39,182 nt of DNA. Origin: Nanobdellati archaeon (GTDB lineage Archaea > Nanobdellota > Nanobdellia > Woesearchaeales > GCA-2686295). A model generated the notes under the pieces. The model was not told the DNA's origin. It saw only the letters and a list, made by a program, of their open reading frames with translations, and searched no databases. Within the stretch, counting starts at the first letter, position 1, and each line of letters opens with the position of its first letter. Made by a program: the position numbers and the translations under genes. The stretch lies in assembly GCA_014384375.1 (NCBI GenBank), contig JACNFY010000027.1:1-39182 (forward strand), written 5' to 3'. Shown here one piece after another: positions 1-39,182 of the stretch.

Positions 1-475
1 GTTACTCCGGGGATAACAGAGTTGTCGCGCCCGAGAGCTCAAATCGACGGCGCGGCTTGCTACATCGATGTCGGCTCATCCTATCCTAGCTGTGCAGAAG
101 TATTTGTTGCTGGCAACAAATGCCCAGTAACTTGTTACTGTATGCAGCTAAGGGTGGGGGTGTTCACCCATTAAAAGGATTCGTGAGCTGGGTTCAGAAC
201 GCTGTGAGGCAGTTTGTTTGATATCTACTGGAAGTGTTAGTGTCTGAGAGGAAGGACCGCTTAGTACGAGAGGAACAGTGGTTCGGCGCCTCTGGTCGAC
301 CAGTTACCTGGCAAGGTAGGCTGGGCAGCTACGCGCCAAGGGATAAGTGCTGAAAGCATCTAAGCACGAAACCCGCCTCGAAAAGAGACATAGAACTCCC
401 ATAGAAGATGGGTTTGATAGAACAGAGGTGTAAGTGTCAAGGCAACGAGACATTAAGCCTGCTGTTACTAATCGT
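1..475 (+). rRNA. 23S ribosomal RNA, 3' part (5' end outside window)
   Basis: This is the 3'-terminal part of the large-subunit rRNA, covering the end of domain V and domain VI. It begins at the conserved GTTACTCCGGGGATAACAG segment. Also visible are the GATGTCGGCTCATC segment (about 68-80), the A-loop region with TGTTCACCCATTAAA (about 160-175), and the sarcin-ricin loop AGTACGAGAGGAACAG (about 264-279). The 3' end is estimated near 475 from the pattern ending CTGTTACTAATCG; the exact end is not visible. Helix 91, just before the A-loop, is about 40 nt longer than in textbook sequences. No 5S rRNA gene follows within the window; the next gene (nadM) is convergent. The identity is certain, the boundary approximate. 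Confidence 0.96.
102..140 (+). repeat. Double mini-hairpin insertion in 23S helix 91
   Basis: Two adjacent perfect inverted repeats lie here: ATTTGTTGC/GCAACAAAT (102-121, 9-bp arms, 2-nt loop) and CAGTAAC/GTTACTG (125-140, 7-bp arms, 2-nt loop). They sit inside helix 91, whose base is AGCTG (88-92) pairing with CAGCT (145-149). The flanks GCAGAAGTA and TATGC look like the ordinary helix interrupted by the insert. Whether the insert remains in mature rRNA or is removed cannot be read from the sequence. Confidence 0.75.
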
Positions 476-546
476 TCGTTTTTGCAAAGACTTGTTGTAT
501 GTACGGCTTTCATTATATTTTTCTACAGAATCATTGATTACTCTAT

Positions 547-939
547 CTATCTAAGTTCTCTTCCAGATATTTTTATATTGATATCAAGTTTTCTAACAGG
601 ATAACCTGCTTTTGAGAAAAGTTTTTCTGTTAAGGGATTTCCAGTGTACACAACATCGTATTTTGGAGTGTTTTTATCCACATATTCGACCCATAAGTCA
701 TTGTCACGAATGTCATCAATAGGGATTATAGACCAATTTTGGATATTTTCTTTTTTTAGAGTGGTCTCAATCATGGCTTTTCTTTCTTCATAAGAGAACG
801 GATTATCAGGTTGATTTTTATACTGGGCTGACCCGACTAGGATTATGCAATGGTCACAAATCTTAAGGATTTGTTTAATAGCGTCCAGATGTCCAAGATG
901 AAATGGCTGAAATCTCCCTAAAAATAATCCTGTTACCAT
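547..939 (-). CDS. nadM: Nicotinamide-nucleotide adenylyltransferase, C-terminally short
   Basis: The product resembles the archaeal NadM family, which joins NMN (or NaMN) to ATP in NAD synthesis. The nucleotidyltransferase signature GRFQPFHLGH is at residues 8-17 (HxGH motif), and ISGRELR, equivalent to the family's second ATP-binding motif, occupies residues 124-130. The protein stops immediately after that motif at 130 aa, whereas archaeal NadM is usually about 165-180 aa. The C-terminal helical region is therefore missing, and no continuation is seen in any frame before the 23S gene. The start overlaps the end of nadE by 7 nt, so the two form an operon for the last two steps of NAD formation. 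Family assignment is firm; activity of the short form is uncertain. Confidence 0.88.
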   Translation of the reverse strand: MVTGLFLGRFQPFHLGHLDAIKQILKICDHCIILVGSAQYKNQPDNPFSYEERKAMIETTLKKENIQNWSIIPIDDIRDNDLWVEYVDKNTPKYDVVYTGNPLTEKLFSKAGYPVRKLDINIKISGRELR

Positions 940-1703
940 TTTTTATCAATTTTAATTATCGGTGCTGTTCTTCGTTTGTGTTCTGAATTCTTTATTCTTG
1001 ATAAGACATTATCTACATCCTCTTCCTTAAATCCGGATTCTATGATCTCCTTTCTTGACATGTTCTTGCTAATAATATTCGAAATTATTTTATCAGCAAT
1101 CTCATATTTTATATTTAAATCTTTTTCATCAGTTTGTCCTTTCATTAGCTCTGCAGAAGGTGTTTTATTGATTATTGACTCCGGGATGTTTAGTTCTTTT
1201 GCCAGTTTAAACACTTGTGTTTTGTAAAGGTCGCCTATAGGCAGGATGTCAACTGCAGAATCCCCAAATTTTGTGCTATATCCTAAATATATCTCGCTTT
1301 TGTTTCCGGTTCCTATAACAAGAGAATCATTTGCATTCGCATAATTGTATAGAACAATCATTCTTATTCTTGCTTTTGTATTAATAATAGATATATCGGT
1401 TTGTTTCCATGGAATCTCTTCCAGATTATCCAAGTATGAATTTATTGGAACTCTAATAAAATCAACATCTAGCTCTTGCGTATATGAACAGGAATCTTCT
1501 TCGTTTTCTTTACTTGTAAGATCTATCTCAGGCATAAAAAGAGCGGTTACGTTCTCTTTTCCGATTGCTTTTGTTATCAGACTTAGACACACTGCAGAAT
1601 CAAGACCGCCGGATAATCCAATAACTGCTTTTGCTTTTCCAACGCTTTTAAAGAATTCTTTTAATGAAAAAATTATATCTTCTTTTATTTCTTGAACACT
1701 CAT
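933..1703 (-). CDS. nadE: NAD+ synthetase (ammonia-dependent type)
   Basis: The product converts nicotinic acid adenine dinucleotide to NAD+ with ATP and ammonia. The PP-loop motif GLSGGLDS is at residues 29-36. Further family signatures are NTKARIRM and GTGNKSEIYLGYSTKFGD, followed by a substrate-binding stretch with PSAELMKGQTDE. Its 256 aa matches the stand-alone archaeal enzyme, and no glutaminase domain is present. It is the first gene of a two-gene minus-strand operon with nadM. A TATA-like box (CTATAAAAA on the minus strand, near 1728-1736) lies about 26-33 nt upstream of the ATG, suggesting a transcript with almost no leader. Confidence 0.95.
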   Translation of the reverse strand: MSVQEIKEDIIFSLKEFFKSVGKAKAVIGLSGGLDSAVCLSLITKAIGKENVTALFMPEIDLTSKENEEDSCSYTQELDVDFIRVPINSYLDNLEEIPWKQTDISIINTKARIRMIVLYNYANANDSLVIGTGNKSEIYLGYSTKFGDSAVDILPIGDLYKTQVFKLAKELNIPESIINKTPSAELMKGQTDEKDLNIKYEIADKIISNIISKNMSRKEIIESGFKEEDVDNVLSRIKNSEHKRRTAPIIKIDKKW

Positions 1704-1801
1704 TTGATGAAAAGTTCTAATTCAATGTTTTTATAGTTTCTGTTTTCAAAAAAATTCTAGTACTTTATTATGTTAAATTCTTTAATTTCCAACAAGTAGT
1801 G

Positions 1802-1841
1802 AATATACACTTAAACATAGCAGTATGGATATGTGTATATT
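1802..1841. repeat. Intergenic inverted repeat between nadE and TFE
   Basis: AATATACAC (1802-1810) pairs with GTGTATATT (1833-1841), and a nested CATA/TATG pair lies inside. This could form a hairpin of about 40 nt between the two divergent promoters. It is AT-rich and has no T-run, so an operator is more likely than a terminator. Apart from the two promoters, nothing else is recognised in 1704-1896. Confidence 0.5.
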
Positions 1842-1896
1842 TTCTCGTCTAAAAAATATACTAATCTATACAAATGCTGTTTTTAAAAGCGAAAAC

Positions 1897-1905
1897 TTTA
1901 TAAAT
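1897..1905 (+). promoter_or_regulatory. TATA box of the TFE operon
   Basis: TTTATAAAT within an A-rich context. A start site about 26 nt downstream (near 1927-1930) would give a leader of about 75 nt if translation begins at ATG 2003. The leader contains the G-rich segment TTGGGGGTG at 1943-1951. Confidence 0.6.
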
Positions 1906-2002
1906 AGCAAAATCAAGGAATATAATATAAAACAGGACTTTCTTGGGGGTGCCTGCTAAGAAAAATAGGCTTAGCTGGAGCAATTCAAGAAATGTAAAAA
2001 AG

Positions 2003-2548
2003 ATGGAACAAATATACTTGTTGAAAAAAAAGAACGGAAAAATTAGCATAAACAAAAAGCTTATTGAAGAAGTAGTCACAGAGCTAGTAGGTGATGAAGC
2101 TTTACCAATTGTTTTCTATCTAAAAGGGAAAAAAAAGATATCTGAATTCATAGTGGCAGAGGAACTTGATTTGGAAATACATAAGACCAGGAACCTCCTT
2201 TACAGACTTTACGAACATAACATAGTAACTTTCCTTAGAAAAAAAGACAAGATAAAGGGATGGTATATCTGCTACTGGGATTTCAATGAAAAGATGATAC
2301 CGGAACTTGCTCTGAAAATAAAACAAAACAAGATTAATAAGCTTAAGAAAAGATTGGAACAAGAGAAAAGTAACACTTTCTACATGTGCAAGAGCGCCTG
2401 CGCAAGAATGATCTTCGACAAAGCAATAGAGTACAACTTCAAATGTCATGAATGTGGAGAGATCATGCAGGAGCAGGATAATAAGAGAACAATAGAATTC
2501 CTTACAGAAAGGTTGAAGGAACTTGAAAACCCTGAAAAAAAGAAATGA
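2003..2548 (+). CDS. tfe: Transcription initiation factor TFE (alpha subunit)
   Basis: The product is the archaeal homologue of TFIIE-alpha, which helps RNA polymerase open promoters together with TBP and TFB. An N-terminal winged helix spans about residues 15-90, followed by a charged linker (KLKKRLEQEK) and a zinc-ribbon half with CKSAC and CHEC. The first cysteine pair is spaced by three residues rather than the usual two, an oddity. ATG 2003 fits the family N-terminus. The frame stays open upstream, with TTG 1943 and GTG 1949 adding up to 20 basic residues, and 1949 has a G-rich stretch before it, so a longer form is possible. It overlaps the following phosphoesterase and is probably co-transcribed with it. 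Confidence 0.88.
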   Translation: MEQIYLLKKKNGKISINKKLIEEVVTELVGDEALPIVFYLKGKKKISEFIVAEELDLEIHKTRNLLYRLYEHNIVTFLRKKDKIKGWYICYWDFNEKMIPELALKIKQNKINKLKKRLEQEKSNTFYMCKSACARMIFDKAIEYNFKCHECGEIMQEQDNKRTIEFLTERLKELENPEKKK

Positions 2549-3269
2549 GCTAGAAATACTTCCAAGCTCAAAAATAATCGACCTTTCCTTGTTCTTAGAG
2601 AAAGAGAGAACTCTAATTCTAGGGGATATTCATATAGGCTTTGAAGAAGCAATGCACAAAGAAGGAGTTCTACTGCCAAAGTTTCATTTCAAGGATTTAA
2701 CTGACAAGCTGGAAGAGATACTAAAGAAAACAAAGCCAAAAACAGTGATAATAAACGGTGACATCAAACACGAATTCGGCACTATATCAGACGAGGAATG
2801 GAGAAACACATTGAAACTTATAGATCTGATATCTGAGAAAGCTCATCTAGTGTTAGTAAAAGGCAACCACGACACAATATTAGAACCAATCGCTAAGAAA
2901 AGAGACGTCGACATAAGGGATTACTACACAACCAAGGATATTTACATATGTCACGGGCATAAGATGCCTCAGGATGCTGACTTCAAGAATTCAAAGAGAG
3001 TAATAATAAGTCATGATCATCCAGCAATATCTTTGAGAGAAGGGCCAAGGATAGAGAAGTACAAATGCTTCTTGGTTGGCAAGTGGAAAGATAAAAAACT
3101 AGTAGTTCTGCCTGCGTTTAGCCCAACATCTAGCGGCTCTGATATAATGAAGGAGAAGATGTTTAGTCCGTTATTGACAAATATTTCTAAGTTCAGAGTT
3201 ATTGTAGTAGAGGACAAGGTGTATGATTTTGGTTTTGTTAAAGAATTAGAGAAGAAAATTAAGGTGTAA
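2523..3269 (+). CDS. Archaeal metallophosphoesterase (SbcD/Mre11-related, MJ0037-like)
   Basis: This calcineurin-like phosphoesterase has the expected metal-binding series GDIHIG, NGDIKHE, GNHD, HGH and SHDHP. It matches the archaeal stand-alone phosphoesterase family related to SbcD but lacks the long nuclease C-terminus of Mre11. Its substrate is not known. The start is TTG at 2523, inside the end of the TFE gene (26-nt overlap); no in-frame ATG gives a better N-terminus, and the ATG of the ATGA at 2545 is out of frame. The 3' end overlaps the convergent TldD-like gene by 11 bp. Confidence 0.85.
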   Translation: MKTLKKRNELEILPSSKIIDLSLFLEKERTLILGDIHIGFEEAMHKEGVLLPKFHFKDLTDKLEEILKKTKPKTVIINGDIKHEFGTISDEEWRNTLKLIDLISEKAHLVLVKGNHDTILEPIAKKRDVDIRDYYTTKDIYICHGHKMPQDADFKNSKRVIISHDHPAISLREGPRIEKYKCFLVGKWKDKKLVVLPAFSPTSSGSDIMKEKMFSPLLTNISKFRVIVVEDKVYDFGFVKELEKKIKV

Positions 3270-4848
3270 TGAGCTTATCAGTTAATTGCTTCTCAGTTAT
3301 TTTCTGGAAGTTAACAGCCGGGAAATAGGCTGAAGGATTTGTTTCTTGTGTTTTAACCCATCCTGAATCAGCACCACAATGGCCGTAGGTCTTTCTATAG
3401 TTTTTGTTGCAAGCTTTTATTTCCTTAAGAAGGGTGTGAGGCTCTGCAACTATATAAGCACCTGCCATCAATCTTCTTTTGCCATTAGGATAAATCGCCC
3501 ATATCTCATCAGGAAACATGCGAAAAGTGCCTTCTTTAATTGTAACATTTCCTGAAACACTCTTTATATACAGACCAAATTCAAAGCCTTTTCTCTCACA
3601 ATGATTCATCATCATTTTTATCAAATCCTTCTCAGTTTTATCTGTCTTTGCTTTGACACGAATATTGCTAACCCTCGGCTCTGGTAACAGAGAGCGTGTT
3701 ACATCTTCATACATAGGTTCGACAACCCATTCAGCTCTTGAATGGCCATTATTCTCCAGACCAAGATGATGTGAACTCATTCTATCAAGCAAGTATGTTT
3801 TCAAAACACCATCTTCAACAAGAACTGCATCCCTTGATTTTACTCCCTCTTCATCGTACTTGTAAGAACCATAGCCACCTCGAAGATTAGGCTCGACACT
3901 GACAGTCAAGAATGGTGGCATCACTCTCTTTCCTATCTTGTCTGCAAAAGTATTAGCTACCTTTTCAGAAATATATCTTCCAGACAATAAATGACCTACT
4001 ATAGCTTCATGCATAAAGGTTCCAAATGCTGATGGATGCATTACAACAGGATATTCGCCTGCTGATAGTAAAGGAGCCTCATATAACTGCTCCAAATGCG
4101 TACCAATAGCATCGATTCTTGATTCCAGAGAGACAGTATTAGTCCACCCCTTGCTATTAGCATAAGGAAATGACCCGCCCAACTCCCGAAGAGCACCGTC
4201 TTTATTCCTGATTGTTATCCTCCAAAAAGTACGTCCTCTCAAATTCCTTGTTTTTATCTGAGTACCCTCTGAATTGACAAAGTTTCTCTTCATAATTAGA
4301 GAATCAATTGTGATATTCGAGAGTTCTACATTAGGAATATCCATAAACTTCTTTGAAATTCTCTCAAATTTCCTTATCTCAATCTTAGAAGGAAGAACCA
4401 TTTCAGGTCCATTCTCTATGTTTTCCAGATGCTTAACAACTGGCTCAGAGGACAAATTGTAGAACTCAGGGTTTTTCTCTGTGATTCTCTCTTTAGCTAT
4501 TGAAACATATTTACCCATAGCTTCCTTTAACACTATATCAAAGTCTGAATCCATAGTTACAGAGAGTTCTTCAGGGTCAGAAGGAACCTCATCTATCCCA
4601 AGAAAAGAATAACCATTACCTCTTTTTGAATCTCCAAGCATTGCAAAGAGGAGATAACCGTTAGCAGGTATAATCCTAGAACTAGTAACACCACCATTTA
4701 ATATATTAACCAAACCACGCTCAGACTCTTTGTATGCAATACTCAAGAAGAAAGGCCTCTTTTTATGAACAGTATCAAAGAGTTCAAATGGAACTCTAAC
4801 ATTCATCCATTTGCTTATTTTTTCCTCAAAAGTTTTTATCAGCGTCAA
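3259..4848 (-). CDS. TldD/PmbA-family metalloprotease
   Basis: This 529-aa protein belongs to the TldD/PmbA superfamily (zinc peptidase-like proteins; TldD with TldE processes small peptides in bacteria). Recognisable pieces are the NSEGTQIKT strand region and PVVMHPSAFGTFMHEAIVGH with the putative zinc site at H280, E281 and H286, followed by GGYGSYKYDEEGV and the C-terminal GHCGADSGW, whose cysteine could be a third ligand. The His-to-His spacing reads HE-x4-H, one residue longer than the HExxxH of classical TldD. No PmbA/TldE partner lies next to it. The TATA region on the minus strand is flanked by an 11-nt direct repeat (4873-4910). Confidence 0.85.
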   Translation of the reverse strand: MTLIKTFEEKISKWMNVRVPFELFDTVHKKRPFFLSIAYKESERGLVNILNGGVTSSRIIPANGYLLFAMLGDSKRGNGYSFLGIDEVPSDPEELSVTMDSDFDIVLKEAMGKYVSIAKERITEKNPEFYNLSSEPVVKHLENIENGPEMVLPSKIEIRKFERISKKFMDIPNVELSNITIDSLIMKRNFVNSEGTQIKTRNLRGRTFWRITIRNKDGALRELGGSFPYANSKGWTNTVSLESRIDAIGTHLEQLYEAPLLSAGEYPVVMHPSAFGTFMHEAIVGHLLSGRYISEKVANTFADKIGKRVMPPFLTVSVEPNLRGGYGSYKYDEEGVKSRDAVLVEDGVLKTYLLDRMSSHHLGLENNGHSRAEWVVEPMYEDVTRSLLPEPRVSNIRVKAKTDKTEKDLIKMMMNHCERKGFEFGLYIKSVSGNVTIKEGTFRMFPDEIWAIYPNGKRRLMAGAYIVAEPHTLLKEIKACNKNYRKTYGHCGADSGWVKTQETNPSAYFPAVNFQKITEKQLTDKLITP

Positions 4849-4872
4849 AAATCACCCTGTGAGCAACAAAGA

Positions 4873-4910
4873 AATTGTAACTAATATTTAAACATTGCTA
4901 ATTGTAACTA
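4873..4910. promoter_or_regulatory. Direct repeats flanking the promoter of the TldD-like gene
   Basis: AATTGTAACTA occurs twice (4873-4883 and 4900-4910, a 27-nt period), on either side of a minus-strand TATA-like TTTAAATATT. The placement suggests a regulator binding site; the regulator is unknown. Confidence 0.45.
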
Positions 4911-4926
4911 CTTCAAAATGAACTCT

Positions 4927-5241
4927 TTACTCAAACTTCACAGCTGTTCCATAGACTAGTATTTCTGCAGCGTTAGGCATCACTTGGGAAGTTGTAAATC
5001 TCGCGCTTATTATTGCATCTGCACCTTTTTCTTCAGCTTCCTTTATCATCCTCTGCAAGGCTTCCTCTCTGGCTTCGGTAAGCATCTCTGTGTATCCCTT
5101 AAGCTCTCCGCCAACAATCTGTTTCAATCCTGCAGCAATGTCTCTTCCAAACCACTTTGCTCTAATAGTATTTCCTCTAACCAAACCAAGGACGCTTTTT
5201 ACTTTCTTGCCATGAACTTCTGGTGTTGTAACAACTAACAT
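4927..5241 (-). CDS. UPF0145 (YbjQ-like) protein
   Basis: This 104-aa protein matches the UPF0145/YbjQ family, which forms small oligomers and has been described as a putative heavy-metal-binding domain; its physiological role is unknown. Family hallmarks are the N-terminal TTPEV, the central GLVRGNTIRAK, the helix with AREEALQRM, and the C-terminal GADAIISARF with EILVYGTAV. Full length for the family. It lies 9 nt downstream of the HTH-CBS gene on the same strand, so the two are likely one transcript. Confidence 0.85.
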   Translation of the reverse strand: MLVVTTPEVHGKKVKSVLGLVRGNTIRAKWFGRDIAAGLKQIVGGELKGYTEMLTEAREEALQRMIKEAEEKGADAIISARFTTSQVMPNAAEILVYGTAVKFE

Positions 5242-5250
5242 TTTTCCACC

Positions 5251-5802
5251 TCACACATAAACTTTCCTCAATATATCTGAACGTGTTATTACACCTCTTA
5301 ATTTACCCTTATCCTGAACAATAATCAAAGAGAAAAACCTCAAAAGAGTTGAAATCACAGACTCCTCAGTGTTCAAAGACACAATAGGAGGAACCTCACC
5401 CATCACATCCTTGACTTTGAGGTCTCTATTTAAGTCTTCTATCAAATGTTCTATTATCTTTGTTTCAGAAACGACTCCTACAACATTATTGCCCTTCATA
5501 ACAGGCAACTGACTTATCTCAAACTTCTTCATCTTTTTTATCACATTACGAACCAAATCATTCTCCTGACAGGAAATAACTCCTTTATGTATGAAGTCCT
5601 TTGCCTTAAAGGATTCTTTTTTCTGCATTGAATCCAAGGTTTTGAAAATCTTATTCACATTAGAATAAGTAGGATCGAGTTTGTTACTCTCAATTTTAGC
5701 TATCAATGACTGAGAAACTCCAGACTGCTTGGCTAATTCAAACTGAGTTAAACCAAGCTTCTTCCTAATACTCTTTATATCACTAACCTCATAAGGAGTC
5801 AT
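5251..5802 (-). CDS. HTH (Xre-type) regulator with paired CBS domains
   Basis: The product is an archaeal transcription regulator with an N-terminal helix-turn-helix (about residues 8-60; LGLTQFELAKQSGVSQSLIAKIES is the typical Cro/CI pattern) followed by two CBS domains (about 68-125 and 130-183; first VGVVSETKIIEHL, last LRGVITRSDILRKV). CBS pairs normally bind adenine nucleotides or SAM, so it may couple gene control to energy state. The ligand and targets are not visible. It precedes the UPF0145 gene. A minus-strand TATA-like TTTATAAATA lies just upstream of the ATG, implying a very short leader. Confidence 0.88.
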   Translation of the reverse strand: MTPYEVSDIKSIRKKLGLTQFELAKQSGVSQSLIAKIESNKLDPTYSNVNKIFKTLDSMQKKESFKAKDFIHKGVISCQENDLVRNVIKKMKKFEISQLPVMKGNNVVGVVSETKIIEHLIEDLNRDLKVKDVMGEVPPIVSLNTEESVISTLLRFFSLIIVQDKGKLRGVITRSDILRKVYV

Positions 5803-5859
5803 AACACTCGCGAATAATAAGTTATTTATAAATATTCCTATAGTAATAACTATAAAGAA

Positions 5860-6351
5860 TTAAGTTAAAGATTCAATATACTTATCCCCAATAAAAGCAG
5901 TGTCCCGAGAGAGCAATTTCGAATCTATAAAGTACTCAAGCTCTTTTAGAGAAATCCACTTCCCATCCTGACATTCATCCTTATTAAGAACAATTTCATC
6001 ATCATAAAAAACCAAAAAACCCTTGGCCTTGAGGTCCTGAACATCTGACTTGTAATCAAAGTCGAACAGGAACTGAAGACTAGCTTCTACATCTAATTCG
6101 TTCTTAAGCTCTCTAGCAGCTGCCTGTTCAAAGGATTCTCCTTCTCTTACAAAACCAGTAACTCCTAAATCCCACTTAAGAGGAAAGAGTCTCCTCCTAG
6201 ACTTTCTCTGAGTAACGAAGAACTTGTTCTTGTTATTGCGAAGTATGACCACAACGCTCTTATGCTTCAGATTCTTCTCTATTATCTCATCTCTAGGAAC
6301 AACTTTGAGAACGTTGAAGTCATCATCAATGACTTCAATCAGTTCAGGCAT
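5860..6351 (-). CDS. Nudix hydrolase (YfcD/IPP-isomerase-like subgroup)
   Basis: The Nudix box runs GFVREGESFEQAAARELKNE, fitting Gx5Ex7REUxEE except that the first of the two terminal glutamates is Asn. The preceding TQRKSRRRLFPLKWDLGVTG and the 163-aa length resemble the YfcD/isopentenyl-diphosphate-isomerase-like branch of the superfamily. These enzymes hydrolyse or isomerise diphosphate-linked substrates; the substrate here cannot be told. The gene stands alone between the HTH-CBS gene and tRNA-Thr. The Glu-to-Asn change affects a metal-binding position of the classical box, so catalytic strength is uncertain. Confidence 0.85.
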   Translation of the reverse strand: MPELIEVIDDDFNVLKVVPRDEIIEKNLKHKSVVVILRNNKNKFFVTQRKSRRRLFPLKWDLGVTGFVREGESFEQAAARELKNELDVEASLQFLFDFDYKSDVQDLKAKGFLVFYDDEIVLNKDECQDGKWISLKELEYFIDSKLLSRDTAFIGDKYIESLT

Positions 6352-6398
6352 TAGAACAGGTAATGAAAACTAACATATAAAACTTATTGTTTTTGTAA

Positions 6399-6515
6399 GC
6401 CTCCGGAGGGACTTGCACCCCCGATCTTCTGCTTGCTCGAAAACAAGGTTTTCGAGTTTCAAAAACCCTGTTTTTGTTTACGAGGCAGATGCATTAGCTA
6501 CTATGCTACGGAGGC
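6399..6515 (-). tRNA. tRNA-Thr(CGU) with a 45-nt intron
   Basis: Read on the minus strand, the acceptor stem is GCCTCCG/CGGAGGC and the anticodon stem TCTGC/GCAGA. After splicing the loop is CTCGTAA, so the anticodon is CGT. The T-arm is GGGGG-TGCAAGT-CCCTC, and U73 follows, as is usual for archaeal tRNA-Thr. CCA is not encoded. The intron (6434-6478) sits at the canonical 37/38 site. The bulge-helix-bulge is clear: CTCG pairs with CGAG, flanked by 3-nt bulges TAA and CAA. Cutting after the second bulge nucleotide yields the mature loop. Confidence 0.93.
6436..6476. repeat. Two mini-hairpins filling the tRNA-Thr intron
   Basis: CTCGAAAAC/GTTTTCGAG (6436-6456, 9-bp arms, 3-nt loop) and CAAAAAC/GTTTTTG (6460-6476, 7-bp arms, 3-nt loop) account for almost all of the 45-nt intron. 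The CGAG of the first hairpin is also needed for the bulge-helix-bulge central helix, so the two folds compete. Confidence 0.8.
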
Positions 6516-6554
6516 AAACAGAGTTTGCCGACGCCCAAAAATCTATGATTTTTG
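6513..6554. repeat. Two mini-hairpins in the tRNA-Thr 5' flank
   Basis: GGCAAAC/GTTTGCC (6513-6529, 7-bp arms, 3-nt loop) overlaps the first three bases of the tRNA. CAAAAATC/GATTTTTG (6536-6554, 8-bp arms, 3-nt loop) has the same arms as the hairpin at 9325-9342. They form the tRNA leader on the minus strand. Confidence 0.75.
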
Positions 6555-6574
6555 ATTGCGGAGGCAGAGAAAAT

Positions 6575-6727
6575 CTACAATTTTTTCAACAACTGTTCCT
6601 TGCTGTACTTCTGCTGACACTTGTTGCAGACAAGCTTCCTCTTGCTCTTCTTGTTCTTAATATAAGATCCTACAACCTTGGCTAAAAAAGTCGTCTCAAC
6701 CTTCTTTCCGCAAACGTCGCATTTCAT
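6575..6727 (-). CDS. Small zinc-ribbon protein
   Basis: This 50-aa basic protein starts MKCDVCGKKVETTF and carries a second pair CNKCQQK near the C-terminus, forming a C2-C2 zinc ribbon (CxxC ... CxxC). The ATG at 6727 places the first zinc knuckle directly at the N-terminus; a longer frame upstream adds an unlikely hydrophobic stretch. A minus-strand TATA-like TTTATAAA lies about 25 nt upstream. Such mini zinc ribbons are common in archaea and often bind nucleic acid or ribosomes, but no specific function can be assigned. Confidence 0.7.
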   Translation of the reverse strand: MKCDVCGKKVETTFLAKVVGSYIKNKKSKRKLVCNKCQQKYSKEQLLKKL

Positions 6728-6802
6728 GATGGCAAAAAACCAGATTTGTTTATAAATGTTGCTTTGCAGACCAAAAAATATCAAGTGATTTTCTAATATT
6801 CT

Positions 6803-7501
6803 TCACATTGGTATAACAAATCTAAGCTTTTTGTAAAGTTTATTGACTAGAGATAAATCCTTTCTGTAAACATTCGGTTGCCAATGATCATCCTTAATTC
6901 TTGCAATCCATGATAAGTCAAAGTCTATCGCTAAAGAAGAAGGCAAACTTCTTTCAAACTCTAAAACATGTTCCCTATCCCAACGCACATCACAACCGTC
7001 GGCTACATAAATCAAACCCTCTCTTGGCAAGCTTTTAGCTACAGTTTCCAGACGATCATGAAAAACCTGCTCATCATAACCATTATAAGTTATGGCATTT
7101 GACAGATACACTTTGTTGAAGCTCCTATTAGACTTTACAAACTCAAATATATCACCGGACACAATAGTCAAACGATCAAGTTTGGCTCTTATCGTACTTA
7201 ACCTTCTTTCTTGCTGAAGATAAGCAGCTCTTGCTTCGAAATAATGATTTGAAATAGCAGGTTGGTCGCCGACAAAATCAAAATACTCGTCATCTACTAA
7301 TTGTTTTATCCTTTGATTAAGAAGTCTTAAAGCAGCAGGATCATTGTCAATTGCGATCACTCTTGCAGCACGTTCTAATAAAACCAATGGCTGGTCACCA
7401 TTGCCAACAACAGATAACACAACATCATTCTGGTTGACATCAAGACCATCAACTATTGCTTCCAAAGTTTCATTGACATCCAATACATCTTTTGTTTTCA
7501 T
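6803..7501 (-). CDS. SAM-binding protein resembling the DUF3419/BtaA family
   Basis: This 232-aa protein has a Rossmann-type SAM-binding start, VVLSVVGNGDQPLVLLERA, followed by VIAIDNDPAALRLLNQRIK. That pattern is typical of DUF3419/BtaA-like proteins (aminocarboxypropyl transferase for betaine lipids) and also of other class I methyltransferases. A later motif VYLSNAITYNGYD stands where the catalytic loop would be. It is shorter than full BtaA, so the reaction is unknown. The gene is divergent from the DNA ligase gene, with 77 nt between the start codons. Confidence 0.65.
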   Translation of the reverse strand: MKTKDVLDVNETLEAIVDGLDVNQNDVVLSVVGNGDQPLVLLERAARVIAIDNDPAALRLLNQRIKQLVDDEYFDFVGDQPAISNHYFEARAAYLQQERRLSTIRAKLDRLTIVSGDIFEFVKSNRSFNKVYLSNAITYNGYDEQVFHDRLETVAKSLPREGLIYVADGCDVRWDREHVLEFERSLPSSLAIDFDLSWIARIKDDHWQPNVYRKDLSLVNKLYKKLRFVIPM

Positions 7502-7578
7502 TTCGGATGGGAATGAAAATTTTTATTTAAAGCTTAACCTGCAAAAACTATTTAAACAATTAGCCCCTCTAATCCAGT

Positions 7579-9324
7579 ATGAAGTATTCCTCTCTTGTCG
7601 ACGTGTATGAAAAGATTGAATCGACGTCTAAAAGACTTGAAAAAACACATCATATTTCTGAACTTTTAAAGAAAACAAATGAGGAAGACATCCACACAAT
7701 AGTGCTACTTCTTAGAGGACGCTTATATCCAGATTGGGACAAGAGAAAAATAGGTGTGGCAAACAAGCTAGTGTTGAAAGCAATAAACACAGCTTCAGGT
7801 GCAGGAGCAGGAAAGATCGAGCAACTATGGAAAGAAATCGGCGATCTCGGCTTGGTTGCTGAAAAAGTTATCAAAAGAAAGATACAAGCAACACTCTTTT
7901 CCAAGGATTTAACAGTTGCAAAAGTCTTTGCGAATCTCAGAAAGCTGAATGAGATGGAAGGTGCTGGAAGCGTTGACAGGAAAATCCAACTGATTGCAGA
8001 ACTTCTCTCGAGCGCAAAGCCAAAAGAGGCAAAGTACATAGTAAGAAATGTTCTAGAAGATTTACGTGTAGGCATTGGCGAAGGAACTATGAGAGACGCC
8101 CTTGTGTGGGCATATATGTCTGTAAAGGTTGATTATAATGCTGAAAAGACATCTATAGATGTCGATCGCGAGAAATATAACGATGCTGTTGACATTGTCC
8201 AATCAGCCCTTGACAAAAGTAATGACTTCACAACTGTTGCCTTGGCTGCTAAGAAAGGAGCCTCTGAGTTGAAAAAAGTTAGTATAACACCAGGGAATCC
8301 AATCAAGGTGATGTTGGCACAGAAAGTTGCTGATATGGATGAAGGATTTGAGAAAGTAGGCACGCCAGCTGATATAGAGTTCAAGTATGACGGCTTTAGG
8401 ATGCAGATTCACAAGTCCAAAGGTAAGATAAAGATTTTCACAAGGAGATTAGAGGAGGTTACAAGTCAGTTCCCTGAGGTTGTCGACTCTGTTAAAAAGA
8501 ACGTGAAAGGTGATAACTTCATCCTTGACTGCGAAGCAGTTGGTTATGATGCTAAGAAGGAAAAGTACTTGGCTTTCCAACATATTTCTCAGAGGATCAG
8601 GAGGAAGTACAACATCCAAGAGCTAGCAAAGAAGATGCCTATTGAGTTGAATGTCTTTGACATATTGTTCTATAAAGGAGAGAGCTTGTTGAACAAACCC
8701 TTGAAGGTGAGGATAAAATTACTTGAGAAGATTGTCTCTGAGAAAAAACTAAGTATTGTAGTTGCAAAGAGAGCAATAACTTCTAAAAAAGAGGAAGCGA
8801 TTAAGTTCTACGAGGAATCTGTGAAAAAAGGTAATGAAGGCGTGATGTTGAAAAACCTTGACAGTGCTTATAAGCCAGGCTCAAGAGTTGGTTTCATGGT
8901 GAAGCTGAAGACAGCTATGAACACTCTCGACTTTGTGATTGTTGGAGCAGAATGGGGAGAAGGAAAGAGAAGTGGTTGGTTGACATCATTCACATTAGCT
9001 TGCATAAATGATGATGGAAACTTCTTAGAGACTGGAAAAGTAGGAACTGGTATAAAGGAGAAAGCAGAGGAAGGGCTTTCTTTCGGAGAGCTCACTGAAA
9101 CATTAAAGCCACACATCAAGCAGGAGAAGGGAAAAGAAGTTACTATAAAACCTGAGATTGTTCTTGAGATACAGTTTGATGAAATCCAGAAGAGCCCAAC
9201 TTATTCCAGTGGCTATGCTTTAAGATTCCCAAGAGTCGTCCAGTTAAGAGATGACAGAGCTCCAGAAGAATGCTCGGACCTAAACATGGTGAAGGAAGCC
9301 TTCGAGAAGCAGAAGAAACGATAA
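7579..9324 (+). CDS. lig: ATP-dependent DNA ligase (archaeal type)
   Basis: This enzyme seals nicks in DNA using ATP. Its 581 aa matches archaeal LigI-type enzymes. An N-terminal helical DNA-binding domain (about 1-215) is followed by the adenylation domain with motif I KYDGFR (nucleophile K269), FTRRLEEVT, motif III ILDCEAVGYD, motif IV EGVMLKN and motif V FMVKLK, and then a C-terminal OB fold. A TATA-like ACTATTTAAAC at about 7546-7556 lies some 26 nt upstream of the ATG, so the mRNA is probably nearly leaderless. It is followed, after a spacer made of two hairpins, by two HAD genes. Confidence 0.95.
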   Translation: MKYSSLVDVYEKIESTSKRLEKTHHISELLKKTNEEDIHTIVLLLRGRLYPDWDKRKIGVANKLVLKAINTASGAGAGKIEQLWKEIGDLGLVAEKVIKRKIQATLFSKDLTVAKVFANLRKLNEMEGAGSVDRKIQLIAELLSSAKPKEAKYIVRNVLEDLRVGIGEGTMRDALVWAYMSVKVDYNAEKTSIDVDREKYNDAVDIVQSALDKSNDFTTVALAAKKGASELKKVSITPGNPIKVMLAQKVADMDEGFEKVGTPADIEFKYDGFRMQIHKSKGKIKIFTRRLEEVTSQFPEVVDSVKKNVKGDNFILDCEAVGYDAKKEKYLAFQHISQRIRRKYNIQELAKKMPIELNVFDILFYKGESLLNKPLKVRIKLLEKIVSEKKLSIVVAKRAITSKKEEAIKFYEESVKKGNEGVMLKNLDSAYKPGSRVGFMVKLKTAMNTLDFVIVGAEWGEGKRSGWLTSFTLACINDDGNFLETGKVGTGIKEKAEEGLSFGELTETLKPHIKQEKGKEVTIKPEIVLEIQFDEIQKSPTYSSGYALRFPRVVQLRDDRAPEECSDLNMVKEAFEKQKKR

Positions 9325-9365
9325 CAAAAATCAAGATTTTTGGAATATTAAAAACAGGTTTTTAA
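9325..9365. repeat. Spacer built from two perfect mini-hairpins
   Basis: CAAAAATC/GATTTTTG (9325-9342, 8-bp arms, 2-nt loop) begins directly after the ligase stop codon. TTAAAAAC/GTTTTTAA (9348-9365, 8-bp arms, 2-nt loop) ends one base before the HAD start codon. The T-runs could also make this a weak terminator or processing site. Confidence 0.8.
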
Positions 9366-9366
9366 C

Positions 9367-9951
9367 ATGATTAAAGCAGTAATATTCGATTGGGGAGGAG
9401 TTCTTAGTCCTTGCAATAATAGGGCTGCTGCCAAGCATTTTGCTGAGAAGTATGGTGTTATTGAAGAAGACATATATAAGGATATGGATAGTCTCGAGGA
9501 TGAATTCAATGTTTCTAATGAAGATAATTCTGCTTATTATAGAGAAATTGGATCAAAATATAATATCAAGCCTGAAGAAGTTAAAAGTGTTTTGAACAAT
9601 GTTCCTGTTTGGGATGTCTTTAGTTATGTTAAAACCTTAAAAGGTAAAGTTAGATTATTAGTTCTTTCTAATCAGATGAAGCCTAGAACTGATGCAATTA
9701 AAAATGATAATGATTTAAGCTTTTTTGATAACACTTTCTTTTCTAATGAAGTTGGTATTATGAAACCTGATAAAAGGATATTTCAACTAGTCTTGGATAA
9801 AAGTGACTTGAAAGCAGATGAATGTATGTTCATTGATGATTGCGAACGTAATTTGATTCCGGCTAGAGAGCTTGGTTTCAATACAATACTTTTTCAGAAT
9901 TACAATCAATTAAAAGAAGATTTGAAGAAACTAGGTATAAACAATGATTAA
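9367..9951 (+). CDS. HAD-superfamily hydrolase, first tandem copy
   Basis: This 194-aa protein has the HAD core: motif I FDWGGVLS (nucleophile Asp in DWGG; Gly replaces the second Asp, as in the YihX/epoxide-hydrolase-like subgroup), motif II LVLSN, the lysine region GIMKPDKRIF, and motif IV FIDDCERNL. A small helical cap lies between motifs I and II. It likely hydrolyses a phosphorylated metabolite; the substrate is unknown. It overlaps the next gene by 8 nt, and that gene is a diverged paralogue, so the pair arose by tandem duplication. Confidence 0.85.
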   Translation: MIKAVIFDWGGVLSPCNNRAAAKHFAEKYGVIEEDIYKDMDSLEDEFNVSNEDNSAYYREIGSKYNIKPEEVKSVLNNVPVWDVFSYVKTLKGKVRLLVLSNQMKPRTDAIKNDNDLSFFDNTFFSNEVGIMKPDKRIFQLVLDKSDLKADECMFIDDCERNLIPARELGFNTILFQNYNQLKEDLKKLGINND

Positions 9952-10540
9952 AGCTATAATATTTGACATGGGAGGAGTTATACTTATGAATAAAGCTGAA
10001 GAACTCTTCAAAAATGTATCAAAACATTTAGGAGTTGATTACAATTCTTTCGAAGAATTAAGAGGACAGTATTATAAAGATATGTTAAAAGGCAATATGT
10101 CTTGTAAAGAATTCGCCGATATTGTAAAACACACTTTCAAACTTAATGTTGATGTTCTTGAAAAGTGGAGAGAAGTTTACCTTGAAGTTATGAATGTCAA
10201 CAAAGAATTATTAGAATTAGCAGATGAACTAAAGAAAAACTATAAAGTAGCAATTATATCAAACATGCCAAACATGCATGCTGAAATTAACAAAGAAAGA
10301 AATGTTTTTTCTCATTTTAAGCCCGCATTTATTAGTTGCGAGATAGGTTTAATCAAACCACAAAAAGAAATATTTGATCTGATGCTTGAAAAATTAAAGC
10401 TTAAAGCAGAAGAATGCATATTTATTGATGACAGAGAGAACCATTTGGATGTGCCTAAAGAAATGGGTTTCAAAGTTATCCATTATACTGGGAATAATAA
10501 TTTAATGGAACAATTAAAACAATTAGAGATATTATTCTAG
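9944..10540 (+). CDS. HAD-superfamily hydrolase, second tandem copy
   Basis: A 198-aa paralogue of the preceding protein. Motif I is FDMGGVILM, motif II AIISNMPNM, the lysine motif GLIKPQKEIF, and motif IV FIDDRENHL. The arrangement and length match YihX-like phosphatases. It begins inside the end of the upstream gene (8-nt overlap), so translation is probably coupled. The stop is followed almost at once by the operator region of the winged-helix regulator, which has its own promoter. Confidence 0.85.
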   Translation: MIKAIIFDMGGVILMNKAEELFKNVSKHLGVDYNSFEELRGQYYKDMLKGNMSCKEFADIVKHTFKLNVDVLEKWREVYLEVMNVNKELLELADELKKNYKVAIISNMPNMHAEINKERNVFSHFKPAFISCEIGLIKPQKEIFDLMLEKLKLKAEECIFIDDRENHLDVPKEMGFKVIHYTGNNNLMEQLKQLEILF

Positions 10541-10542
10541 AC

Positions 10543-10602
10543 TGTTTCATATTTGAAACATTGTTCCATAAATGGAAAACTTTATATACAAGTTATGGAA
10601 CA
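10543..10602. promoter_or_regulatory. Operator array and promoter of the winged-helix regulator
   Basis: Three related elements surround a TATA box (TTTATATA, 10581-10588). TGTTTCA/TGAAACA forms a palindrome with a 4-nt centre (10543-10560). TTCCAT/ATGGAA forms a second one (10564-10577). TGTTCCATAA (10562-10571) is repeated exactly inverted as TTATGGAACA (10593-10602) on the other side of the TATA box. A bound dimer would cover the promoter, so autorepression by the gene just downstream is the simplest reading. Confidence 0.7.
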
Positions 10603-10613
10603 TTAGACGCTAC

Positions 10614-11147
10614 ATGGAGACTAAGGAACTCTTGGAGAGATTGTTTGACGAGAAAAAACTCAAGGTTATGCAGTTTTTCTTCAACAATCCTGAAGAGGAT
10701 TTCTACATGCGCGAGATTTCTAAGAGAACCAAAGTTCCTGTCGCAACTACATTCAGGATAATAAACAAGCTAAGAGAACTAGAGATCTTAAAAGAAATTA
10801 AGATAAAGAAGTTCAAGGTTTACCGTCTGAACCAGACCAAGAACACAGAATTCCTCCAGGACATAGTGGCTCAAAAGAAATCAGCTTTGAACGACTTTGT
10901 TGAGAAAGTCACTTCTATCGACGAGGTTGAAAGAATAATTTTACATGGTAAAGAAGAGAAAACCAAAGCAAATGTTTTACTAATCGGCCAGAACATACCT
11001 GTTGATGCTATAAAAAAGTTCGTGGTCGAGATAAAAGAGAGTTACAACTTCACAATAATAGATTTAACATTGGAGTCTGATCAATTCTCGAAAATGTCTG
11101 AGATGGGACTATTCCCTGGTCGGAGAACAGTATTGTTTCAAAAATAA
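10614..11147 (+). CDS. Winged-helix transcriptional regulator
   Basis: This 177-aa protein carries an N-terminal winged helix (about residues 15-80): FYMREISKRTKVPVATTFRI reads as helix 2, turn and recognition helix, followed by a basic wing (EIKIKKFKVYRLN). The C-terminal half (about 85-177) is an alpha/beta domain of unknown function, possibly ligand-binding. ATG 10614 is chosen because the TATA box at 10581-10588 puts transcription start at about this codon; the earlier in-frame ATG (10572) would lie upstream of the TATA box. The operator array around the promoter suggests autoregulation. Confidence 0.78.
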   Translation: METKELLERLFDEKKLKVMQFFFNNPEEDFYMREISKRTKVPVATTFRIINKLRELEILKEIKIKKFKVYRLNQTKNTEFLQDIVAQKKSALNDFVEKVTSIDEVERIILHGKEEKTKANVLLIGQNIPVDAIKKFVVEIKESYNFTIIDLTLESDQFSKMSEMGLFPGRRTVLFQK

Positions 11148-11158
11148 CTATTATAAGA

Positions 11159-11361
11159 TATATTTTGGAGTCAAGAAATCTTTAAATAGCTGTATAGAAA
11201 TCTATATATTCATTTGGTTTTTTGGCGAGAACATACTCAAACTATGTTTGGCGACTAAGTTTGAGTCTTTTGGCGAAAAAAATTGTTGTTTTCTAGAAGA
11301 GTATACTGCATGAATAATTATAAATATTTTGGTACTCCAAAATATACTTTGTAGTATATAA
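11159..11361 (+). promoter_or_regulatory. Repeat-rich upstream region and promoter of ftsZ
   Basis: This gene-free region contains ATATTTTGG-TACT-CCAAAATAT, a 9-bp-arm palindrome (11324-11345), immediately upstream of a TATA box (TAGTATATAAA, about 11352-11361). A distant half-site TATATTTTGGAGT (11159-11171) is the inverted copy of 11334-11346. TTTGGCGA occurs three times at 11221, 11247 and 11269. An inverted pair ACTCAAACT/AGTTTGAGT lies between the TTTGGCGA copies. No ORF is seen. The layout implies complex control of ftsZ. Confidence 0.6.
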
Positions 11362-11420
11362 AAAATAAACTAAGGAGTGTTTTGCGAAAAAAAGGAAAAA
11401 CTCAAGGGGGTTACAGAAAA

Positions 11421-12494
11421 ATGGATTTCGTAGTGGACAAGGTAGTGAACGAGGAGACAAAAACAGAGACTTATGAGTTTGATGTAGGTCAAGCCAATAT
11501 AAAAGTGATTGGCGTTGGTGGAGCAGGTAACAACATGATCAATTGGTTGTACAAGAAAGGAATTAAAGGCGCCGAGATTGTTGGCTGTAACACAGACCAG
11601 CAGCATTTAAACATGATTGAAGCGGACAGAAAGTTCTTATTAGGGAGAGACGTGACTAAAGGACTAGGATGCGGAGGATTCCCGGAGAGAGGTGCAGAGG
11701 CTGCACAGGAGAGTCTACAAGAAGTGAAGGAAGCTCTCAAAGGATCCGACATGGTGTTCGTTTGTGCGGGCATGGGTGGCGGAACCGGAACAGGAGCTTC
11801 GCCGGTGATTGCAGATGTTGCCAAAGATGCAGGAGCTATAGTGATTGGGACAGTGACGATGCCTTTCAACATTGAAAGGGCTAGAGTTGACAAAGCAGAG
11901 TTCGGACTCCAGCAACTGAGACAACAATCTGATACAGTGATTGTAATTGACAACAATAGACTAGTGCAGATCGCAGGAAACCTACCAGTGCAACAAGCAT
12001 TTGCAGTGGCGAACGAGTTGATAGCAACTATGATAAAGGGAATCGTAGAGACCATCGCGATACCCTCCCTAGTGAACCTGGACTATGCAGACGTTAAGAC
12101 CATCATGACTGATGGAGGGGTTGCAGCTATTGGTGTTGGAGCGAGTGACACAAACAACAGAGTAGAAGAAGCAGTGAAAGGAGCTCTAAGCAACCCATTG
12201 CTGGACATCAGCTATGAAGGAGCAACAGGGGCCATCATACACGTCTCTGGTGGACCTGACATGACGTTAGATGAAATTAGCAAGGTAGGTGAGCTAGTAA
12301 CAGAAAGCATGGATGACGATGCCAATGTTATCTGGGGTGCTAGGGTATTAGAACAAATGAAGGGTAAACTAACAGTTATGACAATCATAACTGGAGTCAA
12401 GAGCCCATGGATACTTGGCAAATTGACCCAGAAACAGACAGAAGCTCAGCAGCAGGCTATGTCCGAAGAACTGGGAATTGAAATAGTAAGGTAG
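11421..12494 (+). CDS. ftsZ: Cell division GTPase FtsZ
   Basis: FtsZ is the tubulin-like GTPase that polymerises at the division site. Visible motifs are VIGVGGAGNN (N-terminal nucleotide loop), the tubulin signature GMGGGTGTG, T5-loop/H6 residues near PFNIERARV, NNRL, and the T7 region ANELIATMIKGIVE followed by NLDYADVKTIM with its catalytic Asp residues. Length is 357 aa from ATG 11421, which has a G-rich Shine-Dalgarno-like AAGGGGG 10 nt upstream. A TTG at 11382 with AAGGAG before it would add 13 residues but lies at the predicted transcription start. Whether it is FtsZ1 or FtsZ2 cannot be decided by eye. A strong hairpin terminator overlaps the stop. Confidence 0.95.
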   Translation: MDFVVDKVVNEETKTETYEFDVGQANIKVIGVGGAGNNMINWLYKKGIKGAEIVGCNTDQQHLNMIEADRKFLLGRDVTKGLGCGGFPERGAEAAQESLQEVKEALKGSDMVFVCAGMGGGTGTGASPVIADVAKDAGAIVIGTVTMPFNIERARVDKAEFGLQQLRQQSDTVIVIDNNRLVQIAGNLPVQQAFAVANELIATMIKGIVETIAIPSLVNLDYADVKTIMTDGGVAAIGVGASDTNNRVEEAVKGALSNPLLDISYEGATGAIIHVSGGPDMTLDEISKVGELVTESMDDDANVIWGARVLEQMKGKLTVMTIITGVKSPWILGKLTQKQTEAQQQAMSEELGIEIVR

Positions 12495-12522
12495 GGACCT
12501 TACTATAATTTATTTTTTTATA
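12483..12522 (+). terminator. Hairpin plus T-run terminator of ftsZ
   Basis: ATAGTAAGGT/ACCTTACTAT forms a 10-bp stem with a 4-nt loop (12483-12506) that includes the stop codon. It is followed by AATTTATTTTTTTA. This resembles an intrinsic terminator at the end of ftsZ. Confidence 0.6.
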
Positions 12523-12552
12523 CTAGGTCATAAAAGAATCACACTTCTTTCT

Positions 12553-12616
12553 TGGCCTTCACCGTGTTGCATCACCCCCAATGATCCCCCATAATGCGTG
12601 AAGGCCATGTTTTTTT
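12553..12616 (+). ncRNA. Candidate C-rich structured small RNA
   Basis: TGGCCTTCAC (12553-12562) pairs with GTGAAGGCCA (12598-12607), and GCAT (12569-12572) with ATGC (12594-12597) inside, leaving a loop of about 21 nt that holds CACCCCC and ATCCCCC. A run of seven T follows. The loop resembles the 16S anti-Shine-Dalgarno tail and is complementary to G-rich leader stretches such as TTGGGGGTG upstream of TFE. It could instead be just a terminator between ftsZ and the convergent Lrp gene. Confidence 0.4.
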
Positions 12617-13088
12617 AACTATCCTGTTTTTGAAGAATATTAACAACTTCTGGATCGCTCATAAACGCTTCTCTCTTTACATCTTCTATGATGTAGTAGA
12701 CACTCTTATCAAGCACTTTGAATTTCTTCTCGAATTTTTCCATAAAGTCTTCCATATCTTTAACATGTTTGAATATTCCTTCTATCAAGAAGTCGTAGCC
12801 GTTGTTAATCTTGAATAATGAGTTGACATTGTTTTGGCATAGCAAGTAATCTTTCACTGTATCTCTGTCTTCTATATTAACTTTTATAGTTATGTTTGCT
12901 TTGCACATATAGCCGAGCTTTGAGAAGTCGATCAATGCTGTGTGCTTTGTTATAATATCATGTTCTTGCGCTTTTAATCGATCGTACAGTGTTGATATTG
13001 GAATTCCTGTCTTCCTACTTATAAAAGTAAGTGTTTCTCTTGCATTGTTTCTTAGGTGTGCTAAAAAAACCATATCCTTCTTATCCAT
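12615..13088 (-). CDS. Lrp/AsnC-family transcriptional regulator
   Basis: This 157-aa protein has an N-terminal helix-turn-helix (NARETLTFISRKTGIPISTLYDRLK) and a C-terminal RAM-like alpha/beta domain with KANITIKVN and YDFLIEGIFKHVKDMEDFMEKF. Such proteins form dimers or octamers and sense amino acids. ATG 13088 is preferred because GGTG lies just before it; GTG 13097 would add three residues. The motif TTTTGGCGA, repeated upstream of ftsZ, also occurs upstream of this gene (13121-13129, inverted), so it may regulate itself and ftsZ. That link is inference. Confidence 0.82.
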   Translation of the reverse strand: MDKKDMVFLAHLRNNARETLTFISRKTGIPISTLYDRLKAQEHDIITKHTALIDFSKLGYMCKANITIKVNIEDRDTVKDYLLCQNNVNSLFKINNGYDFLIEGIFKHVKDMEDFMEKFEKKFKVLDKSVYYIIEDVKREAFMSDPEVVNILQKQDS

Positions 13089-13097
13089 GTTAATCAC

Positions 13098-13251
13098 CTT
13101 CCGAATTTAGTAAACGTTTTTCGCCAAAACCGGAAAAACAATATATATCAACAGAAGAGAAAATATATAATTTATCCTAATAACTTATATATCAATATAT
13201 AATTATATAATTTCGAAAAATTTATATAATTAAACGTTTTTTAAGAGTGAT
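13098..13251. promoter_or_regulatory. Divergent promoter region, Lrp and AbrB-PhoU genes
   Basis: A very AT-rich stretch with several TATATAATT-like repeats. On the plus strand TTTATATAAT (about 13221-13230) lies suitably before ATG 13252. Towards the Lrp gene there is TCGCCAAAA (13121-13129), the inverse of the ftsZ-upstream motif. Confidence 0.5.
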
Positions 13252-14157
13252 ATGCAGAGAAAAGTCATACAGTTAGGAGGGAAAACCTTGGTAATATCGC
13301 TTCCAAGCAAGTGGGCAAAAAACAACAGTGTAAAGAAAGGTGACAACATAAATATAGAAGAAGAAGAGAAGAGGTTAATAATGAGCATAGAGAAAGAAAG
13401 AGAATCAGAGAGGATAATCCTTAACACAGACGAACTAGGATACTATGACCCTTTGTATATAGCATACCTCTACCAGGCAGGAATCGATGAAATAAGAATA
13501 AACTATAAAGACAGAGAGGTTTTCAAGAGAATACAGGAAAAAATCCCTGACCTGATGGGATACGAGATAATCAATCAAGGAGAAAACTACGTAGAAATAA
13601 AAAGCGTCTCATCAGCTCTGGAAGAGGAATTTGGTACCATATTAAGGCGGACATTTTATATCTTGGAAGACATGGGAAAAAGTGGCTTGGAAGCGATAAA
13701 AAATAAAGACATAGAAAGACTAAAAGACATAATACCATTGGAAAACAGCATAGACAAATTCACAGACTTCTGCAAAAGAGTGTTGAACAAACGCGGATAC
13801 AAAAATCCTAAAAAGACACAGTTCTACTACGTCATAATCCGAGACCTTGAAAAAATCGGCGATTATTACGAGGAAATAACAAATTACATCATAGAAAATA
13901 AACTTAAGCCTGGTAATGAAATCCTTAAATTATACGAGGAGACAAACGAATTCCTCTCGTTATTCCACAAACTGTTCTATAAATTTAGCAAGGAACAAGC
14001 CACTGAATTCCAGAAAAAGAAGAAAGAACTAAAGAAAAAAGCACAATCACTAATGAAAACTGTTGATAGAAAAGAGCTACTGATAATATACGATCTGGCG
14101 GGCTTGATAAAAATGATAGGGAACTTGTACGGCCCATACTATACAACAATCATTTGA
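13252..14157 (+). CDS. AbrB-PhoU phosphate-uptake-type regulator
   Basis: This 301-aa protein starts with a SpoVT-AbrB DNA-binding beta-hairpin (about 1-45: QRKVIQLGGKTLVISLPSKWAK, then GDNINIEEE). A helical PhoU-like region follows from about residue 110, with the typical DIERLKDIIPLENSID and RDLEKIGDYYEEITNYI segments. Archaeal proteins of this architecture are thought to sense phosphate status and regulate transport genes. No phosphate transporter is nearby. Two small ORFs follow closely and are likely co-transcribed. Confidence 0.85.
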   Translation: MQRKVIQLGGKTLVISLPSKWAKNNSVKKGDNINIEEEEKRLIMSIEKERESERIILNTDELGYYDPLYIAYLYQAGIDEIRINYKDREVFKRIQEKIPDLMGYEIINQGENYVEIKSVSSALEEEFGTILRRTFYILEDMGKSGLEAIKNKDIERLKDIIPLENSIDKFTDFCKRVLNKRGYKNPKKTQFYYVIIRDLEKIGDYYEEITNYIIENKLKPGNEILKLYEETNEFLSLFHKLFYKFSKEQATEFQKKKKELKKKAQSLMKTVDRKELLIIYDLAGLIKMIGNLYGPYYTTII

Positions 14158-14159
14158 AA

Positions 14160-14495
14160 ATGTCAGAAAAAAACCCAGGGGAAAAAGATGAGATTTCTTT
14201 AAAAGTATTTCCAGCACCGACAGAGGAAGAGATAGACTCATACATAGATAAAAAACAGAGAATGTGGGAGATGATAGGATTCGCTGCCGGAGCACTCATA
14301 TTTCTGGTTATACTAATATTTAGTTTAGTAGCTTTCTTCATGGTAAAAAATTACTCTCTATACAATGTTGGTATAATTCTAGTGTTACTAACAATCATAA
14401 TTTTCTTTGCATGGAAATTCATAACTATGCTCGATACAGGACTTGTATATTTCAAAGCAAAAGTAACTGAAGTGAGTGATGTCACACACATATGA
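14160..14495 (+). CDS. Small membrane protein with two transmembrane helices
   Basis: This 111-aa protein is not recognised as a known family. After a hydrophilic acidic N-terminus (about 40 residues) there are two hydrophobic helices (about 43-67, IGFAAGALIFLVILIFSLVAF; and about 73-92, VGIILVLLTIIIFFAWKF), then a short tail. ATG 14160 is used because it lies just after the stop of the PhoU gene (TGA 14155-14157). It overlaps the next small ORF by 17 nt, and all three genes probably form one operon. Confidence 0.65.
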   Translation: MSEKNPGEKDEISLKVFPAPTEEEIDSYIDKKQRMWEMIGFAAGALIFLVILIFSLVAFFMVKNYSLYNVGIILVLLTIIIFFAWKFITMLDTGLVYFKAKVTEVSDVTHI

Positions 14496-14730
14496 ATCAA
14501 TAAACCCAGAGGAGAAAGGATTAAAAGTAAAGTTAAACATTTTTTATGAATTTCCAGATACTGACAACAACATGCAGAAATCAGATTTTATGATATTGGT
14601 CGACAAAGATAAATTCGAAGAAATAAAACCAGAACTACCTGATGTTGGCAATGAGATACCAATAATCTACAACTGGAAGAAGTCGAAAGTGGTGAACGTA
14701 TTCATACCACCACTAAGAGAGTATATATAG
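14479..14730 (+). CDS. Small soluble protein of unknown function
   Basis: An 83-aa protein with a predicted beta-rich pattern (LKVKLNIFYEF, DFMILVDKDKFEEI, EIPIIYNWKKSKVVNVF). It has no cysteines, membrane segment or known motif. It overlaps the upstream membrane-protein ORF by 17 nt, suggesting translational coupling. The pair resembles a DUF3592-like membrane protein split into a membrane part and a soluble part, since the first ORF ends with a beta-strand-like KAKVTEVSDV. That idea is tentative. Confidence 0.55.
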   Translation: MSHTYESINPEEKGLKVKLNIFYEFPDTDNNMQKSDFMILVDKDKFEEIKPELPDVGNEIPIIYNWKKSKVVNVFIPPLREYI

Positions 14731-14737
14731 AGAATGT

Positions 14738-16741
14738 CTAAACCATAACCAATTTCTCAACACCCTTCTCAACATAATCCAGACAAGTCAAATCATGTTT
14801 TGACTCCACGTAGTTTTTGAGTCGATGAAGTGAGTGAATACCATTCTGAATAAACTGAACAGCCAAATCTCCCTTAGAAGGATCGTTTAATGCAAAGTAG
14901 AAATAAGAAATAGCTTTTATTAAATCAGACTGAAGTTTGTAAATCAAGAACTGATCAAAAGGAATAATATCATGAAAATTCGATAATTCACGATGATACT
15001 CTGCAAGAACTCTATTTCGCAAAGCATCACCATCATGATCAAGAGGTAGTATTCCTCCTTGCTCCAACATTTTAGAGCATTCATAGAAAGGAAGTGTTGG
15101 TTCACGAGCCTGATTATCTATTTTTGTATAATATCTTCCTTTGTTCCAGTTGAAAAGATGTCCATCAACATCAACAACTCTTGGAGCAACTCCAAAACCT
15201 GAGAACAAAACAGGAATGTTATTAAAAAGAATCTTAACAACCTCTCCCAACTCAGGATTATCAACTTGCTCTATTCTTTCTTTGAGTTGATTAATATAAT
15301 ATTCTTCAGTCATAGCACTATACAAGAGATTTGCACCATGGATTCTAGCCATGAATCTAGCGACATCCTTTAACGAATCAATATCTAAAGTCGAATTCAA
15401 ATAAGGATACATCATCTTACCAGTTTCATAAACAGTGACGCCATAGGAACACCCATTAACAGGAATTACCTCTGGAGGATCTATAATTCTGAAAATAACC
15501 TCGTCATTCACCTCATCAAACTTTCTTTTTATTTGCTCATTATATAATCTCTCAGCAACTAGATTTTCTCTATCAGAACTCTTCCTGAATCTAAAAGTAT
15601 GGTTGGAGAAATCATTATCTGCAATCGTGTAAACCTCATGAGTTCCTACATGTTCCAGTTTGTCTTCCCACATAGTTAAGACTTTAATAATCCTGTCTAT
15701 AAATAATTCCTCTTCACCAATATTCCTCAAGAACAGAGCCTCACTCAGATTAGCGTTCAATGCAAGCTCAGGATTTTTTTCTGCTTCTGTTGTAAAACTG
15801 TGCATTAACTCAACTGCTTTATCTCGTTCATCAATCTTTAGCAAACTAAAAGCCACACCAAAATAGTTAGACAATGAAAGAGGGTTTTTTTGAAGTCGAG
15901 CATAATAAGTTTTTAGTCTGTTTTTAAAACCTACCAAAGCAACACCTTTTGCTTTATGAAAAAAATCTTCAAAACCTATTCTTTCATGAGCAGTTTTTAG
16001 AGCTTCAAAAGCTTCATTTGTTTTTCCTAATTCAAAGCACAAATCTGCATATTCAAAAAGCACGATGTCATAATTTTCCTCATGTATAGAACTCCTATAA
16101 GCGAGAAACAAGTTCTCTTTTTTACCAAATAACTTACTAAGCTTAAATTTAAGATTACTAATATTGGAAGAAAAATTAGACGAATGCAAAAATGGGCCTG
16201 CAAATTCAAAAAGTTTCTTCCCAGGATATGAGCCCAAAACCAAAAGCAACACATCTTTAGAAAGCACTTCCTTAAAGTTGCTCAAGTGCGTTTCATACCA
16301 AAAGTCCCAACCAAGCTTATCTATAAAATGCAAATTAGCTCCTGTTCCAATCAAACCCATTAAAGCAATACCTGAAGGAAGTGGATGCTCAACAATAGAA
16401 TCAACAACCTTTTCTGCAATATTTCTATGTTCTTTTCGTTGAAATGACTTGAGTTTAAGTTTTTTCTTGGTTTCCCTATAGTTAACTCCTAGCTGCTTTA
16501 GAATATTGTCCGCTCTAATCATCATATAGCTAAAAAAAGTTGCAGTTGAACTTAAAGCTAAACCTTCAAGCTGAAATCTCAAACTATTAGCATGACTCAA
16601 AAGGTCTTGCATCCAGAAATAGCTTTCAACAACACCTAAAGTTGTAAGGCCAACGAGTCCGCTACCTACTTCTGGGTTATCTATTAACCAATCATAACAT
16701 TTATCAACAATGTTCTCTAATCTATCCTTAAAATCCCCCAT
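14738..16741 (-). CDS. Large membrane protein with TPR-like region and kinase-like C-terminus
   Basis: This 667-aa protein is unassigned. N-terminal hydrophobic segments occur at about 25-48, 57-76, 121-140 and 160-176. A helical repeat region resembling tetratricopeptides spans about 215-350 (for example YADLCFELGKTNEAFEALKTAHERI). The C-terminal part (about 400-640) looks like a divergent APH/choline-kinase fold: a helix DVARFMARIHGANL, then DVDGHLFNW in the place of the HxDxxxxN catalytic loop, and TKIDNQ in the place of the metal-binding Asp. A membrane-anchored kinase or pseudokinase is a reasonable guess. A winged-helix gene lies 33 nt upstream on the same strand. Confidence 0.6.
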   Translation of the reverse strand: MGDFKDRLENIVDKCYDWLIDNPEVGSGLVGLTTLGVVESYFWMQDLLSHANSLRFQLEGLALSSTATFFSYMMIRADNILKQLGVNYRETKKKLKLKSFQRKEHRNIAEKVVDSIVEHPLPSGIALMGLIGTGANLHFIDKLGWDFWYETHLSNFKEVLSKDVLLLVLGSYPGKKLFEFAGPFLHSSNFSSNISNLKFKLSKLFGKKENLFLAYRSSIHEENYDIVLFEYADLCFELGKTNEAFEALKTAHERIGFEDFFHKAKGVALVGFKNRLKTYYARLQKNPLSLSNYFGVAFSLLKIDERDKAVELMHSFTTEAEKNPELALNANLSEALFLRNIGEEELFIDRIIKVLTMWEDKLEHVGTHEVYTIADNDFSNHTFRFRKSSDRENLVAERLYNEQIKRKFDEVNDEVIFRIIDPPEVIPVNGCSYGVTVYETGKMMYPYLNSTLDIDSLKDVARFMARIHGANLLYSAMTEEYYINQLKERIEQVDNPELGEVVKILFNNIPVLFSGFGVAPRVVDVDGHLFNWNKGRYYTKIDNQAREPTLPFYECSKMLEQGGILPLDHDGDALRNRVLAEYHRELSNFHDIIPFDQFLIYKLQSDLIKAISYFYFALNDPSKGDLAVQFIQNGIHSLHRLKNYVESKHDLTCLDYVEKGVEKLVMV

Positions 16742-16774
16742 TTAATATGGTAGTAAGGAGAATTATTAAAATGT

Positions 16775-17119
16775 TTACTTAACTTTTACTTCTTCTTCCT
16801 CTAATTCTAATTCTTTCTTTGCAATTGTCATAGAAATAATATGATAAGTCTTCATCAACTGTTTTACAATAGGATTTTCTGTATTAAGCTTGTACAATGT
16901 TGCTTTACCTATCTTCCTTGTGAAAGTAACCAACCCTATCCTTTCTAGATTAGGCCAAAGATACTTTAAAGTAGCATAGCTCACATGGGAATTTCTTGCA
17001 ATCTCTTTCTTACTGTAATCAAATTTGTTGAATATTATCAGAAAATCCAGTATTCTGTTCATAGGATGGTCTCCCATAACTTCTAAAAAAACCGTCTTTG
17101 TTTTATTTGTGACTTCCAT
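16775..17119 (-). CDS. Winged-helix DNA-binding protein
   Basis: A 114-aa protein with a single winged-helix domain (about residues 18-90): FDYSKKEIARNSHVSYATLKYLWPNLERIGLV is the helix-turn-helix, and TFTRKIGKATLYKLN the wing. The acidic C-terminus (ELELEEEEVKVK) may be a dimer or interaction tail. It lies just upstream of the TPR/kinase-like gene in the same orientation, so it may control it. Target unknown. Confidence 0.72.
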   Translation of the reverse strand: MEVTNKTKTVFLEVMGDHPMNRILDFLIIFNKFDYSKKEIARNSHVSYATLKYLWPNLERIGLVTFTRKIGKATLYKLNTENPIVKQLMKTYHIISMTIAKKELELEEEEVKVK

Positions 17120-17154
17120 TTTTTATTATTACTAACCCATATTTATAAAGTTTT

Positions 17155-17442
17155 CTATTTTAGCCCTTGAAGGCTAAATATAAAAACTTTCTTTTCAATT
17201 ATTCGAGTTATCTCTCGTCTTTTATTCCAATTTAACTGTAAAGCTTTTTTTGATCTGTTATAATAAACCAGATACTCTGATTTAATCAATAATCCAATTG
17301 TTTTTTCAACATCTCCAATCCTATGTTTTGATAAACCACATTTCTTTAGAGTGTCATACCTGATGTGCTTTGATTTCCAAAGTCTTTGATAATACATTTT
17401 TATTAATAATGCAAGTGCAATTTCCTCATCAAATTTAGACAT
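17155..17442 (-). CDS. Small hypothetical HTH-like protein
   Basis: A 95-aa basic protein of mainly helical prediction. The segment YDTLKKCGLSKHRIGDVEKTIGLLIKSEYLVYYNRSKKALQLN could be a winged helix: helix, turn, helix, then a basic hairpin. No closer family is recognised. It lies downstream of the first GC-rich 12-mer and upstream of another winged-helix gene on the same strand. Confidence 0.5.
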   Translation of the reverse strand: MSKFDEEIALALLIKMYYQRLWKSKHIRYDTLKKCGLSKHRIGDVEKTIGLLIKSEYLVYYNRSKKALQLNWNKRREITRIIEKKVFIFSLQGLK

Positions 17443-17544
17443 GAAATTATTTCAAGAGAAAATATTAATAAGTTCTTCGCAAGGATTTCCGGAAGATTTA
17501 CGATGATAAAACAAGAAAACCTGCCTCAAGTTGGAAATAAGAAA

Positions 17545-17556
17545 TGCCCCGAGCGG
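17545..17556 (+). repeat. GC-rich 12-mer, copy A
   Basis: TGCCCCGAGCGG, in the gap between the rubrerythrin gene and the small HTH-like gene. GGGGC lies about 30 nt further on and could pair with GCCCC. Preceded by AA; reading from ATG it opens a 10-codon frame. The gap 17443-17615 holds nothing else recognisable. Confidence 0.6.
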
Positions 17557-17615
17557 AAGTAACTTTTTTTGTATAAAAGGGGCTTAAAAACAATATAAAA
17601 TTATTTTTTTACTTT

Positions 17616-18131
17616 TCAAAGACACTCTGGTTCATAGTATTCTTTAGGATGTTTGCATGATGGACATTTCTCTGGGGGCTCGGTACCTTCGTGAATATAC
17701 CCACATTTGGAACATTTCCATCTTATTGGCTTACCTCTTTTAAAGACTGTTCCTTTCTCAACCATTTCAAGCAATTTCTTGTATCTTTCTTCATGTTCTT
17801 TTTCTACTATAGCAATCTGTTCAAACAATCTGGCGGCCTCTGAATTCCCTTCGTCTCTTGCTTCTTTTGCAAAAGTTGGATACATGTCAGTAGTCTCATA
17901 ATGCTCTCCTTCAATCGCAACTTTTAGATTTGCCTTTGTGTCACCTATACCTTTCGATAGTTTGAACTCATCTTTTGCATGTTGCATTTCATTATCGGCA
18001 GTCTCTTCAAAAATTCTTGCAATATAATGATATCCTTCTTTTCTCGCTACTTTTGCAAAATAGGTGTACTTATTCCTTGCTTGGCTTTCGCCTGCAAAAG
18101 CAACTTTTAGATTTTCTTCAGTTTTACTCAT
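17616..18131 (-). CDS. rbr: Rubrerythrin
   Basis: This diiron protein reduces hydrogen peroxide using electrons from rubredoxin or similar donors, protecting anaerobes from oxygen stress. The ferritin-like four-helix domain (about residues 1-135) has the iron ligands in [28 protein letters not shown] and EKEHEERY. The C-terminal rubredoxin-like domain has CSKCG and CPSC. Its 171 aa is shorter than classical rubrerythrin (about 190) but complete in motifs. ATG 18131 follows a good GGAGGT ribosome-binding site. It is divergent from the Fe-S protein gene, and GC-rich 12-mers lie on both sides. Confidence 0.94.
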
Positions 18132-18225
18132 TTTTAATACCTCCAATAAATCTCTAAAGTTCACTAATATTTAAAAATTATGTTCATAAAAGCTTTAGTT
18201 TATAATTTTTAAGAAAAAAACATGC

Positions 18226-18237
18226 GCCCCGAGCAGG
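18226..18237 (+). repeat. GC-rich 12-mer, copy B
   Basis: GCCCCGAGCAGG, preceded by ATGC, in the divergent gap between rubrerythrin and the Fe-S protein gene. The core GCCCCGAGC is identical to copies A and C. From the ATG at 18222 it opens a 10-codon frame. Confidence 0.6.
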
Positions 18238-18314
18238 CTAACACAAAAAATTGATAGATAAGGGCATAACATAAACAAAATATATTTAAAAAAACACTCT
18301 ATAAACATTTTATA

Positions 18315-19625
18315 ATGGGCCACGTCACTTCAAAAAGTTATCATCAGCTACAGCAAAGATTAGATAAGTCACCACAAGGAGCACCCGCATCTGAAGCTTT
18401 ATTTAAGATTCTTGAAACATTATTCACAGAAGAAGAAGCAAAATTAGTCTCGAAACTGCCGATAAAAGCTGTTACTGCAAAAAAAACTGCACAGAGATGG
18501 AAAAAGAAAGAAAGCGAAGCAAAAAAAATCTTAGATATACTGGCGGATAAAGGATTAATGCTTGACATGTTTGACGGCAAAAAACAAACTTATATCTTAG
18601 CCCCGACAATGGCCGGGTTCTTCGAATTCTCTCTAATGAGAACCGATGGACGCTTTGACAGGAAAGTATTGTCAGAATTATACTACACATACATAAACGA
18701 AGAAGACAGATTCCTAAAAGAAGTGTTAGCAATAGACCCTGCGATTGCAAGAGTCCTGGTAAATGAAGAAGCAATACAACCAAAGTACATGGCAGAAGTG
18801 CTTGATTATGAACGAGCCACACACGTAATAAAAACTGCAAGCTGCATAACTGTTGGCACATGTTACTGCAGACACAAAATGGAACACGCAGACAAAGCCT
18901 GCAACATGCCACAAGATGTTTGCTTAAGCTTCAACATTGCGGCAAAGAGTTTGTCAAAACATGGTATTGCAAAAAAAATAGGCAAAAGAGACGCCTTAAA
19001 AATTCTTGATAAATGCAGAAGTCTTGGATTGGTGCAAATCGGTGATAATGTCCAAAACAAGATGGCGTGGATATGCAACTGTTGTTCCTGCTGTTGTGAA
19101 GCAATTCTTGCCTACAAAAGGCTTGGTTGCAACATGAATATATACACAAATTTCTACGCAGATGTCAACCAAGACAAATGCAATGCGTGTGGGCTATGCG
19201 TGAAAAAATGCCCTGTAGACGCAATTATAATAGTAGAAGAAAACCACAAGAAGTATGCAAAAGTTGACAAAGACAGATGTTTTGGCTGTGGAGTATGCAC
19301 AAGATTCTGCTCGACAAAGACACTAGTTCTTAATAAAAGAAAAAAAAGAAATTTTGTACCAAAAGACAGTTTTGAAAGATTTATCATGAGCGCAATAAAC
19401 ACAGGAAAACTACAAAACCTGATCTTTGACAATTACCAACTATGGACAAATGAAGTCATGAGAAGATTATTAGCATTCATCCTGAAACTAAAACCAGTTA
19501 AAAGAAGACTAGCAACTCAACAATTGCAATCAAGATTCATCAACAAGCTAACAAAAACCTACTACTCACTAAACAAAGCATTAATGGAAGAAAAACCTGA
19601 TTACTCACATCCAGAAATGAAATAA
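18315..19625 (+). CDS. Fe-S protein with HTH-like N-terminus and two ferredoxin clusters
   Basis: This 436-aa protein is probably a redox sensor or electron carrier. The N-terminal part (about 15-110) is helical and resembles a winged helix (KKILDILADKGLMLDMF, then a QTYILAP wing). Cysteines appear in CITVGTCYCRH near residue 175-185 and as the dense block CNCCSCCC (254-261). Two 4Fe-4S ferredoxin motifs follow: CNACGLCVKKCP from C289, and CFGCGVCTRFCS from C322, where the usual proline after the last cysteine is Ser. A basic helical tail ends the protein. It is divergent from rubrerythrin, suggesting a shared oxidative-stress or electron-transfer role. Confidence 0.8.
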   Translation: MGHVTSKSYHQLQQRLDKSPQGAPASEALFKILETLFTEEEAKLVSKLPIKAVTAKKTAQRWKKKESEAKKILDILADKGLMLDMFDGKKQTYILAPTMAGFFEFSLMRTDGRFDRKVLSELYYTYINEEDRFLKEVLAIDPAIARVLVNEEAIQPKYMAEVLDYERATHVIKTASCITVGTCYCRHKMEHADKACNMPQDVCLSFNIAAKSLSKHGIAKKIGKRDALKILDKCRSLGLVQIGDNVQNKMAWICNCCSCCCEAILAYKRLGCNMNIYTNFYADVNQDKCNACGLCVKKCPVDAIIIVEENHKKYAKVDKDRCFGCGVCTRFCSTKTLVLNKRKKRNFVPKDSFERFIMSAINTGKLQNLIFDNYQLWTNEVMRRLLAFILKLKPVKRRLATQQLQSRFINKLTKTYYSLNKALMEEKPDYSHPEMK

Positions 19626-19672
19626 GTGGTTGATTAAGTTCTAAAATATTCTTGTTCTACATAAGAAAAAAG

Positions 19673-19683
19673 TGCCCCGAGCG
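19673..19683 (+). repeat. GC-rich 12-mer, copy C
   Basis: TGCCCCGAGCG in the 63-nt gap between the convergent Fe-S protein and Fic genes. From the GTG at 19672 it opens a 6-codon frame. Same core as copies A and B. Confidence 0.6.
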
Positions 19684-19688
19684 AAAAA

Positions 19689-20693
19689 CTAAAGAAAAAT
19701 ATTCCAATAATTATCTTTCATCTCAAAGCTTGTGAACTCTGTTAAGTCTTGATAATGTTTTGTTTCTGTTTTATTCAAATCGCATTCATCGGCTTTGTTG
19801 AGTTTTTCTAAGTATTCGGTTCGATTCTTCTTTCGAATGATTACTGGTGGATAATTATTTTTTAACAATATGAAATTCATCAGCATTCTGCCTGTTCTTC
19901 CGTTTCCATCCATGAAAGGATGTATTTTCTCAAATTTGTGATGAAACATTGTGGCTAAGACTAAAGGATGTAATTTGTTCTTGTTTTTTTCATACCATCC
20001 TAACAAAAGTTCCATGTCGGCTTTTACATACTTGGCAGGTGTTGATTTGAAGTTCATCTTAAATACTCTAACATCTTCTGTTCTATATCCTTTTCTCTTA
20101 TCAATATTCTCAAGTAAGGAATCATGAACTTCGCATATTAGTTTGTGATCTAACTCTTGTTTTAAATCATCATAAAGCTTTAGAAAAACCTTTTCAGTGT
20201 TCTGGAGATCGTATATCTCTCTTAAGGTTTTGTTTTTTGGAGTCAGGTTTTCTAATAGTAGCTTTTGTGCTTGTTTTAGAGTTATGGTATTTCCCTCAAT
20301 AGATGCAGTGTTAAAAGCAAACTCTATTATGAAGTGTTTCAATATCTCTGATTTTGTCAATTCATCAAGTTTTTGAAATTCTTGTCTCCAATGAAGTTTG
20401 CATGCTTCAACGTCATATAAAGACTCTTTAGACAGAAACAAATCTCTTTTAATCCTTAGAGACCTGACTTTCTCCAAATAACGATTAGTTTCAACAAATC
20501 CTTTAATCGTTTTATAGGCTTTTCGAATCTCTTTAGAGTATTCAGTTAGAGAATCTAATTTTTTGTTGATTTTATTCAAGTCAGTTCCTAAATATGCGAT
20601 GTCTTTGGTAATGGCTTTACCATCTTTCTTAGTGGAAGCTCTAAGATAATAATAATTCTTATCCCCAATTCGTTTTCTATAAATATAAACCAT
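19689..20693 (-). CDS. Fic-domain protein (AMP/NMP transferase)
   Basis: Fic enzymes transfer AMP or another nucleotide moiety to target proteins. The catalytic motif HPFMDGNGRTGR is at residues 258-269. An inhibitory motif TASIEGN with E133 lies N-terminal to it, so this is a class II, self-inhibited Fic protein. The N-terminal about 60 residues (YRKRIGDKNYYYLRAS) look like a small beta-rich domain often joined to such proteins, and a helical linker follows. Targets are unknown; it may act in regulation or as a toxin-like element. A minus-strand TATA box (CTTTATATATT) about 25 nt upstream and an 11-bp inverted repeat beyond it suggest regulated expression. Confidence 0.9.
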   Translation of the reverse strand: MVYIYRKRIGDKNYYYLRASTKKDGKAITKDIAYLGTDLNKINKKLDSLTEYSKEIRKAYKTIKGFVETNRYLEKVRSLRIKRDLFLSKESLYDVEACKLHWRQEFQKLDELTKSEILKHFIIEFAFNTASIEGNTITLKQAQKLLLENLTPKNKTLREIYDLQNTEKVFLKLYDDLKQELDHKLICEVHDSLLENIDKRKGYRTEDVRVFKMNFKSTPAKYVKADMELLLGWYEKNKNKLHPLVLATMFHHKFEKIHPFMDGNGRTGRMLMNFILLKNNYPPVIIRKKNRTEYLEKLNKADECDLNKTETKHYQDLTEFTSFEMKDNYWNIFL

Positions 20694-20724
20694 GCAGGTT
20701 AAAAAAAAGAACTAATATATAAAG

Positions 20725-20764
20725 TTTACCCTTTATTTAGTAAAAATTTAATTTAAAGGGTAAA
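20725..20764. promoter_or_regulatory. Operator-like inverted repeat upstream of fic
   Basis: TTTACCCTTTA (20725-20735) and TAAAGGGTAAA (20754-20764) are perfect 11-bp inverted copies separated by 18 nt. They sit just upstream of the minus-strand TATA box of the Fic gene. The right arm abuts GC-rich 12-mer copy D. Confidence 0.6.
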
Positions 20765-20765
20765 G

Positions 20766-20777
20766 TGCCCCAAGCGG
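20766..20777 (+). repeat. GC-rich 12-mer, copy D
   Basis: TGCCCCAAGCGG, differing from copy A at one base (G to A). It lies between fic and gyrB. From the GTG at 20765 it opens a 6-codon frame. Confidence 0.55.
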
Positions 20778-20824
20778 ACATTTGAGAATTATTAAAATAT
20801 TATCATACAACCTTCACACAGCCC

Positions 20825-23539
<2,715 letters not shown>

Positions 23540-23546
<7 letters not shown>

Positions 23547-24313
23547 TTTAATTTCCTATTTAATACTGGATATTCAAAATGAACAAGCATTGGTTGTGCT
23601 ATTCTGGTTATTGTTTCAATCTCGTAGTCATCTAATCTACTTATCTGTTCTTTATTCCTATGTTTGTCAAATTCAGGAACTGAAAAATCAGCATTCTCTA
23701 ATCCACAAAAATCCAAGATTGAAAAAAGGATTTCTTCAGGTTTTTGAATCAAACTCTCGTATTTTATGACCTTATAATGTTCCAAGAACTTTTCATGAGA
23801 AACTACAATTGTATTTGCTCTGAACCATTGCTCAGCAGCTTCATCTATTGTTGTGAACAACCCTTCAAACTCAGGCCTATCTGGATCATACTTTCTTTTC
23901 CTAACAATTCCCTCAGAAACTGCATAACCATTTCTTACTACAGCAACAAAGTAAGAATCAGGAAAATATGATTGCAATAATCTTGCTCTAAGTGTATCTG
24001 CAGGACTTTTTGTTATAAGTCTTTTTTCTTTTGAAACATTAGCTTTGTATGTTAATCGAACTTTGATCTTATCTTCTGCGTTGTAATCGGTTTCATCAAC
24101 ATAATAATTCAATTTAAACTTAGGATGAGCCCATAATCTAAAAGTAGCTTTTCCTAAGTGATGCTTCATTAAATCAGGTAATCCTTCTAAATCCTGTCCT
24201 TCAATATCTGGTCCTGCTAAGTCTTTGTGTTTTTTCAAAGCCTCCCAAAGAATAGTTGTTCCACTATTACAACATCCAAAGATGAAAATTGGTTTTTCTA
24301 ATTTTTCTGACAT
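23540..24313 (-). CDS. Sulfotransferase-family protein
   Basis: A 257-aa protein with the PAPS-binding loop FGCCNSGTTILWEAL (5' phosphosulfate loop, about residues 12-26) and a later VAVVRNGYAVSEG segment matching the 3'-phosphate-binding strand and helix. These features fit the PAPS-dependent sulfotransferase family, which sulfates glycans, lipids or small molecules. The acceptor is unknown; a role in surface glycan decoration is possible. It overlaps deoC by 7 nt, so the two are probably one operon. It is divergent from a TrmB regulator. Confidence 0.82.
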
Positions 24314-24349
24314 CTCTGTAAAGTGATTTCAAGAACACATAAGAAACTA

Positions 24350-24372
24350 AGTTGTGATGTTATACCACAACT
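24350..24372. promoter_or_regulatory. Operator-like palindrome between sulfotransferase and TrmB genes
   Basis: AGTTGTG (24350-24356) and CACAACT (24366-24372) form an inverted repeat with a 9-nt spacer. It abuts the TATA-like TATTTAAAC (about 24372-24380) that lies some 25-30 nt before ATG 24402. TrmB-type proteins bind such palindromes, so local control of both divergent genes is likely. Confidence 0.6.
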
Positions 24373-24401
24373 ATTTAAACAATTTTATATTTCTCTTTTC
24401 T

Positions 24402-25118
24402 ATGTTTGAAAAAAATCTTTCAAAACTTGGCTTTAGTCCGTCAGAAATAAGAATATATTTACACTTGTTGAAAACAGGAAGCAGTTACGCAAACAAGATA
24501 AGTTCTAAAACAAGAATCAATCGAACCAATGTCTATGAAGCCCTAGATAGACTAGTTGCTAAAGGAGTAGTTTCTTTCATTATCAAGAATAAAGTTAAAT
24601 GGTTCGAAGCAAAAGAACCAAACTCAATATTATCTTTAATCAAGGAAAAAGAAGAGAAATTCAACAAAGTAAAGAATGGTATTCTAAAAGACATCAATAA
24701 TTTGAGAATAATTCATGAAAACCCCTTAGAAGCAAACATTTTCATTGGAAAAAAAGGCTTAAGAATGTTATTTGAAGAAATCTTAGAAACAAATAAACCT
24801 GTCTTCTTGATAGCCGCTGAACTACAATTCAAGAAATTCTTCGGTCCATATTTCGAGTTATGGCATAAGCAAAGAACAGATAGAAAGATAATGCAAAAAT
24901 CAATTTTTCCCAAAAGGATCAAAGGGAAGTTGAAGAAAAGAGATTTACTAGAGTATAAGTTTATCGACGATAAGTTTACAAATCCGACAACGACCATAAT
25001 ATATGGCGACAATCTACTTCTAATACAGTGGTCTGAAGAAGCTATAGCTATAAAAATAAAAAATAAAGAAATAGTAAAATCCCACTTGAATTATTTTAAC
25101 ATGTTATGGAATTCTTAA
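24402..25118 (+). CDS. TrmB-family transcriptional regulator
   Basis: This 238-aa protein starts MFEKNLSKLGFSPSEIRIYLHLLKTG, the hallmark of the TrmB winged helix, with the recognition part RINRTNVYEALDRLVAKGVV. A coiled linker (about 85-110) leads to a C-terminal alpha/beta domain (about 120-238), which in shorter TrmB-like proteins often senses a sugar or other metabolite. ATG 24402 is chosen because the TATA-like box lies about 26 nt upstream; an earlier in-frame start at 24354 would precede the promoter. Confidence 0.85.
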   Translation: MFEKNLSKLGFSPSEIRIYLHLLKTGSSYANKISSKTRINRTNVYEALDRLVAKGVVSFIIKNKVKWFEAKEPNSILSLIKEKEEKFNKVKNGILKDINNLRIIHENPLEANIFIGKKGLRMLFEEILETNKPVFLIAAELQFKKFFGPYFELWHKQRTDRKIMQKSIFPKRIKGKLKKRDLLEYKFIDDKFTNPTTTIIYGDNLLLIQWSEEAIAIKIKNKEIVKSHLNYFNMLWNS

Positions 25119-25122
25119 ACAA

Positions 25123-26025
25123 TTATATTTCTACAGCTATCCCAGGCACACGCTTAAACACTGATACATCACCTACGTGCTCTGACATTGTCATGAACCT
25201 CGCTAATCTTTCCATGCCAATCCCCGCACCTGCAGAAGATGAGAATCCTTTCCTAGCGAATTCAAGGTACTGCGAATATGCATCCATGTCCAGTTTATCA
25301 CGTTTTATCCTCATTAAGAGTCTTTCATACTCATGCTCTCTTTCTGCTCCTGATATACCTTCACAAAAGCCTAGAGGATATACTAAATCATAGTTTAGGT
25401 AATGACCATCTTTTGATGGATGCTCTTTATCATAAAACTCCCGCTTATGACTTAATACCCAGAATGGTTGCTCTTCATCCATAGATGCTTTTTCCTCCCA
25501 GTCATCATCTCCATATTTTTCTATGAGCTCATGTGTGGTGTAGTGTTTGAAGGGCACTTTGAAACCGAATACATCTAATCCAAGCACACTGAATTCTTCA
25601 GAAGCTTCCTTTTCAAGATAACTTGAGAGATCTTTGTAATAGTCCTCAAGTAAACTTAGCACATCATCTGTCTTTGCTTCTGCTATTTCAAAATCTGCCT
25701 GGGTGAATTCAAAAAGATGCTGGCCTGTAGATTTTCTCTCTGGTCTCTCAAGCCTTATGTTTGGACTCATAATGAATATCTTTTTCAAGTCCTTCACTGC
25801 CACTTGCTTATGCAAGATCATCGACGTCATCAATCTTAGTACGTCTCCTTGGTACTCAACTTCAGGAATCTTTTCAATTGAGCTTCCCGGGTCTGGACCT
25901 AATGGATCAACAGATTTTCCTAGTATGACTGGCATAAGCTGTACAAATCCTTTCTTATGAAAAAAGTCCACACTATATCTAAAAATCTTTCCAAGTATCC
26001 TGATCTTCGCTTCTTCTTTTTTCAT
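25123..26025 (-). CDS. Archaeal asparagine synthetase (AsnRS-derived catalytic core)
   Basis: A 300-aa protein made only of a class II aminoacyl-tRNA synthetase core of the Asp/AsnRS type: ERPERKSTGQHLFEFTQADFE (motif 2 region), YPLGFCEGISGAEREHEYE, and GAGIGMERLARFM (motif 3, normally GxGxGxER). The N-terminal anticodon-binding OB domain is absent. This matches the archaeal AsnRS paralogue characterised in Pyrococcus as an asparagine synthetase that amidates aspartate. It is divergent from an Lrp regulator, which may control it in response to an amino acid. Confidence 0.85.
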   Translation of the reverse strand: MKKEEAKIRILGKIFRYSVDFFHKKGFVQLMPVILGKSVDPLGPDPGSSIEKIPEVEYQGDVLRLMTSMILHKQVAVKDLKKIFIMSPNIRLERPERKSTGQHLFEFTQADFEIAEAKTDDVLSLLEDYYKDLSSYLEKEASEEFSVLGLDVFGFKVPFKHYTTHELIEKYGDDDWEEKASMDEEQPFWVLSHKREFYDKEHPSKDGHYLNYDLVYPLGFCEGISGAEREHEYERLLMRIKRDKLDMDAYSQYLEFARKGFSSSAGAGIGMERLARFMTMSEHVGDVSVFKRVPGIAVEI

Positions 26026-26077
26026 TTATATCACCTAATTATCAATAATTATTACGAAGTATTAATTGTTTTAAATA

Positions 26078-26101
26078 AATATCCCAAAAAATATGGATAT
26101 T
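26078..26101. repeat. Inverted repeat in the asparagine synthetase/Lrp divergent gap
   Basis: AATATCC (26078-26084) pairs with GGATATT (26095-26101) with a 10-nt spacer. It lies upstream of both divergent promoters and may be a second regulator site. Confidence 0.45.
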
Positions 26102-26120
26102 ATAGCCAAAAATAGTAAAA

Positions 26121-26149
26121 TTTATATAATAGTTGGGACATATGTCCCA
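26121..26149 (+). promoter_or_regulatory. TATA box and 16-bp perfect palindrome of the Lrp gene
   Basis: A TATA box TTTATATA (26121-26128) is followed by the perfect palindrome TGGGACATATGTCCCA (26134-26149), which ends two bases before the ATG at 26152. A dimer bound here would sit on the transcription start, so autorepression is very likely. Confidence 0.75.
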
Positions 26150-26151
26150 TT

Positions 26152-26598
26152 ATGACTTATGAAATAGACGAAAAAGACCTCAAGATAATTGAAGTGTTGA
26201 AGGAACATGGAGACTATACCACTAGGCAGATAGCCAAGAAAACATTAATTCCAGCAACAACTATCAACAACAGGATAAGGAAACTAAAGAAAAAAAAGAT
26301 AATCAAGAACTTTACAATCGAGTTAGATCATTCTAGAATAGGCAAAGGATTCCTTGTCTATATATTGATATCTGCAAATTTGATATTGTTAAAAGAAAAA
26401 AAAAGAACACAACATGACTTAGCTAATGACTTGAAGAAGTTTGACTTTGTAGAGAAAGTAGACATTGTCTCAGGTGGCACAGATATCATTGTAACAGTAA
26501 GGGTCAAAGATGTAGAAGAATTTGACCAGGCACTTCTTGGAAAGATACAGCTCATTGAAGGAGTTGACAAAACACAGTCGCTGATAGTGATTCATTAG
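26152..26598 (+). CDS. Lrp/AsnC-family transcriptional regulator
   Basis: This 148-aa protein has the typical N-terminal HTH: IDEKDLKIIEVLKEHGDYTTRQIAKKTLIPATTINNRIRKL. The C-terminal RAM domain has VEKVDIVSGGTDIIVTVRVKDVEEFDQALL, with the conserved Gly-Asp-type turn (here SGGTDI) seen in amino-acid-sensing Lrp proteins. It is divergent from the asparagine synthetase gene and has a perfect palindrome between TATA box and start codon, so it probably regulates itself and perhaps its neighbour. Confidence 0.9.
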   Translation: MTYEIDEKDLKIIEVLKEHGDYTTRQIAKKTLIPATTINNRIRKLKKKKIIKNFTIELDHSRIGKGFLVYILISANLILLKEKKRTQHDLANDLKKFDFVEKVDIVSGGTDIIVTVRVKDVEEFDQALLGKIQLIEGVDKTQSLIVIH

Positions 26599-26663
26599 AG
26601 CATTTTTTAGAATATAACAATAATAGTAATATATATAAACCCACCATAATTTCTGCGACGATA

Positions 26664-27614
26664 ATGGCAAAAAAGCAAGTAGGAACGAAGAAAATCAAAA
26701 AGAAAAAGTGGTACCCGGTTATAGCTCCAAAATTTTTCGGAGGAAAGGTTCTTGGAGAAACACTCCTAGCTGACTCAAGTGCTATGAAAGGAAGACACTT
26801 GACAATGAACTTGATAAACATAATAGGGGACCCTAAAAAGCAGAATATAAACATACAATTTCTAATAAGAGATGTTAAAGATGGACAGGGCATAACTGAG
26901 ATAGTGAAATACGAACGCATCCCTTCATTCACCAAAAGAGTTGTTAGAAGAGGAAGAAACAAGATAGATGACTCATTCATAGTGAGAAGCGGCGACGGAA
27001 AGAGAACAAGAGTGAAAACACTTGTAATAACAAACTCCTATATTGCAAAATCAGTCGGTACAAAGTTAAGAAAGAATATAAGACGACTCCTAAAAGAAGC
27101 AGTTGAAAAGAATACCTTTGAAAAAACTATTGATGACATGTTAAAAGGAGATTTGCTGAAAGAAGTAAGAAAAAAGATTTCAAAGATATCACCTGTTAGA
27201 ATATTTGATATAAAAGTCTTCAAAATAGAGGAAAAGAGAGAAGGACTGGAAGAACCAAAAGTGAAGAAGCAGGTGGAAGAAAAAAAGGAAGAAGTAGTGG
27301 AAGAGAAGAAAGAGGAAGTAAAACAACAGAAATCGGAGACACAGAGTAGCAAAGCTACTAGTGCGCCAAAAGATGAACTTTTGAGCGTTTCTGAGTCTCA
27401 AAACACAGAAAGTGTTTTGAAAGAAGAGAAAAAAGAAGAAAAAGTCGAAGAGAAAAAGGAAAAGCCAAAAGAGGAAACAAAGAAAATAGAGAAGAAAGCC
27501 CCTGCAAAGAAAGAGACAAAGAAGAAAGAAGTGAAAAAGAAGGCGCCAGCAAAGAAAGTAACGAAGAAGAAAGAGACAAAGACAGAGAAGAAGACAACTT
27601 CTAAGAAGAAATAA
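26664..27614 (+). CDS. rps3ae: Ribosomal protein eS1 (S3ae) with a long charged tail
   Basis: The first about 190 residues match eS1/S3ae, a small-subunit protein near the mRNA exit: KKKWYPVIAPKFFGGKVLGET, KGRHLTMNLINIIGD and RGRNKIDDSFIVRSGDGKRTRVKTLVIT. The protein runs to 316 aa, whereas archaeal eS1 is usually about 200. The extra part (about 190-316) is low-complexity: Lys/Glu-rich repeats, then histone-H1-like APAKKxTKKK repeats at the end. A segment at about 228-253 (SSKATSAPKDELLS...) breaks the charge pattern and is encoded by three DNA hairpins. TATA box TATATATAAA lies about 26 nt upstream of the ATG. Confidence 0.9.
   Translation: MAKKQVGTKKIKKKKWYPVIAPKFFGGKVLGETLLADSSAMKGRHLTMNLINIIGDPKKQNINIQFLIRDVKDGQGITEIVKYERIPSFTKRVVRRGRNKIDDSFIVRSGDGKRTRVKTLVITNSYIAKSVGTKLRKNIRRLLKEAVEKNTFEKTIDDMLKGDLLKEVRKKISKISPVRIFDIKVFKIEEKREGLEEPKVKKQVEEKKEEVVEEKKEEVKQQKSETQSSKATSAPKDELLSVSESQNTESVLKEEKKEEKVEEKKEKPKEETKKIEKKAPAKKETKKKEVKKKAPAKKVTKKKETKTEKKTTSKKK
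27345..27420. repeat. Three hairpins inside the eS1 coding tail
   Basis: AGTAGC/GCTACT (27345-27359, 3-nt loop), CAAAAG/CTTTTG (27367-27383, 5-nt loop) and TCAAAACAC/GTGTTTTGA (27398-27420, 5-nt loop) lie in series. They are in frame within the Lys/Glu-rich tail and change its composition locally. Confidence 0.7.
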
Positions 27615-27649
27615 AGCTTTAAATATACTTGTTTTTTCTCAAGATTAAA

Positions 27650-27904
27650 ATGTATGATTTCAATTTAGAAGGAGCAGTGAAAGAGATAAAAGCTCAGAAA
27701 GCAAAGAAAGTACTTCTACATCTGCCTGATGGCTTAAAGCCAAAAGCAAAAGAGATACAGAACGAATTAAAGAAAAAAATAAACGTAGAGATATTCATAT
27801 GGGCTGGCTCGTGCTATGGCTCGTGTGACATACCTGGAGAGGCAAAGAATATAGGGATAGACTTGATAATCCACTTCGGACACACTAAATGGAGATATGA
27901 TTAA
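27650..27904 (+). CDS. Dph2 N-terminal fragment (diphthamide synthesis)
   Basis: This 84-aa ORF matches the first domain of archaeal Dph2, the radical-SAM-like enzyme that starts diphthamide formation on elongation factor 2. It has KKVLLHLPDGLKPKAKEIQ, then WAGSCYGSCDIPG with the first cluster cysteine, and DLIIHFGHTKW. Full Dph2 is about 330 aa with three domains, each giving one cysteine to the 4Fe-4S cluster. Here domains 2 and 3 are absent, and the frame stops at once, overlapping the next gene by 8 nt. A TATA box (TTTAAATATAC) lies about 26 nt upstream. It may be a relic or a repurposed domain. Confidence 0.7.
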   Translation: MYDFNLEGAVKEIKAQKAKKVLLHLPDGLKPKAKEIQNELKKKINVEIFIWAGSCYGSCDIPGEAKNIGIDLIIHFGHTKWRYD

Positions 27905-29273
27905 GATGCTCAAAGTAAAAAAACTAAAGGATAACGCAACTGTTCTTGACCTTATGCTAAACGAATGCTATATAGGAGAAGGAAAGGAGGAATTCATAGT
28001 GCTTAATAACAATGTAAAGATAAAGACAGGAGAGAAGAGAAAAGGCTTTATCCCAGTTAGAATAAAGAAGATAGTGCCGCCAAACAAGGTCGAGATAGAG
28101 GTTGTCAAAGAGCAATTCACAGTTGTGAGCGAGCCTGAGCAGAAGATAAGATTATTCTTGAAGTCAGATATTATTAGGAAATTAGAGCCACAGATAAAAA
28201 AAGCAGTGAACTTAATCAGAAACGCAGCAAGGAATGGGAGACTAATAATTCTTAGACATCATGCTGATTGTGATGGATATGCAGGAGCACTAGCATTGGA
28301 AGAAATTCTAATCTCTATAATTGAGAAGAAAAATAAAAAGATATGGCAGAGCTATAAGAGGATGCCTATGAAAGCTCCATTCTATGAATATGGAGATGCT
28401 TTGAAAGATTTGTCATACTTCAAAGAAGAGATATCCTTTGGCAAGAAGCCATTGCTGATAATTGTTGATAACGGCTGCGGCGAAGAGGACTTGTTAGCTT
28501 TGAAAAAAGTGAAACTATACGATGTAGATATAGTAGTAATTGACCATCATGTTTTCGCTAAAGAAATTAATAAGGTCGTCGATGTACATTTAAATCCAAG
28601 GGTTGCCGGCGGCGAAGGGGACATAACGAGCGGCATGCTAAGCTATGAAATTGCTGCACAGATTGGAAATCCTAATCCAATTTACCCTGCTTTGTCTGGA
28701 GTTGCTGATAAGAGCAGGAATGAATTCCTAGAACCATACATGAGATTAGCTCATAAGGACCGGGAATTTCTAGAGAAACTAGCTAAGTGTGTTGATTTCG
28801 AAGCTTACAATCTCCGCTTTATGGAGTCCAACTTGATTTATGACTTTTTCAATGAGAAACAGAAGAGAACAATGGATTTAATACTCTCGGAAGTGGAAAA
28901 AAGAACAGATGAGCGTAAGATTATCATAAAAAAGTTCCTTAAGCATGAGAAGTTGAAAAAAGGAACTCTTTACTGTCTGGAACTAGATAAAACAGTACCT
29001 ATAAGAGAATACCCTTCTCCTGGGAAAACTGTAGGTATTGCTCACAAGATGAATAAAGGTCCTAGGATAACACTTGGATTTTCAAAAGATATGATTACAT
29101 TCAGGATCGACGGTGTCCCTTTCTCTATAGAAAATGCTTTGAAAGCCCTGAAAAAGAAAATTCCCTATGGGAACATCAACGGTGGCGGACATAACTACGC
29201 AGGCACTATAAAGTTCATTCCTGGTGTTGGAGAGGAAGTTCTTTCATCGTTGAAGAAAATAATTAAGTCTTAA
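27897..29273 (+). CDS. RecJ-like DHH-family phosphoesterase
   Basis: A 458-aa protein of the archaeal RecJ-like DHH/DHHA1 family (single-strand nucleases or nanoRNA/nucleotide phosphodiesterases, such as GAN associated with the GINS complex). An N-terminal TRAM/OB-like segment (about 1-75: EEFIVLNNNVKIKTGEKRKGFIPVRIKKIVP) precedes the DHH domain with HHADCDG, LLIIVDNG and VIDHH. The C-terminal DHHA1 domain ends with GGGHNYAG. All metal-binding motifs are present, so it is probably active. It overlaps the Dph2 fragment by 8 nt, so translation is coupled. ATG 27906 is an alternative start. Confidence 0.87.
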   Translation: MIKMLKVKKLKDNATVLDLMLNECYIGEGKEEFIVLNNNVKIKTGEKRKGFIPVRIKKIVPPNKVEIEVVKEQFTVVSEPEQKIRLFLKSDIIRKLEPQIKKAVNLIRNAARNGRLIILRHHADCDGYAGALALEEILISIIEKKNKKIWQSYKRMPMKAPFYEYGDALKDLSYFKEEISFGKKPLLIIVDNGCGEEDLLALKKVKLYDVDIVVIDHHVFAKEINKVVDVHLNPRVAGGEGDITSGMLSYEIAAQIGNPNPIYPALSGVADKSRNEFLEPYMRLAHKDREFLEKLAKCVDFEAYNLRFMESNLIYDFFNEKQKRTMDLILSEVEKRTDERKIIIKKFLKHEKLKKGTLYCLELDKTVPIREYPSPGKTVGIAHKMNKGPRITLGFSKDMITFRIDGVPFSIENALKALKKKIPYGNINGGGHNYAGTIKFIPGVGEEVLSSLKKIIKS

Positions 29274-29287
29274 TCACTATTTAGTGA
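29274..29287. repeat. Mini-hairpin after the RecJ-like gene
   Basis: TCACTA/TAGTGA (6-bp arms, 2-nt loop) begins at the first base after the stop codon. It may help end or stabilise the transcript, and it has the same form as the other mini-hairpins in the window. Confidence 0.5.
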
Positions 29288-29331
29288 CAACAAATAGAAA
29301 AATTTATAAAGTCTAAAGTATAACAAATAGT

Positions 29332-29943
29332 ATGAATTCAGATAAGCGTTCTCTTGATGAAAGATTGGACGAAGCACGGTTCTATTCAACAGTAAATAGT
29401 TGGGAAAGAGACTTTGACTATAGAAAAATCAATATATTTGAAAATCAGAGCTTAGATGAAAAACCCGAATACTTTGCTCTATTTGAAAACAATTTCTCAA
29501 TTACACGAGAGCATGAACCAGACGTATCTTCAGAACGTAGATTAGAGCTATATGTTTGGAATAGTGAAAGTGGCCAACTAAGAACAGTGGGATTTGCCAG
29601 GTTTTACATAGATGAAGAAATAGAAGAACAAATGAGATCAACAATAGATGCAAGCAACATTAAAGGAGAAGAGGTTTATTTTGAAAAAATTGAAATAACT
29701 GACAAATCATATCTAGGAAGACACTTGGGATCGAAACTGGCTGAAGCAGCAATAAAATACATAGCAGATAATAATCTCACACATGTTGTGAAAATAGAAA
29801 AACCTTCTGATGGTGAAATAGAAGATGCTGATGGATATAGACTTTTACCAAGATTCAAATCTGCAGGTTATCAGCAGATGGAATTCTTACCGCAAGTATC
29901 TGATGAACAAAGAAGAGAAGCGATATACTTTCACAGACCCTAG
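29332..29943 (+). CDS. GNAT-like acetyltransferase (probable)
   Basis: A 203-aa protein whose second half resembles a GNAT fold: a strand with VYFEKIEITDKSYLGRHLGSKLAEAAIKYI (acetyl-CoA loop and following helix, although the usual Q/RxxGxG/A is weak: GRHLGS), then THVVKIEK and the C-terminal RFKSAGYQQMEF. The N-terminal half is acidic and not recognised. Substrate unknown. A TATA-like TTTATAAAG lies about 28 nt upstream, giving a near-leaderless mRNA. Confidence 0.6.
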   Translation: MNSDKRSLDERLDEARFYSTVNSWERDFDYRKINIFENQSLDEKPEYFALFENNFSITREHEPDVSSERRLELYVWNSESGQLRTVGFARFYIDEEIEEQMRSTIDASNIKGEEVYFEKIEITDKSYLGRHLGSKLAEAAIKYIADNNLTHVVKIEKPSDGEIEDADGYRLLPRFKSAGYQQMEFLPQVSDEQRREAIYFHRP

Positions 29944-29954
29944 AAAAAATTAAT

Positions 29955-30143
29955 TTACTTCTTCTCCATATAACCTGTCTTGCCACAACTTCTTCTATCA
30001 GAATGCTCAGCCATGAAGTCGCCGTCAGACTTTGGAGAAAAACGGTTCTTCCTAACTAATTTGTCACCTTGGACTTCATAATTTTTCCAAAGCTGCCTGG
30101 TTTTCTTCTTCTTTACCGGCTCTTTCTGCTCGTCTTCTGCCAT
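29955..30143 (-). CDS. rps27ae: Ribosomal protein eS31 (S27ae), zinc ligands mostly lost
   Basis: A 62-aa small-subunit protein. The core KNYEVQGDKLVRKNRFSPKSDGDFMAEHSDRRSCGKTGY aligns with archaeal eS31, which normally has two CxxC pairs holding zinc. Here three of the four cysteines are replaced (SPKS in the first pair, CGKT in the second), so zinc binding is probably lost while the fold signature FMAEHxDR is kept. ATG 30143 is preferred; a longer frame upstream lacks homology. A minus-strand TATA (CTTTATAAAC) lies about 25 nt upstream. Confidence 0.85.
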   Translation of the reverse strand: MAEDEQKEPVKKKKTRQLWKNYEVQGDKLVRKNRFSPKSDGDFMAEHSDRRSCGKTGYMEKK

Positions 30144-30185
30144 GCAGCAACGAAAAAGATAACTGTTTATAAAGATTTTGCCTAA

Positions 30186-30204
30186 CAACAACTTCTAGTT
30201 GTTG
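30186..30204. repeat. Mini-hairpin between eS31 and topA
   Basis: CAACAACT/AGTTGTTG (8-bp arms, 3-nt loop) in the divergent gap; further CAACAA repeats follow towards the topA start. Same shape as other mini-hairpins here; could also be an operator. Confidence 0.55.
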
Positions 30205-30269
30205 AACTTATTTTATAACAAAAATAAACAACAACAACTTTTTTAAAACAACTAAATTTTCTTCCCTTA

Positions 30270-32459
30270 ATGACATACGAGTTGGTTATCACTGAAAAGC
30301 CGTCTGCAGCATTGAAGATAGCGTATGCTCTCAGCGACAGCAAGCCTGTGAAGAAAAGTAATAGAGGAGTGTCTTACTATCTGCTATCTCACAACAAAAA
30401 AGACCTTGTGATAGTGCCTGCAGTTGGTCATTTGTTCAATGTTGCAGAGAAAAAAGATAATGGTTTCAAGTATCCTAGCTTTGAGATTGAATGGGCCCCA
30501 ACATCACAGATTGACAAGAGAAATTCCTACTCAAAGAAATACGCAGACACAATAAAAGAGCTCTCCAAAGACGCTGAGTCGTACACAGTCGCATGCGACT
30601 ATGATGTCGAGGGTGAGGTCATCGGTTTGAACTGTATCAGATTCCTTTGCAAGCAGAAGGACGCTAATCGTATGAAGTTCAGTACATTAACAAAGCCAGA
30701 CTTAATAAGCTCGTACGAACACAAATCAAGCACGTTAAACTGGGGACAAGCTAATGCGGGCGAAACCAGACACTTCTTAGATTGGTTGTACGGTATAAAC
30801 ATCAGCCGCGCGTTGACATTAGCAATCAAGAAAAAAGGAAAACAAACAACGCTCTCAACAGGAAGAGTGCAGGGACCTGCTTTAAAGCTCATAGTCGACA
30901 AAGAGAAAGAGATAAAAGCTTTCGAAGTAAAGCCTTACTGGCAATTAGAGTTGAAGGGCAAGATAAATGATGAGGAAATAACAGCCGTTCATGAGAAAGA
31001 ACAATTCTTTGAGGAGAAAGAAGCTGATGAAATAATCGAGAAAACCAAAGACAATAACGGAAAAGTAAGCACTGTTGAAAAGAACGAGAAAACTCACATC
31101 CCCCCTTATGCTTTTGACTTAACCACCTTGCAGATAGAGGCTTATAGAAGTCTAGGAATAAGTCCTAAACAGACATTGGCAATAGCTCAAAGCCTCTATA
31201 TAGGAGGATACATCTCATACCCGAGAACAAGCTCACAAAAACTGCCGCCAACGATTGGATACAAAAGGATAATTGAATCCCTCCAGCAAAACGATGACTA
31301 TTCAAAGATATGCGATGAAATCCTTAGCAAGGAAAAGATTTATCCAAGACAAGGAGCAAAGGATGACCCTGCACATCCAGCAATCTTTCCAACAGGAGTT
31401 CTCGTGAAGAAGCCAAAGACAAATGAGAAAAAGGTTTATGATCTCATAGTCAGGAGATTCCTGTCTGCATTTGGAGATCCTGCTAAGAGGATACACACAA
31501 TATTAAAGATAGATGTTGAGGAAGAGATATTCATTGCAGAAGGTAAATTAACGATAGAGAAAGGATGGTATACCTACTATGGAAAACATCTCAAAACCAA
31601 AGAGACAAGATTACCTGAAACAGAGACAGGCACGTTAGTGGATGTTGAGAGTATTGAAAAACTCGAAAAAGAGACTAAACCACCGAGAAGGTACAGTCCT
31701 GCAAGTATAATAAAAGAGCTTGAGAAAAGAAACCTAGGCACGAAAAGCACAAGGGCACACATAATAGACACATTATACAGGAGGGATTTCATAAAAGGTG
31801 GCTGGCTGGAAGCGACTGACCTAGGAATAGGAGTTGTGAATACATTGTTGCATCACAGTCCGAAAATAGTTGACGAAGAGCTGACAATACACTTCGAGGA
31901 AGAGATGCAGGAGATAAGGGAGGAAAAAAAGACAAAAGAAGAGGTTATTGAGGAAGCAAAAGGTGTGTTGACAGAAATTTTGGACAAATTCAAGAAAGAT
32001 GAGGATAAGATAGGTAGCAAACTGTTACAGGCTCAGAAAGAAACCGAAGAGAAAGAAACATTGGGTGCTTGCCCGAACTGCGGAGAAGGCAAACTCATGG
32101 TAAAGAGAAGTAAATTCGGCAGATTCGTGGCTTGCGACAAATACCCTGACTGCAAGACAACCTACAACATTCCAAAAACAGGTTTTATAGAACCATCTGG
32201 CGAGAAATGCTCTGAGTGCAAGGTACCCACTGTTTTTGTGAAGTTCAAAGGCAGAAAGAAGCAGGAAATATGCGTGAATCCAAAGTGTCCATCTAAAGAG
32301 AACAGTGAAAATGAAGGAGAAGAGAAACCCTGCCCAGAATGCAAAGAAGGAATGCTAAAGTTGAGAAGCTCGATGTACGGGCAGTTCTACGGATGCAGCA
32401 ATTATCCAAAGTGCAAGCACACAGAGAAGATAAACAATAACAATAAGAAAAAAGAATAA
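30270..32459 (+). CDS. topA: DNA topoisomerase I (type IA)
   Basis: A 729-aa type IA topoisomerase that relaxes negative supercoils by single-strand passage. The TOPRIM domain shows ITEKPSAA (Glu) and ACDYDVEGE (DxDxE). The active-site tyrosine is Y317 in GYISYPRTSS. STGRVQGPAL and the RYSPASIIKELEKRNLGTKSTRA segment are also conserved. The C-terminus has three zinc-ribbon modules (CPNCG...CDKYPDC; CSECK...CVNPKC; CPECK...CSNYPKC) for DNA binding. It follows the bacterial TopA plan, with similar zinc ribbons found in archaea. TTTTAAAACAAC upstream may be the TATA element. Confidence 0.95.
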   Translation: MTYELVITEKPSAALKIAYALSDSKPVKKSNRGVSYYLLSHNKKDLVIVPAVGHLFNVAEKKDNGFKYPSFEIEWAPTSQIDKRNSYSKKYADTIKELSKDAESYTVACDYDVEGEVIGLNCIRFLCKQKDANRMKFSTLTKPDLISSYEHKSSTLNWGQANAGETRHFLDWLYGINISRALTLAIKKKGKQTTLSTGRVQGPALKLIVDKEKEIKAFEVKPYWQLELKGKINDEEITAVHEKEQFFEEKEADEIIEKTKDNNGKVSTVEKNEKTHIPPYAFDLTTLQIEAYRSLGISPKQTLAIAQSLYIGGYISYPRTSSQKLPPTIGYKRIIESLQQNDDYSKICDEILSKEKIYPRQGAKDDPAHPAIFPTGVLVKKPKTNEKKVYDLIVRRFLSAFGDPAKRIHTILKIDVEEEIFIAEGKLTIEKGWYTYYGKHLKTKETRLPETETGTLVDVESIEKLEKETKPPRRYSPASIIKELEKRNLGTKSTRAHIIDTLYRRDFIKGGWLEATDLGIGVVNTLLHHSPKIVDEELTIHFEEEMQEIREEKKTKEEVIEEAKGVLTEILDKFKKDEDKIGSKLLQAQKETEEKETLGACPNCGEGKLMVKRSKFGRFVACDKYPDCKTTYNIPKTGFIEPSGEKCSECKVPTVFVKFKGRKKQEICVNPKCPSKENSENEGEEKPCPECKEGMLKLRSSMYGQFYGCSNYPKCKHTEKINNNNKKKE

Positions 32460-32552
32460 TATTTATAAACCGTTTTCTAGTTCTGAAAAATACACTGATG
32501 CGTAGCATCCCGACCAACGGGAGGATCATCCCCGTCAACGCTGATAAGGGTT
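32460..32552 (+). promoter_or_regulatory. Promoter and structured leader of tRNA-Pro
   Basis: A TATA box ATTTATAAAC (32461-32470) would start transcription near 32495, giving a leader of about 57 nt before the tRNA. The leader holds GATGC/GCATC (32497-32509, 3-nt loop) and a second stem, ACGGG/CCCGT (about 32516-32535). A small RNA co-transcribed with the tRNA is possible, but no clear class fits. Confidence 0.45.
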
Positions 32553-32706
32553 GGGGCTGTGGTGTAGCTTGGTTATCATCATAGGTTTGGGACCTATGGA
32601 CCCCGGTTCGAAACAATGGTTTCGCCCATTGACGACGAGATTCTTCCCTTCGGGCGGAGGATTTGCTTCGCAAATCGAAACCAGTGACGAAAGTCCGGGC
32701 AGCCCC
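32553..32706 (+). tRNA. tRNA-Pro(UGG) with an 81-nt intron in the T-loop
   Basis: The acceptor stem is GGGGCTG/CAGCCCC with A73 following. The anticodon stem is ATAGG/CCTAT with loop TTTGGGA, so the anticodon is TGG (32588-32590). The T-stem CCCGG (32602-32606) pairs with CCGGG (32695-32699), but 81 nt (32613-32693) interrupt the T-loop. A bulge-helix-bulge explains it: TTCG pairs with CGAA, flanked by bulges AAA and AGT. Cutting AA^A and AG^T joins the exons to TTCGAAT, a perfect 7-nt T-loop, placing the intron at 59/60. CCA is not encoded. Confidence 0.93.
32614..32676. repeat. Hairpins filling the tRNA-Pro T-loop intron
   Basis: CAATGG/CCATTG (32614-32631, 6-nt loop), CCC/GGG around TTC (32646-32654) and GATTTGC/GCAAATC (32660-32676, 7-bp arms, 3-nt loop). 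In addition GGTTTCG near the start pairs with CGAAACC near the end, closing the intron. Confidence 0.75.
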
Positions 32707-32759
32707 ATATTTTTATCCTCTAGAAAAATTTATATATCCTAATCACATATTCTTTTTTT

Positions 32760-33266
32760 ATGTTAAGAGTTATTTTTGATACAAATATTTATGGACATTT
32801 GTTTAAGGAACCTGATGCTTTAGATTTAAAGAAGAAAATTACTAAAGATAAGGATTTTGTGATTTATGGTTATCAACCTATAAGAAAAGAATTAAGAGAT
32901 ATTCCAAAAATATCTAGATTAAGCAAACAGACTAGGGTTCTTCTCTTAAGCATGTACGATGAGCTTACCGGAAATCATCTTTTGAAAAATTCTACTAAGA
33001 TCAATCATTTAGCAAAAAAGTATTATGATTATTATAGAAAACTTGGTGGTAATTATGGTTGGGATACTTCTATAAGAGTTGATTTTATGATTGTGGCTTG
33101 TGCTAGTATTAAAGGTTTAGATGTTGTTTATTCTGCTGACAATAAAACTTTGCTAAGTAAATCTGCTGTGAAGAGTTATAATCATATTAACTTAAAGGAG
33201 AATTACAGAACTCCTAATTTATTAAAGTATATTGACTTACTAACAAAATATAGAGAATTGGACTGA
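32760..33266 (+). CDS. PIN-domain protein (VapC-like putative ribonuclease)
   Basis: A 168-aa protein starting MLRVIFDTNIYGHLF, the first acidic motif of PIN nucleases. The later motif DFMIVACASIKGLDVVYSADN supplies the second and third acidic residues, and a middle Glu lies in YQPIRKELRDI. PIN toxins cut tRNA or rRNA; stand-alone PIN proteins also act in RNA processing. No antitoxin gene precedes it on the same strand, but a small ORF and a ribbon-helix-helix gene lie convergently downstream. TATA TTTATATAT is about 26 nt upstream of the ATG. Confidence 0.85.
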   Translation: MLRVIFDTNIYGHLFKEPDALDLKKKITKDKDFVIYGYQPIRKELRDIPKISRLSKQTRVLLLSMYDELTGNHLLKNSTKINHLAKKYYDYYRKLGGNYGWDTSIRVDFMIVACASIKGLDVVYSADNKTLLSKSAVKSYNHINLKENYRTPNLLKYIDLLTKYRELD

Positions 33267-33269
33267 TTT

Positions 33270-33440
33270 TTAATTAGTTGTTGCTTTAATGAACTTATCT
33301 ATTTCTCTCATAAACTCAGGGTCTTTTTGAGCTTCTTTTATAGCCTTGTCTAGCTCAGCACCTTTTAACCTAGAACTTGCACCTCTTTGCATACTACTTT
33401 TTCTAATGCTTTTAGTATTTAAATTTTTCTTAAAAAACAT
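33270..33440 (-). CDS. Small ORF, 56 aa, possible antitoxin-like protein
   Basis: This short frame runs from ATG 33440 to TAA at 33270 and ends three bases after the convergent PIN gene. The N-terminus is very basic (MFFKKNLNTKSIRKSS) and the rest charged and helical (ELDKAIKEAQKDPEFMREIDKFI). It is preceded by GGGGGATAAGTC, which may serve as a ribosome-binding site. No family is recognised. Its position between PIN and the ribbon-helix-helix gene makes a role with them plausible but unproven. Confidence 0.5.
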   Translation of the reverse strand: MFFKKNLNTKSIRKSSMQRGASSRLKGAELDKAIKEAQKDPEFMREIDKFIKATTN

Positions 33441-33495
33441 GACTTATCCCCCAAATATGTTAGTAAGTTGTTAAATATTATAAAGGTTTTGTTGG

Positions 33496-33756
33496 TTATT
33501 TAAGCTTCTTATCAAACTCATCAAAAACCTGCTCTCTTATCCTTTCATACTCTTCTTCTGTTGTCTTTTTTTTGGCAGCCCCTTTCAAGTGTGCTATGCT
33601 TATCATAGCCTCTTTCAGCTTGGCATCTTCCACTTTTTCCCTTAATGCGTTCCTTATGAACTCTGTCCTGTTCTGATAGCCTGACTTCTTGACTATATTA
33701 TCCACTTCATTCAGGAAAGTCCTTTCCAGCTTCACAGTTATCATTTCCGTAACCAT
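33496..33756 (-). CDS. Ribbon-helix-helix (CopG/VapB-like) regulator
   Basis: An 86-aa protein with an N-terminal ribbon-helix-helix: ITVKLERTFLNEVDNIVKKSGYQNRTEFIRNALREKV (beta-strand, helix, NRTEF turn, helix). The C-terminal part (EEEYERIREQVFDEFDKKL) is an acidic helix like those of antitoxins that wrap a toxin. Just before the start codon lies a 26-bp near-perfect palindrome overlapping the promoter, typical of autoregulated RHH repressors. The adjacent small ORF and PIN gene suggest a toxin-antitoxin context with unusual gene order. Confidence 0.85.
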   Translation of the reverse strand: MVTEMITVKLERTFLNEVDNIVKKSGYQNRTEFIRNALREKVEDAKLKEAMISIAHLKGAAKKKTTEEEYERIREQVFDEFDKKLK

Positions 33757-33782
33757 ATAGTCAGAGTATATACTATGACTAT
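33757..33782. promoter_or_regulatory. 26-bp operator palindrome of the RHH gene
   Basis: Half-sites ATAGTCA and TGACTAT flank the core AGTATATACT. Only one base pair breaks symmetry over 26 bp. It starts at the base next to the start codon and reaches into the minus-strand TATA-like CTTTATATAGT, so a bound RHH dimer pair would block initiation. Confidence 0.8.
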
Positions 33783-33836
33783 ATAAAGTTTTTGGTTTAC
33801 AAACTAAAAAGATTCCGAAAAAATAAAGAAAAAGAA

Positions 33837-35696
33837 TTATGTTTCTGTGTTGTTGATGAGAGTCTCTACTTCCACTGTTATCTGGGAGCTTGTCAGATTA
33901 GCCATCTCCAACACGTAAAACACTGATGTCAGATTCCACATATTAGTATATGTGTCACTACCAGCTATGTAATTGAAAGCCCATCTCTGATTACCACTAA
34001 CAGCAATCTTATCGAATCTTCCAAGCATCTGACTACCATTGTAGTATCTGGCATAAATCTGCATGTCAGTGTAGATTACTGGATTGGTTAAAACATTGTT
34101 AATAGCAGACGTCATAGTGGATCTGGCTTCACTCTCGTTTTCAAAAGGCAAGTCTTCCATTTGTTCATCGCCTATTGTTATTGTTGCAGAGTTCTCATAA
34201 AAATTGCAGATACCTTTACAAATGAAAAAGTTATCAAACCATATCTCGTCATAAGGCGAAATGTAATCGTTTCCATTTACATAATAGTATTCTGGACTAG
34301 AAACGGTGCCAGACTCATTATACACTAACCCTGCAGAATTATAGGTATCATTAAACATCTGTCCCCCTCTCAAAGCACTAACATTCCAAATCAAAGTCCA
34401 ACTCTCCCAAACATTCTCTTCAAAAACATCACCTGTAGACACATAAGATGACCCATCATAAATCCTCATAGTTGGAATATCTTGAGTTATAGAAACTCTA
34501 AAAATATTTGATATGCTGGTACCTGATTCAGAAATTCCAGGGAAAACATGCCCTTCTCCAGCTCTACCAAGATTGTTTCTGACAATAGAAGCAACAGAAA
34601 TAATACCTGTTGTGACAGCAGGGTATTGTAAACTTACATAAGCAGCACCGCTACCACCAACCTTATATTTAAAAGATGCGCTTCCTTCATAAGATTGTCC
34701 TGTGTCACAAGAGATAACACCAGAACCGGGGTCAGACCAATCACTATCATCAGTGTCAGAACCATCACAATCCATCCAAACAAACAATGTATTACTATTA
34801 TTACCTTCTCCAACATTCAGATCATCATCACAATAAAGCCAGAAAGAGGAAGAATTATCACCTACAAAAGCCAATTTATTTTTACTATCGTTGTGCCAAA
34901 CGTAATCATAAGTTGTCGTGTTAGAAGAATCTACAATTCTAGTACTATTAGTATTATTTTCACATTTTGTATCAGAAATGTTGATAATATAAATCTCTTT
35001 GTCCTGAACTACAGAAGGAGTGATGCTATAACTGTAATCCCAACTAGTATTCCACCAAGGATCCAAATCATAAAGGAAGTCATAGTTCTGACTTATGAAA
35101 TCTTCATAGCAATTACCACTCTTGCTGTTCCAGCCTAGCAACCCCCACTTATGAGAATCATCATCTGGATTCGGGGAATAGCTTATCTTCCAGCTCTTCT
35201 CATCATAAGAGGCAAAGCTTAGAGGTGTGTTTGAGTAATAATAGTGCTTGCCATTATGCGAGAGATGAGTGAAGAAGCTCGTTACATCATTCCAGATAAC
35301 CTTGTTTTCCTGAACAGCGTCATAATAGCCATTATCAACACAATCAGAGTAGTAGGTTTGATTAGTTTCATCCCAAACATCATCACAAGTGATATTACTA
35401 ACCCATACATCTCTTTCCACTAACTGAGTGCTTTTCAGGTTTACATTGCCTTTTGTCAACGGCTTGTCAAAATAGTATGCCACACACAAATCTCCAGCAA
35501 CACCTACATTGTTAGTGACTGTGAAGGTCTGCTCGAAATCATTCACAGGACTCCACGCAGTATGAGGAGTTACCTTTAAGTCAGCATACTGACCAGTGTA
35601 CAAAACGCTATCGCCTACAATCTCATAAGCGTAGGCAAAGCTACTAAAAATCAAAGCTGCTAAAAACCAAGCCATAACTTTATTCATTTTATTCAT
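33837..35696 (-). CDS. Secreted surface protein with signal peptide (DUF2341-like)
   Basis: A 619-aa protein that begins with a signal peptide (KVMAWFLAALIFSSFAYAYE, cleavage likely after AYA). It is rich in Asn-x-Ser/Thr sequons, Tyr and Asp, low in Lys, and has several cysteine pairs, as usual for archaeal cell-surface proteins. A central segment (PWWNTSWDYSYSITPS... to about residue 320) resembles DUF2341/concanavalin-like beta-sandwich domains found in surface proteins. No C-terminal anchor is seen. GGAGGTG lies about 7 nt before ATG 35696. It follows the giant protein gene by 18 nt and is probably co-transcribed. Confidence 0.75.
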   Translation of the reverse strand: MNKMNKVMAWFLAALIFSSFAYAYEIVGDSVLYTGQYADLKVTPHTAWSPVNDFEQTFTVTNNVGVAGDLCVAYYFDKPLTKGNVNLKSTQLVERDVWVSNITCDDVWDETNQTYYSDCVDNGYYDAVQENKVIWNDVTSFFTHLSHNGKHYYYSNTPLSFASYDEKSWKISYSPNPDDDSHKWGLLGWNSKSGNCYEDFISQNYDFLYDLDPWWNTSWDYSYSITPSVVQDKEIYIINISDTKCENNTNSTRIVDSSNTTTYDYVWHNDSKNKLAFVGDNSSSFWLYCDDDLNVGEGNNSNTLFVWMDCDGSDTDDSDWSDPGSGVISCDTGQSYEGSASFKYKVGGSGAAYVSLQYPAVTTGIISVASIVRNNLGRAGEGHVFPGISESGTSISNIFRVSITQDIPTMRIYDGSSYVSTGDVFEENVWESWTLIWNVSALRGGQMFNDTYNSAGLVYNESGTVSSPEYYYVNGNDYISPYDEIWFDNFFICKGICNFYENSATITIGDEQMEDLPFENESEARSTMTSAINNVLTNPVIYTDMQIYARYYNGSQMLGRFDKIAVSGNQRWAFNYIAGSDTYTNMWNLTSVFYVLEMANLTSSQITVEVETLINNTET

Positions 35697-35714
35697 TCTT
35701 TACACCTCCAAGTG

Positions 35715-38700
35715 TTAAACATTTATATTCAAAATTTGACTATCTGAATCTAAACTGGTATTAGCAGAAGCATTAACAATGAAGCTTCCGCTACCTGAGT
35801 AATTATGACTTACTATCACAAACACAGACTCTGATAAATTAATAGATATATTCTGGGTACTTTCGATGTTAATTTCTCCGGTATCTAGTTCCCAAGGAAT
35901 AGATAAGTCACCTTCATAACCAGTAATTGTGAACTCAAATACCCTGTCAGAACCGGATGAATCTAATTGGGACAAATTATCAACAATGAACTGATCGATA
36001 CTTATATCCAAAGTTTCATTGCTGGATGAGTTCTCGTAAAAAGCCGAACTAACAACAGTGAAAGGTCCGTAGTCACTGTAATTAACAGCAACAATCAAAG
36101 ACATGTTCTCGCCTGGAGAAATATTAACCAGTGTGTTGCCATGAATAATTGCTCCATTACCATCATCCAAGCTCCAATTAACATTATTGACAGAAAAACT
36201 ATTCATCTCATTGCCTATTGTGATTTCAAGAACCCTTTCTTTTATGTTGGAATAAATCTCTTCAATGCTGTGTACTGTTAAACCTATACCTAAATTTAGT
36301 GAAGAAACAACAGAGATGTCGTTTGCAGTGACATTAACTACAGGTGTGAAACTTCCTTCAGTTGAATAATTGTAACCAAAGTATACATCTACATATTCCT
36401 CATAACTTGAAGCAATGCTTTGGGAATTGTTGACAATAGTGCCATCTCCTAAGTCCAAGCTCCACGAAACATCGCTAAAGTTCACATACCCATTATTCCA
36501 AATCGTGAACTTGAATATTTTAGAATAATCATATGAGTAAATAACTGAGAAGTCAGTTATGCTAATATTTGGCAAAGCAATAACCTCTACATCTATTGCT
36601 TGGGAATCATTTAACAAACCATCACTTACTGTAACTAAAACAGATTTGTTTCCAATGTCATTTAATGTTGGAGTCCAAAGAAGCTGGTTGTCATCCTGAG
36701 TTGCGTTGGAAACATTTGCAGTTATTGTTAAAGTATCGTTCTCATTGTCAGATGTGTTTACTGTAACAGAAAATTGCTTTCCTACATATGCTATACTATT
36801 ATGTGTTATATTCAGAATTTGTGGAGCTGTTTCAGGGCTTCTATAAGTATTGTGTGAAATGTTCATTATCCCTTTTTCTGAATATATGGATATTGGATAA
36901 TTGCAGTTATTGCTTCCACAACTTAAGAGCCAGTTCTGGAGATAGTTAGTGAAGTTAATATCAAAGTTTTCATAAACAATGTTAATCTCATCGATCATTA
37001 GAGTGGTGTTGTAAGGACTGGTAAAATTAATTGGAACTTCACAGTAGCCTAGAGAGTTAGGAGAACATTCTTCCAAGTATCTCTGTAAATAGAAAGAGAA
37101 ATCAATCTCATCAATTTCGCCTGAAGGAACATTGGATGCAAAATAATCACCAATGTATATCTTTGTTATGATTGGAACAATAAAACCATAAGTATCACAA
37201 TAGCTTGTTTCATTTATGTAAGTGTCAGTTTCATTACATCTGCCGCCCAAAAGAGTGCAGGTTTCTACATGATTGATTATGCTCCAGTACTCAGATTCCT
37301 CGCAGGTTATTGTCTGGTCTGAAGAAGGATAATGAGAAGCATTGCAATACTCATTATCAGGCAATTCCTTCACAACCATATCGCTTGGGTCCCTCCAAGT
37401 ATAATTATCATCACACCTGTCTGATAGAGGTATACAATTATTGCAAACATGATTTGAGTAATTACCCTCCTGCCATGAACCGCAGGAAGGAGAACAGACA
37501 GGCGTTTCACAAGTGTAACTTGTTGGGGTAGTCGTGTTATGTTTGTCACAAAATTTATTATCAGCACAATCAGCATCAACACCACATTCCAATACCATAC
37601 CATATTCTTGATGTTCACCAGAATCCCATTGACCATTCTCGTTTGTATCCCAATACCACCACAAGTTGCCTCCTAACCAGCCAAACCCATCACCTACATC
37701 AGGAAAACAAAACATATCTGGATACGAAATAGTCGAGCTAACAGAAGATTGAGTTGTTGATCTCTTGACTTTTTCATCATCACTATCACAATTACCATCA
37801 TAGCAACCATAAGAAGTAGAGCAACCATCATCACAAAAGTCATCAACAGTGTGCCCAGGGTCAGTATCACATCTGGCCCAGACTGAGTATGTTTCTCCTT
37901 TTAGCATATAATACTCCACATATCCATCATTATCTATATCATTAGAATTATGCCAGCTATAGTCATCTGCGCAATACGGACCATACCACACATCATCTAC
38001 ATAACCAGAGCTATCTGAACCAGTCCAATCATAACAGTAAGACATAGGATTAAATTCATTTTCAGAGAATTCTGAATCAAATTCTTCTATAACTAAAGCA
38101 CTATTCTCTTCCTTAACAGCATAAACTGAAGAAATATAAGGAATGCCAGAGTCTTGGGTAGAGAAGCCATTAGCTTGGTTTTTTGTTGTAGTTCCTTCAA
38201 ATAATTCACTTTCAAACACTTCCAAAACTGTAGCATTGATATGAGTAACAGTGCTGTTTCCAACTTTGAAGACCGCATGGACTATTTCTGCGTTCTTTGG
38301 TATTGAAAGATATCTCATGTAAGAATTGTTTGTGAAGGTGAAGGTTGCGTTTATTGAGGAATCATTGAACCTGTCGATTAAAGCAGTGCTTTCGTATAAT
38401 TCATCCATTGTTGTGTCTACACCGTCATCTCCAAAGTCGATGGAAATGTTCTTTGGGTAAACCACTTCAGGAATGAATTTCACTTCTGCTTCATAGAACT
38501 TCTGGGAAGCAAACTGGCTGTTAATATATCTGTAATAGTATCTGACTGAAGAGCCGTTTATGAAATTGCTTAGATTCTCAACTTTTAGGCTAAAATGAGT
38601 CTCGTTTGTAGTCCATAAAGCATCTTCAGAGTCATATATGTCCAAGTAAATATCCTGATATGATTCATTGGTTGCAGGAATAGTGCTGGTGACAACTTCG

Positions 38701-39182
38701 TAAATATCTTCATTGTAATTGTATACTGCAAACCTTCCTGTTCCAGCACTGTAGACTCTTAGCTTTGCATGGAAAACCATGTGAGCGATGTTTTCAGGGA
38801 GGGTTAAATCCTCTATTTCAGCGATCAAACCTGTGTACTGGCCGGAACTGTAGTAAGAGCTCCAGTTCTTGTCTGTTGCCAATGATGAGGAAGTGTTAGT
38901 ATTGTTTATGTCATTAGCCTGTATTATAGTTGCATTTGGCTCTTGATAACTTGAATCGTTTAATTCTAATGGGTGTCCTGTTAATGATAGTTTTGCAGAC
39001 CATATCCTAGATTGGTTTGAAGCATTGATGTAAACAGTTTGATTACTTGCTGAGTTGTAGATTAACTGCTTCATTGCTGAAGAATCGTTAAAAATGTTGA
39101 TTAACTCTGTATCATTCCTTAGAACAGTGTGCTCCGCAGTGACATATGTCACCACTCTTAAAAATTCAGCTTTTATGCTGAA
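35715..39182 (-). CDS. Giant secreted adhesin-like protein (N-terminus outside window)
   Basis: The frame is open to the window edge, so the start is missing; at least 1155 residues are present. The first part has repeated beta-sandwich segments (HTVLRNDTELINIFNDSS and a related FGDDGVDTTMDELYESTALIDRFNDSS). A Cys-rich middle contains a DxDxDG-type calcium site (DIDNDGY) and knottin-like clusters. Then comes a cadherin/Ig-like domain (about APQILNITHNSIAYVGKQFSVTVNTSDNENDTLTI) and three CARDB-like repeats (ISITDFSVIYSYDYSKIFKF; IEEIYSNIKERVLEITIGN; VDNLSQLDSSGSDRVFEFTI). Dozens of N-glycosylation sequons mark it as extracellular. It has no C-terminal membrane anchor. Confidence 0.8.
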   Translation of the reverse strand, partial: FSIKAEFLRVVTYVTAEHTVLRNDTELINIFNDSSAMKQLIYNSASNQTVYINASNQSRIWSAKLSLTGHPLELNDSSYQEPNATIIQANDINNTNTSSSLATDKNWSSYYSSGQYTGLIAEIEDLTLPENIAHMVFHAKLRVYSAGTGRFAVYNYNEDIYEVVTSTIPATNESYQDIYLDIYDSEDALWTTNETHFSLKVENLSNFINGSSVRYYYRYINSQFASQKFYEAEVKFIPEVVYPKNISIDFGDDGVDTTMDELYESTALIDRFNDSSINATFTFTNNSYMRYLSIPKNAEIVHAVFKVGNSTVTHINATVLEVFESELFEGTTTKNQANGFSTQDSGIPYISSVYAVKEENSALVIEEFDSEFSENEFNPMSYCYDWTGSDSSGYVDDVWYGPYCADDYSWHNSNDIDNDGYVEYYMLKGETYSVWARCDTDPGHTVDDFCDDGCSTSYGCYDGNCDSDDEKVKRSTTQSSVSSTISYPDMFCFPDVGDGFGWLGGNLWWYWDTNENGQWDSGEHQEYGMVLECGVDADCADNKFCDKHNTTTPTSYTCETPVCSPSCGSWQEGNYSNHVCNNCIPLSDRCDDNYTWRDPSDMVVKELPDNEYCNASHYPSSDQTITCEESEYWSIINHVETCTLLGGRCNETDTYINETSYCDTYGFIVPIITKIYIGDYFASNVPSGEIDEIDFSFYLQRYLEECSPNSLGYCEVPINFTSPYNTTLMIDEINIVYENFDINFTNYLQNWLLSCGSNNCNYPISIYSEKGIMNISHNTYRSPETAPQILNITHNSIAYVGKQFSVTVNTSDNENDTLTITANVSNATQDDNQLLWTPTLNDIGNKSVLVTVSDGLLNDSQAIDVEVIALPNISITDFSVIYSYDYSKIFKFTIWNNGYVNFSDVSWSLDLGDGTIVNNSQSIASSYEEYVDVYFGYNYSTEGSFTPVVNVTANDISVVSSLNLGIGLTVHSIEEIYSNIKERVLEITIGNEMNSFSVNNVNWSLDDGNGAIIHGNTLVNISPGENMSLIVAVNYSDYGPFTVVSSAFYENSSSNETLDISIDQFIVDNLSQLDSSGSDRVFEFTITGYEGDLSIPWELDTGEINIESTQNISINLSESVFVIVSHNYSGSGSFIVNASANTSLDSDSQILNINV

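Follow-up and report, generated by a model that had tools for sequence, protein, structure and literature searches.

The window, meaning the whole 39,182-nt stretch of DNA that was analysed, is contig C2 of the 1.27-Mb draft genome, in 39 contigs and 95.5% complete, of an uncultured Woesearchaeota-type archaeon. A gene for tRNA-Pro(UGG) occupies positions 32553-32706 and is completed by the discriminator A32707, exactly where the original prediction had placed it. It adjoins topA, whose product matches a Candidatus Woesearchaeota MAG at 60%; no tRNA lies directly behind topA in the one named relative examined. The acceptor stem (GGGGCTG/CAGCCCC), the T stem (CCCGG/CCGGG) and the anticodon loop TTTGGGA (UGG) are all intact. 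The T loop begins as TTCGAA, is interrupted by 81 nt and then resumes with T. The features of the locus, all on the forward (+) strand, are the following:

32462..32469 (+), TATA-like box TTTATAAA, a candidate promoter of the tRNA unit, placed by consensus
32492..32552 (+), leader element that abuts the 5′ end of the tRNA, a copy of the repeated M2 module with homologues in the same genome
32553..32612 (+), exon 1, tRNA positions 1-59, supported by the fold and by 64.0 bits with model R1, whose training set included this exon's own sequence
32607..32610 (+), 5′ strand TTCG of the central bulge-helix-bulge (BHB) helix, from the register test, the minimum free energy (MFE) fold and covariation
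32611..32613 (+), bulge AAA of the 5′ splice site, with a predicted cut after 32612, from the register test and MFE fold
32613..32693 (+), 81-nt intron at position 59/60 of the T-loop, supported by the fold, the register test and the spliced-tRNA call, with a 94% identical copy in tRNA-Glu(CUC)
32614..32624 (+), 5′ strand CAATGGTTTCG of the inner intron helix, pairing with 32676-32686 with one mismatch, from the MFE fold
32615..32638 (+), M1 module AATGGTTTCGCCCATTGACGACGA, the 5′ end common to the intron family, with 10 copies in the genome and a distribution traced in relatives
32676..32686 (+), 3′ strand CGAAACCAGTG of the inner helix, from the MFE fold and comparison with a Gln intron
32688..32691 (+), 3′ strand CGAA of the central helix, from the register test, MFE fold and covariation
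32692..32694 (+), bulge AGT of the 3′ splice site, with a predicted cut after 32693, from the register test and MFE fold
32694..32707 (+), exon 2, tRNA positions 60-73 with discriminator A32707, from the sequence and the spliced-tRNA call

The interruption is a real non-canonical tRNA intron, predicted with near certainty to be spliced. The RNAfold MFE structure of the unspliced 155-nt gene (-62.5 kcal/mol, z -3.05) contains the BHB that had been proposed at 59/60, along with the stems of the acceptor, anticodon and T arms and a variant D arm. ARAGORN finds no tRNA in the window and none in the unspliced Pro(UGG) gene, and the Rfam tRNA model gives the gene 15.2 bits, below its cut-off. Once the 81 nt are removed, which restores the loop TTCGAAT as predicted, the sequence is called tRNA-Pro(tgg) by ARAGORN, so that the gene is recognised only after splicing. 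Since both ARAGORN (in its bacterial setting) and the Rfam tRNA cut-off miss Pro(UGG), the tRNA sets of this order are probably under-annotated. The junctions carry a 4-bp central helix with a 3-nt bulge at each side, and both bulges and the TTCG/CGAA pairing of the original prediction are borne out; what it had not included is A32687, which is unpaired in the MFE fold and faces the AAA bulge. This turns the 5′ bulge into a 3x1 internal loop, a slight relaxation of the motif. A box C/D guide of the kind found in the tRNA-Trp intron was considered for 32613-32693 and rejected, as neither box C (RUGAUGA) nor box D (CUGA) is present on reading the sequence.

The pairing between exon and intron recurs across genes. 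In a register test on 32 T-loop introns from this genome and relatives in the order, exon positions 54-57 were tested for pairing, G-U included, with the intron tetranucleotide that ends two bases short of the 3′ junction. All four central pairs form in 30 of the 32 at this fixed register, against a mean of 1.2 and a maximum of 7 in 10,000 trials of random placement. At exon position 57 the base changes in step with the one it faces in the intron (G-C in 19, A-T in 11, two exceptions), giving a Fisher p of about 1e-7 to 1e-6; these p-values overstate the number of independent cases, because the intron sequences are partly related and the exon boundaries of the 32 were placed by hand so as to restore the T-loop. 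The T-loop introns of other families nevertheless have sequences without recognisable similarity. The covarying helices are TTCG-CGAA and TTCA-TGAA. Three of the four central pairs form in the introns of Lys CUU and Pro GGG, and the MFE folds of several T-loop introns lack the central helix. One gene in the covariation table, from G002 of the same genus, had been a candidate tRNA-Pro; its anticodon CTG makes it a tRNA-Gln.

The search for further non-canonical introns that the original prediction had called for was productive. Inspection located 39 tRNA genes in the genome, by model and pattern searches that are incomplete and leave about seven expected tRNAs not located, and at least 12 of them have a T-loop intron: Pro UGG and GGG, Glu CUC, Gly UCC and CCC, Ala GGC, Lys CUU, Ser UGA, CGA and GGA, Leu UAG and Gln CUG. 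Three introns each are present in Glu CUC, Ser CGA and Gln CUG. Five multi-intron genes can be spliced in silico so that ARAGORN calls the expected tRNA, with D-loop boundaries that are not unique, and the solution chosen for Leu(UAG) closely matches the uninterrupted Leu(UAG) of the congener G004. A second intact Pro(UGG) gene, which had been named, together with silence of this one, as the finding that would speak against the prediction, was sought with the model, Rfam and pattern searches and not detected in the 95.5% complete assembly; the other Pro genes are an intact Pro(CGG) (L011) and a Pro(GGG) with its own T-loop intron (L035). CCA accounts for 105 of the 8424 codons in the window. 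The window also contains a tRNA-Thr(CGU) at 6398-6515 on the minus strand, whose intron, of about 47 nt, occupies the canonical site 37/38. At 98-143 a hairpin in the 3′ part of 23S rRNA is about 44 nt longer than the archaeal Rfam consensus; the extra stretch folds as an extended hairpin with no evident BHB.

The original prediction missed that the intron belongs to a repeated and apparently mobile family. Over its full 81 nt it shares 94% identity with the T-loop intron of tRNA-Glu(CUC) in this genome. Identity is 88% with the tRNA-Gln(CUG) of G002, in an alignment of 128 nt that includes exon as well as intron, and 82% over 71 nt with the tRNA-Phe intron of G005, which has an extra insert in the first hairpin. 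The inner helix of the homologous Gln intron differs on both strands and is still paired. M1, the first 24 nt of the family, has 10 copies in the genome against none for a reversed control. Each of the six genomes of the genus has it, as do the two others of the family and three more from the order; it is absent from the other 49 of the genomes searched. Introns that begin with M1 are found in T-loops, in the D-loop of Val GAC and at 37/38 of Ser CGA, and a related start is seen in the 37/38 intron of Arg UCG. M2 lies within long T-loop introns. It also lies directly upstream of the Pro(UGG) gene of the window, of Gly GCC and of Met, and further copies surround a gene interpreted as ribosomal protein L35Ae. 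The leader copy at 32492..32552 has full or partial homologues at 79-95% identity in the same genome and pattern matches in the genus, and it aligns with the 3′ half of the T-loop introns of other tRNAs. Modules related to M1 and M2 occur in T-loop, D-loop and 37/38 introns and as leaders and trailers. When the elements were compared with known RNA families, Rfam at E<=0.5 returned nothing beyond tRNA itself and a single sub-threshold match of tmRNA, which fell on a tRNA; a viral origin was likewise rejected, as neither M1, M2 nor a conserved stretch near certain odd tRNAs (described below) has an exact match in viral contigs.

The T-loop of Pro(UGG) is uninterrupted in the congeners G003, G004 and G005, so the insertion is probably recent. 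Its D-loop has an intron in G003 and G005 and none in G004, where an element lies 3′ of the gene, with ATCTGGGCAGCCCCATAT present again behind it. Elements are bordered by direct repeats of tRNA ends, 14-26 nt long, at this G004 Pro locus and at two loci of G051, and such repeats also occur at Thr(GGU) and Glu(CUC) of the genome studied here. Weaker ones, barely above shuffled controls, are seen at its Ser(GCU) and in G008 and G048. Repeats of this kind are found at several extragenic copies of the element and not at the window intron. The elements measure 90-160 nt and contain no ORF, leaving no room for an integrase or transposase. Two routes fit the pattern: either the element inserted and the tRNA end was duplicated in the process, or an intron was lost when a spliced end was copied. 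Locus L082 of the genome studied here is a second tRNA-Ser 3′ end with a T-loop insert, downstream of an apparently intact T arm.

The original prediction had taken the intron as a hint of a splicing endonuclease with broad specificity and had suggested a search for the enzyme type. That search, with PF01974 at E<=10, returned a single match, an alpha-type EndA of about 205 aa whose best match is the catalytic subunit of Nanoarchaeum equitans. PF01974 matches are present in 58 of the 60 genomes searched, nearly all in single copy, with EndA open frames of about 160-260 aa in the order. No gene for a beta subunit or a three-unit fusion was found by the PF01974 search of the 95.5% complete genome. 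A beta subunit could lie within the missing 4.5% of the assembly; the EndA found is similar enough to the beta chain of N. equitans (E 4e-14) that the family search would probably have shown one. The specificity loops CSL and ASL, identified from the text of PMC12397907 and by their place in the alignment, are absent from this EndA in phmmer alignments with 2cv8 and 4fz2: it has neither the S. tokodaii insertion with SKPKS nor the GQYGTYK of ARMAN-2. The gene content is that expected of an alpha4 EndA, a type described as confined to the canonical BHB and of narrow specificity (PMC4033280, PMC6379350). With a single alpha EndA that lacks CSL and ASL, and given this literature, gene content does not support the broad-specificity hint. 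A KP dipeptide between the catalytic Tyr and His of EndA is common in the order; a role for it is speculation. The ligase RtcB is encoded in the genome (E 1.6e-173).

It is very probable that the 81 nt are a spliced T-loop intron in the sole Pro(UGG) gene found, a copy of a mobile family removed by the alpha-type EndA. A pre-tRNA-Pro(UGG) would be made with its T-arm lengthened by the intron, and the T stem, the TTCG/CGAA helix and the inner helix would together form the BHB. The single EndA, presumably a homotetramer, would make its two cuts 3′ of A59 and 3′ of the G in the AGT bulge, and RtcB would ligate the exons into a tRNA reading CCA. The intron would be a copy of a short, structured, non-coding element spread among the tRNA genes of the genus, and would persist because EndA removes it. 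The anatomy, the spliced cloverleaf, the single Pro(UGG) gene, EndA and RtcB, the homologous copies and the absence in congeners are all read from sequence; from them we infer transcription, cutting, ligation and alpha4 assembly, and the copies presumably spread by movement, at the DNA or the RNA level, and not by some other copying process. Against cutting by an alpha4 enzyme stand the unpaired base facing the 5′ bulge and the greater deviations of other introns (Lys CUU, Pro GGG), motifs that a strict alpha4 enzyme might cut poorly. A bolder version is plausible at somewhat less than even weight: the short non-coding family would target tRNA D- and T-loops and bring its own half of the BHB, and a plain alpha4 EndA would splice it out. 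If true, it would be an archaeal, tRNA-specific counterpart of eukaryotic introners that works without specificity loops.

A specific route within this main explanation, and one that does not exclude it, is a non-autonomous integrative or transposable element that enters T- and D-loops and duplicates the tRNA end, the introns being insertions with one copy of the duplicated end left and rescued by EndA. The tRNA-end repeats at several loci favour it, as does the precedent of Caldiarchaeum, where introns were gained together with tRNA fragments through a mobile element (PMC3293823); the size of the elements, the lack of copies in viral contigs, the weakness of some repeats and the alternative of loss through a copied spliced 3′ end leave it possible and rather doubtful. 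Descent from an old inherited intron, with the likeness among Glu, Gln and Phe due to concerted evolution by gene conversion of T-arms, is unlikely. All four close copies (Pro, Glu, Gln, Phe) do sit at 59/60 between identical flanks, GGTTCRAA and TCC, and other families of the order also have Pro(UGG) genes with a T-loop intron; yet these introns are mostly short and not recognisably related to the window intron, three congeners have an empty site, and M1 and M2 also lie at D-loop and 37/38 positions and outside genes. That the gene is a pseudogene broken by a repeat, with another tRNA reading CCA, is very improbable, for although the repeat family does occur outside tRNAs, every stem is intact, splicing gives a complete cloverleaf with the junction TTCGAATC, the intron pairs with the exon through the BHB, with covariation across genes, no other Pro(UGG) was detected, and the intact Pro(CGG) is unable to read CCA by standard decoding.

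The main explanation, a mobile-family intron spliced by EndA, has precedents in part. Position 59/60 is on the published list of non-canonical archaeal tRNA introns (PMC4090602), with which the present case shares its position, the BHB at the junction, the restored T-loop and the occurrence of several introns per gene elsewhere in the genome. It differs in its Woesearchaeota-type host, its 81 nt with an extended inner helix and the one unpaired base opposite the 5′ bulge. In Thermoproteales, similar introns in different tRNAs were taken as large-scale intron transposition (Fujishima et al. 2010, as relayed in PMC4090602 and PMC4033280), by a mechanism described as open (PMC4090602). Highly similar introns in different tRNA species, by which transposed introns are recognised, are found here as well, near-identical across isoacceptors and positions; the lineage is in contrast unrelated, its EndA is alpha-only, and related modules serve as leaders and trailers and lie beside duplicated tRNA ends. 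The tRNA-Thr(GGU) locus of Caldiarchaeum subterraneum is alike in having a tRNA fragment near an intron-bearing tRNA and a gain within a short time, whereas its insert is of 1.8 kb with a recombinase gene (PMC3293823), against 90-160 nt here. Elements of that size are too small for the integrase gene that is the hallmark of SSV/pNOB8-type elements, and none is present. T-loop introns, the non-canonical position and intron spread are already known in archaea; the lineage, the alpha-only enzyme and the modules common to introns, leaders and trailers are new. In a literature search of a limited collection, Woesearchaeota appeared together with tRNA introns in a single paper, on group I introns.

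Intron-rich tRNA sets have been tied to the specificity loops of EndA, with which they are thought to co-evolve (PMC6379350, PMC12397907), and the present genome would either be an exception to this tie or call for another explanation. The sole detected Pro tRNA gene reading CCA offers a natural case for the study of archaeal tRNA intron movement. Since members of one genus carry this intron family in different tRNAs, have empty sites and also show copies outside genes, strain sampling can test in which direction and by which route it moved.

Seven tRNA-like genes of the genome (L025, L027, L028, L029, L030, L085 and L110) are odd in combining a serine-type long variable arm and G73 with T-loop inserts and anticodon loops that read non-serine (CTTATGA three times, TTGATAA, TTCAGAT, TTGACAC and TTGAAGG). 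All seemingly have a shorter degenerate tRNA copy 5′, and several lie behind a conserved stretch of the form ..TGACGAGAA..GCACTGGACA..TATA... They match no Rfam family and no viral contig, and the neighbours of three of them look like housekeeping genes. In G042:C34 (L174) a copy of M1 adjoins several ACTGGACA repeats near the conserved stretch found before the odd serine-type tRNAs, an arrangement that may link the M1 family with the repeats of these tRNAs.
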